Positions 1-64,000 of a stretch of 64,000 nt of DNA are shown piece after piece (position 1 is the stretch's first letter; each line of letters begins with the position of its first letter). Below the pieces are notes generated by a model. The model saw only the letters and a list, made by a program, of their open reading frames with translations. It was not told the DNA's origin and did no database searches. Made by a program: the position numbers and the translations under genes. Source of the stretch: Euryarchaeota archaeon (GTDB lineage: Archaea > Thermoplasmatota > SW-10-69-26 > JACQPN01); the NCBI GenBank assembly GCA_016207515.1, contig JACQPN010000012.1, positions 95,759 to 159,758 on the forward strand, given 5' to 3'.

Positions 1-39
1 CAAGAGGTGCCTTTCGAGCGCGTCCCCATCCATCATCAC
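1..39 (-). CDS. Left-edge partial gene (N-terminus only)
   Basis: On the minus strand an AGGAGG Shine-Dalgarno sequence (complement of 47-52) lies 7-10 bases before a GTG (37-39) followed by two ATG codons (31-36). The frame then stays open to the window edge and reads MMDGDALERHLL. A TATA-like A/T patch lies at 57-68. The gene is divergent from the large secreted protein to its right. Too little is visible to name a product. Confidence 0.4.
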   Translation of the reverse strand, partial: MMMDGDALERHLL

Positions 40-212
40 GTGGTAGCCTCCTGTCCCTTAAAAAGGCCCGGTTTTGCACTTGAACGCCGGCGGAGGAATA
101 GGTGGATCGGCTGACCCCCCATGGGGCGCGTAGGGTAATACCGGTGGCCGACGCATCGGAAAGAGCGCTAAGGTTATGAGTCGGGAATCGGTGGCGGAAA
201 CGGGTTGGTCAG

Positions 213-3200
213 GTGAACAGGTCAAGTACTTCGAAAATCGTAGCCTTGCTTTGCGTCTGTTTTTTCGTCGGGTCGCCGGTCCTCGCGGCCACTGACGTCG
301 TCCAGGTGCCCGCAGCACCGACAAGGCCGGACGCCCGTCAGGCGGAACCGAACCAGATTGCGATCCGTGGCTCCAGCTTCAGCGCCCCGGACGTGACAAT
401 CACCGTCGGCCAGAGCATCACATGGACGAACCACGACGGGTTCGCCCACACAGTAACGGCGAGCGACGGGAGTTTTGAGAGCGGGCGACTCGAGCAAGGC
501 GCGACCTTCACCCACGTTTTCAAGACGGTCGGCAAGTTCGCCTATTTCTGCTCCATCCATCCAGGGATGCAGGGTATAGTGAACGTCGTCGACGCCATGA
601 CCAGCGACACCGGCTCCGTGACAGAGCCCTCCACAAATTCTGCGTCAGTGACGATCCATGCAACAGGATTCGACCCCCAAAAGATCGTCCTCAAGGCCCC
701 CGTCACGGTGACTTGGATGAACATGGCCGACAACGCCCGCCAGTTGGCGTTCGAGGACGGAACGCGTTCCGGCGAGATCCCCGTCCATGGGACATACACC
801 CGGACGTTCGAGAAGGCCGGCGCCTATGTCTATTTCTTCGCCCAGCGCCCCGACATCCGCGGCGCGATCATCGTCTGTGACGCCACCGGGTGCCCGCCCG
901 ATCAAATGGACGACTCGGGGAGCGCCACGACACAACCGTCGATCGACCAATCCGAATGCCAGCGCATGTACGACGAGGCGAGCGCGAGGTTTCGCTCCGA
1001 AGTGCTTGAACCCCAAGAGATGCGCCACAAGGAGTTCCACGCGAGCGAACGCACGGCCGAAGAGGATGAGGCGTTCCACCGGGAACTCGCGCAAGAACGT
1101 GACTCGAAGCAATCCTCTTACTATACCGAGGCGGACGCAAAATGCTCGAACGACGGTTCGTCCTCGGGCGACTCATCCTCTGGCGCCGGAGGAAACGAAT
1201 GCGAGAACCTTCGTGTCCAAGCCGAGCAGAACATGCGCGATTACATGGTGAATGTGGACGCGCGGCGGAAGCAGTTCAAGACGGACCTCGATGCGGCGCA
1301 CGCCGAGTTCGACGCCGAGACGCACACGGAGGAGGAGCACTCCCAGTTCCATTCGCAGCTACGGGCGAAGATCGGCACCTTCGAATCTGAACTCCAGACG
1401 GAGATCGGCGAGACGCGTCAGGCGTACTTCAAGGAGTTCTTCGAGCGGTGCGCCCAATCGGGATCCGCCGGCGGACAACCGCAATTCGGGTCCGAATGCG
1501 ATGGCCTGCGCCAGAACGGTGAGACGGCCTTCAGGGACTTCCTTTCGGGAATCGAGGCGCGGCGGCAGGCTTTCCAGGAGAGCCAACACGCTGCAATCAG
1601 GGAATTCGAGGCCGGGGACCACAGCGAGGAGGAGCGCGCGGAATTCTTCTACAAGATCAAGGCGTCCGGCTCCGATTTCGAGTCGCAGATCGAATCCGAG
1701 ATCGCCGGCAAGAAAGACGAGTTCTTCAACGAGTTCAACGCCCGCTGCGGCGGCCACGAGGTCTACGCGACCGGCGCCGGCGGAGAAGAGTTCCGAAACG
1801 AGTGCGAAGGGTTGGGAAGGACCGCGGAAGAGTCGTTCCGCCAGTTCGTCTCCCAACTCGATGCCCGGCGCAAGGACTTCTTCACGTCGATGGAACAGAA
1901 GCGGTTGGCGTTCGAGGGCGAGCGGCACAATGCGACGGAGAAGGAGGCGTTCTTCTCGGAGTGGCGGCGCGCCATGGACGACTTCCAACGCTCGCTCCAG
2001 GCCGAGATCGATTCGAAGCATTCGGAAATGTTCCGGGACTTCGAGGCCAAGTGCGGCCAGTTCGGCGGATTCCGCGGCTCGCCGGGCGAACCCATGCTGG
2101 GCGGAGGGCCCGGACCCGGCGGGTTCGGCGAATCGCAGGAATGCATCTCGCTACGCGAGAACGCCCGCGTCGATTTCGACGCGCTTCGTAGCGAACAGGA
2201 AGCCAAAAGACGCACCTTCTTCGAGGGTCAGGCCCAGGAGAAGAGGGATTTCTTCAATGCGAAGAGGACGGACGCCGAGATCTCCGAGTTCGCGGGCCGC
2301 CAACAGAAGGCGCGCGACGCATTGGAGGTCGAGATGCAGGCGGCGATGCGCGCGCTTGAAGAGCGGCTCCGCAAGGCGATGAGCGAGAAGTGTGGCGCTC
2401 CACCGGAGGGTCAGGGCGGCGAGATGCAGCACTACGGTCCTCCGCCAGAGTGCATCGAGTTCTTCAAGAACATGGAAGCGGCCGGCTTCGGTTTCGAGCA
2501 GGAACGAAGGGCGGCCCGAGAGGCGTTCGAGGAGCGCATGGGCACCCTGTTCTCGAAACTCGACGACTTCGACCTCACGGACTTGGAGCGGCAACAGATC
2601 AAGAAGGAGATCGACGAGGCGCGCTACGCCTTCGACGAATCCGAACGCAGCGCCATCCAGGCCTTCAAGGCCGCGAACTCGTTCCCCGAGAAATGCCGCC
2701 CGCCGGGCGACATCGGCGCCGACCAGATCGGCGCGAACGCCTGCGGCGGCGAGGACATCTATGTCTCGACCCGCGCTTTCGAGGAGCGCCTCCACGACGA
2801 GCGCGCCAGGATGGAGGATGCGATAAAGGACAAGGCTGACTCGTTCAGGCGAAACCTCGATGAGCGTGAGAAGGACTTCCTCGCGACCACCCACACGGAG
2901 GCGGAGCTTTCGGCCTTCAGGGCCAAGCAGGAGAAGGCGCGCGTCGAGTTCGAAGAGACAGTGAGGCACGAGTTCGCCCAGTTGGAAAGTCGGATGAGAG
3001 CGCACTTGGATGAATATCGCGCTGAAAAGAGCGGCGGTTGCTTCGGGTCCGACGTCGCCAATGCCACGCGGCTCGGGACGGCGCCCGAGCGTAAACAGGT
3101 GCAGAGGCCCCAACGTGTCGATGACACGTTCGAGGACTTCCGGGCCTGCGGCGAGGGACGGCACGAGGAAAGGCTCGACATCGATCTCCAAGTCAGGCTC

Positions 3201-4460
3201 AAGGTCAAGGACTTCGAAAACGAGATGCTGCGGGCCAAGGTCGAATTCCTCCAGAGCGGCGACCATACGCCTGAAGAAGTCGTGGACTTCGAGTCGCTCC
3301 AAAAGCAGGAGTTCGAGCGCTTCATGGCGAGCTTCAAGAGCGAGCAGGCAAGGGCCGAGGGCTCTAACCGGGTCGAGTTCGAGAAGTGCAAGGACCTGGC
3401 CGTGAAGGACGCGAAAGCCCACGAGCGGCTCGGGAACTTCGAGATCACGATGGACGAATCCACGGGGACGGTGGAGGTCACCGGCAAGTTCGTGTCCTTG
3501 AAGGGCGACCAGGCAACGGAGCTCATCTCGGAGTACTCCGTGGGCGGGCAGCTGTTCTTGGACGGCGTCTCGACGACGGCCGTGTTCTCGGATTTCGGCA
3601 CCGATACGGACCCGGACGGCGTCTCGATGAAGATCGCTGGCGAAGGGTTCTCGTACAACATCCACGACAACCCGACCGGTCTTTGGAAGTTCCGTTCGAC
3701 CGATGGCGTCCAGTTCAAGGTGGACTTCGCGGACTATCTCGCCATCACGGACAAGGACGGAACGATTGCGTTGACCGATGGGACGACGACTGCCAAGTTC
3801 ATCGTGCGTGGCGGCGAGTACAAGCTCGAAGGCGACGTCTTGACCTTCGAAGGCGAGGGGTTGTTCCTCCTCAAGGCCAAGCGTGAGGCGCTCGACAAGG
3901 TCGCGAATTCCGCGACCGACGAGCTCGACGCGGCCGTCGAGAAGGGCACTCTCGGTGGAGAGGTGACGATCGTCAAGAAGGACGATTCCTCGCGCGTCGA
4001 CGAGACGCTCGAATACGAGGACATCACCTTGACCGTCGAGGCCCCAAAGGCGGATAAGGGGGTGTCTGTCCGCGTCTCTTCAGTAGAGGAGACGGGGAAG
4101 GTCATCGTCCTCAATGTCGACAAGTCGATAGTCGAAGGCGCAAACGCGGTCGTGAAGTTGTTCGACGTGACGACCGGCGCCGAGACCGAGGTCAAGATAA
4201 CGAAGGCTTCTAGCCTGACTGCGCTCCTTGCCGCGAGCGGCACGGAGTCGCAGTACTGGATCGTGACCGACGAGGACGGCGTGCAAGTGCTCGTCTACGT
4301 GGGACACTTCTCCGAGAAGAGGATCGAGGTGCAGTCGGCCGAGGCCGGAACGCAGGACGAAGCGAAGCCGAAGTCGCCGATACCCGGCTTCGAGCCTCTC
4401 GCCTTCATCGGCGCGGCGGCCCTCGTCGCGATCGCGTCGAGACGGTCGAAGAAGGATTAG
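213..4460 (+). CDS. Secreted cupredoxin protein with eight Cys-bounded helical repeats and a PGF-CTERM-like tail
   Basis: Seen: a GTG start and a signal peptide (about residues 1-26). A plastocyanin-like domain (about 48-127) has all four type I copper ligands in the expected order: H79, C113, H116, M119. A second cupredoxin-like domain (about 145-223) lacks the ligands and is probably structural. Residues 249-1059 form eight charged, helix-rich units, each bounded by two cysteines: 249/311, 330/413, 430/512, 531/614, 644/727, 747/828, 844/943 and 979/1059. Most pairs are 80-83 residues apart, with a central acidic HTEEE-like turn. A beta-rich region (about 1070-1380) follows. The C-terminus has IPGFE, a hydrophobic segment and RRSKKD, resembling the PGF-CTERM sorting signal. 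Inference: a long surface-anchored stalk made of disulfide-clasped helical hairpins carrying a copper domain, perhaps for extracellular electron transfer. The repeats are not a family I recognise. Confidence 0.85.
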   Translation: MNRSSTSKIVALLCVCFFVGSPVLAATDVVQVPAAPTRPDARQAEPNQIAIRGSSFSAPDVTITVGQSITWTNHDGFAHTVTASDGSFESGRLEQGATFTHVFKTVGKFAYFCSIHPGMQGIVNVVDAMTSDTGSVTEPSTNSASVTIHATGFDPQKIVLKAPVTVTWMNMADNARQLAFEDGTRSGEIPVHGTYTRTFEKAGAYVYFFAQRPDIRGAIIVCDATGCPPDQMDDSGSATTQPSIDQSECQRMYDEASARFRSEVLEPQEMRHKEFHASERTAEEDEAFHRELAQERDSKQSSYYTEADAKCSNDGSSSGDSSSGAGGNECENLRVQAEQNMRDYMVNVDARRKQFKTDLDAAHAEFDAETHTEEEHSQFHSQLRAKIGTFESELQTEIGETRQAYFKEFFERCAQSGSAGGQPQFGSECDGLRQNGETAFRDFLSGIEARRQAFQESQHAAIREFEAGDHSEEERAEFFYKIKASGSDFESQIESEIAGKKDEFFNEFNARCGGHEVYATGAGGEEFRNECEGLGRTAEESFRQFVSQLDARRKDFFTSMEQKRLAFEGERHNATEKEAFFSEWRRAMDDFQRSLQAEIDSKHSEMFRDFEAKCGQFGGFRGSPGEPMLGGGPGPGGFGESQECISLRENARVDFDALRSEQEAKRRTFFEGQAQEKRDFFNAKRTDAEISEFAGRQQKARDALEVEMQAAMRALEERLRKAMSEKCGAPPEGQGGEMQHYGPPPECIEFFKNMEAAGFGFEQERRAAREAFEERMGTLFSKLDDFDLTDLERQQIKKEIDEARYAFDESERSAIQAFKAANSFPEKCRPPGDIGADQIGANACGGEDIYVSTRAFEERLHDERARMEDAIKDKADSFRRNLDEREKDFLATTHTEAELSAFRAKQEKARVEFEETVRHEFAQLESRMRAHLDEYRAEKSGGCFGSDVANATRLGTAPERKQVQRPQRVDDTFEDFRACGEGRHEERLDIDLQVRLKVKDFENEMLRAKVEFLQSGDHTPEEVVDFESLQKQEFERFMASFKSEQARAEGSNRVEFEKCKDLAVKDAKAHERLGNFEITMDESTGTVEVTGKFVSLKGDQATELISEYSVGGQLFLDGVSTTAVFSDFGTDTDPDGVSMKIAGEGFSYNIHDNPTGLWKFRSTDGVQFKVDFADYLAITDKDGTIALTDGTTTAKFIVRGGEYKLEGDVLTFEGEGLFLLKAKREALDKVANSATDELDAAVEKGTLGGEVTIVKKDDSSRVDETLEYEDITLTVEAPKADKGVSVRVSSVEETGKVIVLNVDKSIVEGANAVVKLFDVTTGAETEVKITKASSLTALLAASGTESQYWIVTDEDGVQVLVYVGHFSEKRIEVQSAEAGTQDEAKPKSPIPGFEPLAFIGAAALVAIASRRSKKD

Positions 4461-4487
4461 CCAGGCTCTTGGAGGATACCGGGGCGG

Positions 4488-4513
4488 ACGGCGGATCGAA
4501 GTCCGCCGTTTTT
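4488..4513 (+). terminator. Hairpin terminator after the cupredoxin gene
   Basis: An 8-bp perfect stem (ACGGCGGA at 4488-4495, TCCGCCGT at 4502-4509) with a 6-base loop is followed directly by a T run. It sits 28 bases past the stop codon of the secreted protein gene. Confidence 0.6.
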
Positions 4514-4521
4514 CCGTTTTT

Positions 4522-4665
4522 TCACTTTTGCCGAGCGGACGCGATGAGGGCCACGACGGCAAGCGTCGCTATCCCGGCGGACGCGAGGAACACGGATTGG
4601 AAACCGTAGAGTTGCCAGACGACTCCGGCCCAGACAGCGGCGGATAGCGCCCCCACGTCGAGGAT
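4522..4665 (-). pseudogene. Detached 3' end of an MFS transporter gene
   Basis: On the minus strand a 47-codon open stretch ends in TGA and has no start codon; an in-frame TAG precedes it. It contains DVGAL then AVWAGVVW then GFQSVF. This aligns end to end with the C-terminus of the intact MFS protein at 8292-9473, which has GVGALVAGVWAGVVW then GFVTVF. I judge identity at roughly half. Both lie on the same strand, and the restriction-modification genes sit between them. It is a remnant of a second MFS gene or a displaced gene end. Confidence 0.65.
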
Positions 4666-4767
4666 CTACGGGTACGAGCCGGGATGCGGCGCATGAGGCG
4701 GACTTCGTGGATTTGATTGGACGTCACGGGTCGCTCTTTTGCCTTGTTGCAACGATGATCGCGGGGG

Positions 4768-5046
4768 CTAGACACCGCGTTGGTCAAGGAGGTCAAGCCG
4801 CAAGTAACGCGTGACCAGTCTGTAGACAATCGCCTTCTCTTTCTTGTCGTACGTTTTTTCCATTATCTCCGCATCAACCATGATTTCGAGGTCGCGATAT
4901 GTCGATTCCCGGTGGCGGTGCCCACCCCCGCGCTCCGAAACTCGGCTGTGAATCTCTTGCGCCGATAGCCTGTCGTCGGCTAGTACTTGGATAAGGCGGA
5001 GGCGGGTTTTCGACCGGAGGACCAAACCAATTCGTTGAAGGTCCAT
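4768..5046 (-). CDS. Small winged-helix regulator, ArsR-like
   Basis: A protein of 92 residues when started at the ATG at 5046 (MDLQRIGLVL). The frame continues upstream to 5100 but that part does not look like the domain. It has the usual winged-helix order: LRSKTRLRLIQVLADDRLSAQEIHSRV (helices 1-2), then a recognition helix around STYRDLEIMVDAEI, then a basic wing. It is probably a DNA-binding repressor. It is divergent from the restriction enzyme gene, with about 100-300 bp between them depending on that gene's start, so it may control the restriction-modification locus. The ligand or signal is unknown. Confidence 0.6.
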   Translation of the reverse strand: MDLQRIGLVLRSKTRLRLIQVLADDRLSAQEIHSRVSERGGGHRHRESTYRDLEIMVDAEIMEKTYDKKEKAIVYRLVTRYLRLDLLDQRGV

Positions 5047-5345
5047 GGTTCGACATGGGCGTAACCTTTTTTGTGACTTTGTTACATGTTTCAGTATCAA
5101 TTACCTTATTCCCGCTACAAATCTACGTTTGATGGCTAATTGGTGCCACTCACCTGACAACCGTTAGAGAGGGACGGGCGGGGCCAACGAAACAAACGCG
5201 GCAAGAGTCGGGATCGCCGCCTGGGCGCATCGCGGGAATCATCAGGGAAGTTGAGGCGAAGAATTCGAGTCCTGACGGACGCGGGATCGCTCCGTCCACA
5301 AAGTTAGCTGCCTTAGCCAACGTACTCGATTTCAATGCAACAGAG

Positions 5346-6440
5346 TTGGATCAATTGCTGGCCTCCGAATCCGCCATCTTGCGGACCGTGAAGGGGCACG
5401 CGTTCGAAATCGTGTTTGATAAACTATTGGCCCATATGGGCGTCCGGTGCGACGCGGTTGGCGGCGACACGGACGTTGATCGGGTCGTCAACGGTTTCAA
5501 GCTTCAGCTCAAGACTCCTACGCTAGCGGGAACTCGCGGAGAAATGGTGCAGTACAAGACCCACAAGACTCATGGTGCCAAATCCCAGGACGAATCTATG
5601 GATTACTATTCAGCTCGTGCGGAATTCCCCGATTTTCTAATCGGCCTCGTAACATACAAACCGCTGCGAATACTGTTTCTTCGTCGAGACGAATTGCCCG
5701 TGCATGCTGATGATCCGTCGAGAATCAAGAGCCCATTCGACTTAGATTGGAAAAGGCATGGTGGACTCAACGCGTCCCATCGTATTGGGCTAAAGCGTAT
5801 AACGGAGGTAAACGGCGTTACTCCAGGTGAAACGGAATTGCTTCCTCTCACATCGAAGAAGCTTGGTCTCGCGAGCGACATTATCTTGGATTCAATCCTT
5901 AAGTCCGAGAACTTTAGGGTGTGGGACATGAACGTCCTTGGTTTCGCGCGCGAATTCGCATTCCGGCGCCTGGCGCGTCTCAAAGGCGTTACGGTGTTAC
6001 CGGCCAATCATTGTGGCAGGACGCGCGCTGAGAAGGCGGACCTTGCGTTGACCTCTATTGGGACGGCGCGTTGTCACCACTTTCAGGTCAAGGGTGCGAC
6101 GTATAGCGCGTGCAAACTGGCCGGCAGAGGTTCAACCGTGGCTTTGGAGACGCAACTATCCAGGGGTCGGGTGAACGACCATCCGACGCAAAGCAGACTG
6201 TACCTCAAAACTGATTTCGATAGCATTATCGCCTGCCTTGAACCTCCCGTTGCTGACGCCTTCCGCGAAGAATTAGGCTTCAAAGCAAGAAAACGATGGG
6301 CATTCTTCTCTGTTCCCACGTCCCTTTTGGAACCCCATCCCAAAATGCCACACCGGTTGAAGTCAATGCAACACATATCGTATGAGACGTTGGTCGCCAA
6401 ACACGAGGTCAGTGAGCGTTGGCTCGAACGCTGGAGGTAA
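5346..6440 (+). CDS. Type II restriction endonuclease candidate with two PD-(D/E)XK-like halves
   Basis: The first conventional start is TTG 5346. The frame stays open back to 5133, and residues coded from about 5154 look like an XRE-type helix-turn-helix, so the real start may be CTG 5154 (see findings). Two halves share one pattern. The first has G17, E21, F24, L27, G32-V33, then D43/D45 and Q54-L-K56. The second has G199, E203, F206, L209, G214-V215, then D232 and Q247-V-K249. Each matches a PD-(D/E)XK core with a QxK variant. The gene converges on, and overlaps by 32 bp, a D12 adenine methyltransferase, with a second one beyond it. Inference: it cuts the unmethylated site those two enzymes protect. 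The family name is not certain, and the endonuclease role rests on motifs and context. Confidence 0.65.
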   Translation: MDQLLASESAILRTVKGHAFEIVFDKLLAHMGVRCDAVGGDTDVDRVVNGFKLQLKTPTLAGTRGEMVQYKTHKTHGAKSQDESMDYYSARAEFPDFLIGLVTYKPLRILFLRRDELPVHADDPSRIKSPFDLDWKRHGGLNASHRIGLKRITEVNGVTPGETELLPLTSKKLGLASDIILDSILKSENFRVWDMNVLGFAREFAFRRLARLKGVTVLPANHCGRTRAEKADLALTSIGTARCHHFQVKGATYSACKLAGRGSTVALETQLSRGRVNDHPTQSRLYLKTDFDSIIACLEPPVADAFREELGFKARKRWAFFSVPTSLLEPHPKMPHRLKSMQHISYETLVAKHEVSERWLERWR

Positions 6441-7287
6441 CGGTTGGCGGAAGTGGGGACTGAACTATTTGTCGAACCGGGTAGTTTGTGATCACAAGTT
6501 CGTTTCCAGTTTTCCGTCGTTGGCCTCGAAGATTCGACGTGTTGTAAAGCCAGCTACGTTCGTACACGTGTGCCCAACGGTAAAAATCTCTGACTTCTGG
6601 GCAATCGTCGTAGGATAGACAAAAACCCGCGTCAAGCACTTTCAGAGCACGCGCCAAGCGCAAGTGATCGGACGCCTTGAAGGGCTTCGTGTATGCACGT
6701 TTTTGATCAGCATGAAAGTATGGAGGGTCAAGGTACATCAAAACGCGCTTGCCCCTCGGGGGAGCTTCAAGAACCAGAGAGAAATCCCTGTCTGTAAGCT
6801 TCGCTCCAAGAAGCTTTTCGTGGGCCTTCCGTATTTTTTCGCCCCAAGTTCCGGGCGGCGCGCTTTGTGATTCTCTGTAGCCCCATGCTGGCTTGTTGAT
6901 AATTCCTGAATACGACGTTCGATTCAAGTAATACGTCTTGAAAGCGATTTCAAAGTCATTCGAGGGCCCGAATGCCTTGAGTTCGGCGTGACGCGTAGGA
7001 CTGGCAACCTCAGCCTGCATGCGTGCCGCGAGTTTCTGCGACAGCTCTGGGTCCGCCATGATTCGGTACGTCGCCATGAGATTGTCGTCAAGATCGTTGA
7101 GCCAATTGTACGGGACGCGGCGTTTCGCGAAGAAAATTGTTCCCCCGCCTAGGAACGGCTCCCGATATTCGTCGTGATCGTAGGCGTTGATAAATGGCAG
7201 TAGATGTTTGGTTGCATAGTATTTGCCTCCTGGGTATCGAAACGGCGAGATGACGGTCGTATCGACCGAGTCGCTAAATGCACTCAT
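6409..7287 (-). CDS. D12-class DNA adenine N6-methyltransferase, copy 1
   Basis: 292 residues. The family order is complete: FRYPGGK at 16-22 (AdoMet-binding), EPFLGGG at 43-49 (motif I), a central target-recognition region, and DPPY at 187-190 (catalytic motif IV). It transfers a methyl group from AdoMet to adenine N6. The gene overlaps the 3' end of the second methyltransferase (7274-7287), so the two are probably cotranscribed. Its 3' end overlaps the convergent restriction enzyme gene. Two Dam/DpnM-like methylases beside one endonuclease fit an asymmetric recognition site with one enzyme per strand. The region is more A/T-rich than the neighbouring chromosome, suggesting transfer. Confidence 0.88.
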   Translation of the reverse strand: MSAFSDSVDTTVISPFRYPGGKYYATKHLLPFINAYDHDEYREPFLGGGTIFFAKRRVPYNWLNDLDDNLMATYRIMADPELSQKLAARMQAEVASPTRHAELKAFGPSNDFEIAFKTYYLNRTSYSGIINKPAWGYRESQSAPPGTWGEKIRKAHEKLLGAKLTDRDFSLVLEAPPRGKRVLMYLDPPYFHADQKRAYTKPFKASDHLRLARALKVLDAGFCLSYDDCPEVRDFYRWAHVYERSWLYNTSNLRGQRRKTGNELVITNYPVRQIVQSPLPPTVTSSVRANAH

Positions 7288-8194
7288 ATGGAAAATCCTC
7301 CATGTGTTCTTGGGTGGGAAGCTTGTAATTTGTAATGACTAGTTCACAGCCGCGTGTCCGCCTTCCTTGCGCCGTGTTAGAATTCCCGACTCGGTAGAAG
7401 AACTTCAATTCGTGTATGTTTGCCCACTCATACATGCTACGGACCTGTGGAACGTCGTCATACGTGAGGAAAAACTTGTGTGACGTCCCCTTCAGGGCCT
7501 CGGCGAGCCGATGATGATCTTCGGCTGTGAAGCCGTTTCGGTAATGTTTCCGGCGCGGTGGCGCGTAGTAGGGTGGATCCACGTATAGAAGTACTGCCTT
7601 GCCATCTGCTCGTGACTCAATCACGTGTTGGAAGTCCCCGGTCGTTAGTTTTACGTTCTCAATCTTCTTCCCGCATGGCAGGAGGCGTTCTTCCCAGCGT
7701 TCCGGCGGCAGACTGCGCCGGGGGCGATAGCCCCACGATGCCGAAATGAGTTTTCCGCTGAAGGACGTCCGATTCAGGTAGTAATACTTGAAGGCCTGAC
7801 CCAATTGGCTCGTCGGTGTCATGTCGCGGACTTGTTTCCAACGACTTGGCGAGGCCGTTTCTGTCCGCAAGCGGGCGATTAGGGTTTTTCGAGTCTTTTC
7901 GTTGGCGATCGTCCTGTAAACACCCATCAATTCGGCGTCCATATCATTCAGCCAGTTGTGCGCTACCCGCGGCTTATCGAAAAAAACAGTTGCTCCGCCG
8001 GCGAAGGGCTCCCGGTACTCGTCGTGCCGGACCGCAGACCAGAAGCGTCTTAGAAGCTTAAGGGCGTAGAATTTGCCGCCCGGGTAGCGGAGTAATGGTT
8101 GCACGCTCTCACATGTTTTCACGTGATCGTGGATGTGATTAGCGGGTAAAGTGGATTGCAAGGGCGTCCCGGCATGGCATGCACGCCTTGGCAT
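7274..8194 (-). CDS. D12-class DNA adenine N6-methyltransferase, copy 2
   Basis: 306 residues from the ATG at 8194. The first 30 or so residues look unlike the family, so a later start such as the GTG near 8122 is possible. Motifs: LRYPGGK (35-41), EPFAGGA (62-68), NRTSFSG in the middle, and DPPY at 206-209. It is clearly paralogous to the downstream methyltransferase (shared HDEYREPF, YYLNRTS(Y/F)SG, NELVITNY-like endings) but diverged, as expected if each recognises one strand of an asymmetric site. It is the first gene of the methyltransferase pair. Confidence 0.88.
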   Translation of the reverse strand: MPRRACHAGTPLQSTLPANHIHDHVKTCESVQPLLRYPGGKFYALKLLRRFWSAVRHDEYREPFAGGATVFFDKPRVAHNWLNDMDAELMGVYRTIANEKTRKTLIARLRTETASPSRWKQVRDMTPTSQLGQAFKYYYLNRTSFSGKLISASWGYRPRRSLPPERWEERLLPCGKKIENVKLTTGDFQHVIESRADGKAVLLYVDPPYYAPPRRKHYRNGFTAEDHHRLAEALKGTSHKFFLTYDDVPQVRSMYEWANIHELKFFYRVGNSNTAQGRRTRGCELVITNYKLPTQEHMEDFPYECI

Positions 8195-8291
8195 GTCATC
8201 TTTGCGGATTAGAATTGGATAGTGCTTTAACAGGGCGTGTTAGGTCATTGAAAGTGTCGGCCCCGCGGCCAAGACATGCTTTCTTGGGGGA

Positions 8292-9473
8292 CTATGGCCC
8301 CAAATCGGAGGGTTTCACCATTATCAGCAGCAGGACAAGCGCCACCGCAGCCAGCGTCCCCGATGAGACGAATACCGTAACGAACCCCAAAGTTCCCCAC
8401 ACGACGCCCGCCCACACCCCTGCGACAAGGGCCCCGACTCCGAGGACGGTGTTGAAGATGCCAAGCGCCGACGCGCGGTGTTCTTCCTGCACGAGATCCG
8501 ACACGTACGCTTTCTGCACTCCCTCGTAGACCGCCATGAAGCCGCCGTAGAGGACGAAGAGACCTATTATCACGGGGCTTCCGAAGGGGACGAAGGCGAA
8601 TCCGACCGCAGTGACGATGAACAGGATGAATCCGGCCGCGATGACCGTGCGGCGGCCCAATCGGTCGGAGAGCCGTCCTGCCGGGTAGGAAAGGAGCGCG
8701 TAGCTGATGTTGTAGATCAAGTAGAGGCCGATCGCCGCACCCAAGGCCTGACCCAAGTCCCTTGCCCGTAGAAGATAGAACGCCCAACTGAAGTTCGCGA
8801 GGGCAAAGACCGCTGAGACGGCCAGGTACCAGACGTACTCGCGTGGAAGCCCGGAAAGCGTGAAGCGGACAGGTGCCGCGGAAACGGCCTTCGCCTCCCT
8901 GACGTAGAACCAGATGACGCCGATTGCAAGGATGCCGGGGATGGCGGTGAGAAGGAAGAGGTTCGAGTAACCGAGCGCAGGAAGAAGCGCCAGCGCCACC
9001 AAGGGCCCGACCACGGCGCCCATCGTGTCCATGAAGCGATGTAGCCCGAACGCAGCACCCCTCGTGGCCTTGTCCGTCGATCCAGCGATGATCGCGTCCC
9101 GAGGCGCCGTCCGGATCCCTTTTCCGACGCGATCGCCGACGCGTAACGCCATCGCCACCGGCCACACGGTCGCGAAGGCGAAGAGCGGTTTCACGACGGC
9201 GGAGAGGGCGTACCCTGCGAGGACGAAGGGTTTTCGCCGCCGGACCTTGTCCGACCACACGCCGGAAACGCCCTTGAGTATCGCCGACGTACCCTCCGCG
9301 AGTCCCTCGATGAGGCCGAAGACGGCGGGGCTTGCGCCGAGCACTTCCGTGAGAAAGAATGGAAGGACCGCGAAGATCATCTCGCTTGAGATGTCGGTGA
9401 GGAAACTGACGAGGCCGAGGGCGAGGACGTTGGGGGGAAACCTATCCAGCCGGCCCCGGACCCATGCGGCCAC
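8292..9473 (-). CDS. Major facilitator superfamily transporter
   Basis: 393 residues, rich in hydrophobic segments with the usual two bundles. MFS loop motifs are present: SDKVRRRKPF after the second segment of the N-half and GRLSDRLGRR in the matching position of the C-half. A DRxGKGIRxAPRD motif (DRVGKGIRTAPRD) places it with the bacterial and archaeal group often annotated as MFS permeases of unknown substrate. It acts in the cytoplasmic membrane; the substrate cannot be read from sequence. Downstream on the same strand, beyond the restriction-modification genes, lies a detached copy of this family's C-terminus (4522-4665). Confidence 0.85.
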   Translation of the reverse strand: MAAWVRGRLDRFPPNVLALGLVSFLTDISSEMIFAVLPFFLTEVLGASPAVFGLIEGLAEGTSAILKGVSGVWSDKVRRRKPFVLAGYALSAVVKPLFAFATVWPVAMALRVGDRVGKGIRTAPRDAIIAGSTDKATRGAAFGLHRFMDTMGAVVGPLVALALLPALGYSNLFLLTAIPGILAIGVIWFYVREAKAVSAAPVRFTLSGLPREYVWYLAVSAVFALANFSWAFYLLRARDLGQALGAAIGLYLIYNISYALLSYPAGRLSDRLGRRTVIAAGFILFIVTAVGFAFVPFGSPVIIGLFVLYGGFMAVYEGVQKAYVSDLVQEEHRASALGIFNTVLGVGALVAGVWAGVVWGTLGFVTVFVSSGTLAAVALVLLLIMVKPSDLGP

Positions 9474-9532
9474 GCGCTGCGACCATTTCGCCCGATGAAA
9501 ACCCTATCGGAACCGACCCGTCCATCCGAGCC

Positions 9533-9895
9533 TTACGCGCGTCGCAAGATCTCCTTGTCGAAGGAAAGGGGCTTTGCATCCAATTTCGAGCACCACGCGA
9601 GGACGACCGCGTCTGGGTAACTCAAGGCGCCTCGGCCGTCGCAGTAGATGCGCCACGCGACCTCATCGATTTCGGCCCCTGCGTGGCAGCGTTCCGTGAA
9701 TCCCGCGACTATCTCGGCCGCCCGCTTCGCATCCTCGAATCCGCGGCGACGCTGGATCAGGTTCACCGTTTCGGCGAAGATCTCGGCCGGGAGCAGAACG
9801 GGCCCTCCGCTCGCCAACGCTGCCATGGCGTCGTCATGGTGCGCGTCAAGACCAGAGAGCGCGGCGTAGATGAACGAAGTATCTGCTACCCGCAT
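9533..9895 (-). CDS. vapC: PIN-domain toxin (VapC family)
   Basis: 120 residues, the normal size for VapC. PIN acidic residues are visible: D5 (in VADTSFIY), E38/E42, D95 (YPDAVVLAW) and D113 (SFDKEI). It is an Mg-dependent RNase toxin of a type II pair. It follows the AbrB-type antitoxin gene by 12 bases on the same strand, so the two form one operon. Confidence 0.85.
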   Translation of the reverse strand: MRVADTSFIYAALSGLDAHHDDAMAALASGGPVLLPAEIFAETVNLIQRRRGFEDAKRAAEIVAGFTERCHAGAEIDEVAWRIYCDGRGALSYPDAVVLAWCSKLDAKPLSFDKEILRRA

Positions 9896-9907
9896 GTCGC
9901 GCCTTCC

Positions 9908-10207
9908 TCACGTAGCCGTCTCAGGTTTTCGAGGCTTGGAGGCTCGCTTTCCCGATTTTCCGTTCGCCTCGAGCCGTTGCGCCAGTTCCTCGTAGTATTC
10001 CCCGAGGTACTTGTCGTGGTTCTCCGAGGCATACGGGTCCGGGTCCGTGAAGAGCGGCAACCTACTGAGGTCGATTCGCCCCGCTGGCCCGACGCGCTCC
10101 ACGCTGATCTTCACGGTCTCGCCTTCACGAAGCCCCAGGTCCGCCAAGTCCCTTTTCGTGAGACGGACGCCGAAACTATTGCCCCATTTCTTGATTCGGG
10201 CCAACAC
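9908..10207 (-). CDS. vapB: AbrB/SpoVT-type antitoxin (VapB)
   Basis: 99 residues from the GTG at 10207. The frame is longer, but only from LARIKKWGNSFGVRL does it match the swapped-hairpin AbrB fold (KWGNSxGVRLTKRDL). The C-terminal half (about 50-99) is the likely toxin-binding region, with YASENHDKYLGEYYEELAQRL followed by a basic tail. It should neutralise the PIN protein encoded next and repress its own promoter. Confidence 0.82.
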   Translation of the reverse strand: MLARIKKWGNSFGVRLTKRDLADLGLREGETVKISVERVGPAGRIDLSRLPLFTDPDPYASENHDKYLGEYYEELAQRLEANGKSGKRASKPRKPETAT

Positions 10208-10245
10208 GTGTATACGTTCTGTATATACGAATAGAAATATCTTGC
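10208..10245 (-). promoter_or_regulatory. Promoter/operator of the vapBC pair
   Basis: An A/T-rich stretch directly upstream of the vapB GTG carries GTATAC and GTATATAC half-palindromes (within 10208-10225) and a TATA-like TATTTCTATT-type region further out. It is the only A/T-rich patch between the antitoxin start and the next gene. It fits a TATA box plus AbrB operator with a short or absent leader. Confidence 0.45.
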
Positions 10246-10259
10246 GGAGGGCCCACGAA

Positions 10260-10721
10260 CTATGGATTCCCCTTCGGCCAGCCGCCGACGTCGCCCCGTC
10301 GATACGCCGCCACCACATCCGCATAATGGGTCGCGTTCGTGCGTATCGCGTCCTTGAGCGCGTCGCCCTTCGGCACGACCTTCGCCGGCACCCCGATGAC
10401 TAGGCTCCCTTCGGGCACTTGCGTCCCTCGCGTCACGAGCGCCCCCGCCGCCACGATGCTCCAAGAGCCGATGGTCGCCCCGTCGAGGAGTATCGAGCCC
10501 ATTCCGACGATGACGCGGTCACGCACCGAGGCTCCGTGTATTATCGCGCCGTGGCCTAGCGCGACGTGCTTGCCGATGTCGACGGTGACGCCGGGGTCGG
10601 TGTGGATGATGACGCCGTCCTGCACCGACGTCGCTTCACCGATTCGGATCGTTCCCATGTCGGCGCGGATGGATGCGTGAGGCCACACCGAGACCTCGGG
10701 GCCGATCTCCACGTCGCCCAT
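10260..10721 (-). CDS. Gamma-carbonic-anhydrase-like hexapeptide-repeat protein
   Basis: A left-handed beta-helix protein. Hexapeptide repeats run through most of it. The three zinc histidines of the gamma-CA/YrdA/PaaY group are present at H40, H57 and H62 (IIHTD, LGHGAIIHGA). It ends in the usual amphipathic helix. The first ATG (10721) gives 153 residues, about 30 short. Upstream in frame the codons read RIDPTAFIHPSAVI, the normal N-terminal strand of this family, so translation probably starts earlier. CTG at 10826 has a GAGGGG Shine-Dalgarno 8 bases before it and overlaps the thioesterase TGA (CTGA). It may be a carbonic anhydrase or an uncharacterised zinc hydrolase-like paralogue. Confidence 0.85.
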   Translation of the reverse strand: MGDVEIGPEVSVWPHASIRADMGTIRIGEATSVQDGVIIHTDPGVTVDIGKHVALGHGAIIHGASVRDRVIVGMGSILLDGATIGSWSIVAAGALVTRGTQVPEGSLVIGVPAKVVPKGDALKDAIRTNATHYADVVAAYRRGDVGGWPKGNP

Positions 10722-10822
10722 GATTACGGCGGAGGGATGGATGAAGGCGGTGGGGTCGATGCGCGGCGAGCGACGCGCTCCGGCCGCGTTCCCGGCCTTT
10801 CCAGAGTTCCCTTGCCGGCCGC

Positions 10823-11245
10823 TCAGAGTTTGCGCCCCTCGTACTCGTTCACGCGTTGGCGGAATTCCGTCGGCACTTGCTTCGTCGTCTCGGCCTTGTA
10901 GTCATAGAAGACCTGCACGCTCTCCGCGTCTGCGACGAGTTTGTTGGTCTTCCTGTCCCAGAGCTCGTACTTGAAGTCGAAGCTCTTGTCCCCGATGCGG
11001 TTTACGCGTATCCCGACCTCGATCCCGTCGCCAAGGTGGATCGGCGCTTCATACTCGATGGTTATCTTTGCGACGATGAAGTCGACCTCTGGAAGGGTCT
11101 CGATGCCGCGGATCTTCATGAAATACTGGGTGCGCGCCTCTTCGAGGTAGGTGAGGTAGACGGCGTTGTTCACGTGGCCCATGCCGTCGATATCGCGAAA
11201 GCGCACTTGGATTGGAAGCCTGAAGCGGAACTCGGAAAGCGCCAT
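10823..11245 (-). CDS. Hotdog-fold acyl-CoA thioesterase (YbgC/FadM-like)
   Basis: 140 residues from the ATG at 11245 (MALSEFRFRL). A longer frame to 11359 overlaps the neighbouring gene and looks non-coding. The signature RFRDIDGMGHVNNAVYLTYLEEAR contains the catalytic aspartate and the HVNN motif of 4-hydroxybenzoyl-CoA/YbgC thioesterases. It hydrolyses acyl-CoA thioesters; chain preference is unknown. It is probably the first gene of a two-gene operon with the carbonic-anhydrase-like gene. A palindromic GTAC-rich motif sits 43-62 bases upstream. Confidence 0.82.
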   Translation of the reverse strand: MALSEFRFRLPIQVRFRDIDGMGHVNNAVYLTYLEEARTQYFMKIRGIETLPEVDFIVAKITIEYEAPIHLGDGIEVGIRVNRIGDKSFDFKYELWDRKTNKLVADAESVQVFYDYKAETTKQVPTEFRQRVNEYEGRKL

Positions 11246-11287
11246 GCGCGTTGAACGGCCCACGGCTATTTTGCGGTTACCTTGTGG

Positions 11288-11307
11288 GGTACGTACTTGT
11301 ACGTATA
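11288..11307. promoter_or_regulatory. Palindromic GTACGTAC/CAAGTACGTAC motif
   Basis: Read on the minus strand it contains TACGTACAAGTACGTAC, 43-62 bases before the thioesterase ATG. Nearly the same sequence (TACGTATAAGTACGTAC) occurs at 50163-50179, about 45-60 bases before the O-methyltransferase ATG. This looks like a binding site shared by two promoters. Confidence 0.45.
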
Positions 11308-11309
11308 CA

Positions 11310-12173
11310 CTATTTCCGGCGCCGGAAGGCGAACGCGGCGGAGGTCGCAACGAGCGCAACCGCCACCTCGAACCCGGGCGTGTTCCGCGATTGCTCGTCG
11401 CCGCTCAGGTTCCCGTCGTCGCCGCTCCCGTCGCCGTTAGATGGATCGCCATCGCCGCCCATCCCCATCGTGTCGTTCCCGTCCTCGACGACGACCGGTT
11501 CGGGCCGGGCCGGTCCGGCGCTCAGGGTGTAGGTTTTCTCCGTGCTGGATCCGTCCGGGAATCCGGCCTGGGCCGAGGCCTGGTTGGCGACGGCTCCTGC
11601 CGCCTGGCAGGCCGCGTCCCCGGCGGCGCAAGCGGCGAACGCCGTGAATGCCGTCCCGTCTATCACGAGCGCGCTAAGGTTCGTGAGGGCGTCGCCTTTG
11701 AAATACGGCCCAAGTTCCTTCTTCTGGAATTCCACTTTGAAGATCGGGGATCCTTGCGTCCCTGCGACGCCAGTGGTCGCCTTCTCGCTGTTGTTCAGCG
11801 GCTGGTCAGCGCAATCATCGAAAACGCCCTGCTTGAACTCCGGCGCGTTCGTCTGCCCGTTCACCCAGAAGTACGTATAGAATGAGTGACACGTCCCGTG
11901 GTGGTGTGCGAAACCGAAGATGTAGAGCATGTTCGGCGGTGTATTTGGCGGAAGTTGCGCGACCTTCACGTAGGTGGTTATCTTCGTTGCGTCGTCGGTG
12001 ATCCATCCTGCGACAACATCCGCGTAGGCGGACGCGGAGGCAGGCTGCGTGTCGCCCGTGGGATCCGTTATCTCGGGTGCTTGCTCCGTGCCAGCAGACG
12101 CCACGGGGCCGAGGGGGGTGAACACGAGGAGGGCCGTGACGATGGTCGCGACGATGGCGAGCCGGGCTTCCAT
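11310..12173 (-). CDS. Secreted protein with PGF-CTERM-like anchor
   Basis: 287 residues from the ATG at 12173. The signal peptide is MEARLAIVATIVTALLVFTPL followed by an Ala-rich cleavage region. The ectodomain has DPTGD, Ala-rich parts and several cysteines. A Gly/Asp/Ser-rich low-complexity linker (about 225-262) leads to NTPGFEVAVALVATSAAFAFRRRK: a PGF motif, a hydrophobic segment and a basic end. This is the tripartite archaeosortase-type tail and resembles the end of the cupredoxin protein. It is probably exported, cleaved and lipid-anchored. Function unknown. Confidence 0.72.
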   Translation of the reverse strand: MEARLAIVATIVTALLVFTPLGPVASAGTEQAPEITDPTGDTQPASASAYADVVAGWITDDATKITTYVKVAQLPPNTPPNMLYIFGFAHHHGTCHSFYTYFWVNGQTNAPEFKQGVFDDCADQPLNNSEKATTGVAGTQGSPIFKVEFQKKELGPYFKGDALTNLSALVIDGTAFTAFAACAAGDAACQAAGAVANQASAQAGFPDGSSTEKTYTLSAGPARPEPVVVEDGNDTMGMGGDGDPSNGDGSGDDGNLSGDEQSRNTPGFEVAVALVATSAAFAFRRRK

Positions 12174-12295
12174 GCGTTCCCATTCGCGACCCTCGATATA
12201 AGGGATGCGGGGGAACGGTCGCGCGGAAGCGTGCGCCTCGTGGGTGCCACGGCAGCCGTAGCGAGAAAGATAACCGTGAAGCATGTTGGGAACTT

Positions 12296-12991
12296 GTGAG
12301 ACCGTCTTCGAAGGCAACGCGACCGTCCGCCACGCTCGCCGCCCGCCGGGCCCGCACCATGGAGATCATCTCACGCCTCGAGAAGGAGTACCCCGATTCG
12401 AGATGCTCGCTCGACCACTCCTCGCCCTTCCAGCTGTTGGTCGCGACGATCCTCTCCGCGCAGTGCACGGACCAGCGCGTGAACATTGTGACACCCGCCC
12501 TCTTCGCCGCGTATCCTGACGCCGAGTCGATGTCGGTGGCAAGGACGTCGGACATTGAGCGCCTCGTCCGGAGCACGGGGTTCTTCCGGGCCAAGACGCG
12601 AAACATTCGCGCCGCGGCGAAGAGGCTCGTCGGGGTCCACGGGGGAAGGGTGCCGGACGAGCTTTCCGCGCTGGTCGAGCTTCCCGGCGTCGGCCGCAAG
12701 ACCGCCGCCGTCCTCCTTTGGAACGCCTTCGGAAAGACCGAGGCGATCGCCGTCGACACGCACGCCGGAAGGTTGTCCCGAAGGCTCGGGTTGACCCGCA
12801 AGTCGACACCTGAAAAAATCGAGCGCGACCTCCTGAAGACCGTCCCACGCGCGTATTGGGGGAAGATCACGCACCTTCTCATCGACCACGGCCGCTCCAC
12901 GTGCCGGGCCAGAGACCCGCGCTGCGGCCGTTGTACGCTCAGGGACCTATGCCCAAGCGCCGCGTCGTTCCTCGCCAAGGCCGGCCGTTGA
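12296..12991 (+). CDS. nth: Endonuclease III (DNA glycosylase/AP lyase)
   Basis: A HhH-GPD base-excision repair enzyme that removes oxidised pyrimidines and nicks the AP site. Numbering uses the GTG at 12296; the ATG at 12359 is an alternative that would leave a short N-terminus. The helix-hairpin-helix is LPGVGRKTA with catalytic Lys135. The catalytic aspartate is D154 in VDTHAGR. The [4Fe-4S] loop has Cys203, 210, 213 and 219 (C-x6-C-x2-C-x5-C). The length is normal. It is a stand-alone gene that ends 349 bp before ahaH. Confidence 0.93.
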   Translation: MRPSSKATRPSATLAARRARTMEIISRLEKEYPDSRCSLDHSSPFQLLVATILSAQCTDQRVNIVTPALFAAYPDAESMSVARTSDIERLVRSTGFFRAKTRNIRAAAKRLVGVHGGRVPDELSALVELPGVGRKTAAVLLWNAFGKTEAIAVDTHAGRLSRRLGLTRKSTPEKIERDLLKTVPRAYWGKITHLLIDHGRSTCRARDPRCGRCTLRDLCPSAASFLAKAGR

Positions 12992-13300
12992 CCGGTCCAT
13001 TGGCGGACGGCGCGGGCGCGCAGATGACGAACGACAGCGGCAGATTCCGGCGGGCGAAGAGGCGGAGCGCGTGGAAAGCTCCGACAAGCGCCGTCGATCG
13101 TTGATGCAGGCGCAAGTCCGGTCGAGGCCTCGACCTCTCGCCCCGTCCGAAGAACGACCACGTTGTCCAGCGGCGGTCCACGCGGCTGAAAGGCGGGGCG
13201 GACGTAATCCGGCGATTGCAAGACGGTTCCGACGCGCGCTTTTCCAAGGCAACGCGCGAGCGATTTCCCTTCTTCAAAACGCGTACACCGAGCGGCCAAG
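12992..13300. other. Intergenic stretch before the ATP synthase operon
   Basis: About 300 GC-rich bases between nth and the ATP synthase promoter. Open frames here lack protein-like composition, and I see no tRNA fold, repeat or clear hairpin. Only its last bases lead into the TATA box of the operon. Confidence 0.4.
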
Positions 13301-13302
13301 CC

Positions 13303-13312
13303 TATTTATATG
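13303..13312 (+). promoter_or_regulatory. TATA box of the ATP synthase operon
   Basis: TATTTATATG at 13303-13312, in otherwise GC-rich DNA, is centred about 33 bases before the ahaH ATG (13341). That is the archaeal TATA spacing for a transcript with a leader of only a few bases. Confidence 0.65.
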
Positions 13313-13340
13313 GCAATCTGTATGCGAGAAGTCGATTTCC

Positions 13341-13670
13341 ATGTCGGACGTCGAGTCCCTTAAGCGGATCAAGAGTGCGGAGGACGACGTCCGGACCGCT
13401 CGCGAAAAGGCCGAGGCGGAAAGCATGAGAATCGTCCGCGATGCCCGGGCCGAGGCCGAAAAGATCGTCGAGGGCGCGAAGGCCCATGCCGAACACGAGG
13501 CGGCGCAGATGATCACAGCCGCACGCGGGGAAGCGCTTCAGGACCGAACGCGTCTCGTCGCGGCCGGCAAGAAAGCGGCCGACGCGGTCATGGAGCGCAC
13601 CGGCACGAAGGCGTTCGAAAGATCGGTGGAGCTCCTCGTCGAAAGGTTCGAAGCAAGACTGAAGGAGTGA
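13341..13670 (+). CDS. ahaH: A-type ATP synthase subunit H (peripheral stalk)
   Basis: 109 residues, almost entirely one Ala/Glu/Arg-rich coiled coil, as in AhaH. With subunit E it forms the peripheral stalks joining the A3B3 head to subunit I. The ATG at 13341 is chosen because the TATA box is 33 bases upstream and the preceding part of the open frame is not protein-like. First gene of the operon. Its TGA lies just before the subunit I start. Confidence 0.85.
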   Translation: MSDVESLKRIKSAEDDVRTAREKAEAESMRIVRDARAEAEKIVEGAKAHAEHEAAQMITAARGEALQDRTRLVAAGKKAADAVMERTGTKAFERSVELLVERFEARLKE

Positions 13671-13675
13671 ACCTG

Positions 13676-15751
13676 ATGCTTCGCCCGGAGCCCATGAAGC
13701 GCGTTCTCGTCATCTCCTCGAAAGAGAGCGAGGACACGATCATCCGCGAACTCCACCAGATGGGCGCCGTCCACATCATCGAATACAAGGAGGGCCAGCG
13801 TGAAGGCTTCCGGATCGGAAAGACGCTTGCCGCCTCGAGCGCCGCCTCCGAACGGCTCGTCCGGTTAAGGTCGCTTGCAAGGCAACTCGGCATCGTCGCC
13901 GGCACGGCGCCGCGCCGCGTCTACGCGGCGAAGGGCATAGAGACCAGGCTTTCCGCCGGCCTGGCCGAGATGGAATCGAACGCGAACTCCGCAATAGAGT
14001 CGCGCGACCGCATCGCCGCTGCCCTCACGGAGCTCTCGGACGAGGAGACGCGACTCCGACCCTTCGCCCAGTTGCCGCTCGTCATAGAGGATTACAGAGG
14101 GTACGACACGATCGATACCTTCGTCGGCACCGCGGCCGCGGGCTGGCGCGACGGGCTGGCGCGGGCTTCAAAGGATGCGATCGCTTTCGGTGGCGACGAT
14201 GGCGTAGTCGCCGTCTTCGTCCCGAAGGACCAATCGCAGGCGACGATGGACCAACTCACGAAACACGGCTTCAAAGCGGTCGAGCTTCCGAGCGGCAAAG
14301 GAAGCCCCGCCGCGCGCATGGAGGCCATCCAGAGCGAGCGTAGGCTCCTCGAAGAGCGGCTCGAGAAGAGCCGGGGGGAGGTCGCGAACCTTCGCGCCCA
14401 ATGGACGGACTTCATCCTGGCCGCGGAAGAGCACCTTTCGATCGAGACCGAGAAGGGGGAGGCCCCGCTTGCGTTCGCAACGACGGAGAACGCGTTCGTG
14501 GTGGACGCGTGGGTCCCCGCGACGCAGTTCCACTGGGTCGCCTCGCGCCTCAACCAGGCCACGAACGGCAGCGTCCACGTGGAGGTCGTCACCGAGGCGC
14601 ATCACGAGCACGAGGCCCTCGGCCATGGACATTCGCCCGATGAGGCGGCGCGCGAGGAGCCGCCGACGAAGTACAAGAACCCGGGGGCGGCACGGCCCTT
14701 CGAGTTCTTCATCGACCTCTTCTCCAAACCGAAACATGACGAGATCGATCCGACGGTCGTGGTCGCGGTCGTCTTCCCGGTCTTCTTCGGTTTCATGATA
14801 GGAGACCTCGGCTACGGCATCCTAATGATGCTCATCGGGTACACGCTCCTCACCAAGCTGAAGTCGATCGAAGGTATTCCGAGTCTCGGGACCGCAATAC
14901 TCGCGGCCGGTGTCGTCGCCTCGATCTTCGGAGGCGTCTTCTTCGTCGAGGCTTTCGGGATCCCTTTCGCGGCAAGCCATCACGCGATCGAGGAGCTCGG
15001 CCACGAGGGGCTTGCGGCGACCTGTGCCAACGTCCAGACGCATCTTAAGGAGACGACGTGGACTTGCATCGCAAGCGGCGGCGCGGAGACGGGCGTCATG
15101 GAACCCGTCCTCGGAAAACTCACCAACGTCACCGATCTCCTCGTCCTGTCGCTTCTTGCGGGTTTCGTCCACATCTTCATCGGCCTCGCCTTCGGCCTCG
15201 TCAACTCCCTCGGACACGGTTGGAAGCACCTTGGCGCGAAGGTCGGTTGGCTCTTCGTCCTGTTCGCGTTCCTAGGCCTCATGATGGGGATGGCCACCCC
15301 GCTCATCACCCACGGCACGTTCCTCGAACCCGCGGTGGCGGCGCTGTCCGTCCTTTCCGCCGTCACGCTTTTCCTCCTGGTCCCTGGCTTCGTCCTCCTC
15401 GTCGCGACGGAAGGACCCATCGGTGCCCTTGAGATACTCGGTCTCCTTTCCAACATGATATCGTACACGAGGCTCGCCGGTGTGGCGGTCGCGAAGGGGG
15501 CGATGGCGTTCGCGTTCAACGGCCTCTTCCTCGTCGGGATGGTCATGGACCCGAATGCCGGGCTCCTTCTGGTGGTCGTCGGGTTGTTGCTACTCATCGT
15601 CACGCAGCTCATGGTCTTCGTCCTTGGCATCCTCTCATCGGGGATCCAGGCGATCAGGTTGAACTACGTCGAGTTCTTCCTGAAGTTCTTCGCCGGCGGC
15701 GGGAAGTCGTTCGCGCCGTTCGGTCGGAAGAGGATCTACAGTACCGCTTAG
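13676..15751 (+). CDS. atpI: A-type ATP synthase subunit I (membrane stator, a-subunit)
   Basis: 691 residues. The ATG at 13676 (MLRPEPMKRV) is preferred because a GGAG Shine-Dalgarno lies 8-9 bases upstream; a GTG at 13667 is the alternative. The N-terminal half is a soluble stalk domain with coiled coils. The C-terminal half has about seven or eight transmembrane segments, starting near VVVAVVFPVFFGFMIGDLGYG. SYTRLAGVAVAKGA carries the arginine expected to face the c-ring carboxylate. It forms the ion half-channels with subunit K. Confidence 0.92.
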   Translation: MLRPEPMKRVLVISSKESEDTIIRELHQMGAVHIIEYKEGQREGFRIGKTLAASSAASERLVRLRSLARQLGIVAGTAPRRVYAAKGIETRLSAGLAEMESNANSAIESRDRIAAALTELSDEETRLRPFAQLPLVIEDYRGYDTIDTFVGTAAAGWRDGLARASKDAIAFGGDDGVVAVFVPKDQSQATMDQLTKHGFKAVELPSGKGSPAARMEAIQSERRLLEERLEKSRGEVANLRAQWTDFILAAEEHLSIETEKGEAPLAFATTENAFVVDAWVPATQFHWVASRLNQATNGSVHVEVVTEAHHEHEALGHGHSPDEAAREEPPTKYKNPGAARPFEFFIDLFSKPKHDEIDPTVVVAVVFPVFFGFMIGDLGYGILMMLIGYTLLTKLKSIEGIPSLGTAILAAGVVASIFGGVFFVEAFGIPFAASHHAIEELGHEGLAATCANVQTHLKETTWTCIASGGAETGVMEPVLGKLTNVTDLLVLSLLAGFVHIFIGLAFGLVNSLGHGWKHLGAKVGWLFVLFAFLGLMMGMATPLITHGTFLEPAVAALSVLSAVTLFLLVPGFVLLVATEGPIGALEILGLLSNMISYTRLAGVAVAKGAMAFAFNGLFLVGMVMDPNAGLLLVVVGLLLLIVTQLMVFVLGILSSGIQAIRLNYVEFFLKFFAGGGKSFAPFGRKRIYSTA

Positions 15752-15769
15752 GAAACGAGGTGTAAAGCA

Positions 15770-16117
15770 ATGGTGAACAGCACAAAAGTCGTAGGAATGC
15801 TTGCAGTCGGATTCGTCGCGGCGCTCGCCGCGGCAGGTGTGGTCGCAGCCCAGGGCGAGACCGCCGGAGATGCGGCCATCGAGGCCGCGAAGGCGAACGC
15901 CTCTGGGCTTCTTGCCGTCGGAGCGGGGCTTGCCGTCGGCATCGCCGGGCTCGGAACGGGCCTGGCCCAGAAGGACATCGGGGCCGCCGCCGTCGGGGCG
16001 ATCGCCGAGGACAGCAAGTTCTTCGGTCGCGGTCTCACGCTCATGGTCATCCCGGAGACCATCGTGCTCTTCGGGCTCGTCATCGCTTTCCTGCTCATGG
16101 GAAAGATCTCGTTCTAA
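15770..16117 (+). CDS. atpK: A-type ATP synthase proteolipid subunit K (c-ring)
   Basis: 115 residues. An N-terminal hydrophobic leader segment is followed by one two-helix hairpin. The first helix is Gly/Ala-rich (GLLAVGAGLAVGIAGLGTG) and the second has the ion-binding glutamate E96 (VIPETIVLFG). This single-hairpin form is the usual euryarchaeal c-subunit. The Na-site pattern is not obvious, so protons are the likelier coupling ion, but I would not commit. Confidence 0.92.
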   Translation: MVNSTKVVGMLAVGFVAALAAAGVVAAQGETAGDAAIEAAKANASGLLAVGAGLAVGIAGLGTGLAQKDIGAAAVGAIAEDSKFFGRGLTLMVIPETIVLFGLVIAFLLMGKISF

Positions 16118-16129
16118 GGGGAAGCGAAG

Positions 16130-16684
16130 ATGGGGATAGAGCAAGTCATATCGAACATACGCGCGAAGGGCGAGGCCGACGCCCGATCCCGCCTCGACAA
16201 GGCGCGCGCGGAGGCGGCCACGATCCTCCAAGCGGCCAGGGACGAGGCCCGCTCAGCCAGCGAGCGGCGCCTCGCCGAGGCGCGCTCCGTTGCGGTGCAA
16301 CTCAAGAAGCGCGAGGCGTCTGCCGCGGAGCTTGACGCAAAGAAGCTCCGCCTTGCGGCCGAGAAGGAGGCGCTTGAGCGCGTCAAGGCGGCCGCGCGAG
16401 AGCGCGTCGCCAGGGCGGGCACCAGCCAACGCCAGGCCTGGCTCAAGGCAGTCGCCTCGAAAGACGCCGCGAAGGCAAGCGTCCTGTGGGTCGCCGAGGC
16501 CGACAAGGCAACCGCCGCCGAACTCAAGCTCGTCGTCGCCGGGACGGTGCCCTCCATCGGCGGGCTCGTCGCCGAGTCGAAAGACGGCGCCACGCGCGAG
16601 GACCTCACCTACGAGGGGCTCCTCGACGAGGCGTGGCGCGACGCCTTGAACGATGTCGCGAAGAACCTGTTCGAGGGCAAGTAG
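16130..16684 (+). CDS. atpE: A-type ATP synthase subunit E (peripheral stalk)
   Basis: 184 residues. Residues 1-100 form a long Ala/Arg/Glu-rich coiled coil that pairs with subunit H. The C-terminal domain (about 110-184) is the globular part that binds the A3B3 head. Start at ATG 16130, behind a GGGGAAG purine stretch. The stop codon is followed immediately by the atpC ATG. Confidence 0.87.
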   Translation: MGIEQVISNIRAKGEADARSRLDKARAEAATILQAARDEARSASERRLAEARSVAVQLKKREASAAELDAKKLRLAAEKEALERVKAAARERVARAGTSQRQAWLKAVASKDAAKASVLWVAEADKATAAELKLVVAGTVPSIGGLVAESKDGATREDLTYEGLLDEAWRDALNDVAKNLFEGK

Positions 16685-17752
16685 ATGAAACTCGGGTCGC
16701 TCGGGAGCGTGTTCGCAGCGGGCGGCAACTACGCCTACGTGACGGCCCGGGTGCGGGCGAAGAAGACCTTCCTCCTCCCAAGCGACACGTACCCGAAGCT
16801 CTTGGCCCGCGACGTCCACGAGATAGCGAGGACTCTCCAAGAGGGCCAGTACAAGCGGGAGATCGACGAACTCGGCGGCCGCTTCGCGGGCGCTCAACTC
16901 GTCGAGATGGCGACACGGTTGAACCTCGCGCGCCAGTACGCGTCGATTCTTTCGTGGTCGTCGGGCGAGCTACGCGGCATGGTGGAACTCTACCTCCAGC
17001 GCTACGACGTCTACAACATCAAGACGATCCTGCGAGGGAAATTCGCAGGCGTCCCTGACGAGGAGATCGGCCGCAACCTCGTGCCGGCAGGACAGCTCAC
17101 TGTCGAGAACCTCGACGGGTTGGCGAAGCTTGCAAGCCTCGCCGACGTGATCGACGCGCTTCGGGAGACGCCCTACGGGGCGTCGCTCGGCGACTACGTC
17201 GCCGGGAGGGGCGCGGCATCGAGCCTTGCGAAACTCGAGAACGCGGTGGACAAGAGGTATTACAAGGCGCTCGTTGCCGCGGTGGAGCCGAAGGACCAAC
17301 CGAAGGCCGCATTCAAGGCTTTCCTTGAGCGGGAACTCGATATCATCGACCTGAAGACCGTGCTTCGCCTCCGCGCGGACGGCATCACCGAGATCGGCGA
17401 CCTCTTCCTTGACGATAGCGGCGAGATCACGCTTGAGAACGCGACGCGGCTCTTGAGGGCGAACGCCGATGATTTCGGCCACGAGCTCGAGGGCACCGAC
17501 ATCGGCAAGGTCGTGGCGCCGCACTTGCGGGAGGCCATCGACAAGGGCAACCTCCACCCCGTGACGACGGCGTTGGACGCGTACCTCCTGCAATCGGCCC
17601 GCACGTTCAGCCATCGTTACCCGCTCTCCATCCTCCCGGTGATCGATTACGTGTTGAGGAAGAAGATCGAGGTGGACAACCTCCGCATCATAGCCTCCGG
17701 TAAGCAATCGGGGCTTCGCGAGGAGACCATCCGGGAGTTGTTGTCCCTATGA
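16685..17752 (+). CDS. atpC: A-type ATP synthase subunit C (rotor, d-like)
   Basis: 355 residues, all-alpha, the V-type subunit d family that couples the central stalk to the c-ring. Typical segments are the N-terminal NYAYVTARVRAKKT and YDVYNIKTILRGKF, with DIIDLKTVLRLRADG marking the internal threefold repeat. Start ATG directly after the atpE stop. Its TGA overlaps the atpF ATG (ATGA), so translation is coupled. Confidence 0.9.
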   Translation: MKLGSLGSVFAAGGNYAYVTARVRAKKTFLLPSDTYPKLLARDVHEIARTLQEGQYKREIDELGGRFAGAQLVEMATRLNLARQYASILSWSSGELRGMVELYLQRYDVYNIKTILRGKFAGVPDEEIGRNLVPAGQLTVENLDGLAKLASLADVIDALRETPYGASLGDYVAGRGAASSLAKLENAVDKRYYKALVAAVEPKDQPKAAFKAFLERELDIIDLKTVLRLRADGITEIGDLFLDDSGEITLENATRLLRANADDFGHELEGTDIGKVVAPHLREAIDKGNLHPVTTALDAYLLQSARTFSHRYPLSILPVIDYVLRKKIEVDNLRIIASGKQSGLREETIRELLSL

Positions 17753-18054
17753 CGAAGGAGGTCTACGCGGTGGGCTCGGAGACGTTCGTCACCGGTTTCC
17801 GCCTCTCCGGCGTGAAGAAAGCCATCGCCGTGGAGGGCCAAGCGTACCAAGACGAGGTGGTAAGACTCCTCGATGCCGGGGAAGCGGGCATCATGATAGT
17901 CCATTCATCCGACGTCGCGAGACTTCCGGCGCCTCTTCGCCGCAAGATGAGCGAGTCGATCGACCCCGTGGTCATCCAGATGGGCGAGGCCTCATCGTCG
18001 GATCTGCGGGATAAAGTAAAGCGCGCAATAGGTCTCGATCTCTACAAGGAGTGA
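17749..18054 (+). CDS. atpF: A-type ATP synthase subunit F
   Basis: 101 residues, a small Rossmann-like central-stalk subunit. N-terminal VYAVGSETFVTGFRLSGVK and the later GIMIVHSSDVARLP are family features, as is the C-terminal helix that inserts beside subunit D. It overlaps atpC by 4 bp and is followed by atpA after 6 bp. Confidence 0.9.
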   Translation: MTKEVYAVGSETFVTGFRLSGVKKAIAVEGQAYQDEVVRLLDAGEAGIMIVHSSDVARLPAPLRRKMSESIDPVVIQMGEASSSDLRDKVKRAIGLDLYKE

Positions 18055-18060
18055 TTCAGG

Positions 18061-19830
18061 ATGGCAATGCAGGCAACCACAGTGAAGCAAGCGGGAAAGA
18101 CCGGTTTGATCTACCGAGTCGCCGGGCCCGTCGTCACCGCCAAGGGCATCTCGGCCCGCATGTACGACGTCGTCTTCGTGGGGAAAGAGGAGCTCATGGG
18201 CGAGGTCATCGAGATCTCCGGCGACAAGACGATCGTCCAAGTCTATGAGGACACGAGCGGCATCAAGCCCGGCGAGCCCGTTCGAGAGACCGGTCAACCG
18301 TTGGTCGTCGAACTCGGTCCGGGCCTTCTCACCTCCATCTACGACGGCATCCAGCGTCCGCTCGTCGTCTTGAAGGATAAGATGGGCGACTTCATCCAGC
18401 GCGGCGTCTTCGCGCCCGGCCTCGACCACGCGAAGAAGTGGGATTTCAAGCCGAGCGTCAAGAAAGGCGACAAAGTGAAGGGCGGCGACGTTCTGGGAAG
18501 CGTCCAAGAGACGCAACGGATACACCACAAGATCCTCGTGCCGCCGAACGTGTCGGGCACGATCACGCAAGTGAGCCCCGAGGGAAAGTACACGATCGAC
18601 GAGACGGTCGCGAAGCTCGATACCGGAGCGGACCTGATGCTCCACCACAAGTGGCCGGTGCGCATCCCGCGCCCGTTCACCGAGAAGCTCCGCCCGGAGA
18701 TTCCACTTGTCACCGGACAGCGCATCCTCGATGGGTTGTTCCCGGTGGCGAAAGGCGGCGCCGCCGCCATCCCGGGCCCCTTCGGCTCCGGAAAGACGGT
18801 CACGCAGCAGGCACTCGCCAAGTGGTCGGACGCCGAGATAGTCGTCTACATCGGTTGCGGCGAGCGCGGCAACGAGATGACGGAGGTGCTCACGGAGTTC
18901 CCCGAACTCCAAGACCCCAAGTCCGGACGCCCCTTGATGGAGCGCACGGTCCTCATCGCGAACACGTCGAACATGCCTGTCGCGGCTCGGGAAGCGTCGG
19001 TGTACACGGGGATGACCATCGCCGAATACTATCGCGACCAGGGTTACGACGTGTCGCTCATGGCCGACTCGACGTCGCGCTGGGCAGAGGCCATGCGTGA
19101 GATATCGTCACGTCTCGAGGAAATGCCCGGCGAAGAAGGGTACCCGGCCTATCTTGCGGCGAAGCTTGCCGAGTTCTACGAACGCGCGGGCCGCGTCATA
19201 ACCCTTGACGGACAGAAGGGGTCGGTCACCGCCATCGGCGCCGTGTCGCCGCCGGGCGGCGACTTCTCCGAGCCCGTCACGCAAAACACCTTGCGCATCG
19301 TGAAGGTGTTCTGGGCTCTCGACGCAAAACTCGCTCAAAGGCGGCACTTCCCCTCGATCAACTGGCTGAACTCGTACACACTCTACGAGGAACTCCTCGC
19401 CGACTGGTACAAGGAGAACGTGGCCCCGGATTGGAACACGATGCGCTCACAGTTCATGGACATCCTCCAGCAAGAGGCCGAGTTGCAGGACATCGTGCAG
19501 CTCGTCGGCTCCGACGCGCTTCCCGCCGAACAGCAGTTGACCCTTGAGGTCGCCCGCATGATACGCGAGATCTTCCTCCAGCAGAACGCGTTCCACCCGA
19601 TCGACACGTACTGCCCGCTCGACAAGCAGTACAAGCTCATGAAGGCCATAATGAAATACCGCGACCTCGGAAAGACCGCCATGAACCGCGGCGTGCCCAT
19701 CACGACCATCGGCAGCGTAAAGGCGAAGGCCGAACTATCGCGGGCGAGGTTCGAGGAAGGCTTCGATCAACTCTACGAGAAGATCATGAAACAGATGGAA
19801 GACGAGTTCGCGAAGATGGAGGCGGCGTAG
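18061..19830 (+). CDS. atpA: A-type ATP synthase catalytic subunit A
   Basis: 589 residues, the catalytic ATPase subunit. It has the N-terminal beta-barrel, the A-specific non-homologous insert (about 110-200), a P-loop GPFGSGKT at 239-246 and [12 protein letters not shown] after it. There is no intein and the length is normal. Translation begins 6 bp after atpF. The last 98 codons occur again in diverged form at 20960-21253, and the last 38 or so a third time at 23617-23733, both downstream in the same orientation. atpB, normally adjacent, lies 5.5 kb away. Confidence 0.96.
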
Positions 19831-19867
19831 GGAGTCGCCCCAGGATGCCGTACCTTGCATCGCTCCA

Positions 19868-19885
19868 ATGGCCCGCCTGGGCCAT
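19868..19885 (+). terminator. Hairpin downstream of atpA
   Basis: Perfect 7-bp stem ATGGCCC/GGGCCAT with a 4-base loop, 38 bases after the atpA stop. There is no T run, so it may be an RNA 3'-end structure rather than a terminator. Confidence 0.35.
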
Positions 19886-19906
19886 CCGATTCCCGGTCGT
19901 CGGCTT

Positions 19907-20254
19907 TCACTCTTTCCGTTCGAGATCCGCCATGATCGATCGGATCTCTCGTTCCAGGATGGGGAGATCCTTCTTGACGACCTTCCAGACTCGCCTGTTG
20001 TCAACATTGGCGTAGGAGTGGATCACGACGTCCCTCAAGCCGGCTATCGACTTCCAAGGAACGGCCGGGCGCGTTTCACGTAGCTCGACCGGGACATGTT
20101 TCACCGCTTCGCCGATGATTTCGAGCCTGCGAAGCACGGCGTCCTGCTTCTCAGGCGCCGCCAGAAACCTTTTCAGGGTCACTCCATCCACATATTCCGA
20201 TATCCGCTCGATCGACTCCAGTATGTCGTCAAGGTAGATCACGGAATCCTTCAT
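19907..20254 (-). CDS. hepT: HEPN-domain toxin (HepT/DUF86)
   Basis: 115 residues. The HEPN RNase/AMPylation-target motif R-x4-H-x-Y is complete: R74, H79, Y81 in LRDVVIHSYANVD. HepT toxins are kept inactive by an MntA nucleotidyltransferase that modifies the tyrosine. The partner gene lies just upstream and overlaps by 4 bp (20251-20254). It is transcribed against atpA, inside the atpA-atpB gap. Confidence 0.87.
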   Translation of the reverse strand: MKDSVIYLDDILESIERISEYVDGVTLKRFLAAPEKQDAVLRRLEIIGEAVKHVPVELRETRPAVPWKSIAGLRDVVIHSYANVDNRRVWKVVKKDLPILEREIRSIMADLERKE

Positions 20255-20742
20255 AGAAGCGACACCTGGTCCGCGAGGATTCCTTCGCGTAGGCGGGGCT
20301 TGATCGATGCGTATTCCACCACATCTACGCGCCGTCCCGCGGCCTCTTCCAACTCAAGTTTGAGTGTCGCAAGGTCCAGGAGGCTTGCGTCCGACCCAAG
20401 TTCCACTAGGACGTCTATGTCGCTCGAAGACGTCGCGTCGCCTCGCGCGACGGAACCGAAAAGCGCGGCCTTCCTCACACCTTGCCGCCGCAGGACGGGG
20501 ACGAGGACGCCGCGAAGTGCCGCTATATCTGGGACGGTCTTCGCGGTGCCACGGCCCCTCTGGCGACCCGTTGGAGCCGTAAATTCGGCCGCCGGGTGTG
20601 GGAGGGCTACTTCCTTCATCACCAGAAGGTCGCCGGCGGTCTCCACCACAAGATGACTTCCCTGCTTGAGCTTGAGCGTCCGCCGGATCTCGACAGGAAT
20701 GACCACCTGACCCTTGGACGTGACTTTAGTCAAGACCGGCAT
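20251..20742 (-). CDS. AbrB-MntA fusion antitoxin (DNA-binding plus nucleotidyltransferase)
   Basis: 163 residues. Residues 1-45 are an AbrB/SpoVT swapped-hairpin domain (TKVTSKGQVVIPVEIRRTL). Residues 75-163 are a minimal nucleotidyltransferase with G96-S97 and D108/D110 (FGSVARGDATSSSDIDVLVE). A Pro/Gly/Arg linker joins them. MntA proteins AMPylate the HepT partner. Here the DNA-binding part is fused on, so one protein could both repress the operon and modify the toxin. A perfect palindrome lies 5 bases before the start codon. This fusion is not the standard MntA architecture. Confidence 0.82.
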   Translation of the reverse strand: MPVLTKVTSKGQVVIPVEIRRTLKLKQGSHLVVETAGDLLVMKEVALPHPAAEFTAPTGRQRGRGTAKTVPDIAALRGVLVPVLRRQGVRKAALFGSVARGDATSSSDIDVLVELGSDASLLDLATLKLELEEAAGRRVDVVEYASIKPRLREGILADQVSLL

Positions 20743-20747
20743 GATAG

Positions 20748-20770
20748 GTAAGAATGTAAGACATTCTTAC
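20748..20770. promoter_or_regulatory. Perfect palindromic operator of the HepT/MntA operon
   Basis: Arms GTAAGAATGT (20748-20757) and ACATTCTTAC (20761-20770) with a 3-base spacer. It lies between a minus-strand TATA-like TTTATTAG (about 20771-20778) and the ATG at 20742, so it covers the expected transcription start. The AbrB half of the antitoxin is the natural ligand. Confidence 0.7.
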
Positions 20771-20959
20771 TAATAAACCCTTGCCTTCCGGCGGCAGCAG
20801 TGGCCTTTGACCTTTGAGCATGGCCTGTCCACTTGTTCTACGAGCTGCCCTTGTGATAAGTCATGGGCTCCAGCTCCGCACTCGGGTCGAACTTCATCGC
20901 GCTCCGCGCCTCGACGTCGACGACCGCGCTCTTCCGACACTCTTTCCCACAGTGACCGG

Positions 20960-21253
20960 TTGACGCTCGAAGTCGCCCGCATGATACGCGAGATCTTCCT
21001 GCAACAGAACGCGTTCCACCCGATCGACACGTATTGTCCTCTCGACAAGCAGTACAAGCTCATGAATGTCATCATGAAGTACAGAGACCTCGGAGAAGTG
21101 GCGATGGGACGCGGTGCCCCGATAGCGACGATCGGCAGCGTCAAGGCGAAGGCTGAATTGTCGCGGGCGAGGTTCGAGGAAGGCTTCGATCAACTCTACG
21201 AGATGATCCTGAAGCAGATGGATGAGGAGTTTGGGAGGATGGAGGCGGCGTAA
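20960..21253 (+). pseudogene. Second copy of the atpA 3' end (98 codons)
   Basis: Bases 20960-21253 align without gaps to 19537-19830, from [13 protein letters not shown] to the stop. I count about 13 amino-acid differences in 97, so about 87% identity. There are many additional silent changes (for example TACTGCCCG against TATTGTCCT). The divergence pattern is that of coding sequence, so this end came from a diverged atpA rather than a fresh duplication. Upstream of 20958 homology stops abruptly. The open frame continues to 20807 but that part is unrelated. No start codon context; not expected to be a functional subunit. Confidence 0.88.
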
Positions 21254-21497
21254 GGCCAGGGTCGCGGTCGTTATTTCAACGCGCCGCCGCCGGGTTTCGC
21301 CGGGAGCGAAATCCTCTGCCAACCCAAGAATCGAAACCCGTTTGACATGGGGCCCGTCATGAAACCAAAGCGCAAATATGGATGGTGTCCCATGCGATTC
21401 CGTCGACCGGACTGCCCTGAGGTGGACCGAAGGGGACTACATGACGGTGATCAAACGAGCATCTGGACGCGGTGGAAGTACTCGGGGAGGGCGTTTC

Positions 21498-22397
21498 ATG
21501 GGCGCCGAACAAGCCAATTCGACTCTTGGTAAGATGATCGCCGGTCAAACCTTCGGGAGCGCGGAGGACGCGGATCGGTTCATGAGAAATCTTCTCGAGG
21601 CCAATGGCGGAAAGCTTCCGATGTTTTCGCCCGAGACGCCGTTGGAGGCCGCGCAGCAGGTATGTTATGATGCGTGGGAGGAAACGAGCGCATCGAAGGC
21701 TGCCTCCTTGGCCAGGAAAGCGCTCAAGATAAGCGGCGATTGCGCGGACGCGTACAACATCCTGGCCGAAAGCGAGTCAATAGCGGGAGCGGCGGCCCTC
21801 TTCGAAAAAGGAATGGCGGCGGGGGAGCGTGCCCTCGGGCCGCGCTTTTTCAAGGAGAACAAAGGTATGTTCTGGGGATTGATCGAAACGCGACCCTATA
21901 TGCGGTCGCGGGAAGGATACGCACGGTGCCTCTGGGCTATGGGGCGGCTTGATGAGGCCATGGCGCACTATGAGGCGATACTTGAGCTGAACCCGAACGA
22001 CAACCAGGGGAATCGAAGCGCGTTGTTCGAACTATACATGGAGAAGGGTCGGGTGGAGGATGCGGCCAAGCTCCTCGGCCGTTATCCAGACGATGCTCTT
22101 GTCGAGTCTTCATGGGGCGCGGTCCTCGTCGCTTTCGTCAGGGGCGAAGTGGCGACCGCGAAGCGGCTTCTGCGGACCGCGCGCAAGTACCATCCTCACG
22201 TTCCGGACTACCTGCTCGGCACGAGAAGGGTCCCTTCTGGCCTACCAGACCTTGTCGCGTGGGGGAGTCGCCAAGAAGCTGCCTCGTATGCGCGAAACAG
22301 CGGCGCTTTGTGGCAGCGTCATCCGGAAGCGTTGGAGTGGCTGAACGTGGAAGTCGGTGCGAAAGGCCACGCCCGCGTAGGAAAGCGGGACCCGTAG
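21498..22397 (+). CDS. Tetratricopeptide protein, ST7-like
   Basis: 299 residues from the ATG at 21498, which has GGGAGG 7 bases upstream; the frame also offers ATGs at 21378 and 21441. TPR-type helices cover about 55-220. The stretch GPRFFKENKGMFWGLIETRPYMR and later HYEAILELNPNDNQGNRSAL is a recognisable core found in bacterial and archaeal TPR proteins related to ST7. Role unknown, presumably protein-protein interaction. It is the first gene of the middle cassette between the second and third atpA-end copies. Confidence 0.75.
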   Translation: MGAEQANSTLGKMIAGQTFGSAEDADRFMRNLLEANGGKLPMFSPETPLEAAQQVCYDAWEETSASKAASLARKALKISGDCADAYNILAESESIAGAAALFEKGMAAGERALGPRFFKENKGMFWGLIETRPYMRSREGYARCLWAMGRLDEAMAHYEAILELNPNDNQGNRSALFELYMEKGRVEDAAKLLGRYPDDALVESSWGAVLVAFVRGEVATAKRLLRTARKYHPHVPDYLLGTRRVPSGLPDLVAWGSRQEAASYARNSGALWQRHPEALEWLNVEVGAKGHARVGKRDP

Positions 22398-22449
22398 CCG
22401 ACATTGCCCATTCTGGAGCGGTTTGGGCGCGCGAAATGTATTTAACTTA

Positions 22450-22465
22450 TTAACTACTTAGTTAA
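22450..22465. promoter_or_regulatory. Inverted repeat before the wHTH-nucleotidyltransferase gene
   Basis: TTAACT, a 4-base spacer, then AGTTAA, ending 3 bases before the GTG start at 22469. A TATA-like TATTTAACTTA lies just upstream (about 22438-22449). The position suggests autorepression by the winged-helix half of the encoded protein. Confidence 0.55.
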
Positions 22466-22468
22466 TTT

Positions 22469-23191
22469 GTGAAGTACCTCAAGCCCGCCGACTACCGGCT
22501 CCTTCATCGCCTAGTCCAGAGCCAATCGGGCGAGAAGGGACTGACGTTGAACGCGCTGGCCCAAGAATTGGGGGTGAGCTCCTCCTTCCTCTCTCAGCAG
22601 TTTCGAAGAATGATGCGCGACGACCTCGTCGAACGTAGCCAAGAGAGCTCTCCGGAGGGCCGGACGGTGAAGTACAGCGCCCGCGATTCCCTTGCAGTCC
22701 AATGGATCTCGCCCTCGAACGGCGCGTGCCTTCGATGGTTGGCGCACGGTGCCATCGATTGGGACTTCCCCCTCGTGACGCAAGTTCCCGACGTGGAAGC
22801 AAGAACGACCGTCCTTTCCTTTCTGCGCCGTCTTCGACGAGAATTCCCGGGAGAACCGGCCGAGCGGCCAACGGTGGTGATATACGGGTCGACTGCCCGC
22901 AGCAAGGCAAGGCCCGGGGCCGACGTTGATTGTATCGTCCTCGTCCCGGAGCCCGTCAAAGCCCACACCCGTAGGATCATCGATCTGGCCGCCGAAACAA
23001 GCCTGACCGCAAGCCGCCCCATACAGCCACGCGTCATCGGGCCGGGCCGATTCTTCGAATTGCCGAAAGTCATCCAAGAAGCCGTCCAAACGGACGGGCT
23101 CATCGTGTTCGCCGGCGTCGAGTCGGAACACGCCGCGACTCCGAAGGGGATTTGGGAACTCGTCTACGGGGGTCGGCCACCGGATGAATGA
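22469..23191 (+). CDS. Winged-helix/MNT nucleotidyltransferase fusion (antitoxin candidate)
   Basis: 240 residues from GTG. Residues 1-75 are a MarR-like winged helix (LTLNALAQELGVSSSFLSQQFRRMMRDDLVER). Residues 130-240 hold a nucleotidyltransferase with G140-S141 and D152/D154 (YGSTARSKARPGADVDCIVLV). It overlaps the HEPN gene by 8 bp, so the pair is a MNT-HEPN module. As in the first cassette the nucleotidyltransferase carries its own DNA-binding domain, but of a different fold. Confidence 0.8.
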   Translation: MKYLKPADYRLLHRLVQSQSGEKGLTLNALAQELGVSSSFLSQQFRRMMRDDLVERSQESSPEGRTVKYSARDSLAVQWISPSNGACLRWLAHGAIDWDFPLVTQVPDVEARTTVLSFLRRLRREFPGEPAERPTVVIYGSTARSKARPGADVDCIVLVPEPVKAHTRRIIDLAAETSLTASRPIQPRVIGPGRFFELPKVIQEAVQTDGLIVFAGVESEHAATPKGIWELVYGGRPPDE

Positions 23192-23546
23192 GGAAGAGTT
23201 GATGAAGGGGGCGGAGGAATGGCTCGCCGCAGCCAAAGAGAATCTCGCCGCCGGCCGGTTTCACACCGCGTTCGAATCGGCGAGACAGGCGGCCGAGCTT
23301 GCCGCCAAGGCCCTCCTGTCTCGTAAGTCCGGCAAGTACCCCTCCGACCACATGGTCGCAGGCCCACTTTTCCAAGCTGGTCTCCTGCCCGAAGGTGTCG
23401 ACGGCAAGCGCCTCCACAAACTGCTTTCGCGCTTCACGCTCGGCACCTACGGTTTCGACGAAACGGTGCACAGAAGCGAAGTCCAAGACGCCGTCCGACT
23501 GGCAGAACGAATGGTGAAGGCGCTGCGGGCGGCGGGCAAGAAATGA
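23184..23546 (+). CDS. HEPN-domain protein, partner of the nucleotidyltransferase
   Basis: 120 residues, all-alpha. The N-terminal MKGAEEWLAAAKENLAAGRFHTAFESARQAAELAAKALL pattern is the HEPN fold of the MNT-HEPN class. The R-x4-6-H RNase motif is not obvious; only RFTLGTYG occupies that area. It may therefore be a non-catalytic HEPN or use a variant motif. It is the likely toxin or effector half of the module. Confidence 0.7.
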   Translation: MNEEELMKGAEEWLAAAKENLAAGRFHTAFESARQAAELAAKALLSRKSGKYPSDHMVAGPLFQAGLLPEGVDGKRLHKLLSRFTLGTYGFDETVHRSEVQDAVRLAERMVKALRAAGKK

Positions 23547-23616
23547 GAGACCGGCGGTCGAGACGAACCGCGCGTCCGGGGCCGATCGACGGCCGCGAGT
23601 CGATAACACAATAGTG

Positions 23617-23733
23617 TCCGTCCAAACGAAGGCCGAATTGTAGCGGGCGAGGTTCGAGGAAGGCTTCGATCAACTCTACGAGCGGATCATGAAGCAGATG
23701 GAAGACGAGTTCGCGAAGATGGAGGCGGCGTAG
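23617..23733 (+). pseudogene. Third copy of the atpA 3' end, with an in-frame stop
   Basis: 39 codons matching the end of atpA, from SVKAKAEL onward (here SVQTKAEL) to MEAA and TAG. The codon after AEL is TAG instead of TCG, so the frame is broken. The remaining part (23644-23733) is almost identical to atpA at 19741-19830. A 5-bp hairpin (CGGCG/CGCCG) follows at 23739-23750. It separates the HEPN cassette from the PIN cassettes. Confidence 0.85.
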
Positions 23734-23754
23734 CGGCGCGGCGAACGCCGGTCT

Positions 23755-24183
23755 CTAGAGCCGACCCGCAAGCTCCTTCGTCGTGTAACATTTGACGCCC
23801 GCCTTTCGCGAAAGGCGCCTATCCTGGGTCCACACACTACCGGCGATGGCGATCGCGGTCGCCACGTACGGCGCGTCCAGGCGGTCCTTCTCGCCGAGCT
23901 TCTGCAATGCCACCGCGAGATGCGGCGCGATCGTCTCAAGGGGCACCGACGCGATTCGGTCCCGCATGATCTCGAGGAGCCGGTCAAACGCTTCCTCGGT
24001 GGCGCCGCTCTTCTTCAGAAGGAAGGCCCTGTTGCGATCTAACTCCTCCCAGAGGGCTTCTGGCGTGTTGAGATCCAAGCCGCCGAACATGATGATGTGC
24101 CTCGTGACACCAGTGCGAAGAAGCGCAGAAAACAGGACGTTGGCGTCGACGACCAGAGGCCCGAGCGTCTCATCGCTTGGCAA
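23755..24183 (-). CDS. vapC: PIN-domain toxin (VapC-like)
   Basis: 142 residues. PIN acidic residues: D13 (VVDANVLFSALL), E46/E47, D103 (RLDAPYVATA) and D121 (WTQDRRL). It belongs to the longer PIN group with a CxxC-free core. It overlaps its antitoxin gene by 14 bp (24170-24183), which suggests coupled translation with the antitoxin first. The expected activity is an RNase toxin. Confidence 0.82.
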   Translation of the reverse strand: MPSDETLGPLVVDANVLFSALLRTGVTRHIIMFGGLDLNTPEALWEELDRNRAFLLKKSGATEEAFDRLLEIMRDRIASVPLETIAPHLAVALQKLGEKDRLDAPYVATAIAIAGSVWTQDRRLSRKAGVKCYTTKELAGRL

Positions 24184-24394
24184 GTTTCTTCAATAGCCCC
24201 AGGTTTGCTTTTCGTGCGAGGCGCTCGACGTCCTCTCTGTCAAGCTCCGAGTTGGCGAACGCCGTGTCCAATGCATGGAGCTCCCGGAGTTTTCTTCGAA
24301 ACGCCTGCCGCGCGACCTCGCTCCACCTGACCTCGGGGTGGCGCCGGACCTCTTTGGCCGTCTCCTCATCGACGGACAGCGTCATGTTCGGCAT
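24170..24394 (-). CDS. vapB: VapB-type antitoxin, ribbon-helix-helix-like
   Basis: 74 residues. The N-terminal MPNMTLSVDEETAKEVRRHPEVRWSEVARQAFRRKL matches a ribbon-helix-helix DNA-binding antitoxin (strand, helix, turn, helix). The C-terminal part (about 45-74) is the toxin-binding tail. A palindrome begins 10 bases upstream of the ATG. Confidence 0.8.
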   Translation of the reverse strand: MPNMTLSVDEETAKEVRRHPEVRWSEVARQAFRRKLRELHALDTAFANSELDREDVERLARKANLGLLKKLAKR

Positions 24395-24403
24395 CGACTA
24401 GAA

Positions 24404-24419
24404 TATGTGAACTCACATA
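24404..24419. promoter_or_regulatory. Palindromic operator of the PIN/antitoxin operon
   Basis: TATGTGA and TCACATA arms with a 2-base spacer. On the minus strand a TATA-like CTATAAATT precedes it (about 24418-24428), and the vapB ATG follows 10 bases later. It covers the likely transcription start, as expected for autoregulation. Confidence 0.65.
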
Positions 24420-24562
24420 ATTTATAGTTTTCGCGTCGGGAAACGCGTCCTGTGCGTCGTTTCGTACAAGTCTCTGGTCCACGCCAAGGCCGGTTTCGTA
24501 TCGACTAGGTGCCACAGTGCGCCGCCGCGCCAGGTCTTCACGATGGGAGGGTGAAAGGCTGT

Positions 24563-24955
24563 TTAATAGGTCCTCACGCCCAACCCCTCGACCCTCCCGA
24601 AATCGTCCACGTCCCTCGTGACCACCGCTTCGCCCTCTTCGAGCGCTATACCTGCGATGAGGATGTCCACAGGATCGATCCTCCGCCCTCTCCTGATCAG
24701 GGCACCAGATATCCTTCCCGCGCGCAGGGCATGGCGCGATTCCAACCCGATCGACGGGAAGCGATCCAAGGTGTCTCTCAGATTCTCCCACTCACGAGGA
24801 GGATAACGAGACCGCTCGACGCCCTCGACGAGTTCGAAGTATGCAGGGGTCGGGATCCTCAGGACGTCCGTCCCGCTTTCCAATTCGTCTAGAAGCCCCA
24901 AAGCGGCAAAATCGCCGCGCAGGATGTCGATGACGAAGCTCGTGTCGAGGATCAC
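24563..24955 (-). CDS. vapC: PIN-domain toxin (VapC), second pair
   Basis: 130 residues, classical VapC size. Active-site acids: D4 ([12 protein letters not shown]), E41/E44 (FELVEGVERSR), D97 (VDILIAG) and D115/D118 (TRDVDDF). It overlaps its antitoxin gene by 4 bp (24952-24955). It is not closely similar to the PIN protein at 23755, so the two pairs are independent acquisitions. Confidence 0.87.
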   Translation of the reverse strand: MILDTSFVIDILRGDFAALGLLDELESGTDVLRIPTPAYFELVEGVERSRYPPREWENLRDTLDRFPSIGLESRHALRAGRISGALIRRGRRIDPVDILIAGIALEEGEAVVTRDVDDFGRVEGLGVRTY

Positions 24956-25233
24956 GTGCGACGCCTCTCGCGACGTAGGTCGTCCGGCGCCGTCGTTTCG
25001 CCCTCCGGAAGACCCAGCTTTTTGACCCTCGCCTCAGTCCGTTCTTGCTTGTTCATCTGGACGGCCTCGGCGAGCGCTTCGGCCTCCTTTGGAGAGATGA
25101 ACTTCTGTAGGTCGCGTAGCGAAGGTTTGTGGGCCAGGCGGCGGATGACGTCGCTGAACGACTCGCCGGCCCGCTTCTCTTTGGCAAGCAGTTCGTATGC
25201 GTCGTCCGCGACCGACAACGTCTTCGTTCCCAT
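24952..25233 (-). CDS. vapB: VapB antitoxin (DUF217-like)
   Basis: 93 residues from the ATG at 25233 ([20 protein letters not shown]). The N-terminal motif plus [16 protein letters not shown] is the archaeal DUF217/VapB pattern. The C-terminus is charged and probably disordered until bound to VapC. A longer frame to 25260 adds nine residues that do not look native. Confidence 0.8.
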
Positions 25234-25300
25234 GCATCCGTGTATGTGTGGTCTGTGCATATTATCTCTTCGAGAACCCTGCCAAAAGTCTACATCATCA

Positions 25301-25307
25301 TTATATA
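25301..25307 (+). promoter_or_regulatory. TATA box of atpB
   Basis: TTATATA at 25301-25307, centred 41 bases before the atpB ATG, in A/T-rich sequence from 25286. In an uninterrupted operon atpB would not need a promoter; here the opposing cassette genes upstream make one necessary. Confidence 0.6.
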
Positions 25308-25344
25308 CTCACAGCCGTTCCCGACGAACCAGCAAGGCGTTTTC

Positions 25345-26772
25345 ATGAAAGAATACAAAACAATCACCGAAATCGCAGGACCCCTGGTGTTCGTCGAGAA
25401 GACCGACCCGGTCGGCTACGGCGAACTGGTGACCATCAAGCTCCCGGACGGCGCGATAAAGCGGGGGCAGGTGCTCGACACGTCCGACGACCTCGTCGCC
25501 GTGCAGGTGTTCGAGGGGACTTCGGGCATCAACCGCGAGGCGACCGTAAAGTTCCTCGGCGAGACTATCAAGCTCGCGCTCTCGAAGGACATGTTGGGCC
25601 GGGTCCTCTCCGGTCGCGGCGCCCCAAAGGACGGGGGCCCGGAGATCATCCCGGAGAAGCGCACCGACATCATCGGGGCGGCCATCAATCCGTACTCTCG
25701 CGAATCCCCGTCCGAGTTCATCCAGACGGGAATCTCCACGATAGACGGCATGAACACGCTCGTTCGGGGCCAAAAACTCCCGATTTTCTCCGGTTCCGGA
25801 TTGCCGCACAATGAGATCGCCCTCCAGATAGCACGCCAAGCGAAGGTGCGGGGCGAGGGCGAGGAGTTCGCCGTCGTGTTCGCGGCGATGGGCATCACCA
25901 ACGAGGAGTACCAGGCCTTCAAGGCGGACTTCGAACGCACGGGCGCCCTTCAGCGCGCCGTGTTGTTCGTGAACCTCGCCGACGACCCCACGATCGAGCG
26001 TTTGATCACGCCGAGGATGGCCTTAACGGCCGCCGAGTACCTCGCGTACGAGCACGATTACCACGTGTTGGTCATCCTCACGGACATGACCAATTACTGC
26101 GAGGCGCTAAGGCAGATCGGCGCCGCGCGTGAGGAAGTGCCCGGCCGCCGAGGCTACCCGGGTTACATGTACACCGACCTCGCGCAGATCTACGAACGCG
26201 CAGGCAAGATCAAGGGAAGGAAAGGCTCCATCACGCAGTTCCCCATCCTCACGATGCCCGGCGACGACATCACGCACCCGATCCCCGACCTCACCGGTTA
26301 CATCACGGAGGGGCAGGTCGTCATCTCGCGTGAACTGCACAGGAAGGGCATCTACCCGCCGATCAACGTTCTCCCGAGCCTGTCGCGGCTAATGAACGCT
26401 GGCATAGGCGTGAAGAAGGATCACCACGGCAACGTCCGCGTCCTCACGCGTGAAGACCACAAGGCGGTCTCCGACCAGGTCTACGCAGGGTACGCTGAAG
26501 GAAAGGATCTCCGTGGCCTCGTCGCCATCGTCGGCAAGGACGCTCTCTCCGACCGGGACAAGAAGTTCCTGGAATTCGCCGACCTCTTCGAGGACAAGGT
26601 CGTACGCCAAGGCCGCGACGAGGACCGCGACATCGAAGCGACGCTCACGCACTTCTGGGACCTAGTAGGGACGCTACCGGAGTCGGCGGTCACGAGGATC
26701 GACAAGAAGTACATCGACAAGTACCACCCGCAGAACCGGGGCAAGGCCACGGTCTCACCGACGGCACGTTAA
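25345..26772 (+). CDS. atpB: A-type ATP synthase regulatory subunit B
   Basis: 475 residues from the ATG at 25345 ([19 protein letters not shown]). The long upstream frame is not protein-like. Subunit B alternates with A in the head but has no catalytic P-loop, as seen here: [11 protein letters not shown] replaces GKT. Conserved [12 protein letters not shown] and [17 protein letters not shown]-type segments are present. It is separated from atpA by 5.5 kb of cassettes and from atpD by 3.9 kb. Confidence 0.95.
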
Positions 26773-26841
26773 CCTTGCCTTGGAAGCCGCCGAAAGCGTG
26801 ACGGAGCCAGCTTAATCAGACGGGACGGCCATCCCGCCGCC

Positions 26842-27858
26842 GTGGACGAAACGGACTTCCGGATCCTGCAGGCCATGGGGTTCCAACCGTACACGCCAGA
26901 GCTCCCGCCCGCGGATGCCGTCCGCCCGTCGCGTCTTGCGCGTCGCGTGGGTCTCGGGGTCAAGGCGACGAAGGATCGCATCGCCCGCATGGAGTCGGCA
27001 GGTGTAATCGCCGGCTACTCTGCGTATCCGAACCTGCGACATTTCCCCCTTCAGTGGCGAAGTTTCCATTTTCGCGTTCCTGAGGAGCGCAAGGCTGCGT
27101 TCGTGAAGGCGATCGAGCCGCTCGACGGTGTCACGGGCTGTTTCCAGTTCCTGGGACGTGATGTGTGCGTGGACCTTTTCTTCCAGGACGATGCCGAGCG
27201 CGATCGCCGCCTGCGAGCCCTTTCGGGTGCGGCGGGTTCTTCGCCTTGGGAATTCTACGACAACTACCGTCCGCCAGCCAAACGCCCTTTGTCGCCCCTC
27301 GATTGGCGCATCGTGAAAGCACTGCGCCACGACGCCAAGAAACCGCTATCCGCGGTTGCAAAGGAACTACGTGTCACGCCACGGACCGTCCGGAACCGCT
27401 TCGAACGGATGATCGCCGACGGGAGCCTCTGGATCGTGCCGAACGTGGATTTCTCCAAGATTGCCGGGTTCGTGGCTTTTGGCCTGCTAGTGTATTTGCG
27501 ACCTGATCCTCCGAATGCCGCGAAAGCGGCACGCAGTGCGATCGAGCCCTCGCTCATCCACGCTTGGGTCCCCCCGTCGAAGGAGCTTGGTAGCTTCGTC
27601 TACTTCCTTCGAGCGCGAACTACCGGCGACGTCGATTCGATTGCGGCTCGCGTGCGAGCTCTCGCAGGCGTAGAGCGGGTCGAACTTCTCATTCCCGCAG
27701 CTCGCACCATGAGTCTCTCGTGGCTCGACGAGGCCATCGACAGGCGCGCCGTAGGCGAGATTTCCGTTTCCGGGGCCTCGACGGACAAAAAGGGAAACTC
27801 CGAAGGCGAAGCGACCGTTGGTGCGCCCTCGGGCGCGCGACAGGCCAAAAAGCGTTGA
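26842..27858 (+). CDS. Two-headed Lrp/AsnC-like transcription regulator
   Basis: 338 residues from GTG. Two HTH units are visible. The first is at about 5-60 (MDETDFRILQAMG with LARRVGLGVKATKDRIARMESAGVI), the second at about 152-205 (LSPLDWRIVKALRHDAKKPLSAVAKELRVTPRTVRNRFERMI). Each is followed by a region resembling a ligand-binding half. The charged tail (about 300-338) looks disordered. It probably binds DNA as a pseudo-dimer; effector unknown. It is the first gene between atpB and atpD. Confidence 0.75.
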   Translation: MDETDFRILQAMGFQPYTPELPPADAVRPSRLARRVGLGVKATKDRIARMESAGVIAGYSAYPNLRHFPLQWRSFHFRVPEERKAAFVKAIEPLDGVTGCFQFLGRDVCVDLFFQDDAERDRRLRALSGAAGSSPWEFYDNYRPPAKRPLSPLDWRIVKALRHDAKKPLSAVAKELRVTPRTVRNRFERMIADGSLWIVPNVDFSKIAGFVAFGLLVYLRPDPPNAAKAARSAIEPSLIHAWVPPSKELGSFVYFLRARTTGDVDSIAARVRALAGVERVELLIPAARTMSLSWLDEAIDRRAVGEISVSGASTDKKGNSEGEATVGAPSGARQAKKR

Positions 27859-27883
27859 AGTTGTAATGGAGATCTGGTAAAAC

Positions 27884-28066
27884 ATGCCAGAACTCAAACA
27901 AAGCCACGGATTGCGACAAAGTGCATGCGGACCGGAATGCGGTTTTCTCATCCGGAGCCCGGACGAAACCGAAGTCGTGCGCGTCGTGCGCGCTCACGTC
28001 AAGGATGCGCACGCGATGGAACTCACGGAGACCCAAGCGCGCGCCGCCGTCACGGCCGTACGGTAG
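27884..28066 (+). CDS. Small DUF1059 protein
   Basis: 60 residues. The pattern CGPECGFLIRSPDETEVV followed by HVKDAH is the DUF1059 signature (two cysteines, then two histidines), suggesting metal binding. Its TAG shares one base with the GTG start of the hydrolase, so the two are translated together. Function unknown. Confidence 0.75.
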   Translation: MPELKQSHGLRQSACGPECGFLIRSPDETEVVRVVRAHVKDAHAMELTETQARAAVTAVR

Positions 28067-28968
28067 TGAGAATCGTGGCCGCCCTGTCGAACGTCGCCTC
28101 CCACGAATTGGCGCACGGGAAGCCGCGCACGTTTCATGTGAACGGCACTACGTTGTTCGCAGAGGAGTTCGGACCAGCGGGAGGGATCCCCGCGCTTCTT
28201 CTTCCTGGCGGGCCCGGTTGCAGTCACGAGTACCTCAACCCGATCGCCACGCGCTTCGCCGACCGTCTGCACTCGTTCGTGCTCGACCCGCGCGGGTGGG
28301 GCAAAAGTTCGCGGCCCCCTCTCGCGACCATGACGCATGCCCAAATGGTCGATGATTTCGACGCGGTGCGAAAAGCACTGGGCTTCGACCGCTGGTTGGT
28401 GTTGGGGCACTCGTACGGCGGCTTCCTTGCCCTCGAATACGCGATCCGGATCCCGAATGCGGTGAGCGCTCTCACGCTCATCGGTAGCGGGAGTGCCATG
28501 GACATGGGCCACTTGGTGGCCAAGAACGTAACACGCCTCGCCCGCAAGTACCCCCAGGCGTACGAGGCCTTCACGCGTGGCGCCTATGAGGGCGAGAACG
28601 CGGACGCCGCGTACTTGCATCACATGCAGGCCGTGATCCCCCTGTTCTTCAAGGATTTCGATGAAGACGTCGCGGCACCCCTGTTGGCGTGCACCTTCTC
28701 GGCGCACGGCGACGAACGGATGTCCGCGGAACTCCGTGGGTACGATGTGACGGATGCGCTTCCCAAGATCGGCGCCCCCACTCTCGTCATCGACGGTGTC
28801 CACGACTTCATCTTGCCTCCCGAGCAGCAGAAGCGTCTTCATTCCGGAATCCCGGGCTCGCGACTGGTTCTCCTGGAATCGAGCGGCCACTTCCCGTTCC
28901 TTGAGGACCCTGCCGGCTTCGACAAAGCGCTGGGGCGCTTTCTCGACCAATCAAGCGGAAAGCCTTAG
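28066..28968 (+). CDS. Alpha/beta hydrolase, proline-iminopeptidase-like
   Basis: 300 residues from GTG 28066; the longer frame to 27925 overlaps the DUF1059 gene and is not protein-like. Oxyanion segment LPGGPGCSHEYL, nucleophile elbow GHSYGG, acid in DGVHDFILP and histidine in ESSGHFPFLE are in the right order. A cap domain lies between about 150 and 225. Substrate is unknown: peptidase, lactonase or esterase are all possible. Confidence 0.85.
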   Translation: MRIVAALSNVASHELAHGKPRTFHVNGTTLFAEEFGPAGGIPALLLPGGPGCSHEYLNPIATRFADRLHSFVLDPRGWGKSSRPPLATMTHAQMVDDFDAVRKALGFDRWLVLGHSYGGFLALEYAIRIPNAVSALTLIGSGSAMDMGHLVAKNVTRLARKYPQAYEAFTRGAYEGENADAAYLHHMQAVIPLFFKDFDEDVAAPLLACTFSAHGDERMSAELRGYDVTDALPKIGAPTLVIDGVHDFILPPEQQKRLHSGIPGSRLVLLESSGHFPFLEDPAGFDKALGRFLDQSSGKP

Positions 28969-29277
28969 GCGGCGCCGCCCCTCAACCGTCCCGCGAGCCG
29001 AAGGGTCTGCTAGCCGGTCGTCGCATGGGGCCGACATCGACCCCTCGACGGCTCTCAGCGCCGCCGCCGTCATGGCGGTCATCCTCGGGGTCCCTTCGGC
29101 AGCGTCTAGGTCGTGGAGTTGAAGAACCAGCGGCGCGAAGCCGCGGCCTGAACGCGTTCGTTTTCATCGTTCCTACCCTGTCCTTGGCCAACGCATGTTT
29201 GGCGCAAAGCACGACGGTGACCGTACCAATGCCTTGAACTCTCAAAGAAGGATAATTAATGCCACACATCGGTTTCG
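28969..29277. other. Intergenic stretch without recognised features
   Basis: About 310 bases between the hydrolase and the PrsW-like gene. I see no coding frame worth calling, no tRNA and no repeat. An A/T-rich GATAATTAATG patch near 29249-29259 may be the promoter of the PrsW-like gene. Confidence 0.35.
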
Positions 29278-30075
29278 GTGGCGACACGCTTGCCCGATGA
29301 CGCCCCGCCTCGTGCCCCGTCGGAGACGCCGCCCCCGGCTCCTGCGCCGCCGCTCGATTGGAATTACCCCCACGCGAAGCCGCCAGAGGCGATCGATAAT
29401 CAAGTCTTCTTCGGCACCCCACGCCCATCCACCGGAGATTCCCAATCGGACATCTTTGACGTGCCCAAGGATCCCCTGAGATTCGCGACGCTCTCCTTCG
29501 GTGTTGGCCTCTTGTCCGTGTTTTTTTCGGGGGCCGACTTCTACCACCAGTTGGTCTTCGTGGCGCCTATTTTCGAGGAGGCGTTGAAGTTCGGGGCGGG
29601 GCTCTTCATCGTGACCGCGTTGAGGATCCGGTCACCCCCCTTCAGGGTAGTGCTTGCCCTCTTTCCCGGCGCCGCGTTCGGCATCTTCGAGCATTACCTT
29701 ACGTATTCGACGGAGGAGCCGCTGATCTATTTTTTCAGGATAGCCTTCCACTCGGGCACAGCCGCGCTCGCGATGGCGATGTGGTGCGCGTTGGAACCGC
29801 TACCGACCTGGCGCCACAGGTGGTTGTCGACGCTTCCCGGCACGCTCATCCATGCGCTCAATAATGTCTATGCGCTGCTCGTCGCCATCATCACGGTCAT
29901 CGATGCGGTGATCACAGGGACCTCGTTCGCCGACGTACGCCCGTCTGGCGAGGCGATCATTGTTCCCCTGTTGCTGGCGGCGATCGCTCACGCCTGCGCT
30001 TGGGCCGTGGTCTACAAACAAGGACATTTAAGGGTCGTGGTCGTCTCGACGTTTCGTTGGAAGTTCTTCACATGA
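29278..30075 (+). CDS. PrsW-family intramembrane metalloprotease
   Basis: 265 residues from GTG. A Pro-rich cytoplasmic N-terminus (1-65) is followed by about seven membrane segments. Motifs of the PrsW/CPBP-like group: FEEALKFG (EE-x2-K), GIFEHYLTYS, FHSGTAALAMAMWC and LIHALNN, supplying the glutamates and histidines for zinc. It cleaves membrane substrates within the bilayer; its target is unknown. The 3' end overlaps the convergent DUF4234 gene by 8 bp. Confidence 0.82.
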   Translation: MATRLPDDAPPRAPSETPPPAPAPPLDWNYPHAKPPEAIDNQVFFGTPRPSTGDSQSDIFDVPKDPLRFATLSFGVGLLSVFFSGADFYHQLVFVAPIFEEALKFGAGLFIVTALRIRSPPFRVVLALFPGAAFGIFEHYLTYSTEEPLIYFFRIAFHSGTAALAMAMWCALEPLPTWRHRWLSTLPGTLIHALNNVYALLVAIITVIDAVITGTSFADVRPSGEAIIVPLLLAAIAHACAWAVVYKQGHLRVVVVSTFRWKFFT

Positions 30076-30526
30076 GCGGCGCAGGCGCCGCGGGCGTTTG
30101 GCCCTGGGTAACGAGTTCGGCCTTCCGTTGGTCGTAGCGGTCCCACACTTCGTTGACGGATTTCTGCAGTTTCGCGTATCCCACAAGCGGTCCGAGCAAC
30201 AGGAGGAGGATGCCGACGGTGGTCCAAAGAAGGAATTCGACTCCAGTGATCGCCTTCGGCAGGCCAAGCCTCTCTCTCGCGTAGTTAAGGTTCTCGATGG
30301 CCTTGAGTTGGTAGAACCAAAGCACGGGGAAGACCACGAGTCCGAAGATCAGAAGGATGATGTTCTCATCGCGTCCCTCCTTCTTCAATTCGAACTGTTC
30401 GAAGATCTCGTTGTGGGCCTTGTAGTTCCAGTAGATGCTGTAAAGGCCCAGCGAAAGAATCGTGAACAGTAGCCCGCGCCCGAATCCCCGTTGCTTTCCC
30501 ACCTTCGTCGGAAGAACCATGGCCAA
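30068..30526 (-). CDS. DUF4234 membrane protein
   Basis: 152 residues (the ATG at 30520 is equally possible). GRGLLFTILSLGLYSIYWNYKAHNEI is the DUF4234 opening: a short amphipathic lead, then a membrane helix ending in YWxYK. Two further membrane segments follow (about 57-75 and 97-117), then a cytoplasmic coiled tail. Function unknown. Confidence 0.72.
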   Translation of the reverse strand: MAMVLPTKVGKQRGFGRGLLFTILSLGLYSIYWNYKAHNEIFEQFELKKEGRDENIILLIFGLVVFPVLWFYQLKAIENLNYARERLGLPKAITGVEFLLWTTVGILLLLLGPLVGYAKLQKSVNEVWDRYDQRKAELVTQGQTPAAPAPLM

Positions 30527-30620
30527 CAGAACACGTTTGAGAGAGATAAGTTCCGCGTACCCGAACCGAAGCGGCGTTTTATCAAGGGACTTGCCGCGTC
30601 CACATGGGACCGCAGAAACC

Positions 30621-30628
30621 CTTAAATC
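30621..30628 (+). promoter_or_regulatory. Promoter and ribosome binding site of atpD
   Basis: CTTAAATC at 30621-30628 lies 24 bases before the GTG start, with TGAGGAG (30631-30637) 11 bases before it. The TATA-like element gives atpD its own transcription start after separation from atpB. Confidence 0.4.
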
Positions 30629-30648
30629 CCTGAGGAGAATCCCCGGCT

Positions 30649-31296
30649 GTGGCCATACGGGACATCAAACCCACCCGCTCTGAGCTCATCGAACTCAAGA
30701 AGCGGATCGCGCTTTCCGTCAAGGGCCACAAGCTGCTCAAGATGAAGCGCGACGGCCTCATCATGGAGTTCTTCAAGCTCTTGGAGGAGGCGAAGACCAT
30801 CCGGCAGGAGCTCGTGCAGCGTTACGCGGAGGCCGCGGAGAAGATCGCGATCGCCGAGGCGGTCGAGGGGTCTGTCGCGGTGAAAAGCGCCTCATTCGCC
30901 CTCCTCAACAACCCGCAGGTCACGGTGAGCCGGAAGAACCTGATGGGTGTGGTCGTGCCCCAGATCCAGGCCACGCAGTTCAAGGCACGCCTGGACCAGC
31001 GCGGCTATGGTATCATCGGCACGAGCCCGCGTATCGACGAGGCGGCGAAAGCCTACGAGCGGCTCCTTGAGACGATCGTGCGCGCCGCGGAGGTCGAGAC
31101 GGGGATCAAGAAACTCCTCGACGAGATCGAGAAGACGAAACGGCGGGTCAACGCCTTGGAGTTCAAGGTCATCCCCGAGTTGAACGAGACAAGGGCGTTC
31201 ATCGCGTTCCGACTGGAAGAGATGGAACGGGAGAATACGTTCCGCTTGAAAAAGATCAAGGAGAAGGGCGCGGCGGCCGCGGAAGCGGCGGCTTAG
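30649..31296 (+). CDS. atpD: A-type ATP synthase subunit D (central stalk)
   Basis: 215 residues from GTG (MAIRDIKPTRSELIELKKRI). It is the long antiparallel coiled coil of the rotor shaft, with the N-terminal KPTRSELIELKKRIALSVKGHKLLKMKRD signature and the C-terminal partner helix about 120-205. It works with subunits F and C. It is the last operon member and is isolated from atpB by 3.9 kb of unrelated genes. Confidence 0.93.
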   Translation: MAIRDIKPTRSELIELKKRIALSVKGHKLLKMKRDGLIMEFFKLLEEAKTIRQELVQRYAEAAEKIAIAEAVEGSVAVKSASFALLNNPQVTVSRKNLMGVVVPQIQATQFKARLDQRGYGIIGTSPRIDEAAKAYERLLETIVRAAEVETGIKKLLDEIEKTKRRVNALEFKVIPELNETRAFIAFRLEEMERENTFRLKKIKEKGAAAAEAAA

Positions 31297-31572
31297 GCGA
31301 GCCAAGATCGCCGTTCTCAGATCTTTAGAATCGGTTTTTTTGAGCGTGTGGGCCGATTCGAGTCCACCGATTCACTCGGACATCTGCGGATGCCCGCGTG
31401 TTTTGAAGGTGCGCTCGCCGTGTTGCAGCGATATACCCATGGTGGGAGATAAAGCGGTGCAGCACCCGTCTGGCCTGTCCGCGGTTGGTCACTTTCGGCG
31501 ACCCCGCAATGAAAGCCCGCAACAAGGGCTTGCACGTGCTTCCTTTCAGAACGGTGCGGGCGGCAACTAGTT

Positions 31573-31854
31573 ATGGATGAACGACGTAATTACGATGTAA
31601 GGCCTCACGCCGTTCTAGAGGCCCGCGGCAAGCCCGTGGTCGTGACCCGCCACGCCCGCGACGGAATGGTCGCCGAACGGCCGCCGCTTGACGGGAACGA
31701 CGTAGGACTTGCTTTGGAGGAACCTGACCATGATGACGGAAAAACGGCGCAGAAGCGCATCGGGAAGCGGACGGTCATCGTCCGCTATCGGGAATCGGAC
31801 GCGCAAATCGCAGTCGTCTCGGTCTCGGCGACGCGGCGCCGGCTTCGTGCCTGA
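31573..31854 (+). CDS. DUF4258-like protein, toxin candidate
   Basis: 93 residues. VVVTRHARDGMVAERP, then DVGLALEEPDHDDGK, then QKRIGKRTVIVRYRESDAQIAVVSV matches the RelE-like DUF4258 layout: an N-terminal TRHAxxRM helix, then beta strands. The next gene is an AbrB-type protein 31 bp downstream, so a toxin-antitoxin pair is likely. The toxin role is inferred from context. Confidence 0.62.
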   Translation: MDERRNYDVRPHAVLEARGKPVVVTRHARDGMVAERPPLDGNDVGLALEEPDHDDGKTAQKRIGKRTVIVRYRESDAQIAVVSVSATRRRLRA

Positions 31855-31885
31855 ATGCCTCAACCATGGAAAAAAGGCACCACGG

Positions 31886-32191
31886 ATGCAGGAAGAGATC
31901 CTCTCCGTCCGTTACCCGGCGGGAGAGCTTCCCGCGAGGGGGTTCCGTTGCACGATCTGCGGTGAGGAGGTTTTTCTCCTCGCGGACGTGGGGATGCAAG
32001 ACGACCTAGCTCACCGCTTGGGCCTTTTCGGCGTCGAGGACCGCCGGCGTCGTAAGCTCCAGCGCACGGGAAACAGCATCACCGTGAGCCTCGACCCTGC
32101 GATCTTGCGCGAGGTGATGCCAGGCGCCAAACCGGGTGACATCGTTATTGTCGGCCGACAAGGCGATAAGATTGTGATAACCGCCGAGTGA
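31886..32191 (+). CDS. AbrB-type antitoxin candidate with an N-terminal CxxC
   Basis: 101 residues from the ATG at 31886. The C-terminal half (about 52-101) is AbrB-like (KLQRTGNSITVSLDPAILREVMPGAKPGDIVIV). The N-terminal half has RCTICGEEVFLL, a single CxxC knuckle like half of the YgiT/MqsA zinc motif usually paired with DUF4258 toxins. Downstream of the DUF4258 gene on the same strand. It could bind its own promoter. Confidence 0.62.
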   Translation: MQEEILSVRYPAGELPARGFRCTICGEEVFLLADVGMQDDLAHRLGLFGVEDRRRRKLQRTGNSITVSLDPAILREVMPGAKPGDIVIVGRQGDKIVITAE

Positions 32192-32348
32192 TGGCTGGCC
32201 GAAACATTCGGCGTGACCGTGGTCGGCCACTGAACCAATGCCCTTCCCCAGTCCGGCTGGACTCCCAAAGATGCGTATCCGGATCAGTAGTGTGGCGACC
32301 GGCACGATTCCAAAAGCCTGAAAACATGGGGCGCTGCTTGGTCTGCAC

Positions 32349-32858
32349 ATGGCCGAGCTTGACCCCCCCACGTTGCTAAAAGCGGTCGCGGCCGTCGCCG
32401 TGATCTTCGGCGTCGCATTCGCAGTGCTCCAACTCCGGGCTGCCGAGCGTAAACGCCTCGACGCCGGGGCCCTGGCGGCTTTTCAAGCGTGGGACACGGC
32501 GAGCATGCAGCAGTTGGACATCGTCTACGCGCTTCCAGACTCGGCCTCTCCCGATCTCATCGAGAAGGCCGACGCCGACGTCCGGCAGGCCGCCAACGGC
32601 GTCTACCTTCGCTGCGAACCCATGGGTCTCGTGGTCTACCAGCGACTCGTTCCGTTGCGCTTGGTGAACGAGTGGGCTGGCGGCGCCATCCGTGTGTCGT
32701 GGAAGAGACTCCGGCCGTGGATCGAGGCCAAGCGCCGGGCGGCTGGGTCAGAGCGGCCCGGTGAATGGTTCCAATGGCTCGCAGACCTGTTGAGCGAGCT
32801 TCCGGCACGCGACGAGAAGGTCGGCGCTCAGGTGATCCACAAGGGTTGGAGGCCTTGA
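32349..32858 (+). CDS. DUF4760-like single-span protein, tandem copy 1
   Basis: 169 residues. An N-terminal hydrophobic helix (LLKAVAAVAVIFGVAFAVLQL) is followed by a soluble helical domain with the shared features FQxWDT, VVYQRLVPL and EWFQWLADLL. First of three tandem paralogues with almost no spacing, so one transcript. Family assignment to DUF4760 is by overall pattern. The cytoplasmic domain is probably membrane-tethered. Function unknown. Confidence 0.62.
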   Translation: MAELDPPTLLKAVAAVAVIFGVAFAVLQLRAAERKRLDAGALAAFQAWDTASMQQLDIVYALPDSASPDLIEKADADVRQAANGVYLRCEPMGLVVYQRLVPLRLVNEWAGGAIRVSWKRLRPWIEAKRRAAGSERPGEWFQWLADLLSELPARDEKVGAQVIHKGWRP

Positions 32859-32859
32859 G

Positions 32860-33372
32860 ATGGCCGAACTGGACGTGGCGACGGTCGCGAACGTCGCCAC
32901 CGCCGGGGCGGTCGCGGTGGCGGTGTTCTTCGGCGCCCTCCAATGGCGCCAGTTCCGTTCTCAACAGCGCGACCGCGCGACCCTCGGGGTGATGGAGTCC
33001 TTCCAGCGCCCCGAATTCCTGAAGGCCCACACCGTCGTCTGGTCCATCCCGGACGGCGCGGACGGGCCGGCGATCCGGGCGATGGGGCCAAGCGTCGAAG
33101 AGGCCGTGCAGAGCATCAGCCACGTCTACGAGGTCATCGGGGTGATGGTGTATCGGCGGATGGCGTCCCTCGAGATCGTGCAGGACCTCATGGGGGGTGC
33201 CATAGTGATGGATTGGCGGCGACTGCGTGCGTATGTCGAGATGCTACGCGTCGAACAGCACCGCCCCAACGCGATGGAATGGTTTCAATGGCTTGCCGAA
33301 CAATTGGAACGACGGAAACCCGCGTACAAGGAGACCGGCGCCCACACCGCCTTCCGTGACTGGAGGCCTTGA
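32860..33372 (+). CDS. DUF4760-like single-span protein, tandem copy 2
   Basis: 170 residues. Same layout as its neighbours: N-terminal hydrophobic helix (about 9-28), ESFQRPEF, VMVYRRMASLEIVQDLMGGAI, MEWFQWLAEQLE. Starts one base after the previous stop. It is closer to copy 3 at its N-terminus (VATVANVATA against LSTIANVATA), so the duplication order is probably copy 1 first, then 2 and 3. Confidence 0.62.
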   Translation: MAELDVATVANVATAGAVAVAVFFGALQWRQFRSQQRDRATLGVMESFQRPEFLKAHTVVWSIPDGADGPAIRAMGPSVEEAVQSISHVYEVIGVMVYRRMASLEIVQDLMGGAIVMDWRRLRAYVEMLRVEQHRPNAMEWFQWLAEQLERRKPAYKETGAHTAFRDWRP

Positions 33373-33885
33373 ATGGCCGATCTCGATCTTTCGACGATCG
33401 CCAACGTCGCCACCGCGGCCGCCGTGATCGTCGCTCTTGCTCTCGGACTCTTGCAATGGTCGGCCGCCGAACGCAAGCGCCGCGATCTTGCGGCGGTCGA
33501 ACTCGTCCGCTCGTTCCAGAGCGAGGCCTTCACGCGGGCGGCGCGCATCGTCGCGGAGCTATCGGAAGGCCTCACGGACGCCGAACTTTCCGCGCGCGGC
33601 CCCGAGACGGAGGACGCGCTGCTCTACGTCCACATGGCCTTCGAGAACCTTGGGCTCCTCGTCTACCGGCGCGTGATACCGCTCGACCTTGCAGCCGAGC
33701 TTATGGGCGGGTTCGCCGTCGCGTCGTGGAAGAGGCAACGCTCGCGCATAGAAGGGTTCCGGAGACGGCTGGGGTCGGAGAAGATGGGGGAGTGGTACCA
33801 GTGGCTCGTGGAGAGGATCGAGGCGCGCTCGGCGGCGATGCCGCAAGTCGGGGCCCATGTGAAGTACCGTGATTGGAAAGAGTAG
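33373..33885 (+). CDS. DUF4760-like single-span protein, tandem copy 3
   Basis: 170 residues. N-terminal helix (TIANVATAAAVIVALALGLL), then RSFQSEAF, LLVYRRVIPLDLAAELMGGFA, GEWYQWLVERIE. Its ATG directly follows the stop of copy 2. The three proteins may form a hetero-oligomeric membrane-attached assembly, which is inference only. Confidence 0.62.
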   Translation: MADLDLSTIANVATAAAVIVALALGLLQWSAAERKRRDLAAVELVRSFQSEAFTRAARIVAELSEGLTDAELSARGPETEDALLYVHMAFENLGLLVYRRVIPLDLAAELMGGFAVASWKRQRSRIEGFRRRLGSEKMGEWYQWLVERIEARSAAMPQVGAHVKYRDWKE

Positions 33886-33919
33886 CAAGGCTCAAGGCGG
33901 CATCTTGCGATGTCCACCC

Positions 33920-34936
33920 ATGCTTGCCGCCCGATTTTTTCTTCTCATTGCGGCCGCACTTCTGTTGACGGGTTGCACGTCGCCCCCGGGGCCGCCGACC
34001 GACGACGGAGAGGATGAAGAGGACGCGAAGACGGGCGGTGAAGGGGACGGCGGGATCGTGCATTGGTCGACCCGTGCGGCGCTTCCTACGCCTCGAAGCG
34101 AGCTCTCTTGCGCGTCCATAGGCGACAAGGTCTACGCCGTGGCCGGGTCGGGCGAGGCGGGCACTCCTTCGACCGGCAGGAAAGTGGAGGTCTACGATGC
34201 GCGCTCCGACACCTGGAGCGCCGGTCCGGATCTTCCGGTGGCCGTCGACCATTCTTCGCTGGTCGCCCACAACGGCACCCTCTACCTGTTCGGAGGCTAT
34301 GAAGGCGGTTCTCCGTCGACGATAGCCGCTTCATGGAAAGTCGCGACGGAAGCGGCCTGGCGGGTACTTGACGCGCTTCCCCGTGCCCGCGCCGCGCACG
34401 CCGCGGCCGTGGTCGAAGACAGGATCTACGTCGTCGGTGGCCTCGGCGCCTCTGGCCTCATCGGGGAGGTGGATGTCTACTCGCCGGACAGTGGACAATG
34501 GTCCGTCGCGCCGGCGTTACCAACACCACGCGACCACCTTTCGGCCGGATCCTTCGACGTCCGCCTGTTCGTCGCTGGAGGCAGGAAGGCGACGCTCTCG
34601 TCGAACCTCGACACGCTTCAGGTCCTCGACACGAGGTCGCTTGAATGGAAGGAGGCCGCGAGGATGCCGACGGCGCGGGGCGGTCTCGCGGGTGCGATGT
34701 TCGGGGGACTGTTCTTCACTCTCGGCGGGGAAAGACCCGATGGCGTCCACGCGGAGGTGGAGGTCTACAATGCGGGCCTCGACACGTGGGCCTCGTACAC
34801 GAAGATGCCGACGGCCCGGCACGGGCTATGCGCCGCGGGGACATCGGAGGAACTCGTGGTCGTCGGCGGGGGCATTTCGCAAGCGTCGTCGCGGGATGCG
34901 TTCCATGTGGAAGCGCTGTCGTTCAGGCCACAATGA
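33920..34936 (+). CDS. Kelch-repeat lipoprotein
   Basis: 338 residues from the ATG at 33920. A signal peptide with lipobox LLTGC places Cys18 as the lipid anchor. An acidic spacer (about 25-45) precedes five or six Kelch blades (YAVAGSG, LYLFGGYEGG, IYVVGGLGASG, LFVAGGRKA, FFTLGGERP, VVVGGG), each with the paired Gly and following Tyr/Trp. A beta-propeller on the outer face of the membrane, probably a binding protein. Partner unknown. Confidence 0.85.
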   Translation: MLAARFFLLIAAALLLTGCTSPPGPPTDDGEDEEDAKTGGEGDGGIVHWSTRAALPTPRSELSCASIGDKVYAVAGSGEAGTPSTGRKVEVYDARSDTWSAGPDLPVAVDHSSLVAHNGTLYLFGGYEGGSPSTIAASWKVATEAAWRVLDALPRARAAHAAAVVEDRIYVVGGLGASGLIGEVDVYSPDSGQWSVAPALPTPRDHLSAGSFDVRLFVAGGRKATLSSNLDTLQVLDTRSLEWKEAARMPTARGGLAGAMFGGLFFTLGGERPDGVHAEVEVYNAGLDTWASYTKMPTARHGLCAAGTSEELVVVGGGISQASSRDAFHVEALSFRPQ

Positions 34937-35114
34937 GCGGTCTCTACTCTCAACGCGGGGTTACCCCGTCCCGTCACGATTCCTTCGGGAACGTTCGCGT
35001 CTCCATCGACCGATGCAGGAACGCGGGGCCGCCAAGCCCTTGACTCAGGCTCCGGGCCTCCAAGTCGACGAACGCGGTCAGTGTCCGGGCCTGCAGAGAT
35101 CTAAGGAATCGGCC

Positions 35115-36644
35115 TCACGCGCCGGCTGGGAGCGGTACCGGGTCGCTTGCGGCCACGGGCTCCGGTACCTCGTCGTAGAGCGAGCATAGTTCGTGCCAAA
35201 GATGAGACAGGCGGTACCTCTTCGCCCTCCACTCGCGCTCTTCGACGACGAGGCCCGCGCTTTTCAGTTTTGCAACGAGCCAGCTCACGGTGGCCACGGG
35301 CATCCGGGCGCTTTGCGCGAGGTCCTTTTGCATCAAGCCGGGGTTCCTCTCGATCGCATCGCAAAGCGATCTGGCGTTGCTCGTCCGCATGAGCGCCACG
35401 GCCGCCCGCAAGCGCCGCTGATGGGCGGTACGCTCCTCTGGAGGCGTCGATTCGGCGGCCCCCGCGGCGGCGAGGTCACCGCCGTTCTCGTAGATACGCC
35501 GCGACCGGCCGGATCTTTCGGACACGATGAGACCGCCCCGTTCGAGCACCCGCAAGTGGTAGATCGCGGTGGACCATCCCATCCCCTGGCGCCTTGCGAG
35601 CTCCTTCACATCGACGCCCGGGTTCCTTCGGATGAACTCGAAGACGGCGCGCCGGGCCTCGCTTGAGAGGACTTGCGAATTCGAGATGCGTGCGTAAAGA
35701 GGGATGATGAGGCCGACCTTCACGTGGTTGGAGGAGACTAGTAGCGCCGTCAGGGCGATGAGGCCGAGGCCAGTGGCACTCGTTGCGTCCGTGAGCCGCG
35801 CCGCGTCCTCCCCGACGGCCACGTGATCGATCGCACCCGCGGTCGCGATACGCATGGCGCCGTCGTCGTCGCCGGGCTTCGCGTCAAAGCGCATCGTGCC
35901 CGTGAGGACAAGGTCGCGGTAAGCCGATTCGGCGCTCTGGTCGCCTGCGGCCAATCGGCCGTAGGCGCGGCCGAGCTTAGCGGTCCCAGTGTGGTCCAAC
36001 TGCATCGACGCCGCTTCGAGCGATCGAAAACCTTCGTTCCCTATCATATCGAGCCGGGCGCCGGTAAGCTGTAGGCGAAGGAACCCGTCGGGGGCCGAGT
36101 CTCCACCTTGAGACGCGCGGACCTGGAGTTGGTCGGTCGCGTTCTGGAGCGTCAGTGAGGTCGCCTTCACGAGCAGGTCGAAGTTCCCGCGAACGACTAT
36201 GCGAGATGCCGTCCCTGAAAGAAGCAGGGCGCTGTCCCGGGGTTCGACCGTCGCCGTCGGTGAATCGACGATCGCCGAGTAGTCGTGGTACTCGCCGCCT
36301 TCGATCCTCATCTCGAAGTCCCAGGCGACCTGGTCGAAAGTGAGGCGCACGGGCCTATCCATCCCGCGTTCGGTCGTTGCGCCGTGCTCTTGAGAAAGAA
36401 GACCGTCGAGCACACCTCCGCGCTGGGACGCGGAAGTGTGCGCGGTCACGGATGAAGCGGTGAGGCTCACGAGGGGAGATTCGCCGGAGTACGCGATAGT
36501 AGGGTGGGAGGCGACGATGGTGGAGGCGCCATCGAGGTCCAGCGAATCCGCCTGGAACCGTCCGGAGGCGTCGAAGGCCGACGATAGGTTGGCCATCGAC
36601 AAGACGATCAACAGGGCTGGTACGATTATCCCCTTGAACCTCAC
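35115..36644 (-). CDS. Membrane-tethered regulator: exported sensor domain plus two winged helices
   Basis: 509 residues. Signal peptide or membrane helix at 1-23. An exported, beta-rich region of about 25-290 is made of repeated strand patterns, like an adhesin or filter fold. One membrane segment follows (ATGLGLIALTALLV then VGLIIPLY). The cytoplasmic part has two winged-helix domains, about 330-385 (RRAVFEFIRRNPGVDVKELARRQGMGWSTAIYHLRVLERGGLI) and about 425-490. This is a one-component transmembrane regulator: it should sense something outside and act on DNA inside. The start fits a minus-strand TATA (TTATATAG, near 36668-36676), giving a nearly leaderless mRNA. Confidence 0.75.
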   Translation of the reverse strand: MRFKGIIVPALLIVLSMANLSSAFDASGRFQADSLDLDGASTIVASHPTIAYSGESPLVSLTASSVTAHTSASQRGGVLDGLLSQEHGATTERGMDRPVRLTFDQVAWDFEMRIEGGEYHDYSAIVDSPTATVEPRDSALLLSGTASRIVVRGNFDLLVKATSLTLQNATDQLQVRASQGGDSAPDGFLRLQLTGARLDMIGNEGFRSLEAASMQLDHTGTAKLGRAYGRLAAGDQSAESAYRDLVLTGTMRFDAKPGDDDGAMRIATAGAIDHVAVGEDAARLTDATSATGLGLIALTALLVSSNHVKVGLIIPLYARISNSQVLSSEARRAVFEFIRRNPGVDVKELARRQGMGWSTAIYHLRVLERGGLIVSERSGRSRRIYENGGDLAAAGAAESTPPEERTAHQRRLRAAVALMRTSNARSLCDAIERNPGLMQKDLAQSARMPVATVSWLVAKLKSAGLVVEEREWRAKRYRLSHLWHELCSLYDEVPEPVAASDPVPLPAGA

Positions 36645-36664
36645 ATCGGAAAACCCGCGTTGCG

Positions 36665-36678
36665 ACCTATATAACCAT
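36665..36678 (-). promoter_or_regulatory. TATA box of the membrane-tethered regulator gene
   Basis: On the minus strand GGTTATATAGG lies about 25-30 bases before the ATG at 36644. The spacing predicts a leaderless transcript. Confidence 0.55.
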
Positions 36679-36737
36679 ATTGGCCGCTAGATTGTGGCGA
36701 CGAGGCTGGAACGGCCCGTTCCCATGGATCGGAGGCG

Positions 36738-37826
36738 TCAGGCGGGCTTCTTGGCGTCACTGAAAAGGTGCCTCGAAAACGCCCGCAGTTCATCCAATCC
36801 CGTGACGTCCTTCTTTTCGAGCGGGACCTCGACGATGGGCACGTCCTTGATCTCCTCCTTCAACCAGTTGATGTAGTACAGGTTCATCTGCCGTCGCCGG
36901 TCCGAGAATTCCACTGTCGAGACGACCCGTTTCATTATCCGCGGATCGTAGCCGGCTTTCTCGACCACGGTCTTCAACTCGTCTTTCGTGTCCTCATCGG
37001 CGTTCAGTTCGAGGAATTCGTCCCTGAGGCTCCCGAGTTCGTCCGGCTGCACCTTGTTCACGATGATGTAACCGAGACTGATCCCGAGATCCTGCACCTT
37101 CGGTCGGAGTTCCACCGTTTCCTGAGCGGGCAATTGCTCGGGGAGCGTCACGATGTTGAGGACGGTGATCTTCGGATCGGTCAGCACCTTGTTGATCCGG
37201 TCGGCCTCCGCGCTGATCTCCTTGAACAGCTTCTCGAAGTCGATGTCGATCTCATGCGACTTCGAGCCCGTGAAGAAGCCGACTAGGCCGGCGCCGGCGT
37301 TCTTCAGTTTGGAGTAGAGCTGGTATGACTTCACCGCGATGACTATGAGGCTCGTCTCCTCGAAGAGGTCCTTGATGTTCTGCGGCGCCGCAAGGAAGGT
37401 CAACGCATGGCCTGTCGGCGCCGTGTCGATGACTATGCAATCGTATTTTCCCGCATCGCGCATCTCCATGAGCTTGCCGATGGCCAGGAGTTCGTTGAGG
37501 CCGGGCATGTTGTTCTCGACGTATTTGAACAACGGATGGCCGACCACGTCCTCCTTGTGCTCGGGAGCGTGCGTCTTCAACCAGTCCTCGATGACCGTGC
37601 GGGGATCCATCATCAAGGCGTGGAGGTTCGGGGCGATCTCGGCGTCCGCGAAGCCGACATCGACGCCGAGAGCGTCCTTGAGGCGTTTTGCAGGATCGAC
37701 CGTGACGACGAGAGTGCGCTTGCCTTGCGACGCAAGCCACAACGCGACGGCCGCCGACGTTGTGGTCTTGCCCACACCGCCCTTGCCGGCGAAAATGATG
37801 AGATTCTTCTCGGCCAGGTTCATCAT
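36738..37826 (-). CDS. ArsA/GET3-family ATPase
   Basis: 362 residues. Deviant Walker A AGKGGVGKTT (13-22), switch I-like DPAKRL, and VIDTAPTGHALTFL for Walker B and switch II. There is one nucleotide-binding half, as in archaeal Get3/ArsA homologues. Euryarchaeal members may target tail-anchored membrane proteins rather than pump arsenite, and no ars genes are nearby. A minus-strand TATTAAT about 40 bases upstream is the likely TATA box. Confidence 0.9.
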   Translation of the reverse strand: MMNLAEKNLIIFAGKGGVGKTTTSAAVALWLASQGKRTLVVTVDPAKRLKDALGVDVGFADAEIAPNLHALMMDPRTVIEDWLKTHAPEHKEDVVGHPLFKYVENNMPGLNELLAIGKLMEMRDAGKYDCIVIDTAPTGHALTFLAAPQNIKDLFEETSLIVIAVKSYQLYSKLKNAGAGLVGFFTGSKSHEIDIDFEKLFKEISAEADRINKVLTDPKITVLNIVTLPEQLPAQETVELRPKVQDLGISLGYIIVNKVQPDELGSLRDEFLELNADEDTKDELKTVVEKAGYDPRIMKRVVSTVEFSDRRRQMNLYYINWLKEEIKDVPIVEVPLEKKDVTGLDELRAFSRHLFSDAKKPA

Positions 37827-37951
37827 GGCCTTGGCAGCCCCGGGCTGTATTCGGGCGGCGAGACATTAATAGGATTCCATTTGGGTGCGATTGGGCCGGG
37901 GCGAATCTATATAAGGAGTCAGGCGGGCGTCGAAGGGCGCACTCATCTTGC

Positions 37952-38845
37952 TCAGAGGATCTTCTTGCCAAGCGCCGAGGTGATGAGACCCACCGCAAGG
38001 TCCCCCGTGCGGTTTTGGACATCCATGAGCGGATTCAACTCCACCAAATCCATCGACGTGACGACTTCCGTGTCCGCGAGTAGTTCCATCGCAAGATGCG
38101 CTTCCCTGAAGGTGAGCCCTCCGTGCACGGGCGTTCCCGTACCGGGTGCTTCGCTCGGGTCCACGAGGTCCATGTCGAAGCTCAAGTGGACGTGTTTGAC
38201 TCCCTTCGACGCGATCTCTGCGGCCTCCTCCATGACCTTCTTGATGCCCATCTCGTCGATGTCTCGCATCGTGAAGACAGTCACCTTGGAGTTCTTCAGC
38301 AGCTCACGTTCGCGCTTGTCGAGGGCGCGCGCCCCGATGAGGACGGCGTTCTTCTCGACGGCTTTCGGGCTTATCCCGGCCAGGTTCACGACCTTGTCCG
38401 ACCCGTAACCGAGGATGGCGGCGAACGGCATCCCATGGATGTTCCCGGTCTCCGTCGTCGCCGGCGTGTTGAAGTCGCCGTGCGCGTCCATCCAGATTAT
38501 TCCGATCTTTTTCTTGGCGCGCGTTATCCCGGCGGTCGTCCCCATGGCTATCGAGTGGTCGCCGCCGAGGACGAGCGGGAAACGGTCCTTCGCCGCTTCC
38601 TTCGCCACCATGTCGGCGAGTTCCTCGCAGATGCGTACGATCTCGTCCATGTAAAGAAGCGACTTGTCGCGAACGCGCATCGCCTCGACGGTCGGCGTGT
38701 GGATGTTCCCAAGATCCGTCACCGTGTGGCCGAGGTTCTCTAGCTTCTGCTGGAGTTTCGCGGCCCGTATCGCGGACGGGCCCATGTCGGTGCCGCGGCG
38801 AGAAGCGCCGAGATCGACTGGTGCGCCGATGATGCTTACGTGCAT
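37952..38845 (-). CDS. rocF: Arginase
   Basis: 297 residues, ureohydrolase fold. Mn ligands: H97 (GGDHSIA), D120/H122/D124 (DAHGDFN) and D224/D226 (SFDMDLVDP). GNIHGMP follows the second motif and matches arginase rather than agmatinase. It converts arginine to ornithine and urea. No urease or ornithine genes are near. Stand-alone gene. Confidence 0.92.
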   Translation of the reverse strand: MHVSIIGAPVDLGASRRGTDMGPSAIRAAKLQQKLENLGHTVTDLGNIHTPTVEAMRVRDKSLLYMDEIVRICEELADMVAKEAAKDRFPLVLGGDHSIAMGTTAGITRAKKKIGIIWMDAHGDFNTPATTETGNIHGMPFAAILGYGSDKVVNLAGISPKAVEKNAVLIGARALDKRERELLKNSKVTVFTMRDIDEMGIKKVMEEAAEIASKGVKHVHLSFDMDLVDPSEAPGTGTPVHGGLTFREAHLAMELLADTEVVTSMDLVELNPLMDVQNRTGDLAVGLITSALGKKIL

Positions 38846-38997
38846 GGGATGGAGGCGGTACGCCGGGGGGTGTTAATAATGGCTGTGAAAGGGGCGGGCA
38901 AGCAACACGGTCGCGCCCCTTTGTTGATTTGTTCGGTAAAGAAGTCGCGGAGACTCTCAGCTACCGGAGTGCGGACGTCCTTACCGTTGGAACACGG

Positions 38998-39588
38998 TTA
39001 CCAGCCCGGCATCCGCGTTGCGACCATCTCGCTCTTCGTTATCTTGACTTCAAGGACGTAGTCCACGTTCGCTCCCAGGAACCCGATGACGCGCGCGGTC
39101 CATGCGCCCGGTTTCATGTTGCTGTCGATGTTCTTTTCGAACCTTTCGGGAACCGCTCCCGACGTCGAGGATGCGTCGGACACCATGTTTCCCTCGACGT
39201 CGTAGATCTCAAGGTCCAAATCCGGGACTGAAGTGGGCTGTACTGGGTTGTCGACGGTCTGCCCCTGGTAGTTGAGCGTGATGACGACATGGTTTGCGTT
39301 CGCTGTCACGTCGAACTTGTCGTTGTTGTACGTGACGCCTTCCGCGCCTTCAACGAGGTGACGTTCGAGGCCGTCCGCCAGGCCGTCGGCAGGATTGAAA
39401 TAGAGCGGGTTCGAGCCCATGACGGTCCCCCTTATCTCGGAGACGAACGTCACGTTTTGCGTGACCATGGTCGGTCCCAAGGGAAGCGACGTCGGGTTCG
39501 TGTCCACGGGGGGCCCGCTGATGCAGCCGGAGGCGAGGACGATGCCGCCTATTGCCAGGGCCGCGAGAAACGTGCTTCGCGCCTTCAT
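38998..39588 (-). CDS. Secreted lipoprotein of unknown function
   Basis: 196 residues. Signal peptide with lipobox VLASGC, lipid anchor at about Cys22. The rest is a beta-rich single domain. DLDLEIYDVEGNMVSDAS followed by PGAWTARVIGFLGANVDYVLEV resembles bacterial pre-peptidase C-terminal or jelly-roll accessory domains. It could bind cell-surface components, but no function can be assigned. Confidence 0.72.
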   Translation of the reverse strand: MKARSTFLAALAIGGIVLASGCISGPPVDTNPTSLPLGPTMVTQNVTFVSEIRGTVMGSNPLYFNPADGLADGLERHLVEGAEGVTYNNDKFDVTANANHVVITLNYQGQTVDNPVQPTSVPDLDLEIYDVEGNMVSDASSTSGAVPERFEKNIDSNMKPGAWTARVIGFLGANVDYVLEVKITKSEMVATRMPGW

Positions 39589-39753
39589 GGATAGTCTGGT
39601 TCACACCTTGGCTCACGGGTTTAAAGGTATTGTTGAACGAGGCGTGTCCGACTGCTGTCTAGCCGGCTGATTCGGTCCGGCCTTTTGCAAGAAGCTCGAA
39701 TCAGGGCCTCCCATGTTTCCTCGCCACTCGTCGTAGATTCGTCTGAGCCTCCC

Positions 39754-41178
39754 CTAGGCGCGGACCACCGCGATACGGGGCGGCTTCGTCGAGAGATCGC
39801 TCCACGCCGCCCAGACGTGTCCGTCGGCTGCCACGGATAGTCCAGCGTAATCGTCGCCTACTTTGTACGTGCCATCCACACCGGCATCGGCTAGGAGGAC
39901 CGTCCGCCATTCTCCGCCCGGCGGTGAGACGTAAAGCATCGCTCCATAGTGGCTATCGTTTCCAAACCGTTGGAGTGCATAGAGAGTGCCGTCCGTTCGC
40001 GCGGCGGCAACACCGTAACCGGTTTCCTCGCCTTGGGGCAGGCCATCGAGACGTACGGGTTCGCCCCACGTCTTCCCTTGATCCGCGCTCAAGACGCGGA
40101 CGATGCCGCGCTCGCCTGAGATCATGAGCGCGACTTGGGCCATTCCGGAAGCGTCAGTCCAGAGCGCCGTGGGGTCGGCCACCATCATGTCCCCCGGGGT
40201 CTGCTCGTACGGGTGAAGCGGGCCTTCAAAAGTCTCTCCACCATCGCGACTGATGACGGCGCCAACGCCAAAGGAGCCCGCGGCATTGTCAAAATCGCGG
40301 GACGTGACCATGACGAAACCGCCAGGTCCGGCTGCCACTCGGGGCGCATAATGGCCGGCCAAGGGTTGTACCGTTCGCATGACCAACTCCATTTCGCTCC
40401 AGGTGGTTCCACCGTCGGAACTCTTGAGGAACCAGATCCCCTGCTGGACGAAGCACGGGGCGACACTACAAACGGGCGCGACGAAAAGTGGCGCGAAAAC
40501 GTAATTCTGACTCACCACGTAGATCATCCCGGTGTCCGGAGCTATCGCCATGTCCATGAAGTCCGGCGCAGAGACGCCTGCTGGTCCGTCGGCGAAACGC
40601 TTGAAGTCCCATTTCACGCCGTCCTTGGTCGAAGCGAGTGTGAGCCCGTCGGAGACGCGCGTCCGCGTCTCAGGTTCCCGCGCCACCTCACCGTACATCA
40701 CGTACGCGATCCCGTCGGGGCCGAAGCCCGCGATGCTGTCGAAATTGTAGCGGCCCTTTGTCAGGGGATTGGAGTCGAGGGCGGGGTCACGCAGCTCCGA
40801 GATCGCCCAATTTGCGCCAGCGTCGCTCGTCAATGCCGCAAAGATACGCGGAACGTCGAATTCGCCCACGCGCCAAGTCACGAGAACGGTGCCAGGGTTC
40901 CTGGGGTGCGTCGCGAGGCTCGCCTCACGATCGGCGTGGGAAGCTCCCGTGGGGTCGAGGAAAAGTGCACATACGCCCCCAGCGGTGCTGTTGAATTGCG
41001 GATCGCAGGTAGCGCCCGCAGCGGGGGCCGATGACCCGTCGGGTCCAGTCCCGGAACCCACAGCTCCTAGCGGGCCATCATCATCGGGCCCGGTGGGAGG
41101 CCCGGACGAAATGCACCCGGACACGCCAAGAAGAAAGGCAAGGCCGAGGACCCGCCACGTAGGACCCCATGGTCTCAT
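39754..41178 (-). CDS. Sialidase/BNR-repeat lipoprotein
   Basis: 474 residues from the ATG at 41178; nine further codons lie upstream to 41205. Lipobox VSGC, then a Gly/Pro/Asp linker. The main domain is a propeller with Asp-box-like turns (TSDAGANW, SSDGGTTW, SRDGGETF, SADQGKTW). It is an extracellular glycosidase-like or binding propeller. The catalytic Arg triad and Tyr of true sialidases cannot be confirmed by eye. Confidence 0.78.
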   Translation of the reverse strand: MRPWGPTWRVLGLAFLLGVSGCISSGPPTGPDDDGPLGAVGSGTGPDGSSAPAAGATCDPQFNSTAGGVCALFLDPTGASHADREASLATHPRNPGTVLVTWRVGEFDVPRIFAALTSDAGANWAISELRDPALDSNPLTKGRYNFDSIAGFGPDGIAYVMYGEVAREPETRTRVSDGLTLASTKDGVKWDFKRFADGPAGVSAPDFMDMAIAPDTGMIYVVSQNYVFAPLFVAPVCSVAPCFVQQGIWFLKSSDGGTTWSEMELVMRTVQPLAGHYAPRVAAGPGGFVMVTSRDFDNAAGSFGVGAVISRDGGETFEGPLHPYEQTPGDMMVADPTALWTDASGMAQVALMISGERGIVRVLSADQGKTWGEPVRLDGLPQGEETGYGVAAARTDGTLYALQRFGNDSHYGAMLYVSPPGGEWRTVLLADAGVDGTYKVGDDYAGLSVAADGHVWAAWSDLSTKPPRIAVVRA

Positions 41179-41286
41179 CACGACTCGGGAGCCTCCAAGG
41201 TTCAAAAGGGTTGTGGACTGCTCCTTGTCTTCTTCGACCTCCCGAACGCCGGGAATCCTGCCTCTTAAGTATTGTTTACTGAGTCT

Positions 41287-41985
41287 ATGGTCGCAATGCA
41301 GTTCAAGGATTCAGTCGCCGTCTGGGAGCGCATCGCGCCGTCCTACGCGGCGTCCCGACGCAAGCCGTGGCCGCAGGTGGAGGCGTTCATCGCGAAACTT
41401 CCAACGGGCGGCCTTTTCTTGGACCTCGGTTGCGGCGGCGGCCGGCACAGCGCCCCGCTGGCGAGGGCGGGGCGGGCGATCGCAGTGGATTCGGCGCGTG
41501 CGATGCTACATGAGGCGAGGACCGCGGCCGGCCGCGGCGGCGTATCCCCTCATTTGGTCCAAGCCTCGGCGACCGCGCTTCCGTTCAAGTTCGATCTCTT
41601 CGACGGCGTGATATTCATCGCCGCCCTCCACAACATCCCGGGCCGGTTCGAAAGGCGAAAGGCGCTCGACGAGCTGGCGCTCGTGATGAGGCCGGGATCC
41701 GAGGCGCTCGTCACGGTGTGGCTTCGACCCGCCTCCGTCCGAAACGAGGCGACAGAAGACGCAACCGGGCAGTCCCCTCTAGTCGGGGAAGCGGGCGACG
41801 CGATGGCGCCGTGGAACCACGATGGGCGGCGGGAGGAGCGGTTCTACCACTTCTATTCCGTGGCCGAACTCGACGAGGACCTGCGATCCGTAGGGCTTCG
41901 CGCATTGGAGGTCCGGGAAGAGACCATCGCCTCCGAGGACGCGTCGGACAACCTTTTCGTGCGCGTGGCCAAGGCGGAGGTGTAA
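41287..41985 (+). CDS. Class I methyltransferase, Trm9/tRNA-wobble-uridine type
   Basis: 232 residues from the ATG at 41287. A CTTAAGTA TATA-like element lies about 20 bases upstream, and the ATG at 41296 is also possible. VWERIAPSYAASRRKPWPQV is the Trm9/ALKBH8 opening. AdoMet motif I is FLDLGCGGGRH; ALHNIPGRFERRKALDELALVMRPG follows as motifs IV-V. It probably methylates a tRNA wobble uridine modification. Confidence 0.83.
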   Translation: MVAMQFKDSVAVWERIAPSYAASRRKPWPQVEAFIAKLPTGGLFLDLGCGGGRHSAPLARAGRAIAVDSARAMLHEARTAAGRGGVSPHLVQASATALPFKFDLFDGVIFIAALHNIPGRFERRKALDELALVMRPGSEALVTVWLRPASVRNEATEDATGQSPLVGEAGDAMAPWNHDGRREERFYHFYSVAELDEDLRSVGLRALEVREETIASEDASDNLFVRVAKAEV

Positions 41986-42087
41986 CGGGTCGTGCATCAC
42001 GTCCAGGAGGCGAGACGCCTGCATGCGACTCTAGTTTCCTCTCCTGTAACCTTATGTACTCCCCCGTTCTTTTCCGCCCGTCCAAGG

Positions 42088-43146
42088 ATGCGAACCCCAA
42101 TCTATCCCCTTCATGCGAAGCTCGGCGCGCGCTTCGTGGATTTCGCCGGATACGACATGCCGGTCATGTTCACGAGCATCCTCGAGGAGCATGAGGCGGT
42201 GCGGAACGCTGCAGGCGTTTTCGACGTCTCCCACATGAGCAACGTGTGGCTGCGGGGCCCGGACGCGGCCGCGGCCCTTGGCAAGACCATGATGTGCGAC
42301 GCGACGAAGGTCCCGGTCGGCGGCACGAAATATACCGCAGTCCTTCGAGATGACGGGACGATCATCGACGACCTCTACGTCTTCCGGCCGACCGAGAAGG
42401 ATTATCACATCGTCCCGAACGCCGGGATGAACAAGGAAGTCTGCGACTGGATCTCCTCGAAGACGGGGACGAGAGTCGAAGACGTGACCACGGAGACCTG
42501 CATCATCGCGTTCCAAGGCCCCAAGGCAAAGGACATGATGGGACGAGTCTCCGGGTACGACCCCGCGCTCATCAAGCCGTTCCGTTGCGTCGACGCCCCG
42601 CGGCTCGGGAAGGGCGCGTTCATCAGCCGCACGGGTTACACGGGCGAGGACGGGTTCGAACTGTTCGTCCCGGCGGGAAGCGGCATCGGCATCGTGGAAC
42701 GGATACTCGAAGCGGGAAAGTCACACGGCGTGAGGCCGTGCGGCCTTGGCGCCCGGGACACTTTGCGTCTTGAAAAAGGGTATTGCCTCGCCGGGCACGA
42801 GTTCGCCGCAGGTGTCACGCCGCTACAGGCGGGCCTCGACAGGTTCGTGAATTGGGACCACGATTTCATAGGAAGGAAGGCCTTGGAGAGGCAGAAGGCA
42901 GCGCTCCCGAACCGGCTTGTCGGTGTGAAAGTTAGCGGCCGCGGGATCCCACGCCAGGGGTGCAAGATCGTGGCCGGCGGGAAAGTCATAGGCACGCTCA
43001 CAAGCGGCACGATGAGCCCCACTTTGAAAGTCGGCATCGGCCTCGGTTACGTTCCACCACAGCACACGGCACGGGGCACGAAAGTCGACGTGATGATACG
43101 CGATTCGGCGGTGCCGGCCGAGATCGCGGAGATCCCATTCCTCTGA
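42088..43146 (+). CDS. gcvT: Glycine cleavage system T protein (aminomethyltransferase)
   Basis: 352 residues from the ATG at 42088 (MRTPIYPLHAKLGARFVDFAGYDMPVMF). Folate-binding features include the DVSHM segment, and RTGYTGEDGFELF and the barrel domain are typical. It transfers the methylene group of the aminomethyl-lipoyl intermediate to tetrahydrofolate with release of ammonia. Followed by gcvH, gcvPA and gcvPB in the same direction: a complete T-H-P1-P2 operon lacking only the L protein. Confidence 0.95.
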   Translation: MRTPIYPLHAKLGARFVDFAGYDMPVMFTSILEEHEAVRNAAGVFDVSHMSNVWLRGPDAAAALGKTMMCDATKVPVGGTKYTAVLRDDGTIIDDLYVFRPTEKDYHIVPNAGMNKEVCDWISSKTGTRVEDVTTETCIIAFQGPKAKDMMGRVSGYDPALIKPFRCVDAPRLGKGAFISRTGYTGEDGFELFVPAGSGIGIVERILEAGKSHGVRPCGLGARDTLRLEKGYCLAGHEFAAGVTPLQAGLDRFVNWDHDFIGRKALERQKAALPNRLVGVKVSGRGIPRQGCKIVAGGKVIGTLTSGTMSPTLKVGIGLGYVPPQHTARGTKVDVMIRDSAVPAEIAEIPFL

Positions 43147-43199
43147 CCCTCAGGCCGAAGGCCCAAGGGGGAAAAGACACAAGAAGGCGGTTCACAAGA

Positions 43200-43595
43200 A
43201 TGAGCGGCGGAAACGAGGTAAGGCCCGGCTTGAAGTACACGAAGGAGCACGAGTGGCTGAAAGTGGAAGGCCACAACGCACGGATCGGCATCACCGATCA
43301 TGCGCAGCACGCGTTGACGGACGTGGTCTTCGTGGAGCTTCCGAAGAAGGGGAAGAAGGTCAAGACGGGAGAGACGCTGGGTGTGGTCGAGTCGGTGAAA
43401 TCCGTGTCCGACATCTTCTCGCCGGTCGCCGGGGAAGTCGTCGAGACGAACGGTCCCCTCGAAGACGATCCGGGCCTCATCAACCAGAAGCCCTACGACG
43501 ACGGATGGTACGTCGTCATCAAGATGAACGACCCGAAGGAAGCGGACAAGTTGATGACGGGCGACCAGTACAAGGCGTCGCTCCAATCGCATTGA
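43200..43595 (+). CDS. gcvH: Glycine cleavage system H protein
   Basis: 131 residues. The lipoylated lysine is K67 in ESVKSVSDI. GLKYTKEHEWLKVEG and the late GWYVVIKMNDPKEADKLM are characteristic. It carries the aminomethyl group between P, T and L proteins. LipA encoded at 55.8 kb supplies the lipoyl sulfurs. Confidence 0.95.
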   Translation: MSGGNEVRPGLKYTKEHEWLKVEGHNARIGITDHAQHALTDVVFVELPKKGKKVKTGETLGVVESVKSVSDIFSPVAGEVVETNGPLEDDPGLINQKPYDDGWYVVIKMNDPKEADKLMTGDQYKASLQSH

Positions 43596-43655
43596 GGCAG
43601 AAGGATGCGATCCATGCGGAACAAAAGAGTCGTGTCCTTCGGGTCAGGTTAAGAC

Positions 43656-45008
43656 ATGCACTACATGCCAAGCGCCAAGGTCGAGGAACAGCTCCTGAAG
43701 GAGATTGGCCTAAAGGACGTCGAAGAGCTCTTCACGGACGTTCCGCGCTCCGTGCGCGCCGACCTGGACCTCGCGCCGTCGATGAGCGAGATGGAGGTGA
43801 AGGCGACGGTCGAGGGCATCCTCGGGAAGAACCGCCACTTCGGCTCCTGCCCGTCGTTCCTTGGCGCCGGCATCTACCCCCATTACGTGCCGTCTGAAGT
43901 GAAGTTCGTCCTTTGGAGGAACGAGTTCCTCACCAGCTACACGCCTTACCAGCCCGAGGTGTCGCAGGGGTTCCTCCAGGCGATGTTCGAGTACCAATCG
44001 ATGATATGCGAACTCTACTCGATGGATGTGGCGAACATCTCGATGTACGACGGTGTATCCGCGTGCGGCGAGGCGGCGCTCATGGCCGCAAGGTCAAGCG
44101 ACGGCGACACTTACCTCGTGCCGAAGAACCTCAGTTGGGAAAAGAAGTCCACGATCGAGAACTACCTCAAGGGGACCGGCATCCGCGTCGAGGAGTACGC
44201 CTACGACGGCAAGACCGGTCAGGCGGATCTCGCCGATCTCGAACGCAAGATGACCTCCAAGGTCACGGGTGTCTTCATGGAGAACCCGAACTTCTTCGGG
44301 TGCTTCGAATCGAAGGCAGACACCGTGAAGCCGATCGTCTCCGCGAAGAACCCGGACGCGCTTTTCGTCGTCGGAGCGAATCCGATGTCCCTAGGCATTG
44401 CGAAAGGCCCCGGGGCATACGGCGCGGACGTCGTCGTCGGCGAAGGCCAGGTCTTCGGCCAGGGGATGAACTTCGGCGGACCAGTGCTTGGGATACTCGC
44501 GGCGACGGGTGAACTCGCGCGGCGCATGCCTGGCCGGATCGTGGGAGAGACCAAGGACGCAACTGGTCAGCGCGCCTTCTGCCTCACGCTCCAGACGCGG
44601 GAACAGCACATCAGACGTGAGAAGGCGACATCCAACATCTGCACTAACGAAGGCATGAACGCGCTCGCGGCCGCCTCGTATCTAGCGGTCGTAGGAGGTA
44701 ACGGCCTTCGGAAGGTATCGGAGATCAACGCGAGCCGCGCGAAGCGGCTCTCGAAGGCGATAGGCGCCATCCCCGGTTTCAAAGCGCCCCTCTTCAAAGG
44801 ACACCATTTCAACGAGTTCGTGGTCCAATCGAAGGCATCGGTCGCAAAGGTGCAAAGACTCCTTCTCGAGCGGGGACTCCATGGAGGCCTCGACCTCTCG
44901 AAGCGCTTCCCCGAACTTGGTAACGCCAGTCTCTGGGCCGTCACCGAGATGCACGCCGAGGCGACGCTCGAGACCCTCGTTTCCACGTTGAAGGAGGTGC
45001 GAGCGTGA
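43656..45008 (+). CDS. gcvPA: Glycine dehydrogenase (decarboxylating) subunit 1
   Basis: 450 residues, the N-terminal half of the split P protein found in archaea and many bacteria. MHYMPSAKVEEQLLKEIG, SFLGAGIYPHYVP and YTPYQPEVSQGFLQAMFEYQ are diagnostic. It forms a heterodimer with subunit 2, which carries the PLP lysine. The last codons overlap the gcvPB start by 4 bp. Confidence 0.95.
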   Translation: MHYMPSAKVEEQLLKEIGLKDVEELFTDVPRSVRADLDLAPSMSEMEVKATVEGILGKNRHFGSCPSFLGAGIYPHYVPSEVKFVLWRNEFLTSYTPYQPEVSQGFLQAMFEYQSMICELYSMDVANISMYDGVSACGEAALMAARSSDGDTYLVPKNLSWEKKSTIENYLKGTGIRVEEYAYDGKTGQADLADLERKMTSKVTGVFMENPNFFGCFESKADTVKPIVSAKNPDALFVVGANPMSLGIAKGPGAYGADVVVGEGQVFGQGMNFGGPVLGILAATGELARRMPGRIVGETKDATGQRAFCLTLQTREQHIRREKATSNICTNEGMNALAAASYLAVVGGNGLRKVSEINASRAKRLSKAIGAIPGFKAPLFKGHHFNEFVVQSKASVAKVQRLLLERGLHGGLDLSKRFPELGNASLWAVTEMHAEATLETLVSTLKEVRA

Positions 45009-46543
45009 GTCCCGGCGAAGTACGGGAGGCGCCCCGGGGCCACCGTCAGGCGCTCTGGGACGAGCCGCTCCTTTTCGAGTACAAGGATGAAGGGGAAGGC
45101 TTCAGGTTCCCGGACGAGAGGATAGAACCGGACCTCGTCCCTGCGAACCTCCGCCGTGACGCCGTGGCCATCCCGAACCTCACGAAACTCCAGATGATGC
45201 GCCATTACGTGCGCCTCTCGCAGAAGAACTTCGGCGTCGATTCGGGCGTTTACCTCCTCGGATCTTGCACGATGAAGTACAACCCGAAGTTGAACGAGGA
45301 GCTCGCCGTCCACCCCGCGGCGTCCGACATGCATCCGTACCTCTCCGAGGACGCGTGCCAGGGCTCTCTCGAGGTCCTCTACCGCTTGCAGGAGGCTTTG
45401 AAGAAGGTCTCCGGGATGGACGCGGTCTCGCTCCAACCGGCGGCCGGGGCGCAGGGCGAGTACACTGGTGTTCTCATCGCGCGCAAGTACCATGAGACGC
45501 GCGGCGACGAGCGTGACGAGATAATACTCCCCGACTCGGCGCACGGGACGAACTTCTCGTCCGCCGCGATGGCCGGGTTCAAGGTCATCGAGATCCCCTC
45601 CACCAAGGAGGGGACGGTGGATGTCGATGCATTGAAGCAAGCACTCGGGCCCCGTACGGCGGCCTTCATGATCACGAACCCCTCGACGCTCGGCATATTC
45701 GAGGACAAGATCCTTGAGGTCGCCAAGGCCGTCCACGCGGCCGGCGCGCTTCTCTACTATGACGGAGCGAACCTGAACGCGATCATGGGGATAACAAGCC
45801 CGGGCGCCATGGGTTTCGACATCGTCCACATCAACACCCACAAGACGCTCTCGACGCCCCACGGCGGCGGTGGACCCGGGGCAGGGCCCGTTGGCGTGAA
45901 GGCACACCTCAAGGATTTCCTTCCGGTCCCGATGATCGTGAAGCGCGGCGAGACCTACCACCTTGACTACGACCTCGCGCACACGATAGGGAAAGTGCGC
46001 GGCTTCTACGGGAACTTCGGGATATTGCTACGAGCCTATGCGTACATCCTAGCGAACGGCGGCGACGGTCTCACGCGCATAAGCAAGATGGCGGTGCTCA
46101 ATTCAAACTACATGAAGGAGAAGTTGAAGGGCACGTTCGAGCTTCCCGGGAAACCCTTGCGCAAGCACGAGTTCGTCCTTTCCGCACGTAAGCTTCGGGA
46201 CGAGAAGGGGATCCGCGCTTTGGACATCGCGAAGCGCCTCCTCGATTATGGTTACCACGCGCCCACCATCTACTTCCCGCACATCGTCGAGGAGGCCATC
46301 ATGATCGAGCCCACGGAGGCGGAGACAAAGGACGACCTCGACCGCGTCATCGAGACGTTGAAGACGATCGCCGCCGAGGATCCGGAGCTCGTGCGCACCG
46401 CGCCCCACAATACGGCGGTCGCGAGGGTGGACGAGGTGGGGGCCGCAAGGACGCCCATCCTCAGATGGTCCCCCGCTGCGCAAGTGGAAACGGTGTTTCC
46501 ACGGCGCGGCGGACCGAAGGACGGTCCGCCTGCGCCTCGCTGA
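45005..46543 (+). CDS. gcvPB: Glycine dehydrogenase (decarboxylating) subunit 2
   Basis: 512 residues. PLP is held by K280 in NTHKTLSTPHGGGGPG. SCTMKYNPKLNEEL and LQPAAGAQGEYTG are typical. It decarboxylates glycine and passes the methylamine to GcvH. Starts inside the end of gcvPA, so subunit amounts are coupled. It has a C-terminal Pro/Arg/Gly-rich tail. Confidence 0.95.
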   Translation: MSPGEVREAPRGHRQALWDEPLLFEYKDEGEGFRFPDERIEPDLVPANLRRDAVAIPNLTKLQMMRHYVRLSQKNFGVDSGVYLLGSCTMKYNPKLNEELAVHPAASDMHPYLSEDACQGSLEVLYRLQEALKKVSGMDAVSLQPAAGAQGEYTGVLIARKYHETRGDERDEIILPDSAHGTNFSSAAMAGFKVIEIPSTKEGTVDVDALKQALGPRTAAFMITNPSTLGIFEDKILEVAKAVHAAGALLYYDGANLNAIMGITSPGAMGFDIVHINTHKTLSTPHGGGGPGAGPVGVKAHLKDFLPVPMIVKRGETYHLDYDLAHTIGKVRGFYGNFGILLRAYAYILANGGDGLTRISKMAVLNSNYMKEKLKGTFELPGKPLRKHEFVLSARKLRDEKGIRALDIAKRLLDYGYHAPTIYFPHIVEEAIMIEPTEAETKDDLDRVIETLKTIAAEDPELVRTAPHNTAVARVDEVGAARTPILRWSPAAQVETVFPRRGGPKDGPPAPR

Positions 46544-46710
46544 CCTGGTCAGCTTCGATCGCTCGGAACCCCATCTTGAGATGGCGGTCAGCCTAGCCTC
46601 GGTCCCTTCGGTGGCCTTCGGTCGCCAAACAGGGCTCACTGCGCCGCGCCGTGAAGCGGATTTCCCATGGGCGCGAGAACTTCTTTACCCGTCAAGCGCT
46701 TCTTGCGCCC

Positions 46711-47778
46711 GTGCCCCGCCGAATCGGCCTCATCGTGAACCCAATCGCCGGCATGGGAGGAGCCGTGGCGCTAAGGGGGACGGACGGGCAGGCGGACGAG
46801 GCCCGTAAGCGCGGCGCGGCGGCGCTATCTCCCCGACGAGCCGAGGAGTTCGTCCTGGCGCTTCGTTATGACGTGGAGATCGTGACTTGCGCCGGTGACA
46901 TGGGCGAGCGCGTCTGCGACGACGCTGGCCTTTCCTGCATGATCGCATACACGCCCCGAGATCCCTCTACGGCGCAGGACACCACCGACGCGGCGATCGC
47001 ATTGAAGGAGTTCGGCGTCGACCTCATCGCGTTCGTCGGCGGCGACGGGACGGCGCGCGACGTCTTTCGAGGCGTTGGCGCGTCGATCCCTATCCTTGGC
47101 GTCCCTTCGGGTGTCAAGATGTTCAGCGCCGTCTTTGCCGAAAACCCGCGCATCGCGGCCGACATCGTCACGGCGGGCTCATTGCCGGTCGAGCGGGAGA
47201 TCGAGGACATCGACGAGGACGCTTACCGGCGTGACGAATATCGGGTCCTGCATTTCGGTTTCGCGCTTGTGCCGGCACATCCCGGGGTGCAGGCGGGGAA
47301 ATCCGGATTCGACGCGGGCGGAGACGTGGATTCGGTGGCGAGAGCGGTCGTTGCCGAACGGGAAACGGGTGTCACGTACGTGCTTGGGCCTGGGACGACC
47401 CTTGCCGCGGTGAAGCGTGCCCTGGGAGTCGAGGCGACCGTGCTAGGCGTCGACGTCGTCCGCGATGGGAAGGTGTTGGCAAAGGACGCTGGTGAGCAGG
47501 GTATCCTCGCCGTCACGCGCGAGCCGGCGCGGATAATAGTCAGCCCCATCGGGCGGCAGGGATTCATCCTGGGCCGCGGAAACCTTCAACTCAGCCCCCA
47601 AGTGCTACGCCGTGTCGGGACCGGAAACGTCCACGTGGTGTCGACGTGGGAAAAGCTACACGCCCTCGACGCGCTGCGGATAGACACGGGCGATGCCGCG
47701 CTCGACGCGGCTTTCCCGGATTACATTAAAGTGCTCGTGGGCCCTGGCCAGACAAAAATGATGAGGGTCCATCGATGA
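46711..47778 (+). CDS. ATP-NAD kinase-like protein (COG3199 type)
   Basis: 355 residues from the GTG at 46711, placing RRIGLIVNPIAGMGG at the N-terminus as in the family. The GTG at 46651 is an alternative. The NAD kinase motif GGDGTARD is present, with PSGVKMFSAVFA after it. It phosphorylates NAD or a related small molecule; archaeal members of this branch are not all true NAD kinases. Its 3' end overlaps the OsmC gene by 4 bp (ATGA). Confidence 0.82.
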   Translation: MPRRIGLIVNPIAGMGGAVALRGTDGQADEARKRGAAALSPRRAEEFVLALRYDVEIVTCAGDMGERVCDDAGLSCMIAYTPRDPSTAQDTTDAAIALKEFGVDLIAFVGGDGTARDVFRGVGASIPILGVPSGVKMFSAVFAENPRIAADIVTAGSLPVEREIEDIDEDAYRRDEYRVLHFGFALVPAHPGVQAGKSGFDAGGDVDSVARAVVAERETGVTYVLGPGTTLAAVKRALGVEATVLGVDVVRDGKVLAKDAGEQGILAVTREPARIIVSPIGRQGFILGRGNLQLSPQVLRRVGTGNVHVVSTWEKLHALDALRIDTGDAALDAAFPDYIKVLVGPGQTKMMRVHR

Positions 47779-48182
47779 GCGACGTGGAGACGGTCGAGGC
47801 TATCTGGCATGGGCCGAAGAAGGTGGCGCTTTCGGCCCGCGAGCACGAGATGATAGCGGATAAGCCCGTGGCGAAGGGCGGGACGGAGAAGGGCCCGATG
47901 CCGAGCGAGATCTTCCTTGCAAGCCTCGCCGCCTGCGAATCGATGTCGTTCATGCGCGTGGCAGAAGCGCGGAGGGTCCCCATCTCGGGCCTCAAAGTCA
48001 CCGCTTCGGCGCATTTCGATGAAAAGGGCTTCATCGATTCCATCGAGTTGGTCTACGCCACCAAGACGACGGCGCAAGAAAGGGACGTCGCGAAGGTCCT
48101 GGAACTGGCCGAGAGATTCTGCACGGTGAAGGCGCTCGTCAAGCACTTGCCCGTGAAGTCCACCATCGCGATCGTACCGTAG
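47775..48182 (+). CDS. OsmC/Ohr-family peroxiredoxin-like protein
   Basis: 135 residues. The two redox cysteines are C54 (LAACESMSF) and C116 (RFCTVKALV), with the helix and strand order of OsmC. It reduces organic hydroperoxides or binds lipids. Translationally coupled with the NAD-kinase-like gene, which makes a role in redox homeostasis plausible. Confidence 0.85.
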   Translation: MSDVETVEAIWHGPKKVALSAREHEMIADKPVAKGGTEKGPMPSEIFLASLAACESMSFMRVAEARRVPISGLKVTASAHFDEKGFIDSIELVYATKTTAQERDVAKVLELAERFCTVKALVKHLPVKSTIAIVP

Positions 48183-48292
48183 CGGGACTCACCCATCGGC
48201 GCGACGGCGAAAACCGCGGCCGCGTGCCGGAATCCGAGTTTGCGAATACACTCTCGCCAAACATGGACTTGTTGCAGATTTCAACTTTGGGT

Positions 48293-48304
48293 AAACATAT
48301 AAAC
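48293..48304 (+). promoter_or_regulatory. TATA box of the HTH-10 gene
   Basis: AAACATATAAAC at 48293-48304. A start site is expected about 25 bases on, near 48322-48326. That is after the TTG at 48315, so translation probably begins downstream, most likely at CTG 48339, which has GGGAGG ten bases before it. Confidence 0.55.
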
Positions 48305-48314
48305 GGGGTCGGTA

Positions 48315-49031
48315 TTGAGGAACGGGAGGCTGCTACCCCTGACGCTCACGGAGGTCGTCTACAAGATCAAGAGCAACGATAATCTTCTCTGCCAGGCGAC
48401 GGAGAAGAGCGACGACCTCAAGATCGTCACGAACCAGATCTCGTACGAGCGCGAGGCGCGTAACGCGAGGTTCCTCGTCACGGTGGTCGGTGACGACGCC
48501 CACACGAGCGAGGTGCTACAGGTCCTTCCGAAGCTTTTCGACAGCGCCGACGTGGTCGCCCGCACGAAGAACTCTGTGGCCGTGCGCGCTAGCGCATCCC
48601 TGCAGAAACTCATCGACACGAAGAACCCGAGTGCCTTCTCGCTCCAATACTTCAACGACCTCGCAATAGTGCACCCTTCGGTCGTCAAGGGCGGGTATTA
48701 CAACACGCGCGTCATCGTCGTCGGGAAGGTGGACCTTGCGGAGCTACTCGCCGACTACGAGAAAGGGGCGGCGAGCGGCCTCTGGGACGACTTCAAGCTC
48801 ATCCGCATCGACGATTTCGACCCCGAGCAGCAGGTGACGGGCGCTTTCATCGAGAACCTCACGGCAAAACAGCTCGAGGTCATCAAGACGGCGCTCGCAC
48901 TTGGCTACTATAACACGCCGCGAAACATCACCCTGGACAACCTCTCGGCGATCTTCGGCATCTCGAAGGCGGCCGTCCATAACAGGTTGCAAGCGGCCGA
49001 AAGGAAAGTCATCAGCAAGTTCTTTTCCTGA
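48315..49031 (+). CDS. HTH-10 (Bat-like) transcription regulator
   Basis: 238 residues from TTG 48315; the initiation codon is doubtful (see the TATA entry). The N-terminal part (about 9-150) is a sensor region with RFLVTVVGDD and YYNTRVIVVG strands. The C-terminal HTH-10 domain (about 180-238) is typical: LTAKQLEVIKTALALGYYNTPRNITLDNLSAIFGISKAAVHNRLQAAERKVI split over its helices, ending SKFFS. Its last 13 codons recur four times downstream, each behind a hairpin. Confidence 0.85.
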   Translation: MRNGRLLPLTLTEVVYKIKSNDNLLCQATEKSDDLKIVTNQISYEREARNARFLVTVVGDDAHTSEVLQVLPKLFDSADVVARTKNSVAVRASASLQKLIDTKNPSAFSLQYFNDLAIVHPSVVKGGYYNTRVIVVGKVDLAELLADYEKGAASGLWDDFKLIRIDDFDPEQQVTGAFIENLTAKQLEVIKTALALGYYNTPRNITLDNLSAIFGISKAAVHNRLQAAERKVISKFFS

Positions 49032-49304
49032 GGCCGAGTGGGACGCCAAGCGTTCCACTGCGGCGGAGCGCAAAGTCATCTCGAAGTTTTTCTCGTAAGC
49101 TCCGACCCGTGGAAGGCGTAGCCTTCCACCAGGGCCGAAAGGAAAGTCATCAGCAAGTTCTTTTCCTGAGGCCGAGGGGAGGCGAAGCCTCCGCCACCGC
49201 GGAGCGAAAGGTCGTTTCCAGGTTCTTTTGGTCGAGCGCCGCCGGGTCGACGCGGAGCGTCCACCACGGTCGAACGAAAAGTGATCTCGAGATCTTCTTC
49301 TTGA
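48993..49304 (+). repeat. Array of five gene-end copies separated by hairpins
   Basis: Unit 0 (48993-49031) is the true 3' end of the HTH-10 gene, coding AAERKVISKFFS and stop. Unit 1 (49060-49098) codes the identical peptide and a stop but with most codons synonymously changed. Unit 2 (49134-49169) repeats unit 0 base for base, and the identity runs 7 bases past the stop. Unit 3 (49196-49237) is TAERKVVSRFFW with the stop lost. Unit 4 (49269-49304) is VERKVISRSSS and stop. Period 65-71 bases. Hairpins lie between units at 37-59, 109-129, 178-192 and 249-261 (offsets from 49000), each with a 3-base loop (CAA, GTA, GAA, GGA). Confidence 0.88.
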
Positions 49305-49582
49305 GCCCGCGGGGTCCTCCACATTGGTCGCGACCGTCCGGCACGTCCGGGGTCGCAATCAAGGCAGGGACGGCCGGGCGGCGCCCGGGAACTCTAGAAG
49401 ACGTGATCGACCCTTTCGCTTTCTTGCGTTTCAACCCAAGCGACGCCGCTTGCGTCCACGGGAGCGTTGCCGGAGCGCGTGCGGTGTCCAACAAGCGAGG
49501 ATGTTGAAGTTCGCGCGCACGTACGGGTATCGGAGCCTCCGGATGGAGTCGGAGGGCGGGTCCATCCCGCTCTGTCAAGAAG

Positions 49583-49656
49583 GGCCAGGAACGGGATTTG
49601 AACCCGTGTCGAGGGATCCACAGTCCCTTAGGATAACCAGCTACCCCATCCCGGCC
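49583..49656 (-). tRNA. tRNA-His (GTG)
   Basis: Folds completely on the minus strand. Acceptor GCCGGGA/TCCTGGC (one G-T pair), with the extra G at -1 (49656) facing C73 (49583) as tRNA-His requires. D-arm TAGCTGGTTA region, anticodon loop CTGTGGA (anticodon GTG), T-loop TTCAAAT with 5-bp stem. No CCA is encoded. A minus-strand TATA-like TTTTTATAAG lies about 55-65 bases upstream (49710-49722). Confidence 0.95.
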
Positions 49657-49739
49657 GTCGGGACACCCCTTCACGAGGTGTGGTGGGTGACCGCACTAAA
49701 GTGGAACCCTTATAAAAATCATCTGGGCCGGCGAGGGTG

Positions 49740-50081
49740 CTAGCGGCCCCAGCCTCTTCCCTTCGGTGCCACCTTAAGCCCGACCGTCGTGCCCATGACG
49801 AACACGATCGTCGCAAGAAGTGCTGAAAGCGTCACGGAGAGGAAAAGCTCCACGAGGCGGGACATGATGAGGCCCATTTCGACGCGTTTCAACGCCTCCT
49901 GGATGTTTTCGTAGGATTGGGCGGCAAGCAGCATGCTCACTAGGATGAAGACGAGTATGAACGCGGTCTCGGTCTTGAGGCCCTTTTTGAGGGCGTATCC
50001 GGCGATGACGCCTGCGAAGAGGAAGGGGACTCCGAAGTACATCATCAATTCGACGTTTATTCCGTCGACTGGCAGTGCCAT
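49740..50081 (-). CDS. Small membrane protein, unknown
   Basis: 113 residues with three hydrophobic segments (about 14-29, 37-55, 80-100). No family recognised. A minus-strand TATA (TTACATATAAAG, about 50110-50122) lies 30-40 bases upstream of the ATG, supporting the start and that the gene is expressed. It lies between tRNA-His and the O-methyltransferase. Confidence 0.6.
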   Translation of the reverse strand: MALPVDGINVELMMYFGVPFLFAGVIAGYALKKGLKTETAFILVFILVSMLLAAQSYENIQEALKRVEMGLIMSRLVELFLSVTLSALLATIVFVMGTTVGLKVAPKGRGWGR

Positions 50082-50162
50082 GTGTGCATCCCATGGGTTC
50101 TATTTTTTACTTTATATGTAAACCCGTCGATTTCGGTTTCAGGCCTCCCGATGGCCATTTGT

Positions 50163-50179
50163 ACGTATAAGTACGTACT
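50163..50179. promoter_or_regulatory. GTACGTA palindromic motif before the O-methyltransferase
   Basis: TACGTATAAGTACGTAC contains a TATA core flanked by TACGTA repeats, 45-60 bases before the ATG at 50223. It matches 16 of 17 bases of the motif before the thioesterase gene (11288-11307, minus strand). Confidence 0.45.
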
Positions 50180-50222
50180 CGGACGGGCATCGGTCAAGAG
50201 GTCGGAGGCCGTTCTCCTCCCG

Positions 50223-50873
50223 ATGCCACCGAAGAGCGCCCCGTACTACATGGACGCAAACCTTCACGCGTACATCGAGGAACACGCTGGTGAGGACGAC
50301 GTGCTGCGCTCCGTGCGCCGATATGCCCGCCAGAACCGGCTCCCATCGATCACGCCCGCGGCCGGCCGGATGCTCCAGATACTCGCGCGCGCCGTCCAGG
50401 CGAGGCGCATCTTGGAGGTAGGGACGTGCACAGGCTACTCGACCATCTGGCTCGCCCGGGGCCTCGCCCGCGCTGGCAAGGTCTACGCGTTGGAGATCGA
50501 CCCGAAGTTCATCGCGCTTGCAGCCGAGCATGCCGAGAGGGCGGGTGCGCGAAAACGGATCGAGTTCAAGGAGGGTTTGGCCGCCGAGACGCTCAAGACA
50601 CTCGACGCCGGCTCGTACGACCTCGTTTTCATCGACGCAGACAAGGAGAACTATCCGACGTATTTCCGGGAAGGTCTGCGGCTCCTACGAAAAGGCGGCA
50701 TCCTCGCCGCCGACAACATGTTCTGGGGCGGCGACGTGCTCGACGCAGCCGTCAAAGACGAGGGCACACGGGCTCTTCGCGAATACACCCGCCTCGCGAC
50801 GCAAGACGACCGCCTCCTGACGATTCTCTCGCCGCTCGGCGACGGACTTGCGGTCTCCGTGAAAGTCGCATGA
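50223..50873 (+). CDS. O-methyltransferase, caffeoyl-CoA/COMT-like
   Basis: 216 residues from the ATG at 50223. Motif I is ILEVGTCTGYSTIWLARGL, then VYALEIDPKFIALAAEHAE, YDLVFIDADKENYPTYF and GGILAADNMFWGG: the metal-dependent class I O-methyltransferase pattern (COG4122). The Asp pair in DADKENY and DNMFW bind the divalent metal. The substrate is a catechol or similar small molecule, unknown here. Confidence 0.87.
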   Translation: MPPKSAPYYMDANLHAYIEEHAGEDDVLRSVRRYARQNRLPSITPAAGRMLQILARAVQARRILEVGTCTGYSTIWLARGLARAGKVYALEIDPKFIALAAEHAERAGARKRIEFKEGLAAETLKTLDAGSYDLVFIDADKENYPTYFREGLRLLRKGGILAADNMFWGGDVLDAAVKDEGTRALREYTRLATQDDRLLTILSPLGDGLAVSVKVA

Positions 50874-50958
50874 CGGTCGATCGCCGAACATGTGACGTGC
50901 CTCGCGCGCAGTATTTGACGCACGTCCCGAACCTATTTGTAAACGCAACGCCTATGAC

Positions 50959-51390
50959 ATGAAACCCAGCGGGGCCCGTAAAGCGGGGGCAATGGTGGTT
51001 CGTATGGTGAGGATCGAGAACAGGGTGATGATAGAGGCTCCGGTGGAGCGTGTCTGGAACGCAGTGTCGCCCCCGGGGAACCTGAAATTCCTCATGCCGG
51101 GGATCGTCGACTCGCAAGCTGCGAGTAAGCCTAGAGCCGGTCTCATGAAGCTCGCGTTGACGACGGACGACAACCGGCACTACGAGGCGAAGCTCGTCGA
51201 ATTGAACCCAAGGCGCGACATCACGATCAAGGATTCCGACGGCAAGCAGACGAAGTGGCATTTCGAGGAGACGCCGCGGGGCGTCCTCGCGATAAACATC
51301 ATCATGGGCGACATCCCGCAAGCAAGCATCGCCGGCTTGAAGAGGGCGTCGCTTGAGAAGATGATCAGCCTGAAAGAGCGCGTCGAGTAG
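50959..51390 (+). CDS. SRPBCC/START-like protein (CoxG-like)
   Basis: 143 residues. VRIENRVMIEAPVERVWNAVSPPGNLKFLMPGIVDSQ is the SRPBCC opening (strand, then helix 1), as in CoxG or polyketide cyclase-like proteins. The last helix is SIAGLKRASLEKMISLKERVE. A TATTTGTAAAC element ends about 15 bases before the ATG. It probably binds a hydrophobic ligand. Role unknown. Confidence 0.72.
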   Translation: MKPSGARKAGAMVVRMVRIENRVMIEAPVERVWNAVSPPGNLKFLMPGIVDSQAASKPRAGLMKLALTTDDNRHYEAKLVELNPRRDITIKDSDGKQTKWHFEETPRGVLAINIIMGDIPQASIAGLKRASLEKMISLKERVE

Positions 51391-51426
51391 GGACGCGTCT
51401 TTACGAAGCCGTTGGCAGGCCGCGCT

Positions 51427-52083
51427 TCAACCGTCGCCCGGGTGGTTCCATTCCGACATGAACTCCCGGTAGAAACCGCGCAACCGCTCCTGACGCACCT
51501 TCGCCTCTTGTTTCGCTGCGGCGGTATTGAATTCGTCCGGGGTCAACCGCATCAGTTTGTCGGCGAAATGTTGGAGCGTAGAATCGTCGCTTCCTTTGCC
51601 CTTCGTGTAGATGCGGTTCTCGATGAGATCCTCGCCGTCCCACATGGCGCGCCTGTTCATGCCGCCGAATGAGAAGGCGCGGGCGACACCGATGGCGCCG
51701 ATGGCGTCGAGTTTGTCCGCGTCCTGGAGCACTTGCGCCTCAAGCGAGCAGTCGCGCTTTCCCGGTGGCCGAAAGGAGTAATCCGCGACCCGGTCCACGC
51801 ATTCAAGTACCCGGGGATGCCAACGGACGGGCACGCCCGTTTCACGAAGGACGCGGGACGTGAGGTCCTGGACGCTTTCGTTTCGTAGGCGCGGCGGGAT
51901 GCGGTCGAGGTCATGCGCGTAGGCCGCCACTGTGACGATCCGCGGATCCGCCTTCGCTTCCATCGCAAGCCATTCGGCATTCGCGGCGACGCGGTCCAAA
52001 TGGTGGATGTCGTGCGCGGGGTCGAGAGCGCCCTCCATCATCGGCGCGACCAGTTTCCGGACAAGGAGGGGCAGTTCGTCCAT
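51427..52083 (-). CDS. HD-domain phosphohydrolase
   Basis: 218 residues from the ATG at 52083. Metal-binding HD pattern: H in PAHDIHHLDRV, then AAYAHDLDRIPPR (the HD pair), later DADKLDAIGAIGVAR. It matches the stand-alone HD group that hydrolyses nucleotide or phosphate esters. Its start codon overlaps the sdhB stop by one base (TGATG), so it is the last gene of the sdh operon. Confidence 0.83.
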   Translation of the reverse strand: MDELPLLVRKLVAPMMEGALDPAHDIHHLDRVAANAEWLAMEAKADPRIVTVAAYAHDLDRIPPRLRNESVQDLTSRVLRETGVPVRWHPRVLECVDRVADYSFRPPGKRDCSLEAQVLQDADKLDAIGAIGVARAFSFGGMNRRAMWDGEDLIENRIYTKGKGSDDSTLQHFADKLMRLTPDEFNTAAAKQEAKVRQERLRGFYREFMSEWNHPGDG

Positions 52084-52934
52084 CAACGGGCGCCGCCGTC
52101 TTCGGCCGCCGCTCCCGCCTTGTCCTTTCCGTTCCCGCCAAGCGCGTGGGCGATTATCCCGATGGGGTCGTAATACCGGTCCGCGACGCGCTCCTTCATC
52201 GGGATGATGCCGTTGTCCGTGATCTTGATGTGTTCCGGGCAGACGTCGGTACAGCACTTCGTGATGTTGCAAAACCCGATCCCCGCTTCCTTCTTCGTGA
52301 GGGGCACGCGGTCGACGCCGTCCTTAGGATGCATCTCGAGTCCGGCGATGCGGATCATGAACCGCGGACCGTAGAAGCCGCCTTCAAGGGACGGGTCCGT
52401 CGCCTTTTCGGCGTCGCGAAGCACATGGCAGACGTCCTGGCAGAGGAAGCATTCGATGCATTTTCGGAACTCCTGCACGCGGTCGATGTCGCGTTGCTGC
52501 ATGTTGAACTCGCCCTTGAGGCGTTCGGCAGGCGTCAGGGCCTTCGGCGTGAGAGGCGGGATCCGCTTGTTCACCCGGTAATTCCAGGAGACGTCGGTGA
52601 CGAGGTCCTTGATCCCCGGAAAGGACTTGATGGGGGCGACCGTGATGGGCGCGTCAGTGGGGAGCGAATCGAGCCGCGTCATGCACATGAGGCGAGGCAC
52701 ACCGTTAACCTCGGCGCTACAGGAGCCGCATTTGCCGGCTTTGCAGTTCCACCTGACGGCGAGGTCGTTGGCCTGGCTTGCCTGGACGCGGTGGACGGCG
52801 TCGAGGACGACCATGCCGACCTCGCGCTTTATCTCGTAGTCGACGTAGAATCCTTTTCCGCCTTGCCCACGCCAGATCTGGAGCCGGACGGTCGGTGGCC
52901 CGGCGCTCGAATCACCCACTTTCGCAGTGCTCAC
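52083..52934 (-). CDS. sdhB: Succinate dehydrogenase iron-sulfur subunit
   Basis: 283 residues. A plant-type [2Fe-2S] set CKAGKCGSC with the later cysteine RLMC; [4Fe-4S] ligands in CIECFLCQDVC; the third cluster region CCTDVCP. It passes electrons from the flavoprotein toward the membrane. The C-terminus is extended by about 40 residues (KERVADRYYDPIGIIAHAL). It overlaps sdhA by 4 bp and the HD gene by 1 bp. Confidence 0.93.
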   Translation of the reverse strand: MSTAKVGDSSAGPPTVRLQIWRGQGGKGFYVDYEIKREVGMVVLDAVHRVQASQANDLAVRWNCKAGKCGSCSAEVNGVPRLMCMTRLDSLPTDAPITVAPIKSFPGIKDLVTDVSWNYRVNKRIPPLTPKALTPAERLKGEFNMQQRDIDRVQEFRKCIECFLCQDVCHVLRDAEKATDPSLEGGFYGPRFMIRIAGLEMHPKDGVDRVPLTKKEAGIGFCNITKCCTDVCPEHIKITDNGIIPMKERVADRYYDPIGIIAHALGGNGKDKAGAAAEDGGAR

Positions 52935-54766
52935 GGGGCGCCACCCGCCTGCGTGGATACGTCTTCAAGCTTCGAAGTGATTATCCGCTTGGCCTCCTCG
53001 CTCCAACGGGGAAGCGGTTCGAGGACCGTGGTCATTCTATCCCCGGTCTTCCTCGAGACGACGTTCACCGTTGCCCATTTGGATTCGTCCGTCTTCGGGA
53101 AGTCGTCTCGCGTGTGGGCGCCGCGGCTCTCCTCTCGTGCCAAGGCGCTGCGCGTTATCGCCTCCGCCATGACCAGCATGTGACCGATGTCGAGGCTTGC
53201 ATGCCAGCCCGTGTTGTATTGACGGTTCCCGAAGGCGCCGGCGTTGCGGGCCCGGGATTTCAGCTCCTCGATCTTCTCAAGGGCCGTCTTGAGCTCGTCG
53301 GCCGTCCGGATCATGCCCACGTACTCGTGCATGGTCTCGCGCAGGCTCTCCTGGATCGTGAACGGGTTCTCGCCCTTCGGCCGCTCGAACGGGTCGAGCG
53401 CCTCGGCGACGGCCGCCTCCGCGAGCGGAGCCGGGGGCTTCGTCGCCGGATGCTCCTTGGCCCACCGGGCGGCGTACTCGCCGGCACGTTTTCCGAAGAC
53501 GAGGAGGTCGGAGAGGCTGTTTCCCCCCAGGCGGTTCGCGCCGTGAAGGCCAGCCGCGCATTCGCCCGCCGCAAAGAGCCCGGGCACCGTAGTCATCGCG
53601 CTCTCGGCGTCCACACGGATGCCGCCCATGTGGTAGTGCATCGTGGGCCCCACCTCCATCGGTTCTTTCGTGATGTCGACGCCTGCGAGCTCCATGAACT
53701 GATGGTACATCGAGGGGAGTTTCCGCTTCACGTATTCGGGGTCCCGCCAACTGATGTCCAGAAAGGCGCCGCCGCGTGGCGAGCCACGACCGGCCTTGAC
53801 CTCCGCGCGGATGGCCCTTGCCACCTCGTCGCGTGTCAGGAGTTCCGGAGGACGCCGGGCGGTCTTGTCGCCTTCAAGCCACCGTTTCGCCTCCTCTTCC
53901 GTGTCGGCGGTCTCTTTGGCGAATAGCGGTGAGATGTACTTGAACATGAAACGTTCGCCCTTGTTGTTTCGAAGCACCCCGCCTTCGCCCCGCACCCCTT
54001 CCGTCACGAGAATCCCGGCAACACTCGGGGGCCAGATCATCCCCGTGGGGTGGAACTGGATGAACTCCATGTCCATGAGGTCGGCTCCGGCCTCGTAGGC
54101 GAGGGCCTGGCCGTCGCCCGTGTATTCCCACGAGTTGGAGTTGATCTTGTAGGTCCTGCCGACACCGCCCGTCGCAAGCACGATCGCCTTCGTGTTGAAA
54201 AGGTGGAACCGGCCGGTCTCGCGCTCGTAGGCGAGACAAGCCGAGATCCGGTCGTCGCCCTTGAACAGCTTGACGACCGTGTATTCCATGAATACGTCTA
54301 TCCCGCTGTGGACCCCCTTGTCCTGGAGCGTCCGGATGATCTCCAATCCCGTGCGATCGCCCACGTGGGCAAGCCGCGGGTAGGCGTGGCCGCCGAAGTT
54401 GCGCTGGTTTATCCAACCGTCCTTCGAGCGGTCGAACACCGCGCCCCATCGTTCGAGTTCGCGGATCCGCTCCGGCGCTTCCTTCGCGTGGAGTTCCGCC
54501 ATCTTCCAATTGTTGAGGAACTTCCCGCCACGGCACGTGTCCCTGAAGTGCACCATCCAATTGTCACGCGAATCGACGTTGGCAAGGGCCGCCGCGGCAC
54601 CACCCTCGGCCATCACGGTATGCGCTTTCCCAAGGAGCGACTTGCAGATGATTGCCGTCTTCGCGCCCCGCGCCGACGCCTCGATCGCGGTGCGTAACCC
54701 AGCGCCTCCCGCTCCGACGACCACGACGTCGTAATCGTGAGGATTGAAGGAGCTCAAAGGCGGCAC
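52931..54766 (-). CDS. sdhA: Succinate dehydrogenase flavoprotein subunit
   Basis: 611 residues. FAD dinucleotide-binding VVVGAGGAGLRTAIEA near the N-terminus. HTVMAEGGAAAALAN carries the histidine normally covalently bound to FAD. EFIQFHPTG and the catalytic Arg region HMGGIRVD (THIS-type MGG) are present. It oxidises succinate to fumarate. It is the first soluble-subunit gene after the membrane anchor. Confidence 0.95.
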   Translation of the reverse strand: MPPLSSFNPHDYDVVVVGAGGAGLRTAIEASARGAKTAIICKSLLGKAHTVMAEGGAAAALANVDSRDNWMVHFRDTCRGGKFLNNWKMAELHAKEAPERIRELERWGAVFDRSKDGWINQRNFGGHAYPRLAHVGDRTGLEIIRTLQDKGVHSGIDVFMEYTVVKLFKGDDRISACLAYERETGRFHLFNTKAIVLATGGVGRTYKINSNSWEYTGDGQALAYEAGADLMDMEFIQFHPTGMIWPPSVAGILVTEGVRGEGGVLRNNKGERFMFKYISPLFAKETADTEEEAKRWLEGDKTARRPPELLTRDEVARAIRAEVKAGRGSPRGGAFLDISWRDPEYVKRKLPSMYHQFMELAGVDITKEPMEVGPTMHYHMGGIRVDAESAMTTVPGLFAAGECAAGLHGANRLGGNSLSDLLVFGKRAGEYAARWAKEHPATKPPAPLAEAAVAEALDPFERPKGENPFTIQESLRETMHEYVGMIRTADELKTALEKIEELKSRARNAGAFGNRQYNTGWHASLDIGHMLVMAEAITRSALAREESRGAHTRDDFPKTDESKWATVNVVSRKTGDRMTTVLEPLPRWSEEAKRIITSKLEDVSTQAGGAP

Positions 54767-54833
54767 CTCGATTCGTCAAACGCGCCCGCATGGTCCATGG
54801 GTGTGGGGCCCGCCCGTGTTTCGCCGATGCGCA

Positions 54834-55634
54834 TCATGCCGGCACCCCGAAGACGGTGGTGACGCCGCTCGAGGCGACGTAGCGGATGTAGAGGTCGGTG
54901 AAGGCGACCCACAGGAGTGAAACCCACGCCCATGCCATGTGCCGGCCGTTGAGGACCGTCACTTTCGACCAGAGACCGTAACGTATCGAGGACGCGGCGT
55001 CGCACGAATAGCAATCCAGTCTTCCCCCGACGAGGTGCCTGAAAGAGTGGCAACCCAGGGTGTAGCCGGAGAGGAGGACGGCGTTTCCTAGCATTATCGC
55101 GGAGCCGAGTCCGAAGTACATGCCATTTGGCGTGAAGATGGATTTGATCGCGTCCTCCCAGTTGAAGACGAGGACGATGAGCGCCAAGTAGAGGAAATAA
55201 CGGTGGAGGTTCTGGAAACTGAGGAGCCGGCGCTCGCCACGGTAGCCTTTTCCGGTCGTCCCCTCGACGGCACAACCTGGAGGTTGTCCGGCGAAGCCGC
55301 GGTAGTACGAGCGCCTATAATAGTAGCATGTGAAACGGAATCCCGCGGGGATGGGAAGAAGCACCGCAGCTGGGTACGTGAGGAATTGACCGAAGATGGG
55401 GATCGCGACGAGGATCCCGGGCACTAGGAACGTGAGGTCGGGGTTCCCGAACGGGGTCGCGTAGTGGTAGAAGCCGTTGTCGGCCACGTAGAAGGCGTTT
55501 TCGAGTACCCGCAAAGTCGCGTAGACGACGAACCCGCCGAGGACCGTCACGATGAGCGCTGGTTCGAGCCACCAGGCGTCTCGCCGCATCGTCCGGTTTC
55601 CCCAAGCGCGCGTGCGTACCGCTTCGGCTGCCAT
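54834..55634 (-). CDS. Membrane anchor subunit of succinate dehydrogenase (Sdh1-like)
   Basis: 266 residues with five or six hydrophobic segments. CYYYRRSYYRGF, GQPPGCAV, RYFLYLAL and GCHSFRHLVGG contain conserved Cys/His, and LDCYSCD adds a CxxC. This single-protein anchor resembles the actinobacterial Sdh1-type subunit and not the SdhC/SdhD pair. It lies just upstream of sdhA on the same strand, so the order is anchor-A-B-HD. Haem or quinone ligation is inferred. Confidence 0.75.
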   Translation of the reverse strand: MAAEAVRTRAWGNRTMRRDAWWLEPALIVTVLGGFVVYATLRVLENAFYVADNGFYHYATPFGNPDLTFLVPGILVAIPIFGQFLTYPAAVLLPIPAGFRFTCYYYRRSYYRGFAGQPPGCAVEGTTGKGYRGERRLLSFQNLHRYFLYLALIVLVFNWEDAIKSIFTPNGMYFGLGSAIMLGNAVLLSGYTLGCHSFRHLVGGRLDCYSCDAASSIRYGLWSKVTVLNGRHMAWAWVSLLWVAFTDLYIRYVASSGVTTVFGVPA

Positions 55635-55849
55635 GGCGTCCAGCGTCGCGAAGCGAAGCGTGGGTCTTAAGGGTTATGTGGTGACCGTAAGGAGGCGAGG
55701 CGGCGTTGAAGAAGAACGGGCGCGCCTTGTCACCGGGAATCGGGCGACCGGTCCAAGGCGATCAGGCCATTCATTTGAGAACGCGCGGCGACCAAACCGA
55801 TTTAAGGAACAGGCGCAATCGCTTCATCCAAGAGGAACCCGGCCTGCAG

Positions 55850-56803
55850 ATGTCCACCAACGTGAACTTCCTTACCGACTCGCCTCCTCCAGCGCCAAGG
55901 CGCAAGCCCGACTGGTTGAAGATCCGGCCCCCCGCCGGCGAAAGCTACTCAAGGCTCAAGGAGTCGCTACGCGCGTTGGACCTGCACACGGTCTGCGAGG
56001 AGGCCCACTGCCCCAATGTGTCGGAGTGCTGGGGCGGCGGCACCGCGACCATAATGATCATGGGCGACGAGTGCACGCGTGGGTGCCGTTTCTGCGCCGT
56101 GAAGACCGCAGCCAACCCGCGACCGCTCGACGTCGACGAGCCCGAAAAAGTCGCCCACGCGATCGGACGAAGCAGGATGCTCGACTACGTGGTGCTCACG
56201 AGCGTCGACCGGGACGATCTCGCGGATCAAGGAGCGCCACATTTCGCCAAGACCATCGCGACCTTGAAGGCCAACTATCCGCACATCCTCGTCGAAGTGC
56301 TCATCCCGGACTTCCGCGGCGACGCCGCGTGCGTGCGTACCGTCGTCGACTCCCGACCTGACGTCGTGGCCCACAACGTCGAGACGGTGCGCCGGCTCAC
56401 ACCGAAAGTGCGCGATAGGCGGGCGACATACGACCAGTCACTCCAAGTGCTTCGGGCGATCAAGGCAATCGATCCGACGCGGTTCACCAAGACGTCGATC
56501 ATGCTAGGCCTTGGCGAACAGGACGACGAGATCCGTGAGACGCTTCGCGACCTGCGGGCCCACGGCGTCGACATCGTGACCTTCGGCCAATACCTGCAGC
56601 CGTCCTCGTGGCACCTTCCGGTCGCAGAATACGTGTCGCCCGCGAAGTTCGACCAGTGGGCGAAGGAGGCCAAGGAACTTGGTTTCCTCTACATCGCTAG
56701 CGGTCCCCTCGTGAGGTCCTCTTACCGCGCCGGCGAGCTTTTCATGAAAGGGCTTATAGAGTCTCGAAGGATTCCGGAAAGCTCCATGGAGGAAACCGCA
56801 TGA
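55850..56803 (+). CDS. lipA: Lipoyl synthase
   Basis: 317 residues from the ATG at 55850. Radical SAM cysteines are C75, C79 and C82 (CTRGCRFC). The auxiliary cluster C49, C54 and C60 ([12 protein letters not shown]) and the terminal RSSYRAGE serine motif are present, so the enzyme is complete. It inserts two sulfurs into octanoyl groups on GcvH and E2. The stop overlaps the E1-alpha start by 4 bp, linking lipoylation with the complex that needs it. Confidence 0.95.
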
Positions 56804-57879
56804 CCCCGCAGATGGTCCGACTCATGGAAAGCGGACGGAAGGCGACCAATGAACTCGATCTCTCCGATTCCGACCTCAAAGCGCTCTTCGAGTACATGCT
56901 GCTCACGCGCGCCATCGATTCGCGTCTCATCAACCTCCAACGCCAGGGCCGCATCGGCTTCTACCTCGCCTCCACGGGACAGGAGGCTACGTCGGTGGGC
57001 GCCGGCTACGCACTCGAGTCGCCGGATTGGATCTTCCCCCACTACCGCGACCCCGGGACGGCCTTGGTCCGCGGCGTCACGGTGCGCGAGATGGTGAACC
57101 AATGTTACGGCAACAGCCTCGACAACGTGAAAGGCCGCCAGATGCCCGTCCACTACTCGTGGAAGGACAAGAACATGGTCTCCATCTCGTCGCCGCTTGC
57201 CACCCAGATAATCCAAGCGCAGGGCGCCGCCCACGCGGTGAAGATCAAGGGCGACAAGGTGGTCGTCCTCACGACGTTCGGCGACGGGTCCACTTCTGAA
57301 GGCGACTTCCACATCGCCGCCAACATGGCGGGCGTGTACAGGACGCCGCTCGTCATGTTGTGCGAGAACAACCAATGGGCGATCTCGGTGCCGCTCAAGT
57401 ACCAGACCGCGTCCGAATCCTTTGCGATAAAAGCGGTCGCCTACGGCATACCCGGCGTGAAAGTCGACGGGAACGACGTGCTCGCCGTCTACAAGGTCGT
57501 GAAGGAGGCCGTCGACCGCGCCCGCCGCGGCGAGGGGCCGACCCTCATCGAGGCCTATACTTTCAGGATGAGTTCACACTCCACAAGCGACGACAACACG
57601 CGTTACACGCCGCCAGCGCTCTTCGAGGAGTGGAAGAAGAAGGATCCGATCGACCGTTACAGGAAGTTCCTCCAAGACGTCGGCCTTTGGAACGAGGCGT
57701 GGGAGAAGGAGCACGTCGATGAGGCGCAACGGCTCGTGGACGAGGCGATAAAAGAGGCCGAGGCGGCCGGACCGCCGCCCACGGAATCCATCTTCGACGA
57801 CGTCTACGAGACGAGACCCCCGAACCTCCAAGAACAGTGTCGAGAGTACATGGGTTTCCTCAACGAACGAGGTCAATGA
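56800..57879 (+). CDS. 2-oxoacid dehydrogenase E1 component, alpha subunit
   Basis: 359 residues. ThDP-binding [36 protein letters not shown] (split over several motifs), with the GDG and NN ends 30 residues apart as in E1-alpha. The phosphorylation-loop region [11 protein letters not shown] (here FRMSSHS) is typical. Substrate is pyruvate or branched-chain 2-oxoacids. First gene of the E1a-E1b-E2 set; overlaps lipA by 4 bp. Confidence 0.92.
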
Positions 57880-57880
57880 C

Positions 57881-58855
57881 ATGCCAGAAATGACGCTCAT
57901 CCAGGCAGTGACGCACACGCTCGACCACGCCCTCGGCACGGACGAAAGCGTCGTGGTCTTCGGCGAGGACGTCGGAAAAAACGGCGGCGTCTTCCGGGCG
58001 ACTGACGGGTTGCAGGCGAAGTACGGCGAGAAGCGCGTGTTCGACACGCCGTTGAACGAGAGCGGTATCATCGGGACCGCGGTCGGGATGGCGCTTTACG
58101 GGCTTCGGCCGATCCCCGAGATCCAGTTCGCGGACTTCATCTACCCGGCCTTCGACCAGATTGTGAACGAGGCCGCGAAATTGCGCTACAGGAGCGGTGG
58201 CCAGTACACGGTCCCGATGGTGATCCGCACGCCCTACGGCGGTGGGATCAAGGGCGGCCATTACCACTCCCAGTCCAACGAAGCCTACTTCACGCACACG
58301 CCGGGATTGAAGGTCGTCATCCCATCGAACCCTGCCGACACGAAGGGGCTTCTCCTTTCAAGTATCCGCGACCCCGACCCGGTCCTCTTCATGGAGCCGA
58401 AGAAGATCTACAGGGCGATCAAGGGCGACGTCCCCGCAGGCGATCACACGGTGCCGCTTGGCGAGGCGAAGGTCGTCCGTCCCGGAAACGACGTGACGCT
58501 CATCGGTTGGGGCGCGATGCTGCACACCTGCCTGGCCGCCGCGGAGACCGCGGCGAAGGACAACGTCTCATGCGAGGTGATCGACGTGCGCACGCTCGTC
58601 CCGCTCGATGAGGAGACGATACTCAAGTCCGTGAAAAAGACGGGGCGCGTCGTCATCGTCTACGAAGCGCCCCGCACCGGCGGATTCGGCGGGGAGCTAA
58701 GCGCGATAATCGCGGAGAAAGCGCTCGAATACCTCGAAGCGCCCGTCTATCGCGTCACCGGCTTTGACACGCCGTTCCCGTATTCGCTTGAGAACCTCTA
58801 CATGCCGGACGCGAACAGGATATTGGCCGCAATCGAGAAATCGGTGAACTTCTAA
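57881..58855 (+). CDS. 2-oxoacid dehydrogenase E1 component, beta subunit
   Basis: 324 residues. Transketolase-like pyrimidine and C-terminal domains: EDVGKNGGVFRAT, RVFDTPLNESGIIGTAVGMA, QFADFIYPAFDQIVNEAAKLRYRSGGQY. It forms the alpha2-beta2 E1 with the preceding gene, which ends one base before its start. No E3 (dihydrolipoyl dehydrogenase) is in the window. Confidence 0.93.
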   Translation: MPEMTLIQAVTHTLDHALGTDESVVVFGEDVGKNGGVFRATDGLQAKYGEKRVFDTPLNESGIIGTAVGMALYGLRPIPEIQFADFIYPAFDQIVNEAAKLRYRSGGQYTVPMVIRTPYGGGIKGGHYHSQSNEAYFTHTPGLKVVIPSNPADTKGLLLSSIRDPDPVLFMEPKKIYRAIKGDVPAGDHTVPLGEAKVVRPGNDVTLIGWGAMLHTCLAAAETAAKDNVSCEVIDVRTLVPLDEETILKSVKKTGRVVIVYEAPRTGGFGGELSAIIAEKALEYLEAPVYRVTGFDTPFPYSLENLYMPDANRILAAIEKSVNF

Positions 58856-58867
58856 GGAGAAAAAAGC

Positions 58868-60319
58868 GTGGTCTTCGAGTTCAAGCTTCCTGACGTCGGC
58901 GAAGGCATCCACGAAGGCGAGATAGTCAACTGGCTCGTCAAGGAAGGCGACGCCGTGAAGGAGAACCAGCCGATCCTCAACGTCATGACGGACAAGGCTA
59001 CCGTCGAGATCACGTCGCCTAGGACTGGGCGCATCGCGAAGATACTCGCGGCCGAAGGAAAGGTCGTGAAAGTGGGCGACGTGATGGTGACGATAGAGGA
59101 AGGAGCAGGACCGGCATCGACCAGCCAAAGCCCTTCGGGGACCCCCGCCCCCGCAGGCGGGGCAGCAGCCCCGCCGAGGCCCGGCGGAACCGCAGGTTCC
59201 GCGAGAGACCTAGCCCCCCCCGCCGCCCGACAAGCCCCGACCGGGACCCGCCCGGAAACACCCGCGAGCGCAGCTCACGCCTCAGCTGGTGTCGCCAAGG
59301 AAGAGAAGACCCTCTTCGAACTCCCTAAGGACATCCCGCTCGGCACCCGAAGGATCCAGCGTGGAAGCGCAACTAGCGCAACCGCCGCCATGGAGACGCC
59401 CGCGCGGGCCAAGACCCTTGCAACCCCCTCAACGCGCAGGATGGCACGCGAGATGGGCATCGACATCAACAAAGTCCCCGCGAGCGGGCCGGCGGGGCGC
59501 GTCACGAAAGACGACCTCAAGGGCCTTGGCTCTGGCACCACTGCGACGCGGGAGACCCTCCCGGCGGCGAGCACCATCGCCTCGCGGCAAACGGCGGTCG
59601 CCCTGCCAAGGCGCGAGATGGAAGAGCGCGTCCCGCTACGAGGCCTCAGGAAGAAGATCGCCGAGCAGATGGTGCGCTCCAAGCACACTGCGACCCACTT
59701 CACGTACGTGGAGGAGGTCGACGTGACGCAACTCATGCACCTTCGAGACGCCGCCAAACACTCGGCGGAGAAGGCCGGGATAAAGATCACGTACCTTCCT
59801 TTCATCATCAAGGCCACGGTTTCCGCGTTGAAGCAGTTCCCGATCGTGAATTCAAGCCTCGACGACTCGACGGGTGAAGTCGTTTACAAGAAGTACTACA
59901 ACGTCGGTGTGGCACTTGACACCCCGGACGGCCTCATGGTGCCCGTGGTCAAGGATGCGGGGTCGAAGACGATCTTCCAGATCGCCGCCGACATCGAACG
60001 CCTCGCGGAGGCCGGAAGGAACAGGAAGATCGCCCTCGAGGACCTGAAGGACGGCACGTTCACGATAACGAGCCTGGGAAAAAGCGGCGGAATACTCGCC
60101 ACCCCGATAATCAACTGGCCGGAGGTCGCCATCATGGGTGTCCACAAGATCAAAGAGACACCGGTCGTCAACAACGGCAAGATCGAGATCGGCCACTTGA
60201 TGAACCTGAGTTTCTCGTTCGACCACAGGGTCGTGGATGGGGCAGTTGGGGCGCAGTTTGCGCAGGCACTCATCAGGTACCTTGAGGATCCGAAGTTGCT
60301 GTTGCTGGACATGATGTAG
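58868..60319 (+). CDS. 2-oxoacid dehydrogenase E2 component (dihydrolipoyl acyltransferase)
   Basis: 483 residues, starting at GTG. Lipoyl domain 1-80 with lysine K43 in TDKATVEI. A Pro/Ala/Gly-rich swinging linker (about 82-160), a peripheral subunit-binding domain (about 180-215, ATPSTRRMAREMGIDINKV) and the catalytic domain to the end follow, with the active-site H453 and D457 in DHRVVDG. There is one lipoyl domain only. It is the core of the complex and a substrate of LipA. Confidence 0.94.
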   Translation: MVFEFKLPDVGEGIHEGEIVNWLVKEGDAVKENQPILNVMTDKATVEITSPRTGRIAKILAAEGKVVKVGDVMVTIEEGAGPASTSQSPSGTPAPAGGAAAPPRPGGTAGSARDLAPPAARQAPTGTRPETPASAAHASAGVAKEEKTLFELPKDIPLGTRRIQRGSATSATAAMETPARAKTLATPSTRRMAREMGIDINKVPASGPAGRVTKDDLKGLGSGTTATRETLPAASTIASRQTAVALPRREMEERVPLRGLRKKIAEQMVRSKHTATHFTYVEEVDVTQLMHLRDAAKHSAEKAGIKITYLPFIIKATVSALKQFPIVNSSLDDSTGEVVYKKYYNVGVALDTPDGLMVPVVKDAGSKTIFQIAADIERLAEAGRNRKIALEDLKDGTFTITSLGKSGGILATPIINWPEVAIMGVHKIKETPVVNNGKIEIGHLMNLSFSFDHRVVDGAVGAQFAQALIRYLEDPKLLLLDMM

Positions 60320-60380
60320 TGGGCCTGGAATCGCTGGTGTTTTGTGGGCATTGCATGCGGCGAAGGCACCATCGACGAAG

Positions 60381-60411
60381 TTTATATATATTACTTAAGT
60401 ATGATAAGTAA
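60381..60411 (+). promoter_or_regulatory. Promoter and inverted repeat of the NTase-type pair
   Basis: TTTATATATA (60381-60390) is a strong TATA box centred 28 bases before the GTG at 60414, so the mRNA is leaderless. TTACTT (60391-60396) and AAGTAA (60406-60411) form an inverted repeat over the start site. TACTTAAGTA (60392-60401) is itself palindromic. Confidence 0.6.
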
Positions 60412-60413
60412 AC

Positions 60414-60821
60414 GTGCCTACAAGCAAGAATTCGGACTTGGTCTGCGTCCCCGTGAAGATCAAGGCTCTCATGAAAACCATCAAAGGTCCCCTCACGTAC
60501 GGCGAGTTGATCTCAGCACTTCTTCGTGAAACCGACGTTGCCGCCTTTCAATCCCGGTTGAAAGAGGAGCTCGCGATGACCGCCGATCGCGCAACGATGC
60601 TACAGACTTCTCCTTCCGCCGAAGGCTCGGGCCCAAGACGAACGGCCTCGAAGCAACTGCTCATCGCCGAACTCGCCGGACGGGCTTGGACGACTTGGGT
60701 CGACGCGGGCCGCGTCACCAGATTAGGGCCTCGTCGCTACCGTTGGAACCTTCGGCCTTCAGTGATGAAAAGCGGGGTGACGATTGTCCGCCGACCCGGT
60801 CGCGGTCTCCCTTCTAGATAA
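60414..60821 (+). CDS. Small protein with VapB-like N-terminus (antitoxin candidate)
   Basis: 135 residues from GTG 60414. Residues 8-50 resemble the archaeal VapB/RHH pattern (VPVKIKALMKTIKGPLTYGELISALL). The C-terminal part is basic (WTTWVDAGRVTRLGPRRYRWNLRP). It overlaps the nucleotidyltransferase-like gene by 38 bp on the same strand. I infer an antitoxin or regulator; the family is not certain. Confidence 0.55.
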   Translation: MPTSKNSDLVCVPVKIKALMKTIKGPLTYGELISALLRETDVAAFQSRLKEELAMTADRATMLQTSPSAEGSGPRRTASKQLLIAELAGRAWTTWVDAGRVTRLGPRRYRWNLRPSVMKSGVTIVRRPGRGLPSR

Positions 60822-61473
60822 GGCCCGTCGATCGACAGACGATCTTGAGGCCAGACTCCTTCTAACGGCGGCCCTTCAACGCATCGCCGATTCGCTGGGA
60901 CTTCAACTCGTCGTCGTCGGCGGAACGGCGGTCGATTTCTACGCGGCAGGCGCGGCCGGCACAAGCGCAGGCTACCCGAAGAAGTGGCAGGCGAGCCGCG
61001 ACGTCGACCTCGTGGCCCTCTCGCTACGTGCGAGTTCCGCATCCGAAAACCAGTTGCGGCGACGCTTGGAGGCCGAACTCGGAATCGACCCCGAACCCTT
61101 CGCTCCAGATGACGACGGCCGCGTTTCCTATCGGCGAGGCCTTACCGTCCCAGACTTCCAGCACGGCGTCGAAATCGTTGCCAACGAGCTTCGCGGTGAC
61201 CCGAAGGCGGAACGCGTGTTCACGGTCGAGATCGAATCCCAACCCGTGGTCCTTCGCGGCCCGGAGGACGTACTGGTCGCCTATGCCGAAAGCGGGTGGG
61301 ACCTCTATGATGGACGCGATTGGGAGCGAGCGCTTGCCGTCTGGCGGACCATGGAGCAAGAAATGGACGTGGACTACCTCCGTCGTCGCGCCATCGACAG
61401 GAGGATGCCAGGTGTGCTCGAAGAGGTCATTGCCCAAAGGCCGCTTCCGGATAGACGAGAGCGACTCCGATAG
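60784..61473 (+). CDS. Nucleotidyltransferase-fold protein (AbiEii-like toxin candidate)
   Basis: 229 residues. VVVGGTAVDFYAAG is the GG-x-A start of the nucleotidyltransferase core and SRDVDLVALSL supplies the DxD pair. A later EDVLVAYAESGWDLYDGRDWERA helix is typical of the type IV toxin AbiEii-like group. Together with the preceding VapB-like gene it forms a probable toxin-antitoxin operon. Confidence 0.72.
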   Translation: MSADPVAVSLLDKARRSTDDLEARLLLTAALQRIADSLGLQLVVVGGTAVDFYAAGAAGTSAGYPKKWQASRDVDLVALSLRASSASENQLRRRLEAELGIDPEPFAPDDDGRVSYRRGLTVPDFQHGVEIVANELRGDPKAERVFTVEIESQPVVLRGPEDVLVAYAESGWDLYDGRDWERALAVWRTMEQEMDVDYLRRRAIDRRMPGVLEEVIAQRPLPDRRERLR

Positions 61474-61668
61474 CTTCGGCAAGCCCTGTCCCAGGCACCT
61501 TCTTGGGACTAACGCCGCTCTGCCAGTCGTTCCGTCCGCGGAACTGGTGGCGGGATCGGTCCCGCGGCGGCTAATGCCGTCGTGGGACTAGGCGTGGAAT
61601 CCGGGCTTCCGTGAGGCGGCCCGGGTTCTACTCGCCCACGGATGGACTTTCGGCGCTCGCCGCCACCC

Positions 61669-62022
61669 TCATACCAGGATTATCGGCCTCTTGGTCGCCC
61701 GCACTCGTTTTGCCTTGCCCTTGCGCTCAAGGATCACGAGTCCTAGCTCTTCAAGAAGCGTCATGTCGCGGCTCACGCGTCCCGTGTCGCGCCCCAGGCT
61801 CTTGGCGAGTGCCTTGACGCTGTCGAATCCATCGCGTTCGCGAAGCCGATTGAGCAGTCTCACGCGCTCCTTCGAGAAGGTCCGCGCCAGGAGGTCCGGG
61901 TCGAGGGGTATTGCGAGGAAGTCGTCGGGGTACTTGTCGGGATTCTTGATTACGTCACCTGTAAGGGCGAAGGCTCGTCGAAGGTTTCGATCAACTTGGC
62001 GACGCCGCGCTGCGGAAATCAT
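61669..62022 (-). CDS. Winged-helix regulator (antitoxin candidate, HVO_A0114-like)
   Basis: 117 residues. A DNA-binding region at about 50-110: KERVRLLNRLRERDGFDSVKALAKSLGRDTGRVSRDMTLLEELGLVILERKGKAKRVRATKR split over helices 1-3 and the wing. It overlaps the upstream gene by 4 bp on the same strand. HVO_A0114-type winged helices are common partners of small toxin-like proteins in archaea. Confidence 0.7.
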   Translation of the reverse strand: MISAARRRQVDRNLRRAFALTGDVIKNPDKYPDDFLAIPLDPDLLARTFSKERVRLLNRLRERDGFDSVKALAKSLGRDTGRVSRDMTLLEELGLVILERKGKAKRVRATKRPIILV

Positions 62023-62348
62023 CGAAGCGCAGCCTCCACGCGTTCCCGGAAGATCGTCCAGTTCTCGAGAATGTCGCTTCGCGCTTCTTGCAGGGCGACT
62101 TTCAACCTGGTCGAACGCTTTTCGCGGGCCATGGTAGTGACGCGATCCTGTTCAGGGAGCCAAGCGCGGTGGAGGTGAACATAACCGTGACACGTGTCGT
62201 ACCGCGCGACCTCATGCCACGCGCCACCGATTCTGGCGCGGTAGTTCAACGCGAAGGACAATACGCGCCCCCTTTGTGTCCGAATCGCGACATCGATGAC
62301 GTCATCGAGTGATAGATCGACCTCGTACCTCTTATATATTGTCCTCAT
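62019..62348 (-). CDS. Small toxin-like protein (DUF7718/DUF6516 type)
   Basis: 109 residues. VLSFALNYRARIGGAWHEVARYDTCHGYVHLHRAW has the strand pairs and the conserved RYDT-x2-G-x2-HLH block of a small RelE-like group found beside winged-helix antitoxins. The C-terminal helix is basic. A 12-bp perfect palindrome lies 2 bases upstream of the ATG. The toxin role is inferred. Confidence 0.62.
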   Translation of the reverse strand: MRTIYKRYEVDLSLDDVIDVAIRTQRGRVLSFALNYRARIGGAWHEVARYDTCHGYVHLHRAWLPEQDRVTTMAREKRSTRLKVALQEARSDILENWTIFRERVEAALR

Positions 62349-62349
62349 G

Positions 62350-62361
62350 GGTCAATTGACC
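62350..62361. promoter_or_regulatory. Perfect 12-bp palindrome before the toxin-like gene
   Basis: GGTCAATTGACC, ending one base before the minus-strand ATG at 62348. The position is as close to the start codon as the operators of the other small operons here, so it is a likely binding site for the winged-helix protein. Confidence 0.55.
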
Positions 62362-62432
62362 TCAAAAGCAACTTTAGTGATGAAACGCCGTCGGAAGCGC
62401 ACACGGGCCGCAAGGTCATCAGAGTACTGTCG

Positions 62433-62475
62433 GGGGACATCGCCGAAAACGGCGGCAGGCGGCGAAACTACTCCC
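62433..62475 (+). repeat. Direct repeat, left copy
   Basis: GGGGAC, then CGCCGA, then GGCAGGCGGCGAAACTAC and CTCCC. The right copy at 62983-63026 shares the 18-base core exactly and most of the flanks, with a 2-base indel. The pair brackets the Mrr fragment and the tRNA-like fragment. Confidence 0.5.
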
Positions 62476-62555
62476 GGGCACGGGTCCGGCCAGACATTTG
62501 TTCCCAGAGCGAAAGCGGCCATGACGAGATGCAGGCCGACGTCGATTGGCATCGG

Positions 62556-62795
62556 TCAGATCGACGCGAAGAATTCGGAGCGAAGCCGAACAGTTTCCTG
62601 GGACGATACGTCCACGTCTAGGCCCAGTTCTTTGCGTTTCTCTGCGAGCAGGCAGCCATCGACGAAATCCACGAGACGCGCACCGGGACGGCTGGCCTCG
62701 GAGCGGGCGTCGGTCGTGCAGTGGCCGGTGGTGATGAGGATGCCGTGCTGGGAGCGGGCGTCGAGCGGGGCGCGAGCGGCCAGGACGAAGGTTAT
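62556..62795 (-). pseudogene. Mrr-type restriction endonuclease, C-terminal fragment
   Basis: GILITTGHCTTDARSEA followed by LVDFVDGCLLAEKRKELGLDVDV matches the last part of the Mrr catalytic domain (GxxITTxxFTxxA, then DGxxLAxLL). The rest of the enzyme is missing: upstream (minus strand) the sequence runs into the tRNA-like fragment, and the catalytic QAK-type core is absent. A truncated remnant in the accessory region. Confidence 0.6.
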
Positions 62796-62798
62796 ATG

Positions 62799-62878
62799 CG
62801 GCGGGGGCGTGATTTGAACACGCGAACGCTCGTCCAAGCGTCGCCCGATCTAGAGTCGGGCGCCATCCCGCGCTAGGC
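62799..62878 (-). pseudogene. tRNA-Leu-like fragment with CTA anticodon, no 5' acceptor
   Basis: The minus strand has a D-arm (GCCTAGC then GGCGC), an anticodon arm CCCGA/TCGGG with loop CTCTAGA, a long variable arm (ACGCT/AGCGT), a T-arm GCGTG/CACGC with loop TTCAAAT, and the 3' acceptor half CCCCGCC. The matching 5' acceptor half (GGCGGGG) is absent; the seven bases before the D-arm do not pair. This is class II (Leu-like) and most likely a gene fragment. The anticodon reads UAG if functional. Confidence 0.6.
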
Positions 62879-62982
62879 GCTGGATGACTCGCTACGCTCG
62901 TCATCTGCGTAATCGCCCGCTCACGCGGTCGCTTACGACCCGCCTAGTCCCTTTTTGTTTTCTCGTGACTTGAACTTGCACA

Positions 62983-63026
62983 GGGGACCCGTCGCCGAAT
63001 TCGGTGGCAGGCGGCGAAACTACCCC
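62983..63026 (+). repeat. Direct repeat, right copy
   Basis: Contains the same 18-base core GGCAGGCGGCGAAACTAC as the copy at 62433-62475, about 550 bp apart. Confidence 0.5.
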
Positions 63027-63120
63027 CTTGAGCCGACGTCAGGGCCAGCGCGTTTGCACCTTCGACGAACTCTCGCGGAAAGAATCACGACAGCGGAGCA
63101 ACTTGCCTCGATTGACGCTT

Positions 63121-63588
63121 ATGCCATCAAAAACCCGGACGCGCCGCGAATCCAGAATCGTCGACGTCTGCCTTCGATGCGGTTCAGACGTAGAGCGGTG
63201 CCATTTCTGCCCTGACGCGGCACGCCACTTCGTTTCCCCACCGATCGATCACGTTGGCGACCGCGACCTCTACGTCTGCGACAGGCACTTGGTCTTACTC
63301 AACGTGGAGGACGGCGGTTTTGCAAATCCCTCCATTCATTTCCACCCGCGGTGCTTCGCAAGCTTCCGCAGCTCGTCCATAAGTTTGGGCACGTGGATTT
63401 CCACCGTGCTCCACACCTCTGATAGTTCAATCCGGTCGTATCCGTGTATCAAGAGGTCCCTGAACCTCGCCATCTCGGTCCAGGCGATCTGCGGCGTCTC
63501 CTTCTTGAGGGCATCCGAAACGCGTTTGGAGATCTCACCGATGACCTCGAAATTGCGAAGCACTGCATCTTGCGCCATTTCAGACTGA
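63121..63588 (+). CDS. Possible small zinc-ribbon protein
   Basis: A frame with VCLRCGSDVERCHFCPDAARHF and DLYVCDRHLVLL: CxxC, CxxC and CxxH spaced like a treble-clef or zinc ribbon. The zinc part lies at 63160-63310; beyond it the frame runs antisense to the HEPN gene and is not convincing. Uncertain; the frame might be a decayed gene. Confidence 0.3.
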   Translation: MPSKTRTRRESRIVDVCLRCGSDVERCHFCPDAARHFVSPPIDHVGDRDLYVCDRHLVLLNVEDGGFANPSIHFHPRCFASFRSSSISLGTWISTVLHTSDSSIRSYPCIKRSLNLAISVQAICGVSFLRASETRLEISPMTSKLRSTASCAISD

Positions 63589-63689
63589 TGGAACGCGCCC
63601 TTGCCGCCACTCGTGTGTCGGGAAATGCGCTCGGCGAGTTCCAGCATCTGGAGGACGTAGAGCCGGTCCCGGTCGACTTTCAAGGTCAA
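63336..63689 (-). CDS. hepT: HEPN-domain toxin (HepT/DUF86)
   Basis: 117 residues. The R-x4-H-x-Y motif is R77, H82, Y84 (FRDLLIHGYD). Overlaps the MntA gene by 4 bp and is transcribed after it. Same class as the HepT at 19907-20254 but clearly diverged, so an independent module. Confidence 0.87.
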   Translation of the reverse strand: MTLKVDRDRLYVLQMLELAERISRHTSGGKGAFHQSEMAQDAVLRNFEVIGEISKRVSDALKKETPQIAWTEMARFRDLLIHGYDRIELSEVWSTVEIHVPKLMDELRKLAKHRGWK

Positions 63690-63985
63690 ACCGCGACGGC
63701 CTCCGCGAGGACCGTCTGGCGCATGAGCGGGTGGAGTGCTCCTTGGGAAACGACATCAACGCGCGCTCCGAGCAGTCGCTCCAGATCATCGACGAGTCCC
63801 GCGTGGTCGACGAGGGTTCGTCCGGGCTCGAACTCGACTAGGAAATCAATGTCGCTTCTCTCGTTCGCATCGCCGCGGGCCACCGAACCGAAAACGCGGA
63901 TGTTTTTGGCCCCCCGCTTGGCGGCGAGGGCCAGGATCTCCGCTCGACGCTTTCGGATCATGCGCAGCGTATCCGTCGGGATCAC
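63686..63985 (-). CDS. mntA: MntA-type nucleotidyltransferase antitoxin
   Basis: 99 residues from GTG 63985, close to the window edge. G33-S34 and D45/D47 (VFGSVARGDANERSDIDFLV) are intact. This is the normal stand-alone MntA without a DNA-binding fusion, in contrast to the module inside the ATP synthase operon. It AMPylates the adjacent HepT. More N-terminal sequence could lie beyond the window. Confidence 0.85.
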   Translation of the reverse strand: MIPTDTLRMIRKRRAEILALAAKRGAKNIRVFGSVARGDANERSDIDFLVEFEPGRTLVDHAGLVDDLERLLGARVDVVSQGALHPLMRQTVLAEAVAV

Positions 63986-64000
63986 GTCCGTGATTCCACC

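Follow-up and report, generated by a model that had tools for sequence, protein, structure and literature searches.

Stacked copies of its own 3' end behind an archaeal HTH_10 regulator gene

Results

The HTH_10 gene and its reiterated end

The window, i.e. the whole stretch of 64,000 nt that was analysed, comes from a euryarchaeal genome (G000) and contains on the + strand a regulator gene (48315..49031) that matches the HTH_10 profile (Pfam PF04967, E 3.4e-19) and has orthologues with 54-61% identity in four genomes of the order. Its start was placed so as to give the longest ORF; conservation of the protein sets in near 48342. The last codons of the gene (AAERKVISKFFS plus stop, 48993..49031, unit 0) overlap the end of an invariant HNRLQAAERKV segment. 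Behind the stop the gene end is reiterated on the same strand, with four copies of the last 12-13 codons (36-39 bases) at 49060-49304, which alternate with hairpins and are spaced by 67-71 nt from start to start; a search of the genome found no copies of this gene end beyond these four.

Hairpin h1 (AGTGGGACGC-CAA-GCGTTCCACT, 10 bp with a 3-nt loop, 49037..49059) precedes unit 1 (49060..49098), in which 12 residues and the stop are unchanged and 8 of 13 codons are altered, all synonymously. Hairpin h2 (GTGGAAGGC-GTA-GCCTTCCAC, a perfect 9-bp stem with a GNA triloop, 49109..49129) is followed by unit 2 (49134..49169), which is identical to the gene end; the identity runs about 10 nt beyond the stop, 46 of 47 bases matching when the post-stop DNA is included. 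Behind h3 (GGAGGC-GAA-GCCTCC, 6 bp, 49178..49192) lies unit 3 (AERKVVSRFF, 49199..49234), which is decaying and has lost its stop, and behind h4 (GACGC-GGA-GCGTC, 5 bp, 49249..49261) the most decayed copy, unit 4 (VERKVISRSSS plus stop, 49269..49304). The first-pass annotation of this DNA had described units of about 68 bases, the first a synonymous version of the last 12 residues plus stop, the second a base-for-base copy and the third and fourth decaying, and this description holds. Beyond the array, on the - strand, there is a tRNA gene (49583..49655, Rfam tRNA, 58.3 bits), by eye a tRNA-His with a GTG anticodon; in the related genomes G001 and G002 a + strand tRNA, by eye of the same kind, is found 3' of HTH_10.

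Coding history of the units

The gene end at 48996-49031 (AERKVISKFFS plus stop) was compared with positions 49063-49098 of unit 1, which itself extends to 49060 with one extra Ala codon. All 12 codons specify the same residue or stop despite 11 differences in 36 nt (25/36 identical), and the Ser codon has changed from AGC to TCG, which cannot be reached by one synonymous step. Among 400,000 randomly drawn sets of 11 substitutions not one kept the peptide, and the chance of an all-synonymous unit 1, calculated as the product of single-mutation odds, is 8.8e-9 (about 1e-8). As there are 11 differences, none of them non-synonymous, together with a switch of the Ser codon family, unit 1, the freshest copy, must by its sequence once have been under coding selection as a gene end. 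Unit 4 is closer to the copy found in G001 (29/36) than to its own gene (23/36). Arginine codons at HTH_10 are CGN in units 1, 3 and 4 and in all relatives but AGG in the gene end of today and in unit 2, a split that points weakly to a new end at the gene and old ends behind it.

Hairpins and spacers

According to the first-pass annotation the hairpins share their form and are unrelated in sequence. Stems with 3-base loops do separate the units, and three of the four hairpins have GNA triloops, but h1 and h3, which stand 3' of the gene end and of its identical copy unit 2, appear homologous when inspected by eye, and only h1 (z -3.08) and h2 (z -3.80) fold better than shuffled sequence, whereas h3 (z -0.79) and h4 (z +0.81) do not. 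As the similar h1 and h3 stand behind identical ends, an end and its hairpin seem to travel together. Genome-wide, hairpins after stops are mildly enriched (5.0% versus 1.9%).

Across the short sites described here, in G000 and its relatives, there are ten spacers of 29-73 nt, each consisting of a short post-stop leader and one or more hairpins that end a few bases before the next copy. None of the ten holds a remnant of cargo, and at HTH_10 no cargo was seen in any relative compared. Thus, the suggestion that cassettes had been inserted between the units and lost again is not borne out.

Duplicated gene ends elsewhere in the genome

In sampled stretches of G000 (1421 genes in about 1.45 Mb of 2.67 Mb) we searched the DNA downstream of every gene for end-anchored copies of its C-terminus, short cases being those within 450 nt. 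The succession of stop, hairpin and mostly synonymous copy of the gene's own end was found at HTH_10, at queE, at a gene for a geranylgeranyl-reductase-like FAD protein and at a small HTH-like gene. The queE copy (G000:C2:2786, HKHIWGEARGR plus stop) has 6 differences, all 6 synonymous; the reductase-like copy (G000:C2) has 4 synonymous and 2 non-synonymous codons; and the small HTH-like gene (G000:C4:12329) is followed by two gene-end units. The hairpins in front of these two units (L072 12330-12463) have stems of GATGAC/GTCATC in one case and GGTGAC/GTCACC in the other, a paired change. Altogether six G000 genes have truncated end-anchored copies, two copies each lying behind atpA, tyrS and the small HTH gene, whereas a start-anchored upstream search gave no comparable case. 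Taken alone, this contrast between ends and starts, six genes against none, carries only modest weight (sign test P 0.03). Gene ends compared with the downstream DNA of other genes in the sampled G000 stretches gave 0 matches at the same score.

Several candidates from these searches were set aside. The one short exact repeat that came from the start-anchored search, at the margin of contig C25, is a tandem repeat, the shared tail of rpl10 and L12 (L081) reads as ordinary paralogy of ribosomal stalk proteins, and the shared ends in L063/L064 belong to tandem paralogues. The latter cluster (G000:C12:159001-184646) has C-termini such as AKEHKLSRKWW plus stop and shared repeats over about 20 kb.

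Gene-end copies in related genomes

The order is represented by five genomes, and in two metagenome-assembled genomes (MAGs) of other families, G001 and G004, of each of which about 0.4 Mb was sampled, gene-end copies were found at the same genes. In G001 one extra HTH_10 end lies behind a hairpin and copies this genome's own AERKVIARYFS plus stop with 3 of 3 differences synonymous; this is the pattern for which the first-pass annotation had proposed to search related genomes. In G004, from a third family, one extra queE end lies behind two hairpins and copies the genome's own VIWGHEKGR plus stop, 3 of 3 differing codons being synonymous and all changes being either synonymous or in the stop codon. 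The copies thus track the residues of their lineage, SKFFS in G000 and ARYFS in G001 at HTH_10, HIWGEARGR in G000 and VIWGHEKGR in G004 at queE, and a reading of the units as terminator repeats unrelated to the gene, against which the first-pass annotation had set its own, fails on this point.

No HTH_10 end copies were found in G002, G003 or G004, a distribution that fits insertion, and no queE end copies in G002 or G003. Outside the order, the queE loci of about 20 genomes and more distant HTH_10 homologues are likewise free of copies. As the copies differ between lineages and are absent elsewhere, the events are lineage-specific. Two genes were hit in more than one family; of 21 orthologue tests, two gave a hit (P 0.004-0.014). 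At the G004 HTH_10 locus hairpins are present without a copy: several stand in a row (L005, 2188-2400), and one palindrome holds GCCGAACG, the first bases of a gene-end unit, perhaps as a remnant. No donor genome was found among the five genomes of the order, and viral contigs, phages and plasmids contain no relatives of the HTH_10 gene or the array.

The distribution of changes bears on the origin of the copies. Nucleotide differences spare peptide and stop at four sites in 11/11, 6/6, 3/3 and 4/4 cases. Since the peptide was kept through 11, 6, 3 or 4 base changes, the copies are, on the evidence of their codons, derived from working genes, being either displaced old ends of the same gene or ends from relatives. 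Only unit 1, the queE cases and the G001 case have a clear coding history; units 3 and 4 and the reductase-like and small HTH copies do not, because they carry non-synonymous changes. Local tandem duplication of gene end and hairpin by replication slippage, followed by decay, would make the copies incidental, and it would account for the constant unit length, for the presence of hairpins, which promote slippage, and for a unit 2 that equals the gene end. Non-coding copies should, however, differ mostly by non-synonymous changes, so that unit 1 and three further sites contradict slippage; it could still explain unit 2, and as an account of the array we regard it as very improbable.

An assembly artefact, i.e. 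strain variants joined at palindromes, is less credible still. Hairpins and strain variation are well known to provoke misassembly, and all genomes used here are drafts, those with known titles being MAGs, but the copies occur in three separate assemblies and differ in sequence among them, a match of 25/36 puts unit 1 beyond the range of strain variation, and units 3 and 4 have decayed.

Longer copies with cargo at atpA and tyrS

The same structure, with cargo, is found at atpA and tyrS. The atpA gene lies in the window (18061..19830, + strand) and is followed on the same strand by two copies of its 3' end, one of 107 codons with 88 identical residues (20933..21253) and one of 42 codons with 37 (23608..23733). 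The parallel to atpA that had been drawn from the sequence is thus real: the copies, at +1387 and +3867, are accompanied by cargo, with MntA/HepT-like and MarR-MNT/HEPN modules of the toxin-antitoxin type and a TPR protein. The whole atpA-atpB interval (19831-25260) holds MazE-MNT/HepT, MarR-MNT/HEPN and two PIN proteins besides the two end copies. At tyrS (L157, G000:C9:68501-88500, 4357-6552) the order is tyrS, a 147-aa ORF overlapping its stop, an end copy of 54-56 codons, an ORF that is RelE-like by eye and a further copy, the latter a 145-codon open stretch with an internal insertion. The 147-aa ORF has no significant Pfam, NCBIfam or PDB match and no relatives in 390 genomes; a GIY-YIG label was given to it by eye only and, being without database support, was dropped.

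The cargo brings in two further explanations. The first is a homing-type element, whose endonuclease would cut a conserved segment just before the stop, repair then copying the element's gene end and cargo and displacing the native end, with HTH_10, queE and the other short sites as cargo-less derivatives. A cut in conserved codons would explain both the shared start codon of the copies and the recurring genes, as the junction is near-constant and lies beside the most conserved codons and the same two genes are hit in different families. In addition, cargo ORFs do stand between the end copies of tyrS and atpA, and there is a fungal precedent with the same signature, 64-81% nucleotide versus 94-100% residue identity (PMC3630166). 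However, no endonuclease was identified at any site, the only resemblance to one being that seen by eye at tyrS, and the short sites have neither cargo nor remnant. We consider such an element a possible but rather doubtful source of the arrays.

The second explanation is a stack of attachment sites (accretion/CIME), in which integrative elements with a site-specific recombinase would have taken the gene 3' end for their attB, bringing a synonymous end in its place, and would afterwards have disappeared. Such integration leaves direct repeats with lineage-matched substitutes at the 3' ends of genes, and repeats of this kind, which restore the coding sequence, are present here; the atpA and tyrS arrays, too, resemble accretion. 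Yet none of the five tyrosine recombinases of G000 is beside a detected duplicated gene end; they lie elsewhere, four of them beside tRNA genes. Site-specific integrases are therefore less likely, and their remnants should be random, whereas the short spacers are uniformly hairpin only. The array, moreover, has no phage match, and its plasmid matches are short and chance-like. Taken together, stacked attachment sites are improbable. The recombinases are located on C13, C18, C5, C25 and C2 (C2:317833), the tRNAs being Leu, Gln, Asn and Glu/Ser, with one recombinase lacking a nearby tRNA.

Discussion

Based on these findings we favour, with a probability of about 60%, that the array is a stack of former HTH_10 3' ends that arose from repeated replacement of the gene end by DNA of relatives. 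The first-pass annotation had likewise proposed that coding ends of homologous genes were acquired and came to be stacked; acquisition or retention as coding ends is supported by the all-synonymous differences and by the independent cases at queE in G000, HTH_10 in G001 and queE in G004. From the sequences we infer the direction of displacement, donors among relatives and the joining step as follows. In each round DNA of a relative carrying the homologous gene would recombine with the conserved gene body as homologous anchor, and the incoming, synonymously different end together with its own 3' hairpin would replace the working end. The far side would join directly in front of the old end, some 36-39 nt ahead of its stop. 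Separated from the gene by a stop and a hairpin, this old end would become non-coding and decay, so that the array would read roughly from newest (the gene) to oldest (unit 4). The joining step would most likely be one-sided homologous recombination, a process similar to homology-facilitated illegitimate recombination; the incoming strand would have a non-homologous tail that ends at a stable hairpin, and the spacers would fit trimming back to it.

The G000 queE copy is closer to G003 (33/39) than the present G000 gene end is (28/39), which favours a new end at the gene and an old end behind. Order by age is not strict, as unit 2 equals the gene end and a newest-to-oldest reading needs either return of the same end or conversion. 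Additionally, the four G000 copies and the one G001 copy of the HTH_10 end all start at codon -12 or -13, beside the invariant segment. This near-constant junction and the recurrence at the same genes exceed what random one-sided recombination would give and thus hint at a site-specific step. We may therefore speculate, with little confidence, that a hairpin-bounded gene-end replacement, possibly templated by single-stranded DNA or RNA, operates in this archaeal order, its unit reaching from the last codons to the end of the 3' hairpin, and that it prefers particular genes and lets toxin-antitoxin modules ride on longer versions.

Gene hybrids are described from fungal mitochondria, in atp6 of Allomyces and atp6, atp9, cox2 and nad3 of Glomus, together with mobile endonuclease ORFs (PMC3630166). 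There, as would be the case here under serial displacement, a foreign C-terminal end replaces the native one, which is pushed downstream; the purely synonymous end copies are in keeping with this, and in both settings nucleotide identity is low while residue identity is near complete. In the fungal cases an endonuclease ORF lies between the ends, whereas the short sites HTH_10, queE, reductase-like gene and small HTH gene have hairpins only, and one displaced end is the rule there, whereas up to four are stacked here, in an archaeal chromosome. Orphan 3' ends of Rhs/T6SS loci are similar in that a new 3' part is inserted behind a conserved 5' anchor, the old one is shifted downstream and repetition yields an array; correspondingly, four displaced 3' ends stand behind the one intact HTH_10 gene. 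The Rhs/T6SS 3' parts, however, differ from each other and are selected as toxins or immunity proteins; the ends found here are not diverse in this way but belong to ordinary cellular genes, whose peptide they keep unchanged or almost so, with about 12-17 codons left. Insertion of restriction-modification genes with long target duplication (Nobusato et al. 2000, cited in PMC1643837) also places selfish-type genes between direct repeats, as at atpA and tyrS; in that case the duplicated target flanks the restriction-modification genes, and the pattern as given in PMC1643837 includes neither synonymous foreign ends nor hairpin spacers.

If serial displacement is correct, recombination between species can be read at single genes from the displaced ends, which keep the alleles of successive donors in order, and 3'-end displacement as known from fungal mitochondria and bacterial toxin loci would extend to archaeal chromosomes and ordinary cellular genes. 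Toxin-antitoxin modules could by the same route come to lie behind essential genes, atpA and tyrS among them, without doing harm.

Mitochondrial DNA of fungi and other organisms contains repetitive or double hairpin elements, which are likewise small, possibly mobile hairpins in and next to genes (PMC2800124). Those elements are repeats of related sequence, whereas most hairpins here are unlike one another and accompany a gene-specific end. The queE and reductase-like copies of G000 sit behind hairpins resembling a rare T-rich intergenic type. A shared mobile hairpin family, i.e. a separate transposon, was considered for them and rejected; because of their resemblance to this rare bidirectional type they are read instead as 3'-end structures. 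The rare family itself (L059:10040, L070:6717, L072:2106, L107:18521 and L100:1487-1540) has the consensus [GCA|CGA]CGC-T5-6NNNN-loop-NNNNA5-6-GGG[TGC|TCG] with a conserved internal mismatch, and its members, being T-rich on both strands, are probably bidirectional terminators.
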